From contig NW_020289989.1 in assembly GCF_003144245.1 (NCBI RefSeq), forward strand, positions 372,001-436,000: a stretch of DNA of 64,000 nt, given 5' to 3'. Shown here in pieces: positions 1 to 64,000 of the stretch (the first letter of the stretch is position 1; every line of letters begins with the position of its first letter). The notes under the pieces were generated by a model, which did no database searches, was not told where the DNA came from, and saw nothing but the letters and a program-made list of their open reading frames with translations. The stretch comes from Jaminaea rosea (Eukaryota; Basidiomycota; Exobasidiomycetes; Microstromatales). Both the position numbers and the translations under genes were made by a program.

Positions 1-3000
1 GTGGGGTCGCGTGGGAAGCGAGTGCGCGCTGTGGGGATGATGCGCTGCTGCTGCTGTTGAGAGCCTTCGCTGTCCGACGTCGAGGGATCGTGCTGGCCGA
101 GGCGAGAGCGGCGATGGTGATGAATGTTGTCGGACAAAGAACGGGCCGCCGCGGGGCGAGGGGCAAGGTGCGAGGCAGTGGAGCCATTCGTAGCCTTCTT
201 GACAGCTGGCGATGGCACACCAGCCGTTGCTGCCGAGACAGGGGGCGCAGAGACGGTCGACACGGGCGCCGCATTGGTCTTGACTCGCCTCAGTGGCGCT
301 CGAGAGAGTAGTACTGACGGTCGTGGCTTCGGTTGCTCGATCTCTGCCTCCTCTGCGTGCTCCTTGGGAAGCGTGCTGAATTGCGAGGTTGCAACGAGGC
401 TTGGAGACCCGCCTGCTCCACCCATCATGTTGAGTGTAGGGCTGTCGCAGGCGCCGCCGAGAAGAGGCGACTCGCCTTCCGTGCCGATGGTGCTGGTGGT
501 GCTCAGGGTCCTGCCCATAGGCTCAGCGGCCAGCATCGAGGGCTTAGCAGAGGCGGTGGGACGTAGGACTGATGGAGGAGGCTGAGGTGGACGGGGCTTT
601 GACGACGTAGTTGCCGCACCCGCTCGAGCGCCACCACCGCCGCCGCCCATGAGGTGATGAGCGAGGCTGCCGGGCGCACCCACTCCTGCTCCAACGGGCT
701 TCTTGACTGGCGTGTCAGGCATCGTGGACGTGGGACCTCCCAAGCTTGCTCGCCGTGCCGTAGCTGCTACGACGTCGCGTAATCCCATCGCTGCGGCCAT
801 TGTGCCCGCAGGAAGAGAAGAGGTGGAAGTGTCCCCGACGCTGGTGTCGCCCGTCGAGACGTTCGCAGCGCCGGCGGTGACATTGCCCGCTCCCATGGAC
901 ACATTGCCAAAGCTTGAGTCAGCACCAAAATTGGGCCTGGGGGGCACAGGTACTACGTCTCCCTCAGTTGGCGGTCCCCTCGCGCGCTTCGAGACCAGTC
1001 CCGTAGACATGAAAGCCGCCTGCAGGGGCTTGATGTGTTTGAAGTTCTGTGGTGTGAGGTAGGCTGGCGTCTCGACCCCTGCAGCCAGTCCCTCAGGCAC
1101 GCTCGTGGTACGCTGTTGATGCTGATACTGCAGCTGCTGTTCAGCGAGCTGCTCACGGACGTCGGGTGATGAAGCGCCACTGTCCGTGCCTCCAGGCGTC
1201 ATCGAGAAGCGCGTCTCGTTTGCGAGTGACGACTTTGTGATCGGTCCAAAGGGATTAGCCCCGCGCCTCACTTGCTTGGCAGGGGTGCTACTGCTGCCCA
1301 CCACGTTGCCGTTCAAGCTGTCCACTGACGTCGACTTGCGGTGCTGCGGTGCAAACGGCGAACGCGCTGGGTCGGGTAGGACGCCCTTTTCTGGCGTGTC
1401 ATCGAAGCCGAGTCGGTGAGAGAGGAGAAGCTCGCCCTTGCGGAAGGGAGTGGATGAGTCCTCCGACTGCGGAGCGAAGAAGCCCAAGCCAATGCCAGAG
1501 TCGTCGAACGAAGCATCTTCTGCGCCACCAAAACGTCCGCCGGCCTTGGTGTGGCGGGCGGCTGAGCCTGAGCGCTTACGGGCGTCATTGATGAATGGGC
1601 TAGGCGAGGTGCTAAAGCTGGACGAGGAGAGCTGATCTTCAACTGATGAGACGGCGCGTGTTCGTGCGCCGCGATCGCTGATGGTGACGCGACGTTTGGC
1701 CTTGTAGGGCGACGAAGAGGAAGAGGATGTCGACTTGGACGTCTTCATGGGTACGCTGCCGAGGATAGGCTGGGGAAAGCTGACGGTGGATGAGGTAGAA
1801 GGTGGTACAGCGTGACGCATCTTTGCGGGTGCGCCAGTAAGGGTGGGTGAGGTGTTGGGGCGTGGGAAGGAGTGTAGAGAAGGTGGAGCGGAATCTGGTG
1901 CATCTTCTTCGTCAGCTCCTTCTCCATCGTCGAGTGCTTGACGACGTCCGCTGGTAGCGCTGGCTGAAGATCGCCTGCCGAGGATAGGTCCGGGTTGGAG
2001 GAGCGGTTCGGGTGGAGCGGCCGCATCCATGACGCTGCTCAGTGATGCGCTGGGAGGCGAAGGGCTGGGCGGTGCCCCCATCTCATCGTCTGACTGGTCG
2101 TCGAGGTCCATGCGCGTGCGGAGGGTGAGCTGCGTGTCCGAAGGCTCTTTGCGCGTGAGGAGAAAGGTGGGAGGTGCCTTGCCTCGGCGTTGAGCTACAG
2201 CTGTGCCCACGGATGAGTCTGAGGCGTCCGAAGTCTTGGAGCGAGCATGTCGAGCAGGCCAAGCCTCGCCGCGTCTCAGCCGCCCCTGCTTTGCAGCATA
2301 AACACTAGGCGATGCCTGACCCCACTTCCTCTCATCCCCGCTACTACTGCTTCCCTCGTCTGCGTCGTTGAGTCGACCAAACTTGCGCACATCTCCTGCT
2401 CGAGCTGACTCCAGCCGAGTTGTCCTCCTCATACCGCCGGTAGGCACCTCGAATGCGCTTGCAAACGAAGACGTGGTGCGCGGCAGACGAGCTGCGGGTG
2501 CCGCCGGGTTGCGTAGGTCCGTTGCTGGATGGGAAAGAGCCGCTGTTCCGCCAAAGGGCGACTCGGTATGGGTCTGCGATCCAAAGCTGGCGGGAGGTGT
2601 CATGCTGACCTGGGCGAAATGATCCTCTAGAGCGCGATGAGCAAAGGAGGGCGGAGGTTTACCCCCCGATGGCAGGCGGTTGAGAGGTGGGCGACGAGGT
2701 TGAGCAATAACGCGCTTCGTCTCTCCCGCGTTCGCAAATGGGTTGACATCGCCCAGCTCTGAGTTAGGGCTGTGATGGCGCGCAGGAGGCGGTCGTTGCT
2801 CTGCCTCATCCGCCTCGTCTGCGCTGCTGTTTTCGGTCTGGCAGCGGCGACGACGAGTCCATGCTGCTTTCGAGGTGGATGCAGCGGGGGGCCTAGCCCA
2901 GGACGGCGAAGCGGATGCCATCTGCGACGATGAACGCGAGGCCTGCCCGGCCGGGGAGTAGGTGGCGAATCTTGATGCGCGTGGTGACTGCGCGGGCGAC

Positions 3001-3062
3001 GTATGGCGTGTATGCGGGTAGAGGTGTGTGGTGGGCGAGGGAGATGCTAGAGGGACCGACAT
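1..3062 (-). CDS. Partial large disordered protein, probable N-terminal regulatory region of a Wee1-type protein kinase
   Basis: A single open frame runs from an ATG at 3062 to the left edge (1020 codons without a stop); an in-frame stop lies just upstream at 3120-3122, and a second in-frame ATG is at 2921. The 3' part is outside the window. The protein is Ser/Pro/Arg-rich and disordered, with blocks that look conserved: RRGANPFGPITKSSLANETR, LTPQNFKHIKPLQAAFMSTG and MPDTPVKK. Short blocks of this kind, ending in a (T)MPDTP motif ahead of the catalytic domain, are what I associate with fungal Wee1/Swe1 kinases, which phosphorylate the inhibitory tyrosine of Cdc2/Cdk1. No kinase motif is visible here because the frame leaves the window first. 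The disordered N-terminus is seen directly; the Wee1 assignment is inference. It could be another large regulatory protein. Confidence 0.5.
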   Translation of the reverse strand, partial: MSVPLASPSPTTHLYPHTRHTSPAQSPRASRFATYSPAGQASRSSSQMASASPSWARPPAASTSKAAWTRRRRCQTENSSADEADEAEQRPPPARHHSPNSELGDVNPFANAGETKRVIAQPRRPPLNRLPSGGKPPPSFAHRALEDHFAQVSMTPPASFGSQTHTESPFGGTAALSHPATDLRNPAAPAARLPRTTSSFASAFEVPTGGMRRTTRLESARAGDVRKFGRLNDADEGSSSSGDERKWGQASPSVYAAKQGRLRRGEAWPARHARSKTSDASDSSVGTAVAQRRGKAPPTFLLTRKEPSDTQLTLRTRMDLDDQSDDEMGAPPSPSPPSASLSSVMDAAAPPEPLLQPGPILGRRSSASATSGRRQALDDGEGADEEDAPDSAPPSLHSFPRPNTSPTLTGAPAKMRHAVPPSTSSTVSFPQPILGSVPMKTSKSTSSSSSSPYKAKRRVTISDRGARTRAVSSVEDQLSSSSFSTSPSPFINDARKRSGSAARHTKAGGRFGGAEDASFDDSGIGLGFFAPQSEDSSTPFRKGELLLSHRLGFDDTPEKGVLPDPARSPFAPQHRKSTSVDSLNGNVVGSSSTPAKQVRRGANPFGPITKSSLANETRFSMTPGGTDSGASSPDVREQLAEQQLQYQHQQRTTSVPEGLAAGVETPAYLTPQNFKHIKPLQAAFMSTGLVSKRARGPPTEGDVVPVPPRPNFGADSSFGNVSMGAGNVTAGAANVSTGDTSVGDTSTSSLPAGTMAAAMGLRDVVAATARRASLGGPTSTMPDTPVKKPVGAGVGAPGSLAHHLMGGGGGGARAGAATTSSKPRPPQPPPSVLRPTASAKPSMLAAEPMGRTLSTTSTIGTEGESPLLGGACDSPTLNMMGGAGGSPSLVATSQFSTLPKEHAEEAEIEQPKPRPSVLLSRAPLRRVKTNAAPVSTVSAPPVSAATAGVPSPAVKKATNGSTASHLAPRPAAARSLSDNIHHHRRSRLGQHDPSTSDSEGSQQQQQRIIPTARTRFPRDP

Positions 3063-4489
3063 ACGGTTGGGAGTGCGGCGAGGAGCGCGGCGTGGCGTGG
3101 CGTGGAGCGCGGCGAGTGGTCAGCCAGTCCAGCAGAGGTATTCGTTGCGTTGCGTTGCGTTGCGTTGCGTGACGAAGAGCGAGGTGGCGGCAAACGGGTG
3201 TTGATGATGAAGTAGTGGATTAAGAGCTAAGGTGCGTTGGCGGACCTCGTGGACGTTGTCGTCGACGGATCGACTCGAGTCCGTCCAAGTCCCAGGGCGG
3301 CTCGCGGCGGCAGCAACCAACCAAGCAACCCGTCTCGAGACGCGTCCCACCACCCCCGCGGCAGTCCGCGACTTGCTTTTGGGTCGACGGGGCGCGGAAG
3401 GCAGGCAGGCGGGGCGGCCAGGCCAGAGGAAGCAACAACGGCGAGGACGAGGAGGACGACTACGAAGACTTCGATGACGACTTTCCTCGAGAGGCAAGTC
3501 GTACAGCGACGGCGATGACGGGCGCCGATGGCTCCCACGATACGATGATGCGTGGTGATCACGCGCGAACGGGAACCATAGACGCTTAGTGGATGCTTCT
3601 GTTTCTGTCAAGACGTGGTTGAGTGATCGCTACGCATCAAGAGGCCCAGCTTTTTCCCTCGATCAATCGGAGCTCCCTAACCCTCGCCAGGATGATCATT
3701 GCCGCGACAGTACAGGGCTAGCGTCGATTGGTGAGCAGCGACACATGAACAAGACTCGTGGCCGGAATACTGGTTCTCCGTCGTCATCGCTACCAACTCG
3801 ATGAGTAGACTGTCTTTTCGCCCTCCAACACCGCTTCACGCGTGCCGGGCGGGGTGATCACGTGACGCGCTGGTCATCGCCTTACCTCGGCGTCGACGAA
3901 AGGGGCCTCTTACTATGCTCCTCGCGAAGCGTATGACTGAGCACTACCACCACCTCTATCACCACAGCCGAACAAATGCATCGAGGTATCGACCTCCGAC
4001 TCTTGTTTGGTACAGGAGGCGCTCATGGGATGCGAGCGGGACAAGAGTGAATTCAACGTGACGGAACGGAACGGGACTGGTTCCGTGTCTCAGATTTTCG
4101 TGCTAATTTTCTTCTCCGCCCGGCCTCGTGCAGCCCGCTTGCCCTCTGAGACCTTGGCGCGGAATTTGCGCGCGATTTGCACCCTCAGCGCCACGGTGCA
4201 CGGACGCCTGCCTTTCTTCGCCGGTCATTCGCCGACGGCCTTCTCGTCGGCGCTCGCTCGATGCAGTACGGCGAGACGGGGACGAGGCAAGCTGAAATTT
4301 GGAGAGCAGATAGAGACGATGTCGCTGCTTATGTCTAACGCATCAGATCAGAGGTTTTCTTATGAATGTCGCGCGGCATATCGAGACGGGCGAGACGCCT
4401 ACGAACCTTCCTTGTAGGGACCGTTCTCTACGACCTGGACACCTCAGAGGAAGCCACTGATAGCCCGGAGGGGCCACAGCGCAAAAGAG
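3063..4489. other. Gene-poor interval upstream of the Wee1-like gene
   Basis: No convincing coding frame. Near the Wee1-like start lies a tandem pentamer (GCGTT units, about 3143-3172), in the expected promoter or 5' leader. Further out, short open frames exist on both strands but have no codon structure, domain or signal peptide that I can defend. Confidence 0.5.
3143..3172. repeat. Tandem pentanucleotide repeat (GCGTT)n
   Basis: About five consecutive GCGTT/TTGCG units are visible roughly 80-110 bp upstream of the ATG of the Wee1-like gene on the minus strand. It is a short microsatellite in the promoter or 5' UTR. Confidence 0.8.
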
Positions 4490-4659
4490 TGTCAGCTGTG
4501 AGATTTGAACTCACGCGGATTGCTCCACGGGAAGGCTCCGTTACCAAGTCCAGATCATGGTAAGAGTGGTACCATACGAGTACTACACCATGAAATTGAC
4601 TGCGGAGAAGCTTTTACTAAGCTTGAGACCCGCGCCTTAGACCACTCGGCCAAACTGAC
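4490..4659 (-). tRNA. tRNA-Leu(CAA) with an intron of about 88 nt
   Basis: On the minus strand the 5' half (4659 to about 4622) has acceptor GTCAGTT, a Leu-type D arm with GGCCGAGTGGTCTAAGGC and an anticodon loop CTCAAG with anticodon CAA. The 3' half (about 4533-4490) has the rest of the anticodon stem, a type II variable arm (TGGAGCAATCC), a T arm GTGAG-TTCAAAT-CTCAC and acceptor strand AGCTGAC, which pairs with the 5' acceptor with one G-U. A run of T follows directly (Pol III terminator). An intron of about 88 nt starts one base 3' of the anticodon, the canonical position. The pair next to the loop would be a T-T mismatch, so the 3' intron edge may be off by a base or two. The long variable arm and the CAA anticodon make Leu firm. 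Confidence 0.85.
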
Positions 4660-6196
4660 GTTTCAAAAGTAACACATTCGCTGAACTCAGCGCTGCGGCT
4701 TGCTGCGGGCGTCGCGGAAATTGTACCATACAAGAAGGTGCAACGTGAACGGACGCGTCTTAGGCCTTCCGTCCCGTGTCTTGGGCCTGCAGGCTCGTTT
4801 GGACAAGCCACAGAGAGACAGCGCATCGCACTATTCTACCTGTTCCTCAAAATCATGAGCGATCGCTACCCATGATGTGAGCTTCGTCGTAGGCCACAGG
4901 GCGGAGGACTTGGAGCGTAGCACACTACTTTGCCGCTTCCTCAGCCCCATCAACGCCCTCACATGAAAGACTCAGCCTTCGGGAAGGTGCAGCACCCTGC
5001 TCATACCTCAATCGACACTCGTCTCATCCTCACCCGCGTACCATCCTCTTGCCTTCACTCTCACGCGTACTGGCTGGCTACCATCGACGAGAGTCGGCGG
5101 AGAGGATCTTCAGGCACCAGGTTCCACACGCTCCTGTTGCCTGCCTCCGCGACCAGCTGTTCCATCCAAAGCGGTGCCTAGGGGGCTGATTTCAGGGCGA
5201 TGGCTTCGCTACGGATCCCAAAGATGTACCTGCGCACGTCCCCGCCGAAGCTGAGCAGCCACCGGCCACGACTCATTCTTCCGATGCGGCTGGCGTGACT
5301 TCAGCAGCCGGCAAGGCCACTTTGACCATCATGCCATGCCTTGGCAGGGAGAACACAAAACGGGAGACCACCCTGGCCGCGCCGCCTCCGGCACGACTTC
5401 GCTCGACGATACGGTATAAGCGCTCACTCAGTGCACGGGTGACAATGCGGAGCGTAGGTGCCACAGCGGTAGCTCTTCGTCCCATCTCTCCCTTGGCATA
5501 TCCCTCAACGGAAGTCAAACCGTGTCAAGGCTAATCTCAGGCGAGGGCGTAGCAGTTTGGATCAGCAGGACCTGACGTCAGCTTCACAGCTCGTAGCTGA
5601 CTGCAGTGGGGTCTGCAGCCATGGGAGTCGAATCGTGAACCCAAGCCGGCTGAGCTGTCCAAGCCACAAGCTCGATCAGCATCGCGTCCCTGGGCCCGTA
5701 CCAACGACCGTGATGATAGCGCTCGGCCTGCGGCGCTCGTTCTGAGCAAGCGATGATTTCTGCAAGACGATAGTCAAGAAGAGCGCCAACGGCTGCTGCG
5801 CGATCCGGAGTCTTGCCGCCGGCAACCGTCTTTGCCATCCGGACTGGCCCGCCCGCCCTTGCGTCGCGAGATTGGTTTCGGTTTCATCACGCGACGGACC
5901 TCGTTCCTGTCCGCACAGACGACCGCCGCCGCCGCCGCCGCCGCCTCTGCACCGCCCACAGCCGTGCCTGGATTTGCCAGCGATGAGCGAGGGGTGGCCA
6001 CGTCAGCGTGCCACGTCAGCGCAAGCCGTCAAGCGCTCAGTCGAGCACAAGTTGGGACTGCGTTCTACGTTTTGCATCCACTCCTCCCATCCATCCTCAT
6101 CTCGCCACCAAAGCCACCGTCGCATCGCAATCGATCCACCGTAGCCAGGCAAGCCCAGCAGTGGCCCCTGTGCCTTGCACTTCCCTCGCATACAGT
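4660..6196. other. Interval with no supported gene
   Basis: Short open frames occur, the most protein-like being 5584-5838 on the minus strand (84 codons from an ATG, no recognisable domain). A (GCC)n run lies at about 5928-5945. I see no RNA gene here other than the neighbouring tRNA. Confidence 0.4.
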
Positions 6197-6364
6197 GTGC
6201 TGGTAGCAGCTGGACCGATGCTCTACTCCTTGTACCCATTCTCCTCCTGTCGCCCCACCCTGCTCCAGCAATGCTCAGTACTGTGTCACCGTGCTTGACT
6301 TGGTGGAGCGACAGCAGGGTTTCGAGTAAAAGGAGTAGAGCATCGGTCCGGCTGCTACCAACAC
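6197..6364. repeat. Fold-back inverted repeat, 35-bp arms
   Basis: The left arm 6197-6231 and right arm 6330-6364 are reverse complements over 35 bp with two mismatches, both transitions. Weaker complementarity continues inward (a CCTG-TCGC-CCACC block on the left against GGTGGAGCGACAGCAGG on the right), so the whole 168 bp can fold into a long imperfect hairpin. No transposase or target-site duplication is apparent. It may be a degenerate fold-back or MITE-like element. Confidence 0.75.
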
Positions 6365-8113
6365 CTTGATCAGAGCCGCTTCAGCAGCAGTCCAGTCAAC
6401 AGCAGCGGTACGCCCCGACTCAGCATCAGCGATACACCCCGACTCAGCAGCAGCGGCCACGGCAGCACAGGCACCTTCTCTAGTGTCTTCGTCCTCCAGC
6501 GCCATAGAGAGTCTGTCACTTCGACCTCTACTCGAGCTGCGCACCAAAGTGGCAGAGACAAGAAAGTCAAGGAGCGCACCAGCCATCAGGTCGCCCCTCC
6601 CCACTTCGAGAAACCACCTCTTGCAAACCTTCCTCGCAAACCACGGCAGGCTCGACCGCTTCAGGCTCAGGTTGTGCCAGACTCCATTGAATACGGCGAG
6701 CAACTTCGCACCGGCGTGGGATCGCTACCGGACTTCATCGATTCCTCTACCTCACTACGGTTTCGCTTCTCGCGAGTCACCAAGGCTGCCACTCGGCCGG
6801 CACTCGTCAAGAAGGGCTGTCCCATGTCAAGCGCCAAAGTCTACGTCTGCTGTGGTGCCCACCAGCAATGAACTTGTTGCTCGCAAGCCATCCGTGCTCG
6901 ATGCACCTACCGGCAACGGTCAAATTACCTCCCTTGGCCTCCCAATGAACCCATTACGTCCTCTATCATCTAAGGGGTGCGCAAAGTCTTCAAACGCCTT
7001 CGACCCCATGCTCACCTTACTGGCTGGCGTCGCGCGGCATCAAAGGCAGCTCACTCAGCAGCTCCACTCCATGACGACCAGTCAGGGATGCGGTCTTTCA
7101 AGGTGACTTGCTCCCGCACCGCGAGCCAATCGTACCCGCTGCCTCGTCCCGCTCTACCTTCACCCACCCCAACGGCACCTCGGCCTGCACCATCCTCGTC
7201 CATCGCATTTATTGCTACTCGTGGCAGCAGCTCTGAGGCCGCACAGAATGTCAAGCAGAGGGGAGCACGCCTACGGTCCTCCAACGCCATCCTCCACTGG
7301 ATCAACTGCAGAAAAGCGCCGTCCAGGCCAGCCCTTGCAACCTCCTTCTCCACCACCGTCGACGACTTCATCTCGAGTGGCTCCCCTCCCCACTCGCCTT
7401 CCGCGGCTTGATCATCACCAAGTCTCGGTGTCCTCGCGCATCTGAGCGGCTACCATCGCTGGCCAGTCCTCCGTTGAGGGACGCTCACACTTCTCTTGGT
7501 TCGCTACCGTGACAAGTCGGCCGGTGTCAGAGAGGACTATGCTTCGTCGCCTACATCCTCGAATGCGCCCTTCAAGTACCGCGACAAGTAGCCATCTCCA
7601 ACTCGTGCCGGCAACCAGCGCACAGCAGCTCCACAACTTGCACCTCGACCTCCGTCGTGCTCGCCATGTGGTGGCAGCACCACTGCGCCATGGCGTTGGT
7701 GTCGCCAGGCGCTCCCCAGCGGACGCCAACCCAATCGCTCCTTCCGGCAGGCGAGCGGCGCGGATGCACCTCGCGGACTGGGCTGGGTTGCGAGTAGTCT
7801 ATCTCATCTTGCTTTCCTTACCATCACTACCAATACCTCTCCTCGTCGCTATCATGCCGAGCAAGACTCTAGTCGTCATCAGCAAGACTAAGAGGGATCC
7901 AGAGGCAACGCAGAAGGTCAGAGACGCTGCGCATGTACGCTGGCTGTCCGCTCTCAAGCGGTGGGCGTCTGACGGAAGGGCGAAAAGTGAGCGTGGGCGA
8001 GCTTGACACCACTCCAATCTTTCAGTCCCCCTACCAATTTCTGCTTCGTCTGACGATGAAGCCTTATCACACAACAATAAAATCAACAAGCAACATACAA
8101 CACTCTGCCAGTA
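6365..8113. other. Interval with open but unsupported frames
   Basis: Several frames stay open for 100-250 codons (for example 6366-7106 on the plus strand, which lacks an ATG at its start). They are biased to Ser, Pro, Arg and Ala, and the open frame changes along the stretch. This could be the decayed flank of the repeat-rich gene that follows, or GC-rich non-coding DNA. I cannot assign a product. Confidence 0.35.
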
Positions 8114-8404
8114 ATGGCATCACACCCGTCTCGCCGTGCCCTAGGCGCGCGGGACAACCACCCCTCCCCCTCCCATCATCATGATCAACATCATCTCGAC
8201 GACGACGCCGTCGTCCCGGGTAGCCGCTTAGACGGTCTCACCCGTGAATCCGCTTTCGTCCTCGGCAGCAGCGACGACGACGACGAAGGCAAGGAGCAGC
8301 AATCAACGCCCGCTCAGGGTAGGACTGCTGCTCATTCCGCGCCCCGATCAGGGTCGAGCTGGAGGCTCCGCGCTCCCCGATCAGGGTCAAGCCGGTGCTG
8401 GCTC

Positions 8405-8950
8405 GGTGCCTCGCTCTCTAGGCCGAGCTAACCAGCGTGCGCAGCCCCCACCAGATACAGCTGCAGCTCACTTCCCGCTCCCCGCGTATACACCCTCTCT
8501 GCCTCGTTCCTTGGGTAGAGCGAATCAGCGTGCGCAGCCCCCCCCCCCACAGGGTACCGCTGCCGCTTCCTTCCCGCTCCCCGCGCAGGGTCACTCATAC
8601 ACTCCCTCGGTGCCCCGCTCGCTAGGTAGAGCCAACCAGCGTGCTCACATCCCCTCGGGTCAAGCACCTGGATCTGCGTCGCTCCCCGCTCAGGGTCGAG
8701 CACCTGGATCTGCGTCGCTCCCCGCTCAGGGTCGAGCGACTGGTCTACCGCCGCTCCCCTCGGGTCGAGCGAGTGGTGCTACGTCGCTCCCTACGGGTCA
8801 AGCACCTCGCCAAGCGTCCCTCCCCTCGGGTCGAGCTGATGGTCCTGCGTCGCTCCTCGCCAAGGGTCGAGCAGCTGGCCAAGCATCGCTCCCCGCCAGG
8901 CGTCGAGCAACCGGTGCTGCGTCGCTCTCCTCAGACGAAGCATCGGGTCT
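8405..8950 (+). repeat. Protein-coding tandem repeats (about 30-aa and 12-aa units)
   Basis: Two nested repeat families lie in one frame. First come three copies of a ~30-residue unit starting PRSLGRANQRA(Q/H) and rich in Pro/Ala (about 8405-8660). Then come about eight copies of an 11-12-residue unit of the type GRAPGSASLPAQ (36 bp; about 8656-8935), two of them almost identical in DNA and therefore young. Degenerate related units extend upstream to about 8345. Confidence 0.85.
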
Positions 8951-11779
8951 GGCCACGCTGCCCACCGCTGGCTTCGCTGGCCTCTTCGTACCTACCCCTT
9001 TCGACGATGGGAGGACGGAGATTAAAGGCAGCGATGGCAAAGATGCGCTGAGCTTCACGGCCGCCGCATCGACTGCGAGCACGTCAGCGCAGCTCGGCGG
9101 GGCTCACGCCAGGAAGCGCAGGGCTCAAAGATCCGCAGCCTCGCTCGCCGTCGTCGACGAAGACTTCGCGGCTGAGCTCGACGACGCCGAAGACGATGGT
9201 GAGGACGACTTCGTCCCGCCTACCTCCGGTTCGAAGCGCAAGCGAGGCCCAGCTGCGCCGAAGCCGGCAGCAGGAGCAGATGATGCGTCCTTGCCCGCTG
9301 ACTCGCCCAGCAACCAAGCGCACGCAGGCAGCGCTGTTGCTTCTTCTTCCAAGGCCCAACTCGAATCGGGTGAGGCGAAGAGCAAGGCCAAGGGCAAGAG
9401 CACGAGCAAGGCCGAAGACCTTCCCGACGAGGAGCGCACGGCCAGGCGTGAGCGTCACCGTGCCATCACGGAAGCGAGTGGTCGTGCAAACACCCGTCTC
9501 CAGGCCATCCCGCTCAATACTGGCTTCAGCTCGCTGGCGGAGCACAAGGGCCGTCCCCTGGAAGTCCTGCCGCGATGGGTGCGCCCCGTACCGGACTGCG
9601 TCCCCTACGGCGATGCTGTTGACCTCAGGAGCCAGCCTGGTCCTCTGCCCGCTGGCATCTCGCCGCCAACTGGCCCGCCCGCTCGTGAGTTCGCCACTCT
9701 CATCTGGCGCGCGCTTGAGTATGACGACAGACACAATTCGTACACGCCAGAGGAGATTCGCACGCACATCGCCAAGGCTGCGTGCCCTACGATCGGCGAA
9801 GGGTCAGTTGCCGGTACTCCCGAGCATTCCAGCGACGAGTACGACGGCGAAGGCGACGCCGATGGCGATGATGGCGCAAGCCCACGCAGGCGAATGACGC
9901 ACACGATCGTGCTGCCCCTGCGTACCTCGATCGAGTTTGACGGCCGCACTGAGTCTCACGACACAGTGACGATCGTCGTCGAGAAGACAGGCCGCCCCTG
10001 GTTCGTCGTCAAGTTGGCCAATGCTGGGCGCACGGACGAAGTCCGCCTCGGCTTTGGCCACCGCCCAAGCAACGCTCCTGGGCCTCTGCCTCGCCTTCGC
10101 AGCTTTCCTCGCGCTGTCAAGGTTGAATGGCACGCCAGCGTCAGTGCGCAGAAACGAGCAGAGCTGGCCAGCGACGTAGAGACTGAGCTCGATATCTGGC
10201 GAGGCCTGCTGGGCTCTTTCAATGCCGCAGCGGACGAGGAGGAACTCGATCTGCTGATAAACTACCTCCTGGACATCAAGGCGTCGTACACAAACGCAGT
10301 CAGCCGATGTCCAGCGAGCGTCTACAGAGGCGGCAGGGAGCTGACGCTCAAGGAGACCGAGGCGGACATGCGCGTCTGGGCTCGCCCATCGGCTGAGCAG
10401 AGGGGCGTTACCAAGAGCATCAGGACGGTGAACCGCAGCGAGTGTATCCCAGATGTAGAGAAGCTTAAATGCCTCTACAACCATCTCGCAGCCATTCCCA
10501 GCTGGTGGATGCGCATGTGCAGCCACGGCCTCCTTCTCATGGCCAAGCTCATTCTCGAGGAGCAGTATTGGCTCGTGGGTCATTGCCGAGACGGAGACAT
10601 TGACTCTTGCCTTGCCTCGATCAGCGAGCGCATCGGCGACGGCGACATCGGAGCCTGGGATGTTCTTCGATTCTTGCACATAGGCAAGAAGACCTCGGGC
10701 CAGGTTCTGCCGCTCCTCACGACGGAGACCAGGAGCAAGGGGTGCCCTTTGCCTGGCCTCCTCAGCGGATGCTACAGAGGCTCGCATCTGCCCGCTCGTA
10801 CGGCCACGAACCCAAATCTCGCCTTTGCCACTCACGAGGATGGTCGCAAAGCGCCGATCGGTCTGTCCGTGCACCGCATGGGACTCGTCCACTGCTCCGA
10901 GTTCGTCAACAAGACGCAGACGTGGGACTTGATGCTCAATAGGATCAACGCGCACCACGAGCTCGCAAGGACGGTCCCGAGGCTCTCTCACAGGCATCTG
11001 GGACTACAAGCAGCCCGGCGTGCCCGGTAGCGCGGACCGGGTCGACCTCCTCACCGCTGCGCTCCCTGACAAGGGCTTCCGCATGACCGCGCTGCCAGAC
11101 GACCAGAACCGCTGGATGGCCGAAGTGATGCAGCACGGGTTTGACCACCCTACGCCGCCGCCTGCGCGCTCCATCGCCGAGCGTCGTGCCTTGGAGCAGG
11201 AGCTTGGTCTTGCCGTCGACTTCTTCGGAGACTTCGACGAGCTCATCGCGAGTAGGCTGCCATCCTTCTTCGACTTCCGCAGCCTCGTCAACCCCGTCGT
11301 TTCCCTCGCCCACCGTGTCGATTGCGCACTCAAGGCTGGAATGCCCTCGGTTGACCGCATCGCCTCGAGGAAGACGCAAAGCGGCAAAGTGGTCAAGACG
11401 AGCCACGACCCTCGCGATGGCAATTTGCAATGGCTCTCTGGCTGGGCCAACATCGCCAAGTCGTCTGACTGCAGCGTACACTTCGAGTCCGATACTCTTT
11501 TAATCTCACTCCAGCAGTACGTCGATCTCTGAGCCTTGAGCAGCAGCGATCAAGCAAGCTTCAAGAAGGGCAAGCAGAAACCCGTGGCCAAGTGCAAAGC
11601 CGCCAGCGATACAATGACCAATCGGCTCCTCGCCCGCAGACGCACCCAAGCAACTCTGCGAACTCATCTTCAGAGCAGCGTCTGACGCGTAGCATCACGA
11701 CGACGGTGATCGCAAGAGCAAGAGCGGCGACACGCCTCACCCCAAAGTTAGCAAGGGCAACGGCAAGGGCAACGGCAAA

Positions 11780-12496
11780 GCCGACGAGGAGCTGGCAATT
11801 GCTGACGGTGGCACGACCGAACAACTCCTTGCTGCTCTTCGCCGCAACAAGGCCACGAAGGAATTCGAGTGCCCCGTTGTGGCTCCACAGACCGCCTTGG
11901 CCAACCTGCTCTTGACACTCCAAGCCTCCTTGCTTGCCAGAGCAGAAGTGGCCCAAGATGGCATGCGGCTTGTACACGCTCGGCATCTTCCCCGAGTCGC
12001 ATCAGCTGCAGAACTTGCTCGACGACTTGACGCGCTGGTGCAAGTACTCTTGGCGCTGCGAAGACCTCGGCGCGATCAGGCCACCCCCTCCCGGACCACT
12101 TACCGGTGATGATTGGGAGGCAGATCAAGAGACCTCTGAAGTCGACCAGGACGACGCCGAAGCCGACGAGGAGCTGGCTGTTGCTGACGGCGGTACGCCT
12201 GATCAAGTCCTCGCTGCTCTCCGCCGTGGGCGCGGTCGAGACGTCAAGTACCCCGTCGTGGCTCCACAGACAGCCTTGGCCAACCTCTTGTCGCTGCAGG
12301 CCTCCTTGCCGACGGACGGATGCCCCAAGATGGCATGCGGCTCGTCGACACTCGCCTCTTCCCTAAGTCGTTCCAATGGGCAGAGCTGCAGGCAGAGATG
12401 ACGCACTGATGCGTGTACTCCGTCCGATGCGAAGACCTCGGGCCGTTGAGGCCACCACCGGCGGAACTTCTGAAGGGAGACGAGTGGGAGGCTGAC
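11780..12496 (+). repeat. Diverged tandem duplication, units of about 340 bp
   Basis: Unit 1 (about 11780-12125) and unit 2 (about 12162-12496) share in the same order GCCGACGAGGAGCTGG, a GCTCCACAGAC-GCCTTGGCCAACCT block, CCAAGATGGCATGCGGCT, TGCGAAGACCTCGG and GATGATTGGGAGGC / GACGAGTGGGAGGC. Between these blocks they have diverged and gained small length differences. The duplication lies at the 3' end of the decayed gene and predates part of its decay. Confidence 0.75.
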
Positions 12497-13384
12497 TCCG
12501 AGAGCGAGCACTTCAAGCAGAGCTTGGCCATCGGTCTCACGCCCTGCATTCTGTACGCCGCCCTCGCCGTCATGTCTGCGCGCGGGCAGCTGGACAAGTG
12601 CCACCTCACCGGCCTGCCGCTCAAGGACGCCAACGTGCCCATCTCGATCGTGGCCCATCGAGTGCATGGCCTGCCCTTCTCCTCCGGCCTCCGATGTCGA
12701 CCAGTATCGCGACTCGTCGAGGAACTTCCTGGTCAAGAGCAAGGCGGCAAACTGGATGAGGGGCAGCTTCGATGGCGCAGTGTTCCTCAACAACATCCAT
12801 GGGACGAGCACGTTGACCTCTTTTTTCCAACTTTGGTCACCGCAACAGTCCGCACCCAGCTGCAGGAGGTCTACAACGATCCCGCCAACTTGGTGAAAGT
12901 GAATGAGCTTGCTCGAAGGATGGCGAGGAGCTGTGCGCCCTCAAGCCTCCACCACCATGGCATCCGAACGAGGACAACAGGGAGGCTGACGACGCAAGCG
13001 AGGAATTCGCAGAGACAAGAGCACCTCTCTCGCCTCTCCATCTTCCATTCCCATCTCCACCACCGAACACGACGCCATGGTTACGAGTTGTCGTCGCTCC
13101 CTCTCTTCGTTACTACTGTGAGTTCCGACGACAAACGACAAGGCCAGAGCTGGGTGTTGTTCTCCTTGGATACCCATCGGCTCATTGACACCTCTTCCTC
13201 GCATCCGCACAGACAAGCGCACCAGCTACATATCCCACCCCACCTCCACCATCGACGAGGAGAACCACGAGAAAAGGTCAGACCCACCTTAGCCTCCACG
13301 CATGGTGGCAGCGAGCTGCTCACTGACATCACCCCTCATCACCCTGCTCCTTCCATCCGCACGCAGCAGACCAGCGTCTCCAGG

Positions 13385-14023
13385 ATGAAGCCAGAGAGAG
13401 GTGGAGGTGGCGGCGCCGCATGGGGCGGCGGTCGCGGAGGTGGAAGTGGGGGCAGACGCGGAGGACATGGTGGCCGCGGGTTGGGTGATGAGCACCGCCC
13501 TCCCAGCAGGCAGGAGATGTTCGACGCCTGGCTCAGGCAGCAAGAGCTGCAAAGGGTCGCGGACATCGGCAGGCTGCACGCCATCCATGGCGCGCCTTCA
13601 ACCGGGTCCAGCGTCTTTACTGGCGCTCGCCCCCCTACCCAGGCCAGCGGCAGCAGCAACAACAACAAAAACAGCCACAGCAACAACAGCAGCAACAACA
13701 GCCGCCGTCGCCGTCGCATCAGCAGCAGCAACAACAGCGGCGGCAAGCGCATCAGCAACAGCAGCAAGAGCGCCTCTGCGCCTAAGCGCACGAGGCGGGG
13801 GTGCAGGGGGAAGCAGAAAAAGACAGTTGAGGGACAGCAATCGGCTGCCTCATCGTCAGGGGCGGCGGGAGCGGGAGGTGGAGCTGGGGCCGAGGGGGCT
13901 GCCTCGACCTCAGGAGGGGCTGGTCATGGGGGGAAAGACGGGGAGGGGGAGCAAGAGGTCCCTGCTGCCGAGGGCAGCAAGGACGAAGAGATGGACGAGA
14001 CCCTTTCCCTTTATGTTCCATAG
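13385..14023 (+). CDS. Small RGG- and Asn/Ser-rich basic protein, function unknown
   Basis: 212 codons from the ATG at 13385 to TAG at 14021-14023. The frame is open further upstream to 12413, but that part overlaps the decayed gene and lacks a better start. The N-terminus (residues 5-35) is an RGG/Gly-rich box, followed by a short helical segment (EMFDAWLRQQELQRVADIGR), an Asn/Ser stretch interrupted by RRRRR, a Lys/Arg patch (KRTRRGCRGKQKK) and an acidic Gly/Ala/Glu tail ending in LSLYVP. RGG plus low-complexity Asn/Ser is typical of RNA-binding, condensate-prone proteins; that role is inferred from composition alone. The simple sequence also makes a chance open frame possible. Confidence 0.4.
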   Translation: MKPERGGGGGAAWGGGRGGGSGGRRGGHGGRGLGDEHRPPSRQEMFDAWLRQQELQRVADIGRLHAIHGAPSTGSSVFTGARPPTQASGSSNNNKNSHSNNSSNNSRRRRRISSSNNSGGKRISNSSKSASAPKRTRRGCRGKQKKTVEGQQSAASSSGAAGAGGGAGAEGAASTSGGAGHGGKDGEGEQEVPAAEGSKDEEMDETLSLYVP

Positions 14024-14325
14024 CAACTTAATGGAAATAAAGGGCGATTAAAGGGGCAAAGGGCAGATATCGAAACGAGATGAGACTGGCAATCACGATC
14101 GTCACGCGCTTGGTAATCCTCGGCTGATATCCCTGTCACAAACGTCTTGTGAGCGAATGAGGTCGAGACGAGGAGATGGAAAGGTATGATGATTGAGTGA
14201 CGCGAGTGACGCGAGTGACAATGGTGATGATGAATCAAGATGCTAGTGAGCGGTCGGATGGTGGTGTGACGATGCGCGGATGGGAAAAAGACGCTCGACT
14301 GCGTGAAACATGACGGCTACGCGGC

Positions 14326-17300
14326 TTACTCGAGCAAGAAGCGCCTCAGCCTCTCCTCAAACCTCACCTGCGTCCACCAGCTGATCCCACCCGTTCCAGC
14401 AACGGCGCCACGCCTGTTCCACCCCATCTCAAAGTTGCGCCTCACCTGCCCAACTACGGCCTTGAAGGCCTGCGCGATGGTCGCATCGTTGCGGTCCAGG
14501 CGAGCAGCAGCTGCTTCTGCCCAGAGGGCCTGTAGCTCGACCTGTGCGGGAGAGCCGCCCGCGGGGGTTGCGAGGAGGTCGCCGAGACGGTGGAGCAGGG
14601 CGAGGAGTACTGCTTGGGAGACGCGTAGCCTTGCTTCCATGGCCAGGGAGTCACGAGTCGCACCCTCCTCCAGCGCGGTAGCTGCGGACCCGTAAGCGTC
14701 TTGCAGGCGGGCTAGCACGGGCAGTAAGTCGACACTCCCCTCGCGGGGCATGAGAGTGGAGAGGAGCTCGTCTTCTACGTTGGGGAGCGGCGGCGACGAG
14801 GCTTGAGCTTTGGGCTGGGGCTGCTGGGCGGGTAGGGACGAGAAGGAGAGTGGCGCGGGCGCCGCGCTGAGCGTGGAAGGCAAGAAGCGGAGAGGGCTCG
14901 TGGGCGCGGGCGCGGGCGCGGAGGCGGGAGGAGCTGCTGAAGCCGTGGCGGCTCCTGGCGAGAAAGGCTCCAGCGGCACCCATCGTCCTCCTGGCGTGGC
15001 TGCTCCCTGCGCCTCGCGATACCCCGTTGGTGTGCGGAGGGGTGCGGATGGGGGGGAGTGGATAGGGGCCGCGGTCGGCGCGGAGAGGGGCGTCGTGACC
15101 TGACTCCACGAAGCGGCGCTACCAGCAGGGCCGAGTGCCGTTCCCCAAGTAGCGGCACTGGTTGGCGGGCTGAGCGCGGGAGCAGGAGGGGCGGCGCGAT
15201 TCTTCTTTGTGAGCTCGGCGACCGTCTGCTGAAGGCTGCGATTCTGCACTTCGAGCCCTTCGAGCTTCGTTACCAGGGCCGTCAAGAGGGCCGTCGTCTT
15301 GTCCAGCGTCGCCGACATGTCCTCCATTGCGGTCTGCATTTGCGCGAGCTTGGCCTCGGACGCAGCAGCCGCAGCCGCACTCGCAGCTCGGTCTCGCTCG
15401 ACAGCGGCGGCAGCATCCTCGTGTGCCTTCTTGAGCCCTTCCGTGTACTTGCTCTCCATTATGTCGATCATACGACTCATTGACTGATCAAAGCGCGGCG
15501 CGAGTGTGAGCGAGATGATCTGCAGGCTGTTCTTCTTGACCGAGCTCTCCAGCCTATCAATCGTGGAGCGAGTGATGTGCTCGATGGCCTCTGCGTTGCC
15601 GGCCATCTCTTGTTCAGCTGCCTGGCGCAAGGCTTCGCGCAGGGCTTCGGGCTGGACGAGGGAGCGCAGTGAGGAGCGGACTTCGGGAATAACGAGATCG
15701 GTGAGTTGGCCAGAGAGCGTGTGAGCCACTTCGCTTGCTATGGCGGAGAGGGCTGATGGGCTGAGTAGTGGGGTCGACGAGGGGCGAGAATGCTCGGTAG
15801 CGTTGGTGAGGAGAGTGGTGAGCTTGGCGTCGAGGCGGGATTCGAGAGAGGCGATGAGTGCGGGCATGTCGACTGAGGGTGTGCCCGTGGTGGAAGCATC
15901 AGCCTGGCCCCAGGCATGGTGAGATGTGCCGCCGTTCACATTGTCGCTGGGCTGGCCGGGCTGCAAGCTGGTGCGAGCGCCGTCCTCCGCAGCCTGACCC
16001 ACGTTGTCCTCGACCTCCGTCACGTCAGCCGTAGTGTTGTCCACAGTCAGCGTCTCTGCGAGCGTGTCGTCGCGAGTCTCCGCGCGAATCTCGGCCGCCT
16101 CCCGCTCCTCTCGCTCCTCTCGCTCCGTCCTCTCGACAAACGCCTTCTCGCTCTCCTTCTCCAGCGGTGGCAGCGAAACGCTCATCACGCCGAGCGAATG
16201 AGCAACAAAGACTACAAAGCTGATCAACGACTCTCCTACGACGCTAATCGACGTGGGGCTCACGGTGAGGGGGAACTCGCGCAACTTAGCCGGGAGCTCG
16301 ACACTCCAGGGCAGTCGACCGACGACGGCGAGACGATTGCGGAAGACTTTGGCCTCGGTGAGTCCAGATTCTTCGCGCTCACGAGGACCCCTCCTGCCGC
16401 GCGCGCTTGCTCCTCCACCGCCGCCGCTGCTGATGTTGGCGTGAGGCAGCTCGAGGACTGCGAAGCGGTGTGCAAAGACCGACCCGCGATAGCTGTTGGC
16501 GATGAGCAGCGTAGCCGTGTCGCGGTGGTACTCGATGAAGTTGTAGTGGGGCGAGGGGGCTTCAAAGTGCCAGACGTGGTGCCAAGTGCCCTTTGCCAGG
16601 TCCACCAGCCCTACAATGGTGTTGCGCGCTAGGCCGATGATGGCCGCGCGAGGGCAATTAGAGGAAGTCGTAGCGGCCAAGTCGTAGTTGGGGTCGTTGA
16701 TGAGTGCAAAGAAGCTGACGGCTGGCGGAGCCGATGACGTGGGAAGAGGGTCCAGCCTGATCGTTCCGAGCGCAGCACGCGTCTTGCCAGTCGAGGCGGA
16801 CTCGTAGACGATGGAGAGGGAGCGCGAATGAGCGTGGGCACGGAGGGTGAAGAAGAGGGAAGCGTCGGGTGAGAAGGCTTGGCCCGCGATGGGTGTGTCG
16901 TCGGAAGGAACAATCTCGATGACGCCCTTGGACAGGGCCTGCTTGTGAGTGAGCTTGAGATTCTGCGTCTGGTCAAAGAGTTTGACGAGATTGGAAAAGT
17001 CGCGCAAGAGGACAGAAGCATTGTCCGAAGACTGGGAGCTGCCCACGAGCCAGGCAGCACGGAGACGTGGCTCGCTGGTGCGCATCGAAGTGATCCAGCT
17101 AAAGTCCTGCACGCCGCCGTTCTCGACAGTCTCGCCCGCGAGGAGCAGTGTGCCGAGGAATGTGGTGTCGTACTGATCGCCCTCGACTATCGTCCAGAAG
17201 CTGAGCCCCTTGGCTGTCGAGCCTGCGACAATCCACTGGCGCTGGTCTCCTTCGCTGAGCTCTTCGTCGGGCGTGATCCAGATGCCGCCAACGGCTTCCT

Positions 17301-18418
17301 GGTCGAGATCCTCGAGGGTCACGCGGTCGGTTGTCGAGCTATTGAGGAGGTGGATGCGACCCTTGGACGAGATCCAGACGGCGGTATCGTCACTGAGATT
17401 GGCCACACGTGGAATCTGAAATGCAGCCGTCGTAGCGCCGTCTACTGCGAGAGGACCACTGATGAAGGGCTCGACTGGCTTTGCACGCTTGCTCCCCATG
17501 TAGCCGACCGTCTCAAGCTTTGCAGGGTGCAAAGACGCGACGCCACCTGGCTGAAGGGCGGCGAGGTCGATGCGAGTAGAGGTAGCATCGAGAGCAGAGT
17601 AGCCGGATGTGGAGGCGTCGTTGAAGGCGCCGCGAGCGTGAAGCTCGGCGAGGGAGAGGTGGGCGGTAGGTCTGGCCTCTGCCCCGGGCGCACGCGCGGG
17701 GGACGAGCCAGACGTCTTGAGGTCATACGACGGCTGAGCTGGGGTGACTCTCTGCTCAGGCTCAGTCGCGGCTGCAGAGAAAGCGGCAGACGTGGATGGT
17801 GCCTCCAAGCTGGTCGAGATGTCGCTCTGAACAAATGATCCTGCTTGAGGCTGAGGAGCAGGGATTGCTGCTGGACTCTTGACGCTGAGTTGCTGACGTG
17901 GGGAGGAGGCCTTGAGGCCGAGACTCTCGAATGGACTCTGGAAGTTGAAGGGAGTAGCTGGCGGCGGCGAGGCGGTCGCTGGAGGGGCAAAGTCGGCTGC
18001 AAGTGAGCGGCGTGAACGACAACAGTCAGCGACGGGTTGGATATGACTCACGAATGGATCCCTGAGGGCTAGGCGTGACTGCTGGCTGGGTGGCAGACTG
18101 GCCGGCAGGCTGAGTCTTTGGCGGCGAGAGGAGGCCAAGGAGCATGGCCGATGCCGTCTCTGGCTGAGCCGGGGCTGGAGAACTGGCTTGAGGCTGACTG
18201 TTGGTGCTCGTCGTGCTGGTCGTGCTGATCAGCTCGGGAGCGGCACCAGTGCCACCAAGCAGACCTTGTAGCAGACTTGCAGCATTACGAGCTGACGTGG
18301 GCGAACGAGATGGAGGCGGAGCAGGAGCGGATGGGGACGAATCGGCAGGGGCGCTCGGGGAGGACGATGATGCTGACATCCCCGAGCCATTGAGCAGCGC
18401 GAGGAGTTGACTCGACAT
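14326..18418 (-). CDS. EDC4: EDC4/Ge-1-like mRNA decapping scaffold (WD40, coiled coil)
   Basis: Two exons: 18418-18052 and 17996-14326, with a 55-bp intron (GTGAGT...TTGCAG, phase 1); 1345 residues. The start at MSSQLLALL is chosen because the frame further upstream runs into the promoter of the divergent NTO1-like gene. Order: a disordered N-terminus with three leucine-rich short motifs (QLLALLNG, SLLQGLLGG, AMLLGLLSPP); a disordered Ser/Ala/Pro segment; a WD40-type beta-propeller region (about 300-720); an acidic linker; a coiled coil (about 960-1080); a Pro/Ala linker; and a helical C-terminal domain (about 1190-1345, with PREGSVDLLPVLARLQDAYG). This is the layout of metazoan EDC4 and fission yeast Pdc1, cytoplasmic P-body scaffolds linking decapping factors. 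The family call rests on architecture and the C-terminal domain. It shares a 385-bp divergent promoter with the next gene. Confidence 0.7.
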
Positions 18419-18803
18419 CGCGGTGAGAGGGGTGGGGAGGAAAAGAAAGCGAGGGAGGTACTGGGAGCGTCGTGGGCAAGTGATTGCCTCTGGCCTCGAC
18501 ACAGCCTCGACGAGGGACTTGATTGGTATTGCTCTCAAGACGAGCCGTCGACTGGGCGGCGGCCCTTCTTCGCGGGTCGGAGTTGGAATGGCAAATTGGT
18601 CAGGGCGGACTGGGGGGGCGGACTGAGACCGGCGTGGCACGAACGGGGACGCGACGCCAGGCACGCCCGCACGCACGCACGCACGCACGCAACGCCGCGC
18701 CTTTGTCTCCGTATCCTTACCACCGAATTGCGCTCGCGACCTCGATGCTGGATCATCCTCCTCCTCGTCCTCGCCCTCGCCCTCGCCGCCGTCGTCGCCC
18801 AGC
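18419..18803. promoter_or_regulatory. Divergent promoter between EDC4-like and NTO1-like genes
   Basis: 385 bp separate the two start codons. An (ACGC)n run lies at about 18668-18691 and pyrimidine-rich stretches flank both starts. No canonical TATA box is obvious. Confidence 0.5.
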
Positions 18804-21800
18804 ATGACGGGACCACCGCAGCCGATTGGCTCCAATCTCCCCCTCGCATCATCGCTGCCAAAGGTCTCGTTTCGTCGCATTCCAGCTCAAGAGGCCCAGA
18901 CGCTGAGCCTACCTGCTGGAGTGAGCGACTCGATCAATGTGGGATATGGCTTCAATGATGGCGAGTCATTCGACAAGCCAGAGCACTACATACGCTTCGT
19001 CGAGCCCATCGAGGCCGACTTGAAGCGACAAGTCGAGTATGACATGGACGAGCAGGACAAGGAGTGGATCGATGCCCTCAACGCCGAGAGGAAGAAGGAA
19101 GGGTCAGATGCCGTGTCGTATGAGACGTTTGAGATTGTCATCGACAGACTCGAAAAGGAGTGGTTTGATTTGGTGAGTGCGAGTGCCCGCTGCGCAGCAT
19201 TGGCGGGGACACGAAGCTGACCTGCGTCTACTCGCGGCCCCGCTTCTAGATGAAACGCGTCCCGCCCAAGCCCACGCCCGCTGCCATTGGACCCGATGGC
19301 GAAGTCGTCAATCAGAGCGAGGACACCGAGTGCGCTATTTGCGACGACGGAGAGTGCGAGAACTCAAATGCAATCGTCTTTTGCGACGGCTGCAATCTCG
19401 CAGTCCACCAAGATTGCTACGGCATTCCCTACATCCCAGAGGGCCAATGGCTCTGCCGCAAGTGCACCGTATCGCCGGATCGAGCGGTATCATGCGTCCT
19501 GTGCCCCAACGAGGGAGGAGCATTCAAACAGACGACGCAGGGCAAGTGGGCTCACCTCTTGTGCGCAATGTGGATCCCAGAGACGGGCGTGAGCAATCCA
19601 GTCTACATGGAGCCCATCGACAGCGTCGAGCGCATTCCCAAGGCGAGGTGGAAATTACAATGCTACCTCTGTCGGCATAGGCACGGGGCATGCATACAGT
19701 GCGACAGCAAGTCGTGTTTCGTTGCCTTCCACGTCACTTGCGCGCGCAAGGCTGGGCTACTCATCAATGCACCTCGCCAGCGTCACGAGCACCATCACCA
19801 TGGCGACGATGACGACGAGGGCGAGACGCTCAAGGCAATGTGCCACAAGCATCAGCCCAAGCACCTCCGTCGCCTGGCTAACGCCAGCGCGCCGCAAGAC
19901 GACGATGCTGCGAGTGGCAGCGCAGGGACTGGGGCTAGCACGCCAGTCCTCCCCACGATCAAGCCGGCCTCTCGTAAGATTACCATTCGACGCGGCGCCA
20001 ACGGCTCCATCTCTGCAGTCGTAGCCAACCCTCCAGCTCACACGGCCACCAAGTCTGCGCGCGCCTACAAGAAGTCCTATCGCGCTGGCCCGCCCCTCGT
20101 CCCCGCATACATCCTCTCGCGCGTCTTCGACTACATGAGCAAGGTACACCTCCGCCGAAAGCAGCCCCTGATCGTGCAGATCGCCAAGTTCTGGTCACTG
20201 AAACGCGAAGCAAGGCGTGGGGCTCCTTTACTCAAGCGCCTACACCTCGAGCCCTGGACGGCGATGTCTGCGCCTAAGGAGCTGAGCGAAGCCGAACGAA
20301 CAAAGAAACTGCGCTTCGTCATGGCCGTACGTGCCGACTTGGAGAAACAGCGTATGCTGGTCGAGCTGGTACGCAAGCGAGAGCGTGAGAAGCTCAAGCA
20401 GGCCGACATCATCAGAAGTGCACTGGACGCCGCCCTGTTCCCCGCTCACGCACCGCTCAAGGACGCTCTAGCCAAGATCACTGCCCTGGATCGCTCGGGC
20501 CTCTTCATGAGCCCCGTCTCCCGCAGCGAGGTGCCCGACTACTACGATGTGGTCAAGGAGCCGATGGAGTGGGCCACTATTGCGGCTCGCGTGGACGACC
20601 ATTACTACCAGCGGGTGGCAGAGTTTAGGCGCGATGTCATGCTGGTGCCGAACAATGCAATACTGTACAACAAGCCGGAGACGAGCTTTCATCGCGCGGC
20701 GGTGCGCATCAAGAAGGCGGTGGAGCCTATGCTTGAGGCGCTGGAGGGGTTGGGGAGGTGGCATAGCGAGGAGGCGAGAGAGAGGGGGGTGGAGGTGGGG
20801 AAGCTGCTGGAGGAGTTGGAGTTGGAGCCGCCACTGCGATTACTCGACGCGTTCGGAGAGCGTGGGGATGAGGGCAAGGCGGGCGAGGCGGGCGAGGCAG
20901 GCGAGGAAGACACGCAGGCGGAGCCTGCCAAGCTCAACATCGTCGACGATCTGCTCAGACAATTCTACCGTCCGCCTTCACCGCCGCCGCCACCGCCGCC
21001 TCCGCCGGCCGCCGATCCCTCACCTGCCCCATCCGCGGCTCCACCAGCGGCCGCCGCATCGTCATCACCGAAGCGCAAGGGCAAAGAAGGAGCCACCGCA
21101 CCCAAGCGTCGTCGCATCGAGGCGCCCGCCCCCCCTCGGACGCCACGTCCAGCACCAGCAGCGGCAGCACCGCGTCGCGGGCGAGCATCGGCTCTCGCCG
21201 CGGCAGCACCAGCAGCTGTCTCACCGGCAGTCGCATCGGCGAGCGCAGTCTCTTCTCCCCTCACATCGTCCCCTTCGTCGCCCGCCAACCCAGCCCTACG
21301 CGTCTCGGACGTCTCGGATCACGACTCTTTCAAGCGTTTCGAGGACGGCTGGATCCTGCCCAAGGGAACGCGCCGCGCTACCACGGCGGGGAAGAGCAGC
21401 AGCGAGGACGAAGGGCGGAGCGGCGGCAAAGCGACAGATATCAAGGCTGGCGAAGCCACTCCCCGTCCACGAGCGGTGCGACGCTCCGCAGCAGGCAAGG
21501 CTTCTCCTGCTGCGCCAACGCTTGATCCACTTGCTCCCCCGGCCTCAGCGCGCTCGCAACGCACCCGTCGTCCGAGCAACCAAGCTGCCCCAGGCCCCTC
21601 CACGGCACCAGCTGGCTCCCCTCTCCCAACTCCTGACCTCAACTCCATCCCCAAGCCTTCCGTCATTTCCCCTGCCGGCACGCTAGTATGGGCCAAATAC
21701 GGGTCCCACCCCTTCTACCCGGCCGAGGTATTCTCAGAGAAATCCGCCCTCGTCCCACCGACGGTTCTTTCCGCTCGACCTGCCCCCTCTACCATTCCGA

Positions 21801-22009
21801 CTGGGCAACGAGTTCACCTGGTGCGCTTCTTCGACCGGGCGCGCAGTTGGGGTTGGGCGTCGACGGGGCTTTGTAGGCTTTTGTTGGAGGACGAGGAGCT
21901 TGATAGCGGGATGGTGAGCGCGGTCAAGGCGCGACAGAGGGAGGCGATTAGGAAGGCTATGTGGAGGGCGGGGAGGGCGAGGGATGGGTTGCTTGAGGAG
22001 GGAGAGTAG
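18804..22009 (+). CDS. NTO1: BRPF/Nto1-like histone acetyltransferase complex scaffold (EPL, PHD-knuckle-PHD, bromodomain, PWWP)
   Basis: Exons 18804-19172 and 19250-22009, with a 77-bp intron (GTGAGT...TTCTAG, phase 0); 1042 residues. Visible domains: an EPL1-like N-terminus (about 1-123, with YDMDEQDKEWIDALN); a first PHD finger (about 151-196, CAIC...FCDGCNLAVHQDCYGIP); a zinc knuckle and extended PHD (about 205-290, CVLCPNEGG, WAHLLCAMWIPE); a bromodomain (about 518-617) with PDYYDVVKEPM and the acetyl-lysine Asn in NNAILYNKPET; a long Pro/Ala/Ser linker; and a C-terminal PWWP (about 930-1040, GTLVWAKYGSHPFYPAEV). This is the full BRPF1 order. In yeast, Nto1 is the NuA3 H3-acetyltransferase subunit and a separate protein (Pdp3) supplies the PWWP; here one protein has everything. 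Nuclear, chromatin-bound. Confidence 0.9.
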
Positions 22010-22570
22010 GCGTGGGAGCGCAGCGAGGGCGGCTGACGCGGTGGCGGCGGCGGTGAGAGAAAGGGGGGCGGCACTGTCTCTTCGCCGCTAGCTATGAGTT
22101 CATCTATTTACCAATTTGTGACCCGCGACTCGATGGAGTTAACCGGTGTGTCGTCTGGCATGTTGGTCGGTGGGCCGAATTCGCATCCTGGTCTGAAAAA
22201 GCTGCAGAGGCGTGAGCTGAGCGAGCGGTGCAGCAGCTGCGGCAGAGGGCGTGACGCGTGGATCACGATTGGTTCAGGCCGCTGTTAACAAGGCGGTCTG
22301 ATAGCTGATCGAGCATTCACGCCCTGCTCGTGCCGGCCCCAGCTCTTAATCTAAGATGAGCACGTCGTCTCGCCTACCGTAGCTGCGTGACCTTCGTGGT
22401 CTCGCCCCTCCTGATCAGGCATGGCCGCGATCTCACGTCTTCCCGTCCTGGTATCAAAGGAATACATGCCAGAGATATTGGGACACGAGTGATGCCATTG
22501 CGTCCACAATGCGCTTCTGTGCACGATTCTCCCCTCTCTGACCTGGAAACATGCTTGCCGCCGTGCCCTC
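22010..22570. other. Convergent intergenic region
   Basis: Lies between the 3' ends of the NTO1-like and aldo-keto reductase genes. No supported gene or structured element seen. Confidence 0.5.
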
Positions 22571-24129
22571 TCACTTTTTCGCCTCCAAGTGCATACTCGT
22601 CGGACCCTTCACAAAGTCCACTGGCCCGCCCATCTGCGAAAATGCTCCCGATTTGGCGCCAGTGGCGGGATTATCATCGCCGGTCATTGAGTAAGGGAAA
22701 CCCTTGTTGAGCGGGGCTGCCGCCTCAATCTTGGCGAGTTGGTCGGGAGTGAGACGCAGGTCGATGGCGCGGATGTTGTCGTCGATGTAGGACTGCGCGC
22801 GCGGGGAGGAGGGGAGACGAGTCAGATGCGATCGGGGTCAAAGTGGGGGAGAGGTCGGACGAGACTCACAAGCTTGGTACCGCCTACGATGGGGAAGACG
22901 TACGGCGATCTAGGCGGGCGAGCAGGGATCAGCATACCATCCTCGTCTCGCGTGACGCACGCACACACACTCACTTTGCAAAGCAATACGCCAGCGCAAT
23001 CTGCGTAATGGTCGCTCCTTGCCCGACCTCCTTGGCCACCTCATCCAGTGTGCGCGCAATACGAGCCTCTTCGTCACTCTGCCCTCCTCCGCGGACAGGC
23101 TTGCCAAACTCCTTTTCTCTCTGAGCAAGCTGCTCGGGCGTGCGGAAGCGTCCTTGACCGAGGGCAGCCCAGGGTGCGATGGCCATTCCGTAGTGGCGGC
23201 ACATGGGGAGGATATCACGCTCGAGGTCGCGGTCCAGCGCCTGCGTGCACAAGAGGAGCAAACGGTTCAGCCGGCTGTTGTCCTTGCTCGATCATACGCT
23301 CGCTGCACGCACATTCCACTTGCCCTGGTACACCACAAATGGCGTGAGGGCATTGGCGTTTGCATACTCATTGGCTGCGGCTACCACCCACGCAGGTGTG
23401 TCGGACACGCCTAGGTAGTCGACCCTCCTTGCCGTGACCTCGCGATGGAGGGCCTGCATGAGCTCTGGGATGCTCGTCGACCAGTCCCACAAGTGGACGT
23501 AGAGCACATCGACGTAGTTTGTCTGAAGGTTACGCAGCGAAGCGTCTAGCGAATGGCGGAGCGATTTAGTCGAATTGCCCGTGAAGTTGGACATGATGCG
23601 GGCCTGCGAGCGAGGGCGGGGCGAGATCAGCGCTGAGAATGTAGAGTGAATGGCAGGGTGCGCGAACACGGCTACGCACCCCGTCACGCTGGTCTCGCCA
23701 TCGTGCCGTGAACTTGGTAGCGAGAACGATCTCCTCCCGATTCTTGCGCGAGGTCATCCAACTGCCAAGGATGCGTTCCGACTCGCCACGAGTGTAAGCT
23801 GCGCGGGTGTGCGGGAGGACACGATTTTCAGCTCGCTCAGCGCACGAGGTGTCATCAGGCACACCACGCCACGCCTGCCCTGCCAATTCGCACCCCCACT
23901 CACCATTCGCTGTATCGATGAAATTACCGCCCTTGTCCCACCAAGCGTCGAGGAAGTCGTGCGACTCCTTTTCGTCCAAGCCCGAATTGAGCGTCTCGTT
24001 CCACGCCGTGCCTAACTGCATGGCCCCGAGGCATAGCGGTGAGACGCGGACTGAGCTGCGTGACGACAGGAGGCGATGATGGCCCAGCGATGTTTTGGGC
24101 TCGGACAGGATGGGGAAGTTGGCGGACAT
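22571..24129 (-). CDS. Aldo-keto reductase, aryl-alcohol dehydrogenase / AKR9-like
   Basis: Six exons by hand: 24129-23904, 23798-23680, 23603-23313, 23240-22975, 22909-22870 and 22792-22571; 387 residues; all five introns (65-105 bp) have GT..AG ends and frames close. The spliced protein has the AKR signature NFIDTANAYTRGESE (catalytic Asp and Tyr), a catalytic Lys in LATKFT, His in LYVHLWD and the cofactor-side motif PIVGGTKL. It also has the AKR9/Aad hallmark QGKWN-LDRDLERDILPMCRHYGMAIAPW. Enzymes of this type reduce aromatic or other aldehydes with NADPH in the cytosol; the substrate here cannot be read from sequence. Exon 5 is only 40 nt. No signal peptide. Confidence 0.9.
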
Positions 24130-24521
24130 TGTGTGGGCGGGGTGGGGCAGGAAGGATGGTGTGAGTGAATGGCAGAGCCCCGACGCTCACCGCTCGACCT
24201 CGACTGAATGACCGCCCGAGCTGTCACGGCGACCTCGTGACGCTCGACTGCGAGGTCGGCGAGGACGGCGCGGGTGGAGGTGTCAGTGCGGAGAGAGCGG
24301 CGCGAGGCGGTGAGGCGGCAGGCGGCATTCGATACATGAGCGCTGCATAACCACGTGGTGCGAAGAACTGGGTCCTACGACTGCTCTGAGACGCATCAAG
24401 GGACGGCGATCAAAAGATGCTAAAAGGTGTAGACGGTCCTGAAGACTTCAATGCTACCCCAGTAGAGGGCCCGACAACACTGCTGACCGACGTGACGAGC
24501 ACATCGCTTCATTTCATCACG
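24130..24521. other. Intergenic region between AKR start and NUG1 end
   Basis: About 390 bp between two minus-strand genes; it should contain the AKR promoter. No further feature recognised. Confidence 0.5.
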
Positions 24522-26978
24522 CTACTCGTCCTCCTCCCGCAATGCCACACCCGCAAACCCACCACTCAACCCTCCATCCCCCCTCTCCTCTCTTCTCGCC
24601 ATCTTCCGCTTCTTTCTCCTCTCATCACCGCGCTTTCCCCCTCTGATCCCGAGCTCACCGCTCCCGCCCCCTCCTCCTCCTCCTACCTCCTCGCCATACG
24701 TCCCAGCCTGCTTGCCCACTCCCTTCTTGACATTCGCAGGCAGAGAAGCCTTGTGCGCTAGACGGGCGAGATAGGCGGGCTCCTCACCTGCGGAAGAATC
24801 ACCGCGACGATTCCCCTTCTTGTTGTTGTTGCGCTGCCCGCGTTTGAGCGGCTTGTGCCCACCGGAGGGGCGCTGTGTTTGTGTGGAAGCTTGCGTGCGG
24901 GGCACGGGGATGGTCGAGTTGGAGGAGAGGAAGGTGGAGAGCTCGTCGTGTGATGCATTGGCGTTTTGATGACGCGGCGCAGCACGACGCGGGGCCATCT
25001 CCTCGTCGTCCTCCTTGCCCGCACTTTCATCGGCGGCGTGCATGCTCATCCTCTTTGGCTGGTCCTCATCATCCGAATCGCTTTCCTCACTCTCCGCCTC
25101 ACTCGCATCTTGGTCCTCTTCCTCATTCGCCCCTGCTCTTCCCCTCTTCCCCAACGAGCTAGCGCTAACGTCACCAGCTTGGAGCACCTGCTTGTTCGCC
25201 GGAGCAGTGGCCGGTGTCGTGGTTGCGGGAGTGGACTTGCCGAAGATCTGCGCATCTGCCTGAGCGAACAAGCCCTCCAGGTCGAATGCCGCAGAGAAGC
25301 CATTGACTACCGTTGCCTCTTCCTCTACGGGAGCCACCTGACCTTCGCTCGGCACCACAGCGGCAGGCTTCATCTCGTCGTCCTGTTCCTGCACCCCCGC
25401 GCCCGCACCCGCCATCCTCGCCTCGCGAGCCTCGCGCGCTTTGTCCTGCTTTGTGGCAGGAGGGGCGACGAACCATCTGATCCTCCCCGTGTTCCAATCA
25501 TTAATCACCCCGCGTGCAGCACCTTCCACGTCTGGCTTGCCGCCGCGCAGCATCTTGCCGCGAGTGAGAGCGAGGCGGAGTAGGAAGTCGAGGGGATCCG
25601 AGGGGTCGAAGCCGATGCCGCCTTGCGTGGAGTGGGAGGAAGGGGCGGCATCGAGGGGGACTTCTGACGACTCGCTGGGAGCGAAAGAGTGGTGGTCATC
25701 CTCCATGTCTGATGCGCGGTCTTGGTCGTCGTCGTCGTCATCCTCCATATCGCTGCCGTCGCGTAGGCTTTGGAAATCGACCTTGCGCGCTTGTTTCAGC
25801 GGAGCAGCAGCTTCTGCATCGGGAACCATGGGTTGCGGCTCCGCATTCACTTGCGCACTCTGCTCCTCGTCCTGCTCCATCTCAATGACCGGCAATCTGT
25901 ACAACCTCGTCACCTTGACCGGGTCCGCCCGTCGCAGTATCTCCCCGACGGGGGTGATGGGGTCCTCCACCAATTCCAACTTGACCGTCCCCCTCAGCAC
26001 ATCCTGCGTCGCTCCCTCCCCCGCACCAGGCATGGCAACACCCGGGCTATCCACGAGTCGCACCTTTCTGTCAAGTAGGACGGTCTGCAGCGCCTTTGTC
26101 TCGCCGGGACGCGGCGCAACGCTACACGCGCGGGAGCGGACGAGGGAGTTGATAAGGGAGGACTTGCCTACATTGGGGGGCCCGAAGATGCCCACTGTGA
26201 GGGACATGCCGACTGGCTGGGAGCGAGCGTAGTTTTTCAGCAGCTGTAGGAGGTGAGCAGCCGTACTGCCCTCCAGCGAGGACGTGGCGGCAGAAGAGCT
26301 CGAGGCATTGGTTTGCGTGTGCAACTTGCGGCTCGCCCTGCCCTTGCCGTCGAGGTTCTGGTTCGACTTGAATGCGAGCGTGGGGTGGAGGGAGCGCAGA
26401 TATTTCAGCCAGCCCTCGAGAGCTTGCTTGGGAACGAGGTCGATCTTGGTGAGGACAAAGAGGAGGCGCTTTCCCGGGTGAGCAGCGATGAGGGCTTCCG
26501 TGGAGGGTGAGCGTGAGCCGAGCGGGTCGCGAGCGTCGAGTAATTGGATGAGGACGTCCGACTGCGAGATGAGGGAGCGGAGGTGGCGTCCGTAGGCTCG
26601 GAGGGAGGAGTCGACGGTTGAGCCGGGGTGGTTGCTGTGTGGCGTGCGGGGTGAGGTGTCAGCATGGATAGGCCTTTATATGCTAGTGAGCGGGCGAGCT
26701 ACGCACCCGTTGAGGTGGTCGTACTGCGACCAAGCATCGCCCGTAGACGACGATGCGACGGGACTATCGTTGGAGCCGGCCGCCGCTCGCACCGTCTCGT
26801 CAAGGAGTGACGACGTCTTGGCATCATCGTTCTCTCGCTGCTTTCCCTTGAGGTCTGCAGCCATCTTGCGCTGCTCCTCTTCTCTGCGGTGCTTGAAGAA
26901 GACGGGCGGGCCAGTGTCCTGCTTGCGCTTGGCCTGCTGGCCGCCACGAGAGGGTGGCAGCTTGTTCTTACGTCCCAT
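24522..26978 (-). CDS. NUG1: Nug1/nucleostemin-like circularly permuted GTPase for 60S ribosome assembly
   Basis: Exons 26978-26707 and 26634-24522, with a 72-bp intron (GTGCGT...CACAG, phase 2); 794 residues. The G motifs appear in permuted order: DARDP (about 116), G4 TKIDLVP (about 151), then G1 GPPNVGKSSL (about 239) and G3 DSPGV (about 282), as in the YlqF/YawG GTPases Nug1, Grn1 and GNL3. A basic N-terminus (MGRKNKLPPSRGGQQAKRK) fits nucleolar targeting. The protein is longer than yeast Nug1 because of long acidic insertions (EDDDDDQD, EEEDQDASEAESEES) and a basic Gly-rich tail that may bind RNA. Family role: nuclear maturation and export of pre-60S particles. It shares a 632-bp divergent upstream region with DAK1. 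Confidence 0.88.
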
Positions 26979-27610
26979 TGCGGGCCTACTAGATGCAATT
27001 GCGGGGAGCGCGGGGAGCGAAGGGATGGCAGGCGGGAGTAGCAAAAATCAAATCTCGACGTATGTCGGACTAGCTGCAGCGTCGCGCACGCCACGTGGTT
27101 TGAGCGGGGCGGCGGCGACGGCGGCGGCGGCGGCGACGTTGAGCTTGTCAATTGCCCGACAGCGCGGCAGAGAAAAGGCAGCAAAGCCTCCTCTCCCACA
27201 TGCGGCTCCTTGTTGCTGGTCGAGAGGATGGTGCTGATGTGGGAGGATGGTGGGGTGGCAGCGCACACACGACACGCATAACACGCACCACACGCACGGC
27301 GCTGATGATTCTCCTCGTCGCTGTCACCTCGTGGCTTCTCGCCGCCTTGAACGCCGGTGTCGTCGTCTTTGCTCCGGGCCAAGACTGATTGCTGCCCGTG
27401 TGCCTCGCAGCGACGCAGCGACGCAGCGGCGCAGCGGCGCAGCGCGACCTCCACTCGTGCGTCGTCTCGCCCATTCGCCAGCAGCCGTTTGAGATTGCGG
27501 GGCGCACAGACAGGCGAGCACAGAGTAGATGGACGACCTCTCCTTCTTGTCTTCCCTACCACCACCACGCACACACACACACCACTCCATCTCACACACG
27601 CACGCCCATT
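26979..27610. promoter_or_regulatory. Divergent promoter between NUG1 and DAK1, with simple repeats
   Basis: 632 bp between the start codons. It includes a GCAGCGAC/GGCGCAGC repeat tract (about 27409-27452), a GGCGGC tract (about 27111-27135) and CA-rich runs (about 27568-27601) just before the DAK1 ATG. No gene in between is supported. Confidence 0.5.
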
Positions 27611-29802
27611 ATGTCGACCAAACACATCTTCGACAACCCGGAAGGTCTAGTAGACAAGACGCTTCGCGGAGCCATTGCCGTCAACCCGGCGCTGCGCCTC
27701 TACAAGCCGCACAAGGTCATCTACGACTCGACTCACTCCAACAGCAAAGTGGCCATCATGGCTGGCGGTGGAGCGGGTCACGAGCCTGGACAGGCGGGAT
27801 TGATCGGCAAGGGTATGCTCGCTGCGGCTATCAGTGGAGACGTCTTTGCCAGCCCGAGTGCTGCGCAGATTTGCACTGGAATCGACTTGGCCAACACGGA
27901 CAAGTGGGTGTCGCGATGAGGGAGGGAGAGATGGATTTGCTCGCTGCTGACCACTTTCTTGCCCACAGAGGAGTCATCTTCATCATCAACAACTACACGG
28001 GCGACCAGCTGCACTTTGGTCTCGCCGCCGAGAAGTGAGTCGCGCACGCCGCGCACCATGCTCCCACCCCCACACGCGCTCACGTTCCTACTCCCCCACC
28101 CGCAGAGCACGCTCCGCACTCGCAATCTCGGGCAACAAGACATCCGGCGGAGTGGAATGCGTGACAGTAGCAGACGACGTTGCCGTGGGACGAGCCAAGG
28201 GCGGCCTCGTCGGGCGTCGTGGCTTGGGCATGAACCCCTTTTCATGCAAGGTCCTCGGTGCAGCAGCTGAGCGTGGCTTGAGCGTCAAGGAGATCAAGAA
28301 GTTGGGCGACACGCTCATCGATAACTCGGTTACGATCGGCACGTCGCTCGACCACTGCCATGTGCCCGGACGCAGCAAGGACCCCAAGGAGTGGGGAGCA
28401 CTCCCGCAAGAGGCGTGCGAGATTGGCATGGGTGCGTGGGGGCTGCCTAGAGGGCGGGTAGGATCGAGCTGACTTTGTGTACGCCGCGGCACGCAGGCAT
28501 CCACAACGAGCCCGGATTCAAACGTCTGGACAAGACGCCTCCCCCTGACAAGCTCATCGCCGAGATGTACGTGCGCGTACCATCCAGGCTTCGAGCCGTC
28601 TGCTAACCCCTCGCTCGCCCGCCCGCCCGCCCGCTAGGTTGGACTACATGCTCAACCAAAACGACAAGGACCGCGCCTACCTCCCCTTCTCCGCCGGCGA
28701 CGCCCCCGTCCTCTTCATCAACAACCTCGGCGGCATCTCGCAGCTCGAACTCTTTGCCGCCTTGGACGAAACCATCGCCCAGCTCGGCAAGACGTACGAC
28801 CTCCACCCGGCCCGCGTCTACTGCAACGCCTACATGACCAGCCTCAACGCCCCCGGCTTCGGCATCACGCTCGTCAAGCACCGCGAGGTCACCAAGGCCT
28901 GCGGCGTCGATCTCCTCGACTTGCTCGACGACCCTACGGACGCCTACGCCTGGACGGGCGTTACGCGCGGCTGGCCCTCGAACCCGCGCGACCGCGAGGC
29001 AGAGGAGAAGGAGGCTGAGCAGCGTCTCGCCGAGGTGCAGAAGAAGGGCGGCGCGGTCAGCATGCTCGAGGCGGATGCCAAGGAGAAGGCAGACGGGCCC
29101 TCGAACGCAGACCCAGAGCAGACGAAGAAGGCCATCTGGTCCATGTGCCAGGCGGCGATCGATGCTGAGCCCTCGATCACGCGACACGACACGATTGTGG
29201 GCGACGGAGACTGCGGTACCGGTCTCGCTACGTGAGTGTGCGCCGCGAAACCCACGCCCAAACACCTCGCTGACACCTCTCTCCTTCCCGCCGCGCACAG
29301 CTTCGCCAAGGCCATCCAGCAAGGCCTCGACTCCGGCAATGTAGACCTCAAGGTAGCCGCCTCGACGGTCATGTCCATCGGCACCATCGCCTCGGACGTG
29401 TACGGCGGTACATCCGGCGCCATCTACGAGCTCTTCCTCGCCGGCCTCGCGCAAGCCTTCACCTCCATGCCTCGTCAGCCGGCCACCATCAAAGAGTGGA
29501 GCTCCGCCTCTTCCCAAGCCCTCAAGAGCCTCTTCACCTTCACTCCCGCCCGACCGGGCATGCGTACGCTCATTGACGCGCTTGAACCTTTCGTTGTTGA
29601 GCTTGAGAAGAGCCAGGATCTGTCCAAGGCAGTCGCGGCTGCTAAGGAGGGGATGGAGAAGACCAAGAGGCTCGACGCTAAGCTGGGCCGTAGTGTTTAC
29701 CAGGGAGAGGGTAACGAGGAGATGAAGCAGACGCCTGACCCGGGAGCGGAGGGGATTGCTGAGGTTGTGGCGGGATTGCTCAAGGGGCTGGGAGGGAAAT
29801 GA
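27611..29802 (+). CDS. DAK1: Dihydroxyacetone kinase (DhaK-DhaL fusion)
   Basis: Six exons: 27611-27903, 27969-28034, 28106-28431, 28497-28566, 28638-29231 and 29301-29802; 616 residues, with introns of 65-71 bp. The DhaK domain (about 1-380) has the IMAGGGAGHEPGQAG loop, SGDVFASPS and the substrate-binding histidine region SLDHCHVPGR (about 205). The DhaL domain (about 400-612) has the ATP/Mg loop GDGDCG (about 440) and ends with a helical bundle. The enzyme phosphorylates dihydroxyacetone to DHAP in the cytosol (glycerol and methylglyoxal/formaldehyde-linked metabolism, DHA detoxification). Length and both domains are complete. The 3' end of intron 4 is a pure CCCG tract directly before its TAG. 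It marks the left border of the accessory island. Confidence 0.95.
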
Positions 29803-30329
29803 ACGCGCGCGTGTAGCGGTGGACATGCCTTTACTTTTGCTTCGCGAGAAGGAATCACAATCTAGTCTAGCTTGGACGCAGGACCGTGTGCGGTGAACCG
29901 TGCGCGCGAATGAACTCGGCTCGAGGAGCAGGCGCAGAGAGGCGCTAGAGAAGCGGTTGTGGGCTCTTTGCGACGTCCACTGAAGTCACGCTGGACTGCT
30001 CGTAGCCAATCCCTCAACATTGGCCCAAAAGGATTCGAGGTGATCCTCGCCATCAATGTGGGGCCTCTCGCACATTTCATATAGCGCAGCGTCTCCCGCC
30101 ATGTGCCTTCCCGTGCTCAGGCGGAAAGGCCCTCACGCGTCTTCACCGCAGCTCAATCATGGAGAGAGAGGAGCAAAATCGTATCTTGGTCTTCGCACCA
30201 CAGTGTACCGATGGGTGCCGCATCGCAACACAACAAACAGGAAAACGCTCTTCTCCACCCTCGTGTATCTCTCCTCGCGCTCGCTAGACCGGCCGGCGAC
30301 GCGTCCTACAGTACGTCGCCCTCCTACCC
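29803..30329. other. Convergent intergenic region
   Basis: Between the 3' ends of DAK1 and the first cysteine-rich secreted protein gene. No gene is supported here and no cysteine module is visible. Confidence 0.5.
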
Positions 30330-30940
30330 TTAGCAGCCACCGCACGAGCATCCTGGAGCGTCCCCGCAGCAAGTCGATTGGGAATTATAGCTACAGCAGT
30401 CACAGATACCTGACCGAACTTGAAGATAAGCAAGGCCGTGTATTCCGTAGAAGGTGTTGGGGCCAGGGGAGCGAGTGGCAGGGGTGGTAGCGAGATCGCG
30501 CGCGAGGGGGGTCGGGCTGCCTTGAACCTCTTGAGGCGAGGTGTCGTGGCGGACGTTGAGCTGTACGAGACGATGCGGAAGCCTTCGTATCCTTAGCATC
30601 GTAGCAAGGCAAAGCGATATTCTGTATCAGGCATTGCACCGCGGTGCTCACTCACCTCATCGCGCTCCTTCTGGCCAGGCTCGGAACGGGGAAAGGCAGC
30701 ATCGGCCTTCTTCCTGAGCACCTTCTGCAGGACGGAGCCGGACTGGAGTTGCCCATCGTCACGGGCGATCTTGACGCCCTGCTCCAACCCAGTAGCAGCG
30801 ACCTGATCACGAGCAGCAACGACTCCATAGCGGGTGGCGTGGCGAGCGGTATTGGTGCTTGCGTGGGTGGTGGGCATAAGGCCCGCGATGAGAGTGAGGC
30901 TGATCAAAAGGGCAGCCTGGCTGAGGCAGAGGAAGCGCAT
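30330..30940 (-). CDS. Secreted 8-Cys module protein 1
   Basis: Exons 30940-30656 and 30560-30330, with a 95-bp intron (GTGAGT...TACAG, phase 0); 171 residues. The N-terminus MRFLCLSQAALLISLTLIAG is a clear signal peptide. The middle is hydrophilic with a dibasic KK (LRKKADA) and two L/V-x-A-R motifs. The C-terminus is the module CDCC-x7-CC-x5-CSC-x2-C, after which the protein stops. A near-closer AG would also end the intron but puts exon 2 in a frame without the cysteines; the TACAG acceptor is chosen because it restores the module seen in six neighbours. A TATA-like TATATA (31003-31008) lies about 63 bp upstream of the ATG. Family not recognised; secretion is inferred from the signal peptide, and disulfide bonding from the even cysteine count. 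Confidence 0.78.
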
Positions 30941-31587
30941 CGTGTGATTGTGTCGTGTGGTGTGGAGAGGGTCAGGGAAGAGGGAGGGAAAAAGGAGGGG
31001 CGTATATACGATCGCGAGCGAGAGCAGCCCCCAGTGTCGGCGTCCCCAACAGGGTCTGGGGCACTCTAACGACGGCGCGACCCCCGGTCCTTCATTGCGG
31101 CTTGTGCGAAGGCAACAGTCGCGCACGGCCGCTGCACTGCTCGCTCTCACCATTGGGAGCGTTCGCACGCAAGTAATGCCGCTATCAGGACGGTTACTGC
31201 GGCTATACAGTCTCACTGTGGTTCAGACTGCGAGCATTGAGCCTCGCGCGACCATGCTGGTGTGCGCACGCAGCCGCACCTTGGCAGTGACGGCTTGGCG
31301 TACGGTATCGCCGGCAGTGCAATCGTGGGAGATTCGGGAGAAGCGAGCGGTAGCAAGCTTGCGGTGTTGTTCACACGCAACAGGAGAGGGCGAGACAACG
31401 GGTGAGAGGCTAAAGTTGATGATTGGATGTGGACTCGTGTCTCGCGTGAGAGATCGAGAGATAGGGGAAGAGACATCGTGTGTGCGCGGCGCTGCCGCGT
31501 GAGTTGCCGTACGTGGCATGTGACGAGATGCGGCGGCGGCTGTCGTGTACGGACAGTGAACGAGGTAGCGACGCTTTGTATAATAGC
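30941..31587. other. Intergenic region between two cysteine-rich genes
   Basis: Contains the promoter of gene 1 (minus strand) and possibly the 3' end of gene 2: if its last intron is not spliced, the gene 2 frame would stay open to 31410. Nothing else supported. Confidence 0.4.
31003..31008 (-). promoter_or_regulatory. TATA box of secreted 8-Cys protein 1
   Basis: A palindromic TATATA within CGTATATACG lies about 63 bp upstream of the start codon. The next family gene has a similar element at nearly the same distance. Confidence 0.5.
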
Positions 31588-32603
31588 CTAGAACTGGAGG
31601 TGGACGACATTATCGGTAGCAGTGACCTGGTAAGCAAGGCAGTGGATCGATCAGCACGCGGTTTGTACTGTACCTGTTGAAGATGGTCGCTGCGGCTCAC
31701 CATGCGATCGTACGCCTCCTCCCACATCAGATGGTCGCGCCCAACAACATCCATGGAGCACCCAGAGCACGTACAGGAAGGCTTAAATTGGCAGCATCTG
31801 GCAGAAGAGGTCCCGCTGCTGCAACATTGGCAGAACTTCGAGGGAGCGGGTTTCTAAGTCGATACGGAAAGACAGAATGCGAGGTGAGAGTCAAGCAGGA
31901 CGCGACTTCAGGTGGTTCGACGAGGGGACTGACCTTCCTTTTTCGCTCGGTGAGCATGGCGTCACTTTGCGTAGTGAGGTCGCTGTCACGGGGCGTGCTG
32001 ACGGTCGACACAGCTCGAGGGATTCTGGGCTGCTGAAAGCGCGCGTCTCTGGTCAGCATCAAGAACCGTGGCAGACGCGTTGCCGCAGCTCACCTTCTCG
32101 TATCGACCGGGCAGATCCACAGCATGCCTGCAGTTGAAGCACTCGCAGTCACCCGCTTTCCTGCAGTCATTTGACGCGGGATTGGCCGTGGGCTGAAGTA
32201 GCGAAGGGAGATCAAGGCGAGGTCAACGACTGCGGACGACCGACGAAGCCTGTTGGAATTCACCCTCGTTGACTGCTTGGGCTGCGCATTGGTCTTGTTG
32301 CGCCCCGCGAGCGTGCTGTCTGTATCGGTGAGAGAGCTCCGGTCCTGAAGGGGACAATGCCTGGCGTTAACGCGGGGCTCCAATGCCGCTTAATCAGCTT
32401 CCACTGACCTCTCTATCGTGATGGAAGGTGCGCAGGGCCGGCACGCTCTCGTTGTAACCACGATGCACAAGATACCCGTGGTCGGAGAGGCTGCCCTCCG
32501 TGCGAAGGGCCAGGACATCAATGGCTCGTCCCGTGGCGCCTGGGCCGATGAGGGCGAGGCCCAACACAGCGGGGAAAATGAAGGAGAGGAAGGGAGGGCG
32601 CAT
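31588..32603 (-). CDS. Secreted 8-Cys module protein 2, multi-exon, with an extra half module
   Basis: Proposed exons: 32603-32409, 32344-32264, 32192-32094, 32032-31934, 31853-31674 and 31626-31588. Introns of 47-80 bp are all phase 0, mostly with GTCAGT or GTGARY donors. The signal peptide is MRPPFLSFIFPAVLGLALIG. Exon 3 holds a half module C-x5-C-E-C-x2-C. Exon 4 ends in a polybasic RKRK. Exon 5 holds the full module CQCC-x8-CC-x5-CTC-x2-C, of the same CxC subtype as protein 1. The last, 47-bp intron is doubtful; without it the frame runs on to 31410. The exon 4 acceptor is a NAGNAG site, so one Gln may be present or absent. A TATA-like element (32664-32671) lies about 65 bp upstream of the ATG. 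The cysteine pattern across five independent joins argues that the model is right in outline. Confidence 0.62.
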
Positions 32604-33534
32604 GGTGTGGACTGGTGCTGGTGAAGAGGAGAGTGCTTCTGTTGGAGGCGCAGAAGGTGAAGATGATATAGCCTCTTGTCGAGGTCATGACCTCATCGCA
32701 GCGGGAAGTGCCGCACGCGATACTGTACCACGGCGGCTCAGAATACCGTATAGTGTAGACGCGCCAGGGCTGGTCGTTTGACGGGAAGCGATCGACTGCT
32801 CCCCTAAGCCCTCGCCATAGTTGATAATCGCTCTCGCCCAGCAATGTCGTCATGCCCTGTGACCCCGGCGCTCGACGTTGCTCCAGAGCCAGCGAAACAA
32901 AGGTCTGAGTCTTGCCAGGGCAGTGAATCGTTCCGCTGATGCCTCCACTCATGACCTCGCTCGAGCCGGCGATGCTCCGGATGACGCAGAATAGTGCCTT
33001 GATCAGCGGCTGTGCAATGTTCTGCAAAGTGTCGGCACCTCCAACAACCAAGCATGACCAGACGCCGTCATGGAGTGATGCTGTACAAACGTGATTTTTA
33101 CCGCCAATTGGTCCCCTCGAGAATGGATTGCTATGACGTCGATGGTTCTTTCCTGCCCAGACAGTACCTGAGTTTACCCTTCGCCCTCTTGCTTGCGAGG
33201 CGAGATCGAATGTCTTGCAGTACGAGAGTGAGAGCTCACAGCTACCCATGCAGGTATGACCGCCCATGCTGAGAATGCCCGCTACGCCCACCATTAATTA
33301 ATTGACTGCCATCATGAATGTTGCGGCCAGCAAGAAGGCGCGAAAGAATATCGCCTGCGCACGAGCAAATTCGGAGGGTTGAGGTTGAGTAGAGGCAAAA
33401 TCCGGTGGGAGGTTGTTGCGCGAGGCTAAGCAGAAGCGCACGTTGCCCAAAGAGAGCTGCTCAGCGATGGAAATTCACAAAAGGCCTCATACCCATCGCA
33501 AAGAGACTCACCGCACCCCGCACACTTTGACACA
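32604..33534. other. Divergent region between secreted proteins 2 and 3
   Basis: Should hold both promoters. A minus-strand frame from an ATG at 33294 stays open to 32518 and includes Cys-containing, globular-looking sequence (VCTASLHDGVWSCLVVGG, IKALFCVIRSIAG). It overruns exon 1 and the TATA box of gene 2 and has no clean signal peptide, so I do not call it a gene. Confidence 0.4.
32664..32671 (-). promoter_or_regulatory. TATA-like element of secreted 8-Cys protein 2
   Basis: CTATATCA on the minus strand, about 65 bp upstream of the start codon, matching the position of the TATA box of gene 1. Confidence 0.45.
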
Positions 33535-34030
33535 ATGCGCTTCGTCAAGTTCGCCCTCGCAACGCTCACGCTCGCTACGCTTGCCTCTCTGGGCCAGGGA
33601 CTTCCAGCCGCTGAAGCTCGCGCCGCTGATGATCGTGGTCAGGTGCGCAGTAGATGCAGTAGGTAGTCGAAGCGCGCTCTGCCACTGACGAGGAACCGAC
33701 CTTGCCTTCCTGCCTCGAGCCGCTAGGACACCCACTCTCTACGCAGCAAGCGAGCCTTTACGCCGCAGATCGCAGACATTCTAGGTCCTCGAGAGCCGGG
33801 AATGGCTGGCACCCTCTACGCTCGCAACTCGAACCCTACCTGCACCTGTTGCGCGAACTATGGTAGCGGAGTGAGTTGGTAGAGCCGGTGCAGCGGTGAG
33901 CTGCACGAACGACGGGGCCTCGGAAATGCTAGCGCCTCGGTCGCCGAAGATGATGTGGCTAACACTGTGCCCCACTTTTTCTCAGGCATGCTGCTCGGGT
34001 ACTATCACGGGCTGTTGTATTGGCTGTTGA
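33535..34030 (+). CDS. Secreted 8-Cys module protein 3
   Basis: Exons 33535-33642, 33727-33870 and 33986-34030; introns of 84 and 115 bp, both phase 0; 98 residues. The signal peptide is MRFVKFALATLTLATLASLG. Then come a short spacer with a dibasic site (SKRAF) and an LYAR motif, and the module CTCC-x7-CC-x6-CC-x2-C, whose last Cys is the last residue. The second intron splits the module after CTCC-x6; its acceptor (TTTTTCTCAG) is strong. Unspliced reading hides five of the eight cysteines. With almost nothing but signal, spacer and module, this is the minimal member and the best guide to the family. Function unknown; likely a secreted, disulfide-rich peptide precursor. Confidence 0.82.
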
Positions 34031-34807
34031 GGCGCTTGTCAGAGGGCCCGGGAGGTGAGAGAGGCATACTGTCGCGATGGAACGGGTGAGTGGCGCTGCG
34101 GCTGAAAGAGTTCGGGAGCTCGCGCCGCTGACACCGCCTGCGCTCCCGCTGCACATTCTGACGCTATAGGAGACGATATTGAAGATTGCATGAGGTCTTG
34201 AAAGGCGAACGAATGCTGATAAAGGCTGTAAATGAACAAGGTGAGGATGTGAAGATAGAAAGAGCGAGCAAGTCTTGGGAACGGATGGCCGGCGGGTGGC
34301 CTGACACGACACGTGGCGACATTGCCGAGGGCGGAGAACACGCTAGCGCGGGAGAGAACCAACCTTCAATCTCTTTCACATCCAACTTCCTGACACGCCA
34401 TCTGTTCTTTGCACCGACGTGGCAAGAGCGAAGCTCTGGTACCTCTACTTGTCATCACCCGCTGCCAATCTCCACGCTCGACGGCTCGTCTCTCAGCGAC
34501 TATCACATTCTCGTGCTGCCTGCCAGGAGCGTGGGCATCAGTGCACCCGAGTCGCGACTCCAGTCTCTGTCTACTCAGACGCTGTCTAGCTTGGCGCAAA
34601 GAAAACAGGAGATAGACGGATGGATCAATTCAAGAGGTGTGGTACAAGCGAAAACAGCGTGGGAGCGATGCTGGCCGCACTGAGAAGCTGGCCCCACTGA
34701 ATCGCAGAGGGTGCGCAGAGCGATTCGGATAGGATGAGCGAAGGCCCAGGGTAGCTTCCAGTCGTCTCCTGATGAAGCAGCAGTGCTGCGCCCTCCTCTC
34801 AGGGAGA
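34031..34807. other. Convergent interval between secreted proteins 3 and 4
   Basis: A plus-strand frame (34186-34683) is open but lacks an ATG start, a signal peptide and cysteines. No gene supported. Confidence 0.45.
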
Positions 34808-35210
34808 TCAGCGATCGTCACAGCATCCTGGCGAGTTCTGACAGCAGCCTGAAAACATGTAGACATTCAAGCGCTCTGCGTCAGCAACGAGTCGCTACTA
34901 CTGTACATGAGGTGTGTTCGAAGGCAGACTCACGTCCTGATCCCACGCGCTCACAACACTCGCACAGAGTATAGCGAGCCAGTAGATTTTCCTCAGGAAA
35001 AGCGACGCCACTATGCCTCTTCGTTGCGATGCTCTTGTCACCTGTCACTGGGCCAACGATGGTGCGGTCATTCAAGCTTCGAGAGCCAAGCGGCCCGCCT
35101 TTGATCTGGAGAGCGTCGTGCTTGGGGTCGCTGCGAGGGTGTCCATTGGCGCTGAGAAGAGCAGAGGCGACCAGCACCGGGGCGAAAAGGCTGGTGAGGA
35201 ATGGTTGCAT
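34808..35210 (-). CDS. Secreted 8-Cys module protein 4 (terminal Cys absent)
   Basis: Exons 35210-34934 and 34848-34808, with an 85-bp intron (GTGAGT...GTTTTCAG, phase 1); 105 residues. The signal peptide is MQPFLTSLFAPVLVASALLSA. The spacer has a dibasic KR (ATKRHSG) and LLARYTL directly before the module. The module is CECC-x7-CC-x5-CC followed by DDR and stop: the eighth cysteine is missing, leaving seven, so one cysteine may be unpaired or form a dimer. The intron splits the module after CECC, as in proteins 3, 5, 6 and 7. Reading through the intron gives a different tail with two unrelated cysteines. Confidence 0.78.
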
Positions 35211-36005
35211 ATTGTACGAGTTGTGGGTGGTCGAGAGGCAAGAAAGCTGTGGACAGCAGCAGACGAGTCAAGATGATGTGGCGTGGGCACAGGGCAGCAT
35301 CAGCTCCGCACAACACCCGATGCAGCGGAGACCCACAGAGCAGACACTAGAAGGTCATGCTTGCGGCAAGCACTCGTGCCGCCGTGCAAGATTGTCAGGA
35401 TGGACATCACGCTCTTGACGTCAAAAAGGAGCTGCTCCGTGCTCGATTTCAGGCCGGCATGGCCGAGGCTAGAGACTCTGATCATTCTGTCCGCTATGCT
35501 TCAGGATGGCATGCAGCGTGATGGAAGCCGCCAGAGGGGCCTCCGTCCTGCTCGTACTATCACACGACGAAGTCAAAGCGAACCCACATGCCAAGCATTC
35601 TGGGACAGGCTCGCTCGGCAACAGGACTTGCCCTCGCGGCTGAATGGAAGGGGCAGACTGCGCGCATCGGCCCGTTCTCATCTGCCCTTCGAGCACAGAT
35701 TGCAGACCAAGCCTGCTCAGAGGCTTGTGACGCTGATTCGCTCGAAGCCTTTGTCGAGAACTTCCGGCGGAATAAAGTCTCCAATGCTTGCCATTGCGGT
35801 GACCCTGGGGTTTTCATCAGCAATAGCGACCCACCGGATTGCGCCCGGGTCAGTCGCACTTGTGGGTTGCGAGATACTGACCAAGGCTACGTGTCGCCTC
35901 TAGAGAGCTGAGCGTGCGGGCGAAATCCCTAACAAAGCTCTCAAAGTCCCAGTCCATTCGACCTCTCGCCAGCAACCTCGCCTGACATCCACCGACCCGC
36001 CAGCC
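35211..36005. other. Divergent region between secreted proteins 4 and 5
   Basis: A plus-strand frame from an ATG at 35588 (107 codons) has several cysteines but neither a signal peptide nor the module pattern. The region probably carries the promoters of the two flanking genes. Confidence 0.4.
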
Positions 36006-36312
36006 ATGCATCTCCTCAAGCTCGCCTACGTAGCCATGCCGCTCATCGTCTTTGCCCCTCTCGGCCAGGCCATCGCGTCTGCTGAGTCCGTCGCGGGGAT
36101 GCGCAGGAATGAGAGCGAGCTGTGTCAGTGTTGTGCCGCTCGGGGAGCAAGCTGTGGGTACCAAAGTGACTGCGGCGCGTCACCGCCGGATCACCTCTTA
36201 CCAGAACTGCTTCTTCTCCTTGCACCCTATGCATCAATTTGAGCTAGTTTGTTGCGGGCCCCCACCGCCAACCTGCTGCAACACGTGTGGTGGTATATTG
36301 TTGAGACTCTAG
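36006..36312 (+). CDS. Secreted 8-Cys module protein 5
   Basis: Exons 36006-36153 and 36248-36312, with a 94-bp intron (GTGGGT...GCTAG, phase 1); 70 residues, the shortest member. The signal peptide is MHLLKLAYVAMPLIVFAPLG. A dibasic RR (GMRRNESE) sits only six residues before the module CQCC-x7-CC-x6-CC-x2-C, followed by a seven-residue tail (GGILLRL). The intron splits the module after CQCC-x6. If cleaved at RR the product would be a peptide of about 34 residues. Without splicing the frame ends at 36242 and lacks the second half of the pattern. Confidence 0.82.
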
Positions 36313-37423
36313 GAAGCATCGCCATGCAACTTGAGGTGAGTTGGGAGGTAAGACACGCTGCGGCCTTGGCTGACCTCGGCTGCATTCAATTTTCCAAGCA
36401 AGATGCGCCGCGTGGCGACTTGGGAGCACAATCAAGCCATTTGTCACGTCCAGAGGAGAGAAGGAGAATGATGAGAGGAGCCTTTCAGGTGACGCGTACG
36501 CCGAGGCGCCGCCGTCGAGGCAGAACCTCGCGAGGGTGCGGATGATGGGCAGGAAGAAGAAGGGAGCTCGGGCTCCTCTTGATCTGGTGCGCTGGCGCAC
36601 GTCTTGGGCCAGCAGAGTGCTCAAATCTTCTGAACAATTCTCTTTGTCCTCACATTTCACCCTTTGACTTTGAATTTTCGAGGCTCCTTTGATTCGTGAA
36701 GCAGAGCATGAATGGCAGTTGGATCGATGAAATGAGGTGAAGGGGCGGGGCCTTTTGCATCACCTCGTTGTAGCGCCACGACAGGAGATAGGTACACGGG
36801 CCGGCTGAGTGATCCAGTGATTGCGTTTCGACACGAATGGGTGATCTGTCGAGACAAGACTGCCCCAAGGCGGTGCTTCTGTAGCGAGTGCGCCCGTCTT
36901 TGCGGTCGCAGGATTGGAGACTCACATTGAGCCCGAAAGGTCTCCTTTTGAGTCATGTAGCTGCTTCGTGAGCCTAATAGCTTGTCAATGCAGCGAGAGG
37001 AGGGAGCGGAGGGAGCGGAGGCAAAGTGCGTCGTGATTTTGCTCTGCGCGTGGCGGTTCAAGAGGCGCGAGGCCAAGCGAGCGAGGAGGCCTGAGCGCGA
37101 TTTCGAGAGGCACAACTTCTCTTCCGTCCTTTCTTACCGCGGCCGCCAAAATGGCGAGCGCGAGGCCATACTCGGCGGCAATAGCTTGCCCGAATTCGGC
37201 GGTCACGAGGCTGTGCGGTCCGACCGGTATCGCCAAGCTGCGCGTAGTTGCTGTCGTGGCCACCCGGAGAGCTGCTGCCGGTGGCTGAGGTCCCGTGGCC
37301 GCCAAGCACCTCTTGTCAGGCTCGTCGGCGTTGAAGCACGATGCCTTCATAAACCCAGCTTTCTCAAGCGCCCTCCCCAACGCTCACCACACTCTCTTCC
37401 GCGACGTCCAGTCTCTCTGGAAA
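36313..37423. other. Intergenic region upstream of secreted protein 6
   Basis: No complete gene supported. A CC-x6-CC sequence preceded by a TAG that could be an acceptor lies at 37249-37278; no signal peptide or CxCC exon could be tied to it. A TATA-like TCATAAA (37348-37354) lies about 70 bp upstream of the next start. Confidence 0.4.
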
Positions 37424-38127
37424 ATGATGCTCAAGCTTACTAGCCTCATCCTCGCGCCCCTTTTGCTCCTTGCGCTCATTGGTACCCTTCCTTCTGGGGC
37501 TAGAGCCTTTCGCATGGCTCTCGCTGCCCCTCTCGACGCCGGAGGGGGCAAGGAAACCAGCCCATTGACTGCTCAGCGTCACGCGAGCGACTCTCTGGCA
37601 GAACCAGGCGCTGCTTGGACGACAATGCACGCCAGGCGCGTACCTCCCGTCGTCGCTACCAGCGATCTCACCAAGAAGTCAACAACGTGTGATTGCTGCG
37701 GCTCAGACTTTCCTGGACACTGCTGCAGCGCCACAGACCCCAACTGCTGTGCAGGATGCCCAGGTCTGTCCCTGGGGCTCCAAGCTCCGCTCGTAGCAAC
37801 CAGTGACCATCCCCGGAACGCAGGCGTCTCGGACCGGAGCGACGCTTCGGGTAAGGTCGGCCGCGGCGACCCCAACACCTCAACAAGGCGTCGTGACCGA
37901 AATGGAAAGGCCGATAGCAAAGCCGCCTCTCTTTTTGCCCGCCAGACCCTGTGCGAATGTTGCACGGCGAATGGTGATGGTGAGCAGGTGCAAAAGTGGT
38001 AGAGGGTAGTCTGTGCCACCTGCTGACCCTGCTTCCCCCTCGATCGACTTTCGACACCCACAAAGGTTGTTGTGCAGCATCTGGACGACCAACTGGATGC
38101 TGTGGCAGCTGTGGTCTTGTCAATTGA
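37424..38127 (+). CDS. Secreted double 8-Cys module protein 6
   Basis: Exons 37424-37979 and 38066-38127, with an 86-bp intron (GTGAGC...CAAAG, phase 1); 205 residues. The start is the first of two adjacent Met codons. The signal peptide is MMLKLTSLILAPLLLLALIG. Module A (about residues 94-117) is CDCC-x7-CC-x6-CC-x2-C, intact within exon 1. A basic linker follows with TRRRDRNGK (Kex2-type site) and SLFARQTL, then module B, CECC-x7-CC-x8-CC-x2-C, split by the intron and followed by GLVN. Cleavage between the modules would yield two eight-Cys peptides from one precursor. The acceptor AAAG is weak, but it is the one that restores the pattern. Confidence 0.8.
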
Positions 38128-39267
38128 CAGAAGAGAGCATCAAGTCCCGGGACGGCCGCCACTCAAGTCTCCGACGGCCGAGAGAACGTTGGGACCTAGT
38201 ATGATCTCAGGCGGCTCTCTCGAGAGCGACGGCTTTGTTCTCGGCGAGCTACCCGGCACGATGCAAAGACGACTTCACACTGACCTGTATAAGCCCGAAA
38301 GTGTTCAATGCGATGGTCGAGTCATTCGACACTTTCCCTTTTTGTGCTCGATGAACCGTACATGTACAGCTTGTTGTGTACCACATTCCTCTGCTCGTCG
38401 TCGTTGAGGCCGCTTGTCATTGCACGCTGACAAAGCGGACGACAGCAACAAGACACGTGATACTGCTGTTTGGTTCTCACCTCTCACCTGAAGCTCGGAT
38501 GCCATATCATGCGCGTCAAGCGACCGACGGCGGATGATAGGGCCAGCTGCATTGAGGGCAAAGGCCCCTCGATCCGCTCGAAATGTAGGGAGTGGAAGAC
38601 TCGAGAGGCAGAGAGCGAGGAGTTCAGCGACGTCGCGGCCAGGACCAGCTCGTCTGTTGCAGGTTCGTGGCAACCAAATACTGTACTCGCCCCGTTCTCG
38701 CCCGCCTTATTGCCCTATCATCCCGGTAGTCGTGGAGCGGGCGGGCAGCAAATGACGTCGATACCCTCAAAAAGAAATTCCGTCTACTGTTCACACAATT
38801 TGCCACGATCGCGCAAAGAGTGCGCAGCAGGCGCAGCCATCGAGGTGCCAGGGCGCGGAGCCATTGTCGGTCGGAGGAGATGGGGCAACTTTGCTCGCGC
38901 GAGCCAAGCTGATTCGCCCTTCTACATCGGACGTCGGCGACAGGCGGTCGCCGCCGTCGGATCGCCACAACAATCCGCTTCGGAATTACACTGTTCACCC
39001 TGACCCTGTACATTTCTTCAGAGTGAAGCGTTTACATAGATTTGCCCGCGCCTGATGTCACAAGGGCTATCGTGGGAAGAGCGTTCGGCCGGAGGGCTGC
39101 TCAAAGCAATATCTTGCCGAGCCAAGTCAACCTATTGCCTGTCACCAGCCGTCCGGCAAGATGGAACGTGTTCCACCTCACGTTTATGCTGCATAACTCC
39201 AACTGATCGTCCCCTCAGCACCTTTCTGAATGCACCATCACTTCGCTTTCCCCGTCCTATCACGCCC
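38128..39267. other. Intergenic region between secreted proteins 6 and 7
   Basis: Short frames on both strands have no signal peptide or module. A CTACC at about 38362-38376 was inspected and does not continue into the family pattern. Confidence 0.45.
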
Positions 39268-40224
39268 ATGCGCCTCCTCATGCTTGTCACTTTGGGCGTC
39301 GCGCTCACTGCGCTGCTCGCCACCGTGCCAGAGGCACTTGCGCTTCGCTCAGTGATCGCTGCACCTCTCAGCGCCAGCATTCTCCCTGAGTCGGATAGAT
39401 CCGATGAAAAGGCTCGAAGTGACGACAAAGTCGACCATGCTGGCCGAGCCGAGTTTGACACCGCGACCGAACGCGGCGAGCACGCCACAGACCTTGCCAC
39501 GGACCTCGCCACATCCGAAACCCTTGTCGCTCGCGACTGCTCCTGCTGTCTCTCAATGCACAGAACTCATCCATGCTGCGGACCTAGCTCGCCGGGCTGT
39601 TGCACAGGCTGTATTCTGCCAGAGAGAGGCCTCCCTGCTTCTCAATTGGCCCTCCTCGCAGCTCGTGTCGACGCCAATCCTTGGTTCCTCCGCCACGATT
39701 TTGCTGGTAAGATCGCCGATATCAGGGCGTCTCTGGACAGCTTCAACTCTAGCACGGCACCCAAGATGGTCGCTGTCCAGACTCGTTCGGAGGCTCCGGT
39801 CTCACTCATCGGCCAACACAAGCGCGAAGAGACGCATGAAGTCGCTGCTAACCCGTCGGAGCAAGAGGTCGGCGAGTCGATGCTCGAGCGTATGTTGTAC
39901 CACAGCATCAACGGAATGGTACCGCGTGGACTTTGCGAGTGCTGCTATCGCTCAGGTTATACTTTTTGGTGGGTACAGAAATAGTCGTGATTGACTCGGG
40001 CAGGTGCGGCTCGAGTACGAGCTGATGAGGAGTCGCAATGGGGGACAAGGGCGCTCTTTGGTGGTTCGCTGACCAGCTACTATCTCTCAAATGCCAGCTG
40101 CGCAGCGACCGACAAACATTGTTGTGATACTTGTTTTAATGGTACCGATGCTACCATGCGCTCCCCTTTTCGCGCTCTCCATCTTTTGGACGACGGTGAC
40201 GCGGACGGCGAAGTCGTTGGCTAG
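39268..40224 (+). CDS. Secreted double 8-Cys module protein 7
   Basis: Exons 39268-39968 and 40098-40224, with a 129-bp intron (GTGGGT...GCCAG, phase 2); 275 residues. An upstream open frame exists, but the ATG at MRLLMLVTLGVALTALLATV gives a clean signal peptide. After an acidic spacer and the motif LVARD comes module A, CSCC-x8-CC-x6-CC-x2-C. The linker has a dibasic KR (GQHKREETHE) and runs to GMVPRGL and module B, CECC-x7-CC-x6-CC-x2-C, split by the intron inside the x7 segment. A tail of about 28 residues follows. Same two-module plan as its neighbour protein 6 on the same strand, so the two probably arose by duplication. Confidence 0.8.
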
Positions 40225-41040
40225 TCTGCTTTCGCGTCTGCCCAACCACGTTGGTTGCGCGAAATCTACTCTACAGTACTGTATGCTAGTGAGTCACGGC
40301 CTACCAGCTCGACATTCGAGATGACAGTCAACCTCGTAGCTCACGTTGGTGCTCGCAGCGAGTCAACTCTACCCTGTACCGCCGCTGGGGGTGCAGAAGG
40401 AGTGGACGTCCTGCGTCGTCGAGAAAGACGACAACGGAGAAGCAAGCCCATCCGAAGATACGCGATCTCGAGTCGACTTCATCGTGCTGTCACAATCAAT
40501 TGATCACAGTTCACGGTACCCTCTTCGATCGAGTAGCGTGCAGAAGTCTACCGTCTTCGGGCCATCCAGGCCCGCCTTCACGATCTCAGTCTGAACAAAG
40601 AGCCCATAAAGAGTCACGACAACAGAGCTCGGCCAGCCCCCTCGCGAGGCTCACGATAGCAGCTTGGTAATGCGAGTGAAGAAGAATGTCATTTGAGCGT
40701 CTATCGCATTGCCTTCGTCTGACATTTCCGTTGCCTTCTATGGTTTTCTCGCCTGTGCCGCCGCTACGAGACCCTGGTTATAATGCTTTACCAAAGGCTT
40801 GTTTCTGTAGCTGCGAGGGCCAGGAGGGAAACTTTCGAAGGGCCAGTGCCCGTGCATCGTGCCGCGCAGGTCGTAGTAGGGGAGGTCCGGCACCTGTCAT
40901 TTGCGCGCGGCTGCGATTGATGATGTCGAGCAGGCGCTTGGGATGCGCCTTGAGTCGCTGTTGCCAAGCTGCTCCCGATCTCCTTTGCTACCGAGCGCTC
41001 GCTCATGCGCTTGACTACGGAGCTTCATCGCTCGCTCTTA
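40225..41040. other. Interval at the right end of the cysteine-rich cluster
   Basis: No further module or signal peptide found on either strand. Open frames are short and not protein-like. Confidence 0.45.
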
Positions 41041-41513
41041 GGTCTGAATGAAGTTGATACTGTGGCTATCTCGCATGGCACTCGCTCGTCTTCTTCTGCC
41101 TCTATGCGGTGGTGGCGTATGTAGGCGGCTGGATTGTCGGCCATTTGTACCCTGCCTCCTCATGCTCCTTTCGGAATCCGACCCAAATATTGTACATTGT
41201 TGCTTGGGTCCTCGCCTTGAACCACTTCTGGCGGATCCAGGACGCTGCCTTGGCCGTTGCAGGGCAGTCGGCGCCAGAAGAAGAAGAAGTCGTCCGTGCA
41301 CTTGCAGTGGGCGGAAGCGATGTTCGTCGAGAACTCAAGGTTATCGTACCTCTCTGGGACCGGCGCGGGCGCGAAGATTGCCTTCACAGTCGGCTCAAGG
41401 GGGAGATGTGCAGCTGTTTGCCGCTAAGACTCATCCCAACCGAGGCATTGCGAGTGGTGGGCTTTGAAGTCGAAGGCCAGATGGCAAAGTGCGACCGCGG
41501 TTCGACTCCGTAG
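41041..41513 (+). pseudogene. Possible membrane-protein fragment
   Basis: The plus frame after an in-frame stop reads CGYLAWHSLVFFCLYAVVAY with a second hydrophobic stretch (ILYIVAWVLALNHFW) and then a soluble tail to TAG at 41511-41513. There is no ATG before the first membrane segment, so it is either an internal exon or a remnant. The opposite strand is also open (hydrophilic, ending in PTIQPPTYATTA), so the coding strand is not certain. Confidence 0.3.
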
Positions 41514-43520
41514 GGGAGCTGCACGAACGGGCGCGGCGCCATGCCCAGAGCCTCCCTGCCTGCCTCAAGCAGACGGCGCTGATTGGCGCAGAGCTGCAGC
41601 TGTGCTTTAGCTGACGGGGAGTACACCCCCTCAGGTCGCCTCTTGTGCAGCACCCACTCCCAGTTTGACGGCTTGCGAAGCAGCAGCCCGATCTTGCACT
41701 CCTCACGGTCGAGAGCGCTCGGATGTGCCACATCGAACAGCCCTTGGCCGTTCGGCTCCTCGCAAAACATGGCCGTCGTCATCGGCCTCCCGTCGCTTCG
41801 GCAGTCCAGACCCAGCTGCTCGGCAACATCGCGCGCTCCTCCTGAGACCCAGGTCGGCAGCGCAATGTAGCTGTGATACGCGAGCGGCTGTGGCGGGGGG
41901 ACGCCCGGCCTGGTGTTGATGCAGCAGAGGCCGTTGACCTCCAGCAAGCCAAGGCGACCCTGACGAGCCAGGAGGTTGAGGCTGTCGATGCTGCGAGCAG
42001 AGCCATCGAGTGAGGGCGGGACGGTTTGACGTGCCTGCAGCTCCACCTTCGGCTGCGATGCTCGGGCCAGGCGCTGGTCCTTCTCCCTTTGGTCAAGCCA
42101 TCCGAAGACCTTGTCTTGCAGATGGGTGTGTGACTTGGGAGTCGGAAGGCGCAGGTTCTGCACGCGCAGCGGCCATTGGTGGGCCTGGTCACTTTCTTTG
42201 TGACCCTCACGCTCGCGCACCGTCATCGCCCTTGCCTCAAGCAGCAGCCCACCGACCAGGTCCGCTCGCTCCTCCTCCACCGCAGGCGCCATGCTCGCCA
42301 TCACATCGACTTGGCGAATGTCACCGCTGGCTCAACGATGGCAAGGCGGTCTTGTCTCTGCTCATAAGTGAGCGCGCCTGCTCTGTCGATCATTGCGGTT
42401 CGGATGTCGTTGTCTGCTTCCCTGCAGTCTGCTGATGATAGAATGGTGCGCATTCAGGACCAGCGATGCTCCACTTGGCACGCTCTCCTTCATGCTGAGC
42501 ATGCCGCTTGAGATCGTGGCGAGATTTGCCCGCATAGGCCGTGTCCCTCGTATGGACGCCGAGCGCGACCTCCACGTACACCGAGTATTGGCTGGCGGAG
42601 AGTGCGGAAGCTTTAGTCATGTCGTCGCTGCTTGTGTCGCCGGTGCCAAATTGGGCGATCGTACGCTCGAGCGAGACGTTTTCCTGTTCTCGAAATCACT
42701 CCGCGTCCGGAACGATGCCTTGCTCGAGGAGCTCCGTTAGGCTAATCCACAACGGACTCCATTGCACGCTGCTGTCGGCTAGCAGGCACGGGACGATCGC
42801 ATTGGCCTCTGCCTTCTGCTTGAATCAGGCGCTTGGCTTGACGGCGATGTGGACGTCCTCTGCATGCACTGCACGAACAATACGGTACCTTAGACAGCTG
42901 AAGCACTACTGCAGTGACTTGGCTGCAAGCGCGCCTCACCTTTGCCGATCTCAGTCAGCAAGAGAGCCGTCGCAACCATCAATGAGCGACCTGCTGATAA
43001 GGCCGGCCCAGGCAGGCGTGGGTACATCTCGTACTGGGGGACCTAGTCGGCAGACCGCCAGAGGCATCCTCCGGCCCAGCTGATCGGTACTTTGTTCCTG
43101 ACCACTCCTTGCTCATCCTTCCTCGTCTCTTTTGCCATGATTGCTTTGCCCGCGATGTCGAGACGCGAGCGAAAGGCCGCGCGGAAACTTTGCAGGTTGA
43201 TTACGGTCGATGGGGGAATGATGTCGTCGTCGTTGAATCTGTGTTGCTGTGAGACGTTGAAGAGCCGTTTTGCTTGCGCCTCGAACGAGTTGTCTAGCTG
43301 GTCCTCCTCCTCGCTACAGTATCACTGTCGTCGTCCGGTCCGCCCGCGTCGCCAGCCTCGCCAGCCTTGTCGTGTCGCTTTTGGATCGAAGCTTTTAACG
43401 ACCTGCGGTGGCATCTGCTGGACCATCTTGGTGTAGCGGATGTTCGAACTCCCCCAGCGCTTTGACTGTCCCCCTGTGAGGCTGCCCGTAGACGACTATT
43501 GCAGTCTCGTGGCGCCACGG
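41384..43520 (-). pseudogene. Unrecognised gene in decay, with a GIY-YIG-like stretch
   Basis: On the minus strand, protein-like sequence continues from about 43520 to 41384 but changes frame several times: about 43440-43290; about 43280-43082 (AKRLFNVSQQHRFNDDDI, RSRLDIAGKAIMAKETRK); about 43060-42950; 42620-42430; and a 306-codon block to 41384 with LAYHSYIALPTWVSGGARD and KPSNWEWVLHKR. The 42.5-kb block (VYVEVALGVH...AYAGKSRHDLKRHAQHEGE) resembles a GIY-YIG nuclease core, which would be consistent with a selfish or repair origin, but the match is short. No ATG-to-stop gene of full length exists. About four frame breaks are apparent. Best read as a host or accessory gene remnant. Confidence 0.4.
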
Positions 43521-45191
43521 TCAGAGCTCAGTGAGCCGTGGATGGGTGCGAGGCAGGAGAAGCGTGTTGAGCTTTGGTTCGGCTAGAGTAGCCTGCGCTC
43601 AGACCCCTTCTTTGACCCTATCTGGTCTCTTGAGCTCGAGTCTGTATCTCCTTCAGCTTCCTCCTTTTGATCCATCACTTTGAATCGACGTGCTTCTCAT
43701 TACAAAGCGATAGATCCAGCCGTGACCAGATGCATTGGAGATATGCTGGTTCTGTACGAGCCACGCGTAGACGTGCGTTGCGCTCGACGAGTAGGACGGC
43801 GAGAATCTCTGAGAGGGAGACGACACGCGCGAAGAGTCGAGTGTATGTGAGCAAGACGTCCGCTGGTGGTGCAGAGTAGGATGTATGCTCAACTCACCTG
43901 CATCGCACTGGAATAGCACGGTTTCTTTGATGAAGCCGGCACCGCGCCAGGAGACGGGAGAAGACCAGAGTAAAGTACGGTGAAGATGTGCCCTGTGAAG
44001 GTAAAGAGAGACCAAAACAGCCGGTGCTGAGTCGCTAGGGCAAGAGCTGCTGTGCCGTATGGTGGCAAGCACAGACGTGCCTGACCGAGTGTAGACAGAG
44101 ACCGGTTGTGTTGAGAGAGAGGCACGAAGCGCTGAAGTGCTAAGCACTGAGCTGCCGTGTGATGGCAAGGAGACCGCTCCCAGACTCGACTGGGCAATTT
44201 CACGAGTGTGCCGAGTGAAGAGAGGCGCTTGCTTTGACCTCGCATCAAGCTGGTCGCAAGGAATTGGATATGGCGAGAGACCGTATGAGCGTATGCTGAG
44301 TTGCTGAGCACGACACTGCTATACCGCGCAGGGTCGAGCGTGTATGCTGGTCATCCATCTTGCAGTGCTGACGAGGATTCCGATTAAGGATCGTGCGTTG
44401 ATGGTGCTGCGTAAGAGGCTTGACGAGAAGCCGAGCAGACAACCAGAGACCAAGGGAGAAGGGATGCTGAGTCGAGACGGGAGGCGAACAGGCACACGCG
44501 CCTGCTCGATGAGCCAGTCGAATTGAGTCTTGACGAATGATTCGAGTGATGTGTGAGGCTTGAGTGAGGAAATGAGATGGTGGACGGTACTGAGCTCAAT
44601 GCGTAGATCAGCTTCGCCTCATCACCACCACCTGTCTCGAGCTCAACGCTACGGTATCGTATCGCCCAGCAGTCCAAGCCCACGCGCTGCTGAGCAGAGC
44701 TGAGCAGGGCAGAGCAGAGCAGCAAGGCGGACTGCATGGTTTCGCGTGCTGGCGTGCATTGGCGTGTGCGCGTGCGTGTGCGTGTGCGTGCGTGCGTGTG
44801 TACGAGTAACAGGCAGGCCGAGGCCGCATCTTCACCCCTCTACCACGATACACCATGACGACGAGGCGGTAGCGATGGAGTTGACGTCAGATGGAGCGGG
44901 CGATGCAGAGGACAGGATCCCATTGGGGGGCGCGAGGCGTGATTGCTCGGGGTCGTGACGCTGGCACGAAAGTGATTGGACTTCGACCGGCCGGGACGCT
45001 CCAACCACTTCACCCGAAGCGCGTCTCGCTTTGTTCCACCTCGCAGCGCACGGACGTCGCGGCGGCGAAGGGGGCCACGTGGCTGGCATGCTCACGCCTA
45101 CGATGGGTAGGGGGTGAGGTTCACGACTGCTCTGCGCACGTCTAGCATTAACAATGCAATGGATCCTCTAACACACTCCCTCCCGCCGCGC
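43521..45191. other. Intergenic region with imperfect short repeats and a GT/GC tract
   Basis: Holds loosely repeated segments around 44045-44070 and 44148-44170 (TG-CCGT-TG-TGGCAAG type), a GAGCAG-rich stretch (about 44692-44722) and a (GCGTGT)n microsatellite (about 44760-44802). Long frames on the minus strand lack any recognisable domain. No gene supported. Confidence 0.4.
44760..44802. repeat. GCGTGT-type microsatellite
   Basis: Alternating GT/GC purine-pyrimidine tract of about 40 bp, visible by eye; such a tract can adopt Z-DNA. Confidence 0.8.
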
Positions 45192-46847
45192 TCACTTGCT
45201 CTCCTCGACCTTCTTGACCGCCTCCCCAACGCTCCCCACCGTCGTCCCCACAACCGGCACGTCTCCCTTCTTCTCCCCTCTCGGCTTAACACGCGGATCG
45301 ATCCTGCGCTCACGATCCATGAACTGCCGAACCACATCGTCACTAATGGCGGCCTTGCGCTCCTGGAATCCTTTGACCACAGCCTGCAGCACGGCGATGC
45401 ACTTCTTCTTCATCTCTCCGCTGGTCAACTCTCCACTCCTGTACTGCTGCGCCGTGCGCTCCATCTCCTCATCATCGTCAAGGAAGAAGCCCATGTACTG
45501 GTACGCAACATCCACATCCGGGTTCCCACCTAGCCTCTTGTGCTCCTCAAGTGTATCCCTTCCGCCCGAGAAGGCGTGCTTGTTAATCTTGTCCTTGATC
45601 TGCTTAGCCGTATCGGTCATGGCGATATTACTGTTTGGGTTCGAGGCGCTCATCTTTGTTCCCGGGCCTTGGAGCGCAGGGAAGAACTTGGCGTGGATCA
45701 ACGAGGGGCGAGGAAGCTTTAGACGACCAGCCACGTCTCGTGTTTGGCGAAAGTAGGGGTCTTGATCGATGGCGCATGGGATCAGGCAGGGGACGTCGCT
45801 GCGTTCTCCGAAGATCTGAGGGAAGGAGGAGGAGAAGGAGGGGGCGGCTTGGATGCTGACGAAGTGGAGCTTGCCCACCGAGTCGGAGTCGTTGAAGCCG
45901 AATGTTCCTGCGTGGGGAGGGTGGGGCGGGTCAGATTGGCGCGGCGTGGGGGACGTGAGGGGCGCGCTCACCCTTGGACTGGCTCGTGGTAATGGCTCGA
46001 GAGATGGTGCAGACGTTGTGATAGAAGGGGCTGCGTGCGCGGCGAAAAGTTCAGCATCTAGCTCCCAGCCCCGCGCATCGCACCCACTCACCCGCCCATG
46101 TAATCGAGGTCGTTGAAAATGAACGTCTTGTCCAGCCTGAACCCGCACGCAATGACGTCCCTCGCATTCTCAAACGCAAACCGCCTGACGTCCTTGAGAG
46201 TGAGTCCAGGACGAAAGAGGAACTTCTCGTCATCGGTGAGTTGCACGACGAGCGGTACGTCGAAGACGTCCTGGAGCCCTGCGAGCGGGAGCGGCGGCGT
46301 CAGCGCGAGGACGAGGATGGAGCGCGAGTTTACGTCTTGCGCACGCACATTTGGTGAACAAGAATGGGATCAAGTGGCCCATGTGCATGGTGTCACTACT
46401 CGGCCCGCGCCCCGTGTACAGGTAGAACTCCTTTCCCTGCTCATACCGCGTTAGGATGGCATCCAATTCTCGATGCGAAAAGAAGGACCCGCGCCTGAGC
46501 AAGGGATGAGGGCGATGTCCCGTCACCTTCTCGAATCGTTCGAGCAGCTCGGGCGTGATGTGGCGAGTACCAAACTCGTTGACTGGCGGGGCGGTGGGGC
46601 GAGGAGGGGAGGGAAAACATGCAGGTCAGCCCGAGCTGGGACAGCATGGTTCAATGGTGCACGCTGCACACGCACTGAGCTTGTCGTAGTCGATTGCCTG
46701 GACTTTACCGTCTGCCCCTGCTGCGCCGCTCACGTCCCAGGGCGTGACCTTTTGTTCTTGCGCTGACTTCGAGGCTGACGGAGTGGCTTGCGGATCGTCG
46801 GCTGCGGCCAGATCGGCCATCTTCTGTGAGAGGTCCTGAGCGGCCAT
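45192..46847 (-). CDS. WRS1: Cytoplasmic tryptophanyl-tRNA synthetase
   Basis: Five exons: 46847-46676, 46582-46349, 46278-46092, 46030-45972 and 45907-45192; introns of 61-93 bp; 455 residues. Class I aaRS hallmarks: the HIGH-type motif in [10 protein letters not shown] (about 120) and KMSAS (about 301). Other family blocks are [45 protein letters not shown] and [11 protein letters not shown], all as in eukaryotic cytosolic TrpRS. The enzyme charges tRNA-Trp in the cytosol. No mitochondrial presequence is visible. It borders the accessory island on the right and shares a 277-bp divergent promoter with UTP18. Confidence 0.96.
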
Positions 46848-47124
46848 GATTGGGTGGATGAGTGTTGGTTAGGAAGGAGAGAAAGGCGGGCAAGCGGGCA
46901 GGCAAGGCGGGGCGGAGAGCTGCAGCCGGGCGGACCAAAGTTGCGAGTCAAGGTCGAGGTGAGTGAGAGACTCCGAGGCTCGACTGCCACTCCCGCTCGC
47001 ACTGCCGCTCCGTCGTCGGCTCGCAAGATTTTGCCTCGCTCGAGAGGGCGGACGGAACCACGAGCAGCGACGACTTGTCACTTCCTTGCCTCACCACCAC
47101 CACCACCACCACCAGCCGCACTCC

Positions 47125-49044
47125 ATGCCATCATCGAGGAAGAAGCAGCGTACCGAGACGAACACGCAGGCTGCGCTGGGTATTTCAGCCACTCAGCCTA
47201 CCGAAGATGAGCTGAGGCTCACCGCTTCACTCTTTGGCCAGGCGGCGCCCTCGGGACCCGCGGCGAAACACGTCGAGGAGAGTGACGAAGAGGAGACGGG
47301 CCTCGAAGGGCTGGATGACGGGCAATTGTTTGAGATCGATGGAGGACAGGATCAGAGCGAGAGTGACGGTGAGGGTGACGAGGACGACGATGGCAGCGAC
47401 GACGAATCAAGCGAAGATGAGGACGACGACGACGGCGACTCCTCGTCCAGCGGCTCCTCTTCCTCTACCTCCTCTGCCTCCTCTGCTTCCGCCGCCTCCT
47501 CTTCATCCCGCCGCAAGCGTCCCTCCGCCGCTTGGCATGATCCCTCCACCTCTTCCCTCCTCGTCCCCCTCGTAGGCCCGCAAGCCCGAGCACCAGACGG
47601 CTCCTTTGCCGGCACAAAGCGTCTCCGCAAATTGCGCGTCTCCGCAGACGAGCGCACCATTACCGGATTAGAGTACGAGCGAAGGCTGCGCGAACAGTAC
47701 GAGAAGTTGCACCCTAGGCCTAGCTGGGCGGGGCAGAGGAGGGAATTACCGGGAGCGGTGGTGGCCAAGGCCCAGCAGGGCGAGGTCGTGGCGACGACAT
47801 TGACTGATCTGCTGGCTCGGGACTCGGGCTTGACGCGCAAGGCGGCTACATCCTCCTCCTCGGGCGGGCGTAGGCGGCCCCTTCCCCCTGGTCAACTGGA
47901 AATCCAACGCCAGCGAGATGTGCAGCAACATCCCGCCCCAACGCGATTCGATGACGACGACGACGATGATGCGCTTCCCGCGACGGACACGGACCTCTCC
48001 AGTGCCATCGAATCTCTCAGCTTCCACCCGACGTCACGTCGCACCCGCCTCCTCTGCACCGCAAGCCGCGATAGGCGCGTGAGGCTGTACAACGTCGATG
48101 GGCGGGACAATCCCTTGCTACAGACGATCCACGTTCCCTCCCTTCCGTTGCGCAAAGCCACCTGGCACCCCAGTGGGCAGAGCATCCTACTCGCGGGTCC
48201 GCGCCCTTACCTCTATTCGTACGACGTGCAGAGTGGCAAGGCGCTGCGATCTACTCCGTGGCGTGGAGCTAGCAGTGGGGGAGGGGAAGGGGAGGGAGAA
48301 CGCGATTTGAGCATGGCGCAATTCCAGCCTCCTGGTGCGGGTAGCTCCAGCGGATTGCTAGCCGTAGGCGGGAGACGTGGTCATGTTCACCTGCTCGACT
48401 GGGGCAGATCGCCCGAGGTAGCCTCTTCCACCTCGGAGGGCGGCGGCGGCGGTGGCCGTGGCGGTGGGTCGCACCTCCTTCACACGCTGAGCCACAACGC
48501 CCCGCTGGCAGGCCTAGCCTGGGACCCTTCCCCTTCACACACGCACCAACTCCTCTCACTGGGACAGGACGGTTCCTTCCAACAGTGGGACACGCGCACC
48601 CTCCGTTGTCCGCTGACGGTGCGCGATTCCGGCCTACACGCGCCTAACAGCCTCGCCGCTTCGCCAGACGGACAGCGTTGGGCCGTAGGCACACAGAGCG
48701 GCATCGTTGCCCTGTATACACGCGATGCTCTCCTTTCCCCCACCTCTGGCTCTGGGCTCGTCGAACCTACAAAGTCGCTTTCTAACCTGATCACCTCCAC
48801 CTCCAGTTTGACCTTCGATCAGTCCAGCCAGATCCTCGGCCTCGCGTCGCGATCCAAGAAGGATGCACTGCGCCTTGCACACGCGGGCGAGGGGAGCGTA
48901 TATGCCAATTGGCCTACGAGCGGCACGCCAGTAGGTAGGGTGAGCGATTTAGCGTTTGACACGAGTGCGGGGAGAGGGGGAGTGGTGGCTGTGGGTAACA
49001 CGCGGGGTCGTACGCTCCTGTTCAGTCTTGGACACTTTAGCTAG
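47125..49044 (+). CDS. UTP18: Utp18-like WD40 protein of the small-subunit processome
   Basis: Single exon, 639 residues. The start at MPSSRKKQRTETN is chosen; the frame extends upstream to 46963 without an ATG. A basic N-terminus, a long acidic Asp/Glu/Ser region (about 75-130), then the Utp18 block KRLRKLRVSADERTITGLEY followed by ERRLREQYEKLHPRPSW, and a WD40 propeller (about 290-639) with RLLCTASRDRRVRLYNVDG, HLLSLG-type and QQWDTRTL repeats. Utp18 is a nucleolar subunit of the UtpB complex needed for 18S rRNA processing. The propeller carries Gly/Ser-rich insertions (GGGEGEGE; GGGGGGRGGG). Its stop is 76 bp from the RPN11 stop on the other strand, so the transcripts probably overlap at the 3' ends. 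Confidence 0.9.
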   Translation: MPSSRKKQRTETNTQAALGISATQPTEDELRLTASLFGQAAPSGPAAKHVEESDEEETGLEGLDDGQLFEIDGGQDQSESDGEGDEDDDGSDDESSEDEDDDDGDSSSSGSSSSTSSASSASAASSSSRRKRPSAAWHDPSTSSLLVPLVGPQARAPDGSFAGTKRLRKLRVSADERTITGLEYERRLREQYEKLHPRPSWAGQRRELPGAVVAKAQQGEVVATTLTDLLARDSGLTRKAATSSSSGGRRRPLPPGQLEIQRQRDVQQHPAPTRFDDDDDDDALPATDTDLSSAIESLSFHPTSRRTRLLCTASRDRRVRLYNVDGRDNPLLQTIHVPSLPLRKATWHPSGQSILLAGPRPYLYSYDVQSGKALRSTPWRGASSGGGEGEGERDLSMAQFQPPGAGSSSGLLAVGGRRGHVHLLDWGRSPEVASSTSEGGGGGGRGGGSHLLHTLSHNAPLAGLAWDPSPSHTHQLLSLGQDGSFQQWDTRTLRCPLTVRDSGLHAPNSLAASPDGQRWAVGTQSGIVALYTRDALLSPTSGSGLVEPTKSLSNLITSTSSLTFDQSSQILGLASRSKKDALRLAHAGEGSVYANWPTSGTPVGRVSDLAFDTSAGRGGVVAVGNTRGRTLLFSLGHFS

Positions 49045-49120
49045 CCAGCGGCGGCGCTCTTGAGAACCTCATCACAAATGTATGCCATTACAGTCACATG
49101 CCACCCGCGCGCGCGCGATC

Positions 49121-50452
49121 TCACAGCTCGGCGAGCAACATCATTCCCAACCCTTGAACCACCTGATCCCCCATGGCATTCTCCACCTCGTCCTCGAGAT
49201 GGCGCTTCGGGTCTTGCTTGCCTACGTGTCGCGTCTTCAACTCTTGAGCGGTGAGCGTCGACTCTTCTTGTACGGACTTGTTGTATTGTTCCGAGAGGGA
49301 GAGCATTCGCTGCGTGCGAGGTGGGAGAGAGAGAGAGAGGAGGAAGAGGGGGGAGGTCAGCCGATTTATTCAATGCACCCGGCTGTAGTCATCGCGGGCA
49401 CTCCACGCCACGCCGAGCCGCGCCGCGCCGCACCTTGATTGCCTTCTCGTTATTATCGCGATGCACTCCCCAGTCCCTCAATCTGAGCCCCTCGGTCCAG
49501 TTGCGCTTGTGCAAGTTGCCCAGCATGCTCTGCTCTAGTTCGGTCTTGCGGTAATTGATAGCAAGTCTGGCGGGGCGACAGGAGGTAGAAAATGTCAGCG
49601 TCAGCAAGGCGAGGGGTGGCGTTGGTGGCGCCTACGCACGAGTAATAGTGCCTGTTGAGTCCGTGAATGAGCGAGTGGATCGTCGGCTTGTTCAAGTGCC
49701 CGATGTTGGACGTCGTCTGACGTGGTTCCTGCCCTTGCATGGCCGTCGCCGGGTTGATGAGACGGAATGCGTCGATGACGACCTTTCCCTGCGGAGCGGC
49801 ACGCCGAGTCGCGAAGAGGATGATCAGCAACTTTCCCCCAACCTTCTCGTGCCTTGCAGCCAACTGCCTCGCATCGGGAGATGCGCCACACCCACCTTGA
49901 CACTCTGAATGGGATCCACAACAACGGCCACCGCCCTCGAGTTGAGCTGCTCGAATGCCTGCTGCGTATTGATGTCGACGTTGGACAGCCAGCAACCGAA
50001 GCCCGGGTGAGAGTGATACCATCCGACGACCATCTCTGGTCTTCCTGTCTGGCGAAGCATCTCTAACATGTTGGTCTGGAATACGGGATCCACCTGCGCG
50101 CGATCACCGGGGTGGCACGAGGAGTAAGTTAGCATTGCTCGCTCACAATGCTGCGTCTTGGCGCCCGCGCCACTCTACTCACGCTCTCGACTGTAACGCT
50201 TGTCCCACTCTGCGGCATCGCGAAGACGTCGATGCATGTCACGGTATAATCATCCACGAATTCGCCCAGCATCAATCCCATCACCTCCATAGGCACTCCT
50301 GCTCGCCCATGCTTCAACATCTTGAGCAAGGCAAGCGAAGAGATGTAGACCGTCTCGGCATTATCGTTCTGTGGGGAGTCGCCGGCCGGTGCGGCATCTG
50401 AACCGCCACCGCCCATGCCTTGCATTTGCCGCATCATTTGGCGGATGTCCAT
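49121..50452 (-). CDS. RPN11: 26S proteasome deubiquitinase Rpn11 (PSMD14)
   Basis: Five exons: 50452-50183, 50093-49896, 49788-49640, 49566-49434 and 49309-49121; introns of 73-124 bp; 312 residues, the normal length. The MPN+ domain has [10 protein letters not shown] and the JAMM zinc motif [14 protein letters not shown] (about 114-127; two His, Ser and Asp all present), followed by the Rpn11-specific [10 protein letters not shown] and QQAFEQLN. The lid subunit cleaves ubiquitin chains en bloc at the proteasome. Complete, with no missing catalytic residue. Divergent from NDUFA2 (315 bp between starts). Confidence 0.97.
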
Positions 50453-50767
50453 GATTGCGCGCGAGAGAGAGGTGTTGGGGAGGAAGAGGAGGAGGAGGTT
50501 GGGACGAGGACCAAAAGGGATGACGACGACAAAGGACACGACGGAAGTGGCTCGAGCCACGCACGCCCGCCCTCGCGTGGTGGTGGAGAGGAGAGTGGGA
50601 CAAGTCGATTCAAGGCGGGCGAGCGGAGGCGGCGGCTCCGGTCCGACTTTCTCGACTCCGTCCGCCCGTCAGGACTTGATTGCAACTCACACACCCCCGC
50701 TCCGCTTGGCTCTCCAACCAACCAACCACCACACCAACACCACCTCGACTCGAGTAGCAGCAGCAGC

Positions 50768-51257
50768 ATGTCATCATCAGCTTTGGCTCGGGCAGCTTTC
50801 CCCAAGACACTCAAGGAGCTGCGTCTCCACCTCTGTCAGACGGGGCAGGGCAGCGCTGGTGCCAGGTGAGCGGCGAGCAACGAGCAGCGGCAGCGATGTG
50901 GGCCAAACCCTGGCGGCATATAGGCAACCTTCTGACCCTGCTCATGGTCATCTCCCCGCGCAGACAATTCATCCAATCCTCCTACCCATCCCTCAAGGCG
51001 AGCAACCCTTCCTTGCCCATCCTGGTACGAGAAGCACAGGGAACCCCAGCGAGAGTGTTTGCGAGATTCGGTACGTGCGCGCGCCTCCTCCTGACTCCGC
51101 CTGATTACCCTCGCTCTGTCAGAGAGCTTACCGTCGTCTCCGTCTTCTTCTCCTCGCCCCGCTCCCTCACACAGAACGCGGCGTAGAGAAGCATGCAGAA
51201 CTGGACGGTCTCAGTGGTGATGAGGTACTCAAGAGGGTGCAGGAGCTGGTCAAGTAA
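50768..51257 (+). CDS. NDUFA2: Mitochondrial complex I subunit NDUFA2/B8 (10.5 kDa)
   Basis: Exons 50768-50865, 50964-51070 and 51175-51257; introns of 98 and 104 bp; 95 residues. The spliced protein has KELRLHLCQTGQGSAGARQF and NPSLPILVREAQGTPARVFARF, followed by GLSGDEVLKRVQELVK: the thioredoxin-like B8 fold with the single Cys (LCQ) and the PxLPILIRE block. It is an accessory subunit of NADH:ubiquinone oxidoreductase in the matrix arm. The short length and the two introns hide it from simple ORF reading. Confidence 0.92.
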
Positions 51258-51529
51258 GTCAAAGGGAGCAGGGCTATGTCCGACGAAGAGGATGGAGCAG
51301 GCAATGATCACAGTGATACACAGCAGCAGCAGCGGTGGTGGCGGCGGTCGCGGCGGCAGTGACTATGAGAGACTGAAAGAGCAGGAGTACCATTACACGG
51401 GGCTCGACCAGCGAGGAGAGCACCAGTAGCAGAAGCAAGCAAGCACGAGGAGCATCAACCATACAACGTCTGTCATCAAGAGAAAGCTTCGCCCCTCCCT
51501 CTCTGCCGCTTCTCATCATCCCTCCACAC

Positions 51530-52507
51530 CTACACAAAAGCCACAGTAGCCCTTCTCGTTTGGTACGCGCATCCCTCCAAATTGCGAAAGGACTGACGCA
51601 GAGGCGAGGAGCTGGCCGAATTACAAGGTCTTGCGCCTTCCGAGGCGGTGCGAGTCAGCTCGGCGCTGCCTGGCAGTCTCTCGGGGACGGCGGTTGCTGC
51701 TGACCAGGAGGGGAGAAGGAGGGGCGTGAGGGCTGGCGGCTGCCGTCGTGTGTCTGCGGATGATTTGGGCTTAGGCTTGGACTCGCGCATGGGCTTGCCG
51801 ATGGGAGAGAAGTGCGAGGTGATTTGACCCCTCGAAGAAGAAGAACTGTGCGGTCGGTTCAGGTTGACCTCGCCGCTCCTCTTGCGCTCCCGACGATCGA
51901 GCAGCGACGAGGATGCTGCTGCTGTTGCTCTTGCAGACGTAGGGGGACTCGGCCGCCGACGTGGTGATGGTGATGCCTTGCCCCTTGAGCTTGCGGTATT
52001 GACGCTCAATGGTGCAGGAGCGAGTCGGTGCGCGCCTGAGTGTCGATCCTCCGACGGCGATGAGAAGAGGCAAGCTGGTCGCGGTGCACGTCGTTGAGCT
52101 CCTTGCCTTGGCCAAGATGACGATTCTTCGTCGTCCCTCGCTGGCCTGCTGCCAAATACGTCGTCCGCGTCTTGCTCCAGCCCACCACTTGACTTCGACC
52201 CCTGCGCGTGAGCGTCCGCATCGACGAATAGCCTCCTGGCAGGCGTCTCCATCTCCACATCTCCATCCTCATCACTTGAGTCGCTACTCTCCCTCGCAAC
52301 AGGGCACGGGCTACGTCCGCCCCTTTGCACCCATGCGTCCATCCGCCTCGATGGTCTGCGTGGGGCCCAGGGCACCCCTCCCGTACTAGCAAAGGGCAGA
52401 GAGGAGGGTTGATTGGTTGGAGTCCGCGGTGGAGAGGACATGTCGACGTCCATAGTGTCGTTGTTCGAGGATGAGGAGGAGGGAATCAACGAGTTCGAGT
52501 AGATCAT
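51530..52507 (-). CDS. Disordered Ser/Arg/Pro-rich hypothetical protein
   Basis: 325 codons from the first ATG in the frame (52507) to TAG at 51530-51532; the frame continues upstream to 52609 without ATG, so an upstream exon is possible. Acidic segments (SSDSSDEDGDVEMETP) alternate with basic ones (SPSPRRRPSPP, DRRERKRSGEVN). A short GQITSHFSP resembles a degenerate PCNA-interacting motif but lacks the defining spacing. No domain recognised; a nuclear regulatory role is only a guess from composition. It is convergent with NDUFA2. Confidence 0.45.
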   Translation of the reverse strand: MIYSNSLIPSSSSSNNDTMDVDMSSPPRTPTNQPSSLPFASTGGVPWAPRRPSRRMDAWVQRGGRSPCPVARESSDSSDEDGDVEMETPARRLFVDADAHAQGSKSSGGLEQDADDVFGSRPARDDEESSSWPRQGAQRRAPRPACLFSSPSEDRHSGAHRLAPAPLSVNTASSRGKASPSPRRRPSPPTSARATAAASSSLLDRRERKRSGEVNLNRPHSSSSSRGQITSHFSPIGKPMRESKPKPKSSADTRRQPPALTPLLLPSWSAATAVPERLPGSAELTRTASEGARPCNSASSSPLRQSFRNLEGCAYQTRRATVAFV

Positions 52508-54618
52508 CTCGTCGCCTCGACGTGTATGAATGGCAAGAAGGACAAAGTGGTCATAACGCTGGCGCTGGCGTACATCGTATGTGGGGTGGCTGTGTTTGAG
52601 TCGTGGCAAAGTTGCCTCTTTGTCCTCACGACGCTGGGAGGAGATGATTAGGGTGCGGATGGGAGCGGGAGGCGCAAAGGGCGCGCGGATGGATACTCAG
52701 GGTCGGTCAGTCGGTCAGGTCAGGTCAGGTCTCAGGGTCACGTCTGCTCGCTCCGCCGCCTCTCCGCTTGCTTGCTTGCACGCACGGAGAGAAAAAAGAG
52801 AGCTCGCGGAGAGAGCAGCTGCATGCAGCGACGACGACGGGCGATGGATCGTGCCCGTTTGGGGTGACGACCAGCAGCGGCAGGCGCAGGCACGATGCAC
52901 CACGTACAAGCACGCTGCGAGATGGGCACGGGAATTCGCTTCCTTTGTGCGATCAAGCCAACGCCGCTGGGAATGGAACAATGGGAGCGAGCGGAATGGT
53001 CTGCTCTAGAGTAGAGCAAATCTCGTCTCACCTCCGCTCCTCGTCGGCTGAGTCTATCGCCCTCTCGCCCTGCGCCCACAAATCGAACGACTGAACGCAC
53101 CCAATTTCCACGAAGGTCCGCGGGGTCGCGTTGAGAAGCGCGTAAAGCACCCCCCGGCTGCCTCGCCGCCCAGTCCAGCCCGCTTTTTTCTCCCCATGTC
53201 TCGACCAAATCGAGATGTGCTGCGAGATGGACAAAGGAAGCAACTCGTCCGCCGCCTGCGTTTAAGTTGAGGTCCACCACCACCACCCGCCCGCCCGCAC
53301 ATCGAGCTTTGTTCGTGGCTGTCACATCTATTGCCAAGAATGGGTCCAGTATGAGAAATGGTAGATACAGTACAAGCGCAACCACGCCGGCCGAGCTGAG
53401 CTGAGCGGCGCGATGCCGAGCCTACTGTGCGGTCGTGGTCGTGATCGTGGACTGGCACAATGGTGTGCGAGAGGAGGAGTGCAGGACAATGGCAGGATCA
53501 TGAGCGGCTGCGCGAGTTCGTCACGATGGTGAGGATTTGCCATTGAAGGACGCTTCAGCGGTGGGTCGCCGCTCCGCATCTGCCCGAATGGCCACGGACA
53601 CGCTGGTAGCAAGCAGCGTGCCGCCATTAGCCAACGCAAATGGTACTATTGTGCCCACCTTTCTGCCGGCAAGAAACCACTTACTACCGAACGCCTCCCT
53701 CCACGGGCACTGAAGGAGCCTGCCAGCCAGCTAGGCAGTGTCGTCCAACCTGAAGATCTACTCTTGAGGCTACGCTTGAGCTCCATTTCTATGTATGTCC
53801 TGCACAGTTGAACTGGCTCGTTGCCGCCGTCATGATCCTCTGCTGGTCTCTCGTAGCTTGCAAGCCCATGACCACCATGAGCCTTACGACGAATTGCGCG
53901 CCCGTCTCGCTGCCGCGTGGCCACGGAAGGATGACGCAGCGCAACTCCCTCCCCGCCCGACCTCGCTCGCACCCCCCACGCCAAGCCACGCTCTCCCGTC
54001 TGTCTGTCCGTCCGTCGTACACGGCCTTGTACATCGTCTTATACGTGAATTCTCTCATCCATCGCAGGCGATCTTGGACCGAGAAGACCAACACTTTTTT
54101 GATTGAGAGGACGGAACAAGGAATAGCCGATGGGAAGATGGCGGGGAAGAGCGAGGCGAGTGGGCGAGGGTCGCGACCTAGGCTTGAGCTATTGACTTGA
54201 CTTGTGCTTTCGAGGCTGAGTCTCGACGAGGATCGTGCTCATTTCAATCTTTAAAAAAACGGATGGGATGCTTCGTTTCTCTCGCTTCTCATGCTACCAC
54301 ACCCTCGTCGAGCGTGGCGTTGATTCGCGCTGACGCGGTCGCAAGTCAGACGAGGCCGGGCGGCAACCAGTGACGGGGCGGAGGGCCAGTGTGTCTCGAG
54401 AGCTGCGACGGGCGCCCGGGCAGGCAGCAAGGGCGGACCCGCATACAATCGACGACGAGGAAGCCGCTTTCCACTCTTCCCATCATCCTCATCACCACCA
54501 CCACCACCGCCTCTCCTCACAGAGCATCCCCAGCAGCTCGGTAGCGCGCATCGACTGTTCGCTACCACTGCTGTCGCTGCTGCTGCTGCCGTCTTAATCG
54601 CGCAAAAGGCGGCCTTTG
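52508..54618. other. Long divergent interval with no supported gene
   Basis: 2.1 kb between the hypothetical gene and YTA7. A GGTCA/GGTCAGT repeat tract lies at about 52701-52740. Several frames of about 100 codons are open on both strands (53.0-54.2 kb), none with a convincing ATG and domain. It may contain a small gene or non-coding RNA that I cannot see. Confidence 0.4.
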
Positions 54619-57600
54619 ATGGCCTCGAGCGGCTTGCCTCCGGAACTCGATCCAGACTATCAGCATCGATTGGCCTCGCGCCAGCATCATCACCGCCAAT
54701 CAGCTTCGATCAGTTCGGTAGCTTCGGGTGAGCTGGCATGGTGTCCCGTGAAGCAGAGCCACGTACTGACCTGCATCTCCGCGCACACGCTGCAGGTCCC
54801 TCGCACCCACCACCTAACGGCATGGTCTCGACACGCGGAGCGGGCAGCTCGTCCGGCCACGTAGCATCCCCGCACGACGACGGCAATGCTGTCGCTGGAG
54901 GTTCACGTCGCTCCAGTCGAGCAGGAGGGAGGCGATCCTACAAGGAAGAGGACATAGAGGATGACGATGGTGCAGGGTCTCCTGTGAGTCGCGGCGATAG
55001 CGTCAGTGCAAGGACGAAGCAGATGTACGGGAGGAGAGCCAACAGTAAAGGCAGCACGAGCGCGAGCACGAGTGCCACACCTCGCCTCGATGCTGCTGGC
55101 GGTGAGGATGGCAAGCAAGCAGACAACTCGCAGCTCTCTGCCACTCGACCACGTCACGCTGCTGTATCGTCCAAGGACGCCTCCGTCTACTTGGAGGTCT
55201 CGACGGACGAAGACGGCGGCGGCGGCGGCGACGCCTCGCCTTGCAAGAAGAAGTCGCGCAAGCAATCTCGATCTCAACCCCGCCGTCGTTCTCGCAACTC
55301 TGCAGCTTCCACGGTGAGCGCCCCTTCAACTCTTTCGCCTCTCATTCACATCATTCATTCATTCATCTACCATTGGGCGAACTGAAGCGAAGATGGGGCG
55401 GAGAGGAGGGAGAGTTGGAGAGGCGCGATGGCAGGGAGGGGATGAGGAGAGAGTTTCGCATCATGGGAGGACAGGCGCCAGCCTAGCAAGCAATGGAGCT
55501 TCGCGCTGACCCACTCCCGCCCCCCGCTCGCACCCGCTCCAGGACCCCATCGCCTCGGCCCCCGTGCGCTCCTCCCGCCGCCGCAGCGCCGACGAAGACC
55601 CTGATGCAGATGTTGACGCAGAGGGCGATTCGGACGAAGAAGACGACGACGATGAGAAGCCCATCCAGCAAGCACGCACACGCAGCGGCCGAGTGACCAA
55701 TCATCGCAGCTATACCGAGCCCGGCGCGAGCAGCGACTCTGATGAGGATCATGTCCCCGCGCCGAGACGTAGAGCTGCGACCAGCAAGTCGATGGGCGGC
55801 TTCGTCGTCGACGACGGGGACGACGACGTGGACCGCCCATACGGCTCTTCCTCGCGCAGATCGACCCGCACCACGCTGCGTCGCGGCAACCAACCCAAAG
55901 TCGCCCGCCTCGCAGCATCGAAGCGCGCCGCCAAGGTGGACGAGGAAGAGCTCGACTCCGGCGCAGAGACCGAAGACCGCTCTGACGACCAAGAAGAAGT
56001 GGGTCGCTCCTATCGTCTACGCGAGCGCAAAAAAGTCGACTACTCTCTCACTGCACCTCCCGCAGAGCCTGAGCGCGATGGATTTGGGCGACCGATCAAG
56101 AGGACGAAGAGTAAGACGGGGCTGGGTTCAAGTATGGGTGGGGCTTTCGAGCTCGGTGCTGGGCCGGCGCATCTAGGGGGAGGAGGACGCAAAGGCAAGA
56201 CGGGCTGGGATGCTCTGCCGCTCAGCATGACGGGCCAGGACTACGCACGCATGTTTGGCGAGGACAACGACGACAGCTCAGACGACGATATCCCTGCGTC
56301 ACGCAAGGCCCCGCCTCCAGCTCTTATAGGCGCGAGTGGATCTACGGGCGGTCTACTCGGCTCAGGCCCAGCACCAGCAGACGGCGCCAACGAAGGCTCA
56401 GCTCGCGATGCCCTCGGCCGCATCAAAAAAGGAGGCGACTCGCTCGCAGACATCGACCCGCTGGGCGTCAACATGGCCGTGGACTTCGACTCGGTTGGCG
56501 GGCTCGACGGACACATTCAACAGCTCAAGGAGATGGTCAGCCTTCCCTTGCTCTATCCCGAGGTTTTCCAGCAATTTAAGGTCACCCCTCCTCGCGGCGT
56601 GCTCTTCCACGGCCCGCCCGGGACAGGAAAGACGCTCGTTGCCCGCGCCCTCGCTGCAAGCTGTAGTACGTCGGGACAGCAGATCAGCTTCTTCATGCGT
56701 AAAGGCGCGGACTGCCTGAGCAAGTGGGTGGGAGAGGCGGAACGTCAGCTACGCCTGCTCTTCGACGAGGCACGCGCCTCGCAACCATCCATCATCTTCT
56801 TTGACGAGATCGACGGTCTGGCGCCCGTGCGCAGCAGCAAGCAGGACCAGATCCACGCGTCCATTGTATCGACGTTGCTCGCGCTCATGGACGGGATGGA
56901 CGGGCGAGGTCAGGTCGTCGTAATTGGAGCCACGAATAGGCCAGACTCGGTTGACCCGGCACTACGCAGGCCTGGCCGCTTTGATCGCGAGTTCTACTTC
57001 CCTCTGCCTTCTCGCGAAGCTCGCCGCAGCATCATCAACATTCACACAAAGGGGTGGGACCCGCCTCTCAGCGACGCATTCAAGGAGCAGCTTTCGGAGG
57101 TGACAAAAGGGTATGGTGGAGCGGACCTGCGAGCGCTTTGCACCGAGGCGGCCCTCAATGCTATCCAACGTCGATACCCGCAAATCTACCAGACGTCGGA
57201 GCGATTGGTCCTGCAACCGGAGACGATCAAGGTTGAGGCCAAGGATTTCATGATGTCCGTCAACAAGCTGGTGCCTTCCTCGGCTCGCTCGTCCACCTCC
57301 GCCGCTGCCCCGCTACCAGAGCATCTTCGCCCGCTCCTCGGCCGCACAGTCGACGAGGCTATCGCAGCGCTGCAAAAGGTGCTTCCGCCCTCCTCGAAGC
57401 GCAATCCACTCGAAGAGGCGCTATGGGAGGACGACGGGGACGACGGTGCGGACGGATTTGGCCGCGAGATGATGCTGCAGAGCTTCGAGTCGCTGCGCAT
57501 CTTCCGTCCTCGGCTGGTGATTGCAGGCCAGCCAGGCATGGGCCAATCCTTCATAGGCGCTGCTCTCCTTCATCAGCTCGAGGGATACCACGTCCAGTCA

Positions 57601-59592
57601 CTCGACATCGGCGCGTTGATGGGTGACAGTGCGCGCACACCCGAGGCGGCCGTCGTGCAGCTCTTTGTCGAGGCGAAGCGACACAAGCCCTCCGTGCTAT
57701 TCATCCCGGGTCTAGTCCACTGGGCCCATTCCGTGTCAGACGCTGTGCGAGCTACCACGAAGGCTCTCCTCGACGAGCTCTCGCCCAGCGACCCGGTGCT
57801 GCTCCTCGCCGTAGCCGAAGCCCCCCTCTCGCAGCTGCCCGCAGACGTGGCCAAATGGTTTGGCTACCTGCGGGACAACAAGATCGAGGCTACGCTTCCC
57901 TCATCCTCGCAGCGCGAAGCCTTCTTCTCCGAGCTCCTCGCCAACGTCCGCAAGCCCCCCAGCGACTTCCCCGACGCCCTTCCCCGTCGCAAACGCATCC
58001 TTGAAGAGCTACCACGCGCGCCTCCACGTCCTCCCCGCCAGTTGACGCAAGCCGAGCTCCAACAGCAAGCAGCAGAGGACCATCGCACCCTCGAGCAGCT
58101 CAAGTATCGCTTAGGCCCCATCCTGAACGAGCTGCGCAAGAAGTTCAAGAAGTTTACGCGTGACCCCTGGGATGAGTATGAGCTGCAGTACCTTACGGAT
58201 CAGCTGGGCTTCGATTACGTTAAGGAGAAGGGGAAGATCGTTGTGACGATTCGGTATGCCAAGGGGTTCAGGCCTAGGAGACGCTCGACTATTACCGAGG
58301 TGAACGGGCTGAGCGTCATCACGGGTAGTGGTGACGAGGTGGGCTCGCACCAGCCGGCGGAACAGCCACAGAGAGGACAGTCAGCACCTGCTGAGCAGCC
58401 AAGCGACGAGCCTGGCGCGGCAGACGTGTCGATGAGCGAGGGGGCAGTGCCAGCAGGGGCAGCCTCGCAGCCCATGCCGGGTAGCAATGGCGGCATGTCA
58501 AGCCTTGGCGCAGCGATGACTTTCGGAGCTCCGCCACCACCACCACCTCAAGCAACCGACGGCTCAGTGACCAACCTCGTTGCGGCCGAAGTCCCCGCCA
58601 CCAACGGTGACGGAGCCAGCGGCGCCATGGCAGTCGCAGCCGCAGCCGCCGACCCCACCGCCGCCCCCAACGACACAGCCTCGACGGACGACGCGCTGTA
58701 CGACACGCGGGCGATGACCATCTACACGATGAACCTAGAACGAATGCAGAAGCGCCTCTACTACAATGGGTATCTCACCATCGCCGATTTCCTCACTGAC
58801 CTGTCCAAGATAGTCTCCAATGCGGAGACGGCCGAGGAGGTCGATCAGGAAAGGATGGTCCGAGCGCACCAGATGAGGAACATGGCCAACATCATGCTCG
58901 ACCAGTACATCGATGTGGCTTTCCGCGCCGAATGCGAGCGTATGGCTGTTAGGCAGCGGGCGAGAGAGGAGGAGAAGAGACGGGCCGACGAAGCGGCAAA
59001 GAGCTTGGCGGCTGCGGCTGCGGCTGGGGGTGTACCGCCGCCTAAGCCTACAGGGGAGAGGTTCAGTGCGAGGGTGCAGGGACAGGCCCCCGAGCATCAG
59101 ACGCCCGTCGATGTCAGGGCTATAGAGCGCAATAAGCGCAGGCAGGAGAGTGTGGATGCAGAGGGGCAGGAAGCGAACAAGAAGGCGCGAAGCGGCAGTC
59201 GAGAGGGCGAGCGCGAGCAAGAGGAGCAGCAAGCCGTCCCGCTGCTCAACGGTAATGGCGCCAGCTCGCAGAGTCTTGACGGCTCTCAGCACGACCCTGC
59301 CGTCGCCGCCCACCCACACTCAGCACCAGCAGCGCACCCGCCCTTCATCTGCCCCCCCGCCCTCCTCTCCACCCTCTCCTCCACCCTCCTCTCCTCGTCT
59401 CAGCACTTCAACATCGACCAACTACTCCAACTACGCGCCGCCTCCTTCGACTTGGTCTGGCGGGAGCGGAGCCAGTGGGATCGCACGGCACTCATCCACC
59501 AGCTGATGGCAGTGGCGGAGCAGGTCAAGGAGGCGGTAGAGCTCGAGAGGAGGGATGACGAGGAGCGGGCACGCAGGGATGCGATGGTGTAG
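54619..59592 (+). CDS. YTA7: Yta7/Abo1/ATAD2-type AAA+ ATPase with bromodomain
   Basis: Exons 54619-54727, 54796-55313 and 55543-59592; introns of 68 and 229 bp; 1558 residues. Order: a long disordered N-terminus with acidic patches (EGDSDEEDDDDE); AAA1 with Walker A GPPGTGKT (about 566), Walker B IIFFDEIDG (about 626) and arginine fingers in ATNRPDSVDPALRRPGRFDRE; AAA2 with a degenerate P-loop GQPGMGQS (about 868), as usual for this family; and a bromodomain in two parts (about 1060-1118 and 1265-1335) separated by a Gln/Pro/Ala-rich insertion, then an Arg/Glu-rich helix and a C-terminal helical segment. The family forms hexamers that remodel or load histone H3-H4 and control nucleosome density. 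Its end is 89 bp from the RTP1 end (convergent). Confidence 0.93.
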
Positions 59593-59681
59593 ACGGGCGG
59601 GAAAGCGGTGAGGAGACCGAGCAAAGCGATGCGATGTGATGCGATTCTGTAGAAAGGATCGATCCGCGTCGATCGACCGAA

Positions 59682-62600
59682 TCACGACCCAAGACCAAAC
59701 TGTACGATCGCAATCTCCAGTCCCTCGCACTCCGTCCCCATCTCCTCAGCCTGATATCTCACCAGCGCATCCTCATCCGCGTCTTTGAGCCAGCTGGATA
59801 CAACTTTCGCTCGTGGGATCAGTGTGGCGGGGAAAAGAAGGGCCGGCTTTTCCCTGGCCGGGTTCGTCTTTGTCTGACCGATATCGCTGCGCAAAGAGGG
59901 GAGTGTCCCGCCAGAGGGAAGTCGTAGACTCTTGAGTTCCGGCCCTTCCACCTTCCTCTCGTCGTGACGTGCCTCCGCACAGTCCTCGAGTTGATGTCGC
60001 GAACCCCTCACTAAGAGACACAACAGCAACATCGCTCCTCGACGGAGCTGCGGGTACGAGGTGTCAGTCGAAAACGCATCGTCCGCTCCCGGTGCCCAGC
60101 CTAGGCGACGCTTCTCCATCTCGGTATCCTTGTCCTCTGCTAGAGGATCAAGGCCCAGCGAGGCGGAATCCGGTATGGTCGACCTCTTCCCGCCTTCAAC
60201 AGCAAGAAGATCCAACGCCGCCTCGCCCATCCTTTGAGACCAGGACGCCCCAGCCCCGCCCCTGGCGCAGAGGGCGAGGGGGAAAGCTTCGACACAGGTT
60301 CCGAGCAAGCTGAGCACAGAGGAGCGCAGCGTGGTAGGTTGACTTGCATCCCTGAGCGCGTCGAGGAGCGAGGGGAGGAACAAGGGGGAATACCTTGCCC
60401 CTGCCTCGCCTAGGGACTGGATGGTGTGCAGAAGCACTTCGCCCAACCGCAGCCGGACGGTCACGCTTAGCTTTGTCTGCGAGGACGTCGGCGTGGGCGC
60501 GCACCCGTTGGAGGTCGAAGCCGGAGCGTCGATGTACATCCTTACAAGGGTTGTGAGACGAGAATCGCCACGGAGCGCCACGTCCTTCAAGGCCTGGACG
60601 GCGTGGAGGTACAGGTAGGACTCGTCGTCGGCCAGTGCCTGGAGTAGCAGAGCGATCAAGTCCGTCTTGTCGAGCAGGCCTTCAATCGCACCTAATCGCG
60701 CTTGCCTCTCTTCATCCTCCTGGGCGAGCATCATCTTGTCCTTAGAACGTGACGCGGCTTGTAGTTCAGCGGCGAGCTCCTTGAGTAGGACGATCCCGTG
60801 TGCCCGTACGGGGATGATCGGGTCCTGCAAAGCCGAGAGGGCCTCTCTGTACTTCTCCTGTACCTCTCTGCGCGCTCGGCTCCCTATAGTCTCGATCCTC
60901 TCGGGCTCCTCCTTCTCCTTTTTCCCTACGCCTGCCTGCCGACGGGCGAGGAGGACCAGGCGAGCTTCCTTGATCACTTCGGATAGCTCAGCGTCAGCGT
61001 CCTCGAGGGAATCAATGGCGTCGAGATCGAAGCGTCGAGATGTGAGGGTACGGTCAATCAGACCGAGCAACGCATTACCTTGAGGCGTCAAGTCCGTGTG
61101 AGCTTCCAGTGTGCTCAGCAAGAGCTCAACAGCCATACGCGTAAGGCCAGGGTCGAGAGGTTCTTCGTCTTCTTCTTGACTCTCGTCTCCCCCTGCACCC
61201 TGTAGGTGTTCGTGTAACGACGTATTGGAAGAGTCGAGGGAGAGATTCCGCAATTCATGAAGAATGCCCCTTGACGAGCCTTTCTCGTTGAGGGGCTTGA
61301 TGAGGGGAATCGCCCCTCCGTCACCATGCTGCTGCTGCTGCTCCTCCTCCTCCTCTTCCTCACCAGCCTCACGCTGCTCTGCTGATCGCAGCTGCCTCGT
61401 CGGCGGGGCATCCCCGCCCAGACAGTAATGCGCAAATTGCAGTGCCTGCCTCATGTCATGCCTAACCAAGTCCTCGCCGAACGTGTCCACTAAGCTGACT
61501 ACTGCCTCGAGATACCAGAAGAGACGCTGTGGCGCTCCCGAGTGCACGCTCACGTCCACATCCTCCACGCCTCCATCTCTATGGTGGTTGTCGAGTCGTT
61601 GTAGTCGCTTGAGAGAGAGGAAGCGTTCCAGCAGTTCAGGGAGGAGGAGGGAGGCTATATCCCGTCGGTTGGACTGGGAGAGGAGGCGGGTGATCAGAGT
61701 CGGGGATATTGCCGAGGAGGAGGAATTGCTTGAGCTTCCTAGTGTCTGGTGGAGGATGCGCAGCTGAGCTTGCATCTGTGCATCGTCATCGTCGTCACCG
61801 ACTCCTTCGCCTTTGAGGCCAGTGGATAAACCAGCGAGGAGATCGGGCGGGACTGTTTGGGCAGGTGTTGTAGGAGGGACACCCCAACGCAGTACCACTT
61901 CCTCCTCGTGGTCTACATCGAAGTAGGCTCTTGCTTTCTCCCCCTCCTCGTCACGCCGGTCTGCCCTCGGAGACAGCCGCCTTACAAAGCTTAGCGCCTC
62001 CTCTTCTCCTACTACCCGCATCCAAGTTGCGAGGAGTCGTTCAGCCTGCCCCGCCACTTCTTGTACGCCGTCATTCCTCGCTTTGCCCTTGCCCTTGATC
62101 TCCGCGATGCCCCGCCTGGCCTTCTGCGGCAGCTCAGCGAGTAAGACAAGCCGATCAACGACGGGATTGAGCAGGTAAGCGGCCCATCCTGATCCTCCTG
62201 GCGGGGAGGAGAGGCTGAGGAGCTCCAGCGTATCGAGGGCGGCATGTATGTCCTTTCCCGCAGTGAGGATGATTGAATGGCCACCTAGAGAGGATAGGGG
62301 AGGACCTGAGCGAGCGATTGGCTCCCAGATGATCGAATGTAGCTGTTCGGTCAATAGGGAGGTCTCCTCTTCTTTCCCTTTCAGTTGGAACCTCGCAAGC
62401 ACGTACGCCGCAGCACTTGCGTATCCGGGGTGTGTGGCGCCTCCCGCACTTCGTCCTCCTTCTCCACCAGTGACTAAAGGCAGCAGTGCAGCCAAGGCAT
62501 GCTCTTTCAGGTATTTTAACCTCTCGAACCCCATAGGAGGCGTGAGGATCAGGTCGGCCAAAGTATCCAGCGCCCTCCCGTCCAATGTAGCCCCGGCCCC

Positions 62601-63437
62601 ATCCGTCTGTCCCACCACACCCGCGATGAGTGCCATGGCCCCGCCTGGCCGCAACAATTGGCCGGAGAGGAGTCGTCGTGCTGTAGAGCGGACGAAGGGC
62701 GGGATGGGGATGCTAGGTCCGTCGGATGAGGTGGGGCGGGATAGTTGAGCGCTAAGTAGCGGGAGGAGGAGGGAGGGTGGGAGTCCCTTCATCCAAGATG
62801 AGAGGAGAGTACTCGCTGACGTCGCAGCGGGCGTCTTAGTTTTGGGTCCAAATGTCAGGCGCAGCGCACTTCCCAGGATGTCTTGCCCCAGCGGAGTGGA
62901 GAGGATGCGATGCGGTACCACGCCGGAGAGGGATGTCGTGGGTTCCACTGCTAGGGAGAAGAGGCTTGCCAGACGAGCGGAAGCGGGACCGCATGCATGC
63001 TGCTGCTCCGAATGAGCGTGAGCGTCGTAGGTTAGAATGGCGGGGGCAAGGCCCCATTGCGAGGAGAGGGAGCAGAGCGTATCCAACGTCTTGCGATTTC
63101 GCGCACCTATGCTTGTGGTCGCTTCGTCCTCTTGAGCTAGGAGATAGCGCTGTAGCAGTGCGAGGCAAAGGAGAGCAGCTCGAGCTGTTGCTACATGCAC
63201 GTCGTCGCGTTCATGATGACGAGATGGCAGGCTGATCCCCAACCTGCTCAGCTGTGCATCACAAGCTGCTAGGCGTTGGCTTAGCACCCGGTCCAGCGGT
63301 GAGCTTGTCGAAGATGAAGAGGGCGATCTAGCGGAGGGCTCCTGCTGCTGCTGCGGTCCCTCAATCGCTGCTGCCTTGTCCGTGAGAGCCCTCGCAGCTC
63401 GCCATGCTATCTCCAATGGGGAAGCGGATGGCTCCAT
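59682..63437 (-). CDS. RTP1: Rtp1/TANGO6-like RNA polymerase II assembly and transport factor
   Basis: Single exon, 1251 residues. The start at MEPSASPLEIAW is the first real ATG in the frame. Nearly all helical, with HEAT-type repeats; the C-terminal third has the RTP1 C1/C2-type blocks: QDPIIPVRAHGIVLLKELA, DDESYLYLHAVQALKDVAL, VTVRLRLGEVLLHTIQSLGE, and LFLPSLLDALRDASQPTTLR followed by SSVLSLLGT. Rtp1 in yeast and TANGO6 in animals act in assembly and nuclear import of Pol II. A central acidic/polar insertion (EEEEEQQQQQHGDG) is lineage-specific. It is divergent from the next gene with 258 bp between starts. Confidence 0.82.
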   Translation of the reverse strand: MEPSASPLEIAWRAARALTDKAAAIEGPQQQQEPSARSPSSSSTSSPLDRVLSQRLAACDAQLSRLGISLPSRHHERDDVHVATARAALLCLALLQRYLLAQEDEATTSIGARNRKTLDTLCSLSSQWGLAPAILTYDAHAHSEQQHACGPASARLASLFSLAVEPTTSLSGVVPHRILSTPLGQDILGSALRLTFGPKTKTPAATSASTLLSSWMKGLPPSLLLPLLSAQLSRPTSSDGPSIPIPPFVRSTARRLLSGQLLRPGGAMALIAGVVGQTDGAGATLDGRALDTLADLILTPPMGFERLKYLKEHALAALLPLVTGGEGGRSAGGATHPGYASAAAYVLARFQLKGKEEETSLLTEQLHSIIWEPIARSGPPLSSLGGHSIILTAGKDIHAALDTLELLSLSSPPGGSGWAAYLLNPVVDRLVLLAELPQKARRGIAEIKGKGKARNDGVQEVAGQAERLLATWMRVVGEEEALSFVRRLSPRADRRDEEGEKARAYFDVDHEEEVVLRWGVPPTTPAQTVPPDLLAGLSTGLKGEGVGDDDDDAQMQAQLRILHQTLGSSSNSSSSAISPTLITRLLSQSNRRDIASLLLPELLERFLSLKRLQRLDNHHRDGGVEDVDVSVHSGAPQRLFWYLEAVVSLVDTFGEDLVRHDMRQALQFAHYCLGGDAPPTRQLRSAEQREAGEEEEEEEQQQQHGDGGAIPLIKPLNEKGSSRGILHELRNLSLDSSNTSLHEHLQGAGGDESQEEDEEPLDPGLTRMAVELLLSTLEAHTDLTPQGNALLGLIDRTLTSRRFDLDAIDSLEDADAELSEVIKEARLVLLARRQAGVGKKEKEEPERIETIGSRARREVQEKYREALSALQDPIIPVRAHGIVLLKELAAELQAASRSKDKMMLAQEDEERQARLGAIEGLLDKTDLIALLLQALADDESYLYLHAVQALKDVALRGDSRLTTLVRMYIDAPASTSNGCAPTPTSSQTKLSVTVRLRLGEVLLHTIQSLGEAGARYSPLFLPSLLDALRDASQPTTLRSSVLSLLGTCVEAFPLALCARGGAGASWSQRMGEAALDLLAVEGGKRSTIPDSASLGLDPLAEDKDTEMEKRRLGWAPGADDAFSTDTSYPQLRRGAMLLLCLLVRGSRHQLEDCAEARHDERKVEGPELKSLRLPSGGTLPSLRSDIGQTKTNPAREKPALLFPATLIPRAKVVSSWLKDADEDALVRYQAEEMGTECEGLEIAIVQFGLGS

Positions 63438-63695
63438 CGAATTGGGCGCGAAGCTAGGAACCAATCAACGTGCTGCTGCCGCTGCTGCACGTCTTAGCCC
63501 CGCGAGACGACGGACAGAGACGAGCGAGACATTTTTGGTCTGAGGCCGCCGTGGACTGCGTCTCGCGTGGCGTGGCGGAGTGGCCTTGGCGGGCGCTTTG
63601 ACCACTCAAGTTGCTCTCGTCCACTGAGCGCTGAGCCAGGGCCCCACATCTTGCCTGCCTTCCTTTCCATCATCACGACCACCACCAACGCCACC

Positions 63696-64000
63696 ATGAT
63701 CGCTCAAGAATCTGCTCGCAACCTGCTGGCAGAGAAGCTCAAGGCACCGGGCCCCACTTCACCACCGACTCAGGCCGCCCTTCCTGCACAGCAGCAAGCC
63801 CAACAAGGAACCCCCCAGCCCCCTCTCCCTCATTACGACCCTCCCGTCCCCCTCGCTTCCTCCTCCTCCTCAGCCCCCTCAGCCCACACCTTCATCGCCC
63901 CTCGAAAACGCATCATCTCCCCTCGTTCCCTCTCCCGTTTCCAGTCCTCACAGTCCTTCAGCGACATAATGGGTCTGGTCATGGCACTCAACGAAGCAGT
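63696..64000 (+). CDS. Partial PTPA-family protein (PP2A phosphatase activator / Rrd)
   Basis: ATG at 63696; the frame is open to the right edge (101 codons). A Gln/Pro-rich N-terminus is followed by APRKRIISPRSLSRFQSSQS and FSDIMGLVMALNEAV, which matches the start of the PTPA fold (a basic residue-I-x-S/T-P...F...S..F.DI.GF...LNEAV). The family activates PP2A-type phosphatases and has peptidyl-prolyl isomerase activity. Truncated by the window, so which Rrd paralogue it is cannot be told. Confidence 0.75.
   Translation, partial: MIAQESARNLLAEKLKAPGPTSPPTQAALPAQQQAQQGTPQPPLPHYDPPVPLASSSSSAPSAHTFIAPRKRIISPRSLSRFQSSQSFSDIMGLVMALNEA

Follow-up and report, generated by a model that had tools for sequence, protein, structure and literature searches.

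A gene cluster of Jaminaea rosea may encode very small, cross-linked peptides of a kind new for fungi

The consulted parts of published studies describe several secreted fungal proteins and precursors against which the locus reported here can be set. The K2PP effectors carry a leader, a pro-region and a KR/RR or LxxR site, followed by the mature part. Kex2 requires Arg at P1 and prefers Leu or another aliphatic residue at P4, with P2 variable; LxxR serves as an expanded Kex2 motif for finding pro-domain effectors, and at P2 Lys is preferred and five next-best residues are named (PMC8528282). The KEPs yield several peptides per secreted precursor; their defining feature is a set of repeats, identical or nearly so, between Kex2 sites, which are generally KR or RR (PMC6339444). 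Cylindracin/PRI3 of the basidiomycete Cyclocybe has a signal peptide, a short acidic pro-like region up to LEGR and an eight-Cys domain. When eight-Cys cylindracin is made in Pichia, about half is cut after Arg-36 (..ALEGR), and the recombinant domain is antifungal, an activity lost on heating with dithiothreitol; the authors point to proteinase B as possibly responsible in Pichia, and they conclude that the native mushroom protein is left uncut at this site (PMC11532979). Cce1 of Ustilago maydis (Ustilaginomycotina) is a secreted protein whose eight Cys, at 32, 38, 56, 67, 82, 95, 97 and 104, are scattered across 73 residues and include no CC pair (PMC6638113). Nematode-trapping fungi secrete NipA, with 13 Cys, and CyrA, with 8 Cys.

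In the window, the whole 64,000-nucleotide stretch of Jaminaea rosea DNA analysed here, positions 30330-40224 hold nine Cys modules in seven gene models, three on the minus strand (A, BC and E) and four on the plus strand (D, F, G and H). The initial annotation had claimed seven genes on both strands, each with a leader and a Cys module, and hydropathy and the module scan confirm them as models. A hydrophobic leader, called by Kyte-Doolittle hydropathy as the sole method, stands at the N-terminus of all seven, from which we infer secretion of the precursors. The placement of the cluster between DAK1 and WRS1 fits the flanking domains: Dak1 and Dak2 domains lie on one side (28549-29799, plus strand). 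On the other side is a tRNA synthetase domain of the class I W/Y type (45195-46169, minus strand), which does not tell W from Y. The models, with their predicted exons, and the modules are as follows.

30330..30940, minus strand: gene A, 171 aa; exons 30940-30656 and 30560-30330
30333-30404, minus strand: gene A module, CxCC x7 CC x5 CxC x2 C, with LQVR before it
31701..32603, minus strand: gene BC; exons 32603-32409, 32344-32264, 32192-32094 and 31853 to at least 31758
31758-31832, minus strand: gene BC module, CxCC x8 CC x5 CxC x2 C
33535..34030, plus strand: gene D, 84 aa; exons 33535-33642, 33769-33870 and 33986-34030
33841-33870 and 33986-34027, plus strand: gene D split module, with LYAR before it
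34808..35210, minus strand: gene E, 105 aa; exons 35210-34934 and 34848-34808
within 34808..35210, minus strand: gene E split module, 7 Cys, final Cys absent, end CCDDR, with LLAR before it
36006..36312, plus strand: gene F, 70 aa; exons 36006-36153 and 36248-36312
36123-36153 and 36248-36288, plus strand: gene F split module, with MRR before it
37424..38127, plus strand: gene G, 205 aa; exons 37424-37979 and 38066-38127
37688-37759, plus strand: gene G module G1, with KK before it
37952-37979 and 38066-38112, plus strand: gene G split module G2, with LFAR before it
39268..40224, plus strand: gene H, 275 aa; exons 39268-39968 and 40098-40224
39538-39612, plus strand: gene H module H1, with LVAR before it
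39934-39968 and 40098-40134, plus strand: gene H split module H2, with MVPR before it and its intron inside a CC pair

The model of gene A is identical, letter for letter, to the public Jaminaea rosea protein BDZ90DRAFT_281627 (P0001); an alternative splice acceptor in this gene was dropped, as the reading frame is lost. The public model of gene D, BDZ90DRAFT_262474 (P0003), is spliced unlike the proposed one: as mapped, its exon 2 starts at 33727 and its last exon is 34170-34193, and it is without the second half of the module. Gene BC, which has no public model among the proteins returned by database searches, is uncertain in its middle exons and 3' end, the last frame being open to 31410. 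A stretch at 32130-32165 of the same gene reads C x5 CxC x2 C and resembles half a module.

The module consensus is C-x-CC-x(6-8)-CC-x(5-8)-C-(x)-C-x2-C, with a length of 23-25 residues of which about one third are Cys. The eight-Cys module of the initial annotation stands, with its first loop widened from x(7-8) to x(6-8) by G2; eight Cys in every module, as had been claimed, holds for eight of the nine cluster modules and fails for E, in which the final one is missing. Together with three modules of a gene J described below, 11 of 12 modules have eight Cys at near-constant spacing, in the order C-CC-CC-CC-C or C-CC-CC-C-C-C. Four modules are uninterrupted in the DNA (A, BC, G1 and H1), and the other five (D, E, F, G2 and H2) become complete only after removal of a predicted GT-AG intron just before, or within, the second CC pair. 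Beyond the first 25 residues and the modules, seven of eight precursors have no Cys and J has one, with BC counted as a three-exon gene; modelled with four exons, BC has four additional Cys outside its module. Outside the Cys, identity among modules is 0.166 against 0.10 in shuffles, none of 2000 being equally high, although the shuffles were left unrealigned, which biases the comparison toward the observed value. The modules look homologous beyond their Cys positions, and G and H align along their length (E 3e-10).

The family extends beyond the cluster: an eighth gene, J, lies on another contig (C11) and has three further modules, of which J1 is also modelled with an intron inside it. This locus was found by the gene A module only, out of ten protein queries of the own genome (seven cluster modules, E and H2 being left out, and three from gene J). 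None of the cluster modules queried led to a second one, nor did the matching J module lead back to gene A. This indicates low sensitivity, and the family count is therefore a lower bound. A strict scan of 196 kb elsewhere on C11 and C15 gave no match outside gene J.

Database searches point to no named family. When 5.8 billion proteins were searched with a profile of the 12 modules, Jaminaea rosea was the only species returned (185 candidates), a six-protein alignment returned only Jaminaea rosea proteins among the 8000 candidates sharing most words, and gene G alone had none of 979 candidates at E 10 or better, the gene A protein included. The profile result, with this species as the sole source, agrees with the expectation of an unnamed family; these searches require shared 5-residue words and near-query length, so that divergent or mis-annotated fungal relatives can escape them. 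Pfam gave no family up to E 10 for the 12 modules and nine full-length entries covering all eight genes (E, F, G, H, BC, D, J and the public proteins P0001 and P0003), NCBIfam none for the 12 modules or full-length E, and PDB sequences no match for gene G and none up to E 10 for the 12-module profile, with HMMER filters that drop weak matches and could hide such families. The initial annotation had set the pattern apart from named families, and this agrees with the absence of a curated match to CFEM, defensin, KP-type or Ecp families in Pfam and NCBIfam, insofar as these libraries model each of them. It also agrees with the absence of a hydrophobin match in Pfam up to E 10. Hydrophobins have the Cys order C-CC-C-C-CC-C, which differs from both orders of the modules. 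Searches of a collection of open-licence papers listed none that recognisably deals with this family. The modules are a compact test of how eight Cys pair in ~24 residues, to which structure prediction, proposed earlier as a check, gave no answer: AlphaFold returned no usable fold for module G1 alone (pLDDT 59.9, pTM 0.24) or for the gene A module with five other unspliced modules (pLDDT 57.8, pTM 0.21).

The layout suggests how such precursors might be processed. The N-terminal signal sequence, read from the hydrophobic leaders, would bring the precursor into the secretory pathway, and the 23-25-residue module would fold around four disulfides in the ER, because its eight Cys are near-constantly spaced and there is almost no Cys elsewhere; the E module, short of one Cys, could not form four by itself. 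A Kex2-type protease would then cleave after an aliphatic-x-x-R or dibasic site that lies a few residues ahead of each module. A, BC, D, E and F would each give one very small cross-linked peptide in this way, G and H two each, and J three, and the freed peptides would act outside the cell. We infer the cleavage and the disulfides from sequence, Kex2-type release being proposed because of the position of the motif before the modules. Such sites precede 11 of 12 modules, which suggests that the module itself is the released peptide. For 8 of 12 modules, the 10-residue stretch ahead of the first Cys contains the motif [LMIVF]xxR, picked after inspection of the modules, compared with 22.6% of 862 background windows (P 0.0014); strict LxxR stands before 7 of 12. 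Among the remaining modules, F has RR, BC has KR or KK depending on the model, G1 has KK and J1 has none. Against a Kex2 cut, P2 in the eight aliphatic-x-x-R sites is Ala (4), Val (2), Ser (1) or Pro (1), and only Pro is among the five next-best residues in the consulted part of PMC8528282. The tandem module copies and the second locus count for the processing model; the public gene D model without the second half-module, the antisense frame favoured by the full codon score in five of seven models, and the poor AlphaFold models count against it. On this evidence, we lean towards Kex2-type cutting of the precursors into one to three mini-peptides, and regard the pre-pro-protein explanation as a whole as evenly poised. 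Rather doubtful is a new mini-peptide class, possibly species- or genus-restricted, with the eight Cys grouped into three tight pairs or clusters, a very small new four-disulfide or metal-thiolate fold and one to three members per divergent precursor released by a single-Arg Kex2-type cut.

Jaminaea rosea is described as a phylloplane (leaf-surface) fungus (PMC7766764). For this reason microbes seem a somewhat likelier target than the plant, and we tentatively suggest that the peptides might act on microbes on the leaf surface; the net charge of the modules, -3 to +2, is unlike that of typical cationic antimicrobial peptides and speaks against this role. That they are plant-directed instead, as Kex2-processed pro-domain effectors working in the apoplast, we consider unlikely. 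The putative leader, pro-region and LxxR site fit the class in PMC8528282, the copies are clustered and divergent, and Ustilago maydis, a smut also of the Ustilaginomycotina, uses the Cys-rich effector Cce1 (PMC6638113). However, the consulted description of the species as a leaf-surface fungus names no disease (PMC7766764), and limited protein searches, with possibly incomplete coverage of smut proteomes, returned no protein of another species. A leaf-surface fungus is a good setting in which to ask if such families serve microbial competition besides plant infection.

Fungal metallothioneins resemble the modules in their very high Cys content with CxC and CxxC groups, and CxCxxC-type groups are known from them. 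Secreted modules of this kind could bind Cu(I) or Zn as thiolates through CxC, CC and CxxC for extracellular metal capture or detoxification, and the Cys content of the modules and the CxCxxC ends of A, BC and all three J modules are in line with this. Yet fungal metallothioneins are intracellular, and signal-type leaders route proteins through an oxidising compartment, as those here would. In addition, Phe, Tyr, His or Trp is present in 10 of 12 modules, and no metallothionein was matched in Pfam up to E 10 or in PDB by the 12-module profile, within the HMMER filtering noted above. We consider this function improbable. Less probable again is that the modules stay unreleased and, by cross-linking, anchor the precursors in the wall or on surfaces: the long pro-regions and tandem modules of G, H and J and the uncut native cylindracin of the mushroom surface layer (PMC11532979) would suit structural proteins, but basic sites directly precede 11 of 12 modules, and D, E and F have little beyond leader, short pro-region and module.

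The coding signal bears on whether the genes are real. A strict pattern scan recovers seven of nine cluster modules, missing E (no final Cys) and H2 (intron within the CC pair); its patterns were drawn up after the modules had been seen, and one falsely joined two adjacent modules in gene J in one case. No match occurs in 60 dinucleotide shuffles of the window, 300 of the cluster, or reversed sequences. The synonymous-codon score ranks the proposed frame top of six for all seven models (G by only 0.001), whereas the full codon score does so for only two (BC and D) and is higher in an antisense frame for the other five (A, E, F, G and H). Open frames that arose by chance or were misread, the genome being GC-rich, would accord with this second score, with only A and part of D being among the public proteins returned, and with the ease of mis-modelling small genes with introns inside the module, but are highly improbable given the empty shuffles, the synonymous-codon score, the non-Cys identity above that of unrealigned shuffles, the G/H alignment and the second, three-module gene at another locus.

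Compared with the K2PP effectors, the precursors proposed here would have the same order of leader, pro-region, cleavage site and mature part (PMC8528282), but most genes would give a mature part of only ~25-40 residues, which is dominated by Cys and can be present two or three times per precursor. Like KEPs, G, H and J are proposed to carry several peptides each; unlike those of KEPs (PMC6339444), their repeats are divergent, have mainly Cys spacing in common and mostly follow single-Arg sites. Two papers on Kex2-processed repeat proteins, searched for Cys terms, gave no passage on them. Cylindracin/PRI3, compared by description, resembles the proposed precursors in its basidiomycete source and in its layout of leader, pro-like region and eight-Cys domain; its domain has 59 residues and a pI of 8.07, occurs once per protein and is reportedly uncut in the mushroom (PMC11532979). 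This parallel to the processing model is weak, because proteinase B is proposed for the Pichia cut and the native protein is uncut, and no cylindracin/PRI3 protein was among the 185 candidates of the profile search. The modules share with Cce1 eight Cys, an origin in the Ustilaginomycotina and, as predicted, secretion, but their spacings differ from its published Cys positions. G, H and J, if their modules are released, would each give rise to several different cross-linked peptides, a layout absent from the KEP and K2PP descriptions examined. To our knowledge, few peptides secreted by fungi would be as Cys-dense as such released modules. The eight-Cys modules apparently form an undescribed family of a known kind, unusual in its Cys density and its multi-module precursors.

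Seven gene models in the cluster (30330-40224) carry nine modules of the form C-x-CC-x(6-8)-CC-x(5-8)-C-(x)-C-x2-C, seven being the number of module-bearing genes that the initial annotation had proposed. Its placement of the cluster between housekeeping genes also fits, with Dak1/Dak2 domains on one side and, on the other, a class I W/Y tRNA synthetase domain. The window belongs to contig C15 in a genome of 16.6 Mb and 21 contigs. Two public proteins, one matching gene A and the other gene D, carry the annotation Jaminaea rosea (Exobasidiomycetes, order Microstromatales), a species that an excerpt of PMC7766764 lists among phylloplane fungi. A 315-codon open frame at 41387-42331 (-) adjoins the cluster; its third positions are G+C-rich and it has no match in Pfam.

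With module A as query, a second locus on contig C11 was matched (E 0.001, 52% identity), in which an eighth family gene was modeled on the stretch L003:

Gene J, exons 2438-2211, 2120-1810 and 1726-1000, minus strand: 421 aa, a leader and three complete modules (J1-J3)

No locus beyond gene J came up when the genome was searched with ten protein queries, and a strict scan around it (C11:475001-535000) found no additional member. Since no cluster module used as a query matched another cluster module, the family count is a lower bound. It leaves out a frame at 13650-13766 (-) whose runs of Cys codons mimic a module in loose scans.

Four of the nine cluster modules are contiguous in the DNA. The other five are joined across a GT-AG intron located inside the second CC pair or at most three bases before it, and their completeness depends on intron choice alone. 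By the exon coordinates, intron phase is 1 in E, F and G2, 0 in D and 2 in H2; module J1 is split between the second CC pair and CxC. When the GT-AG gap is left free, a strict pattern recovers the same half-module pairs in D, F and G2. It does not pair those of E, because the final Cys is absent, or of H2, because the intron splits a CC pair. The scan patterns, composed after the modules had been seen, gave no match in 60 window shuffles, 300 cluster shuffles or reversed sequences, and one also produced a false join of two gene J modules.

Model A is identical to public protein P0001. Public protein P0003 agrees with model D through the first half-module, except that its exon 2 starts earlier, and takes a different last exon, without the second half-module. 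Across gene D (33643-34193, +), the public and module-completing models differ in the acceptors of both introns. In codon scoring (BC in three-exon form; training on long open frames, Pfam-checked in part), synonymous-codon choice ranks the proposed frame top among six in all seven models, by a margin of only 0.001 in G. The full codon score does so for only two (BC and D), and an antisense frame beats the proposed one in A, E, F, G and H. BC is the weakest gene model, with an open 3' end and middle exons that allow more than one structure. One variant adds four Cys in a half-module-like C-x5-C-x-C-x2-C at 32130-32165 (-); this stretch lies upstream of the BC module in an open frame and could belong to a real exon or represent a decayed second module.

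The family is real, small and homologous. G and H are alike in layout, and their alignment extends along both proteins at 26% identity (E 3e-10 as a single comparison); they are a diverged duplication. Across the 12 modules, identity at non-Cys columns is 16.6% compared with 10% after shuffling (0 of 2000 shuffles as high), a difference somewhat overstated because the shuffles were not realigned. This identity favours common descent over the Cys pattern alone. The modules take two forms, CC-x2-C (D, F, G1, G2, H1, H2) and C-x-C-x2-C (A, BC, J1, J2, J3), E being the former minus its last Cys.

The family is apparently also undescribed. Consistent with the earlier view that the module looks undescribed, no match was found in Pfam (up to E 10; all eight genes and the 12 aligned modules) or NCBIfam (the 12 modules). 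The module profile matched no PDB sequence, and gene G gave only three PDB matches (E 0.99 to 3.1). Among 5.8 billion proteins, the searches returned, within their limited sensitivity, only Jaminaea rosea entries; structure prediction of the modules gave no usable fold. A portion of PMC6638113 notes that effectors are mostly without orthologues beyond the genus, so an orphan secreted family is unsurprising in itself. Interest is raised by the Cys density, the constancy of the ~24-residue element and the multi-module precursors.

In seven of the eight precursors, Cys beyond the first 25 residues are confined to modules; J has one extra, and a four-exon BC would add four. Within 10 residues upstream of the first Cys, aliphatic-x-x-R, a motif picked post hoc, precedes eight of the 12 modules; among 862 background windows the share is 22.6% (P 0.0014). 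The remaining four have RR (F), either KR or KK according to the gene model (BC), KK (G1) or no site (J1). Kex2 motifs include canonical KR/RR and expanded LxxR, as given in a section of PMC8528282; P2 at the eight aliphatic-x-x-R sites is Ala in four and Val in two, neither among the best P2 residues in that section. The precursors would be secreted, each releasing one to three mini-peptides whose modules would fold with four disulfides. We lean slightly towards release by a Kex2-type protease; the overall best explanation, secreted pre-pro-proteins yielding disulfide-bonded mini-peptides that act outside the cell, has about an even chance of being correct. The net charge of the modules (-3 to +2) disfavours a classical membrane-active peptide.

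Among known proteins, Cce1 of Ustilago maydis, as described in PMC6638113, also has eight Cys, but their spacing is unlike that of the modules. Cylindracin offers a partial parallel to the proposed release. In the excerpted text of PMC11532979, its eight-Cys domain is cut free after an Arg in about half of the Pichia-made product, with proteinase B as the authors' candidate, and their conclusion is that the native mushroom protein escapes this cut; our confidence in both processing and the overall reading is slightly lowered for this reason. The same text reports that the recombinant domain is antifungal and loses this activity on heating with dithiothreitol.
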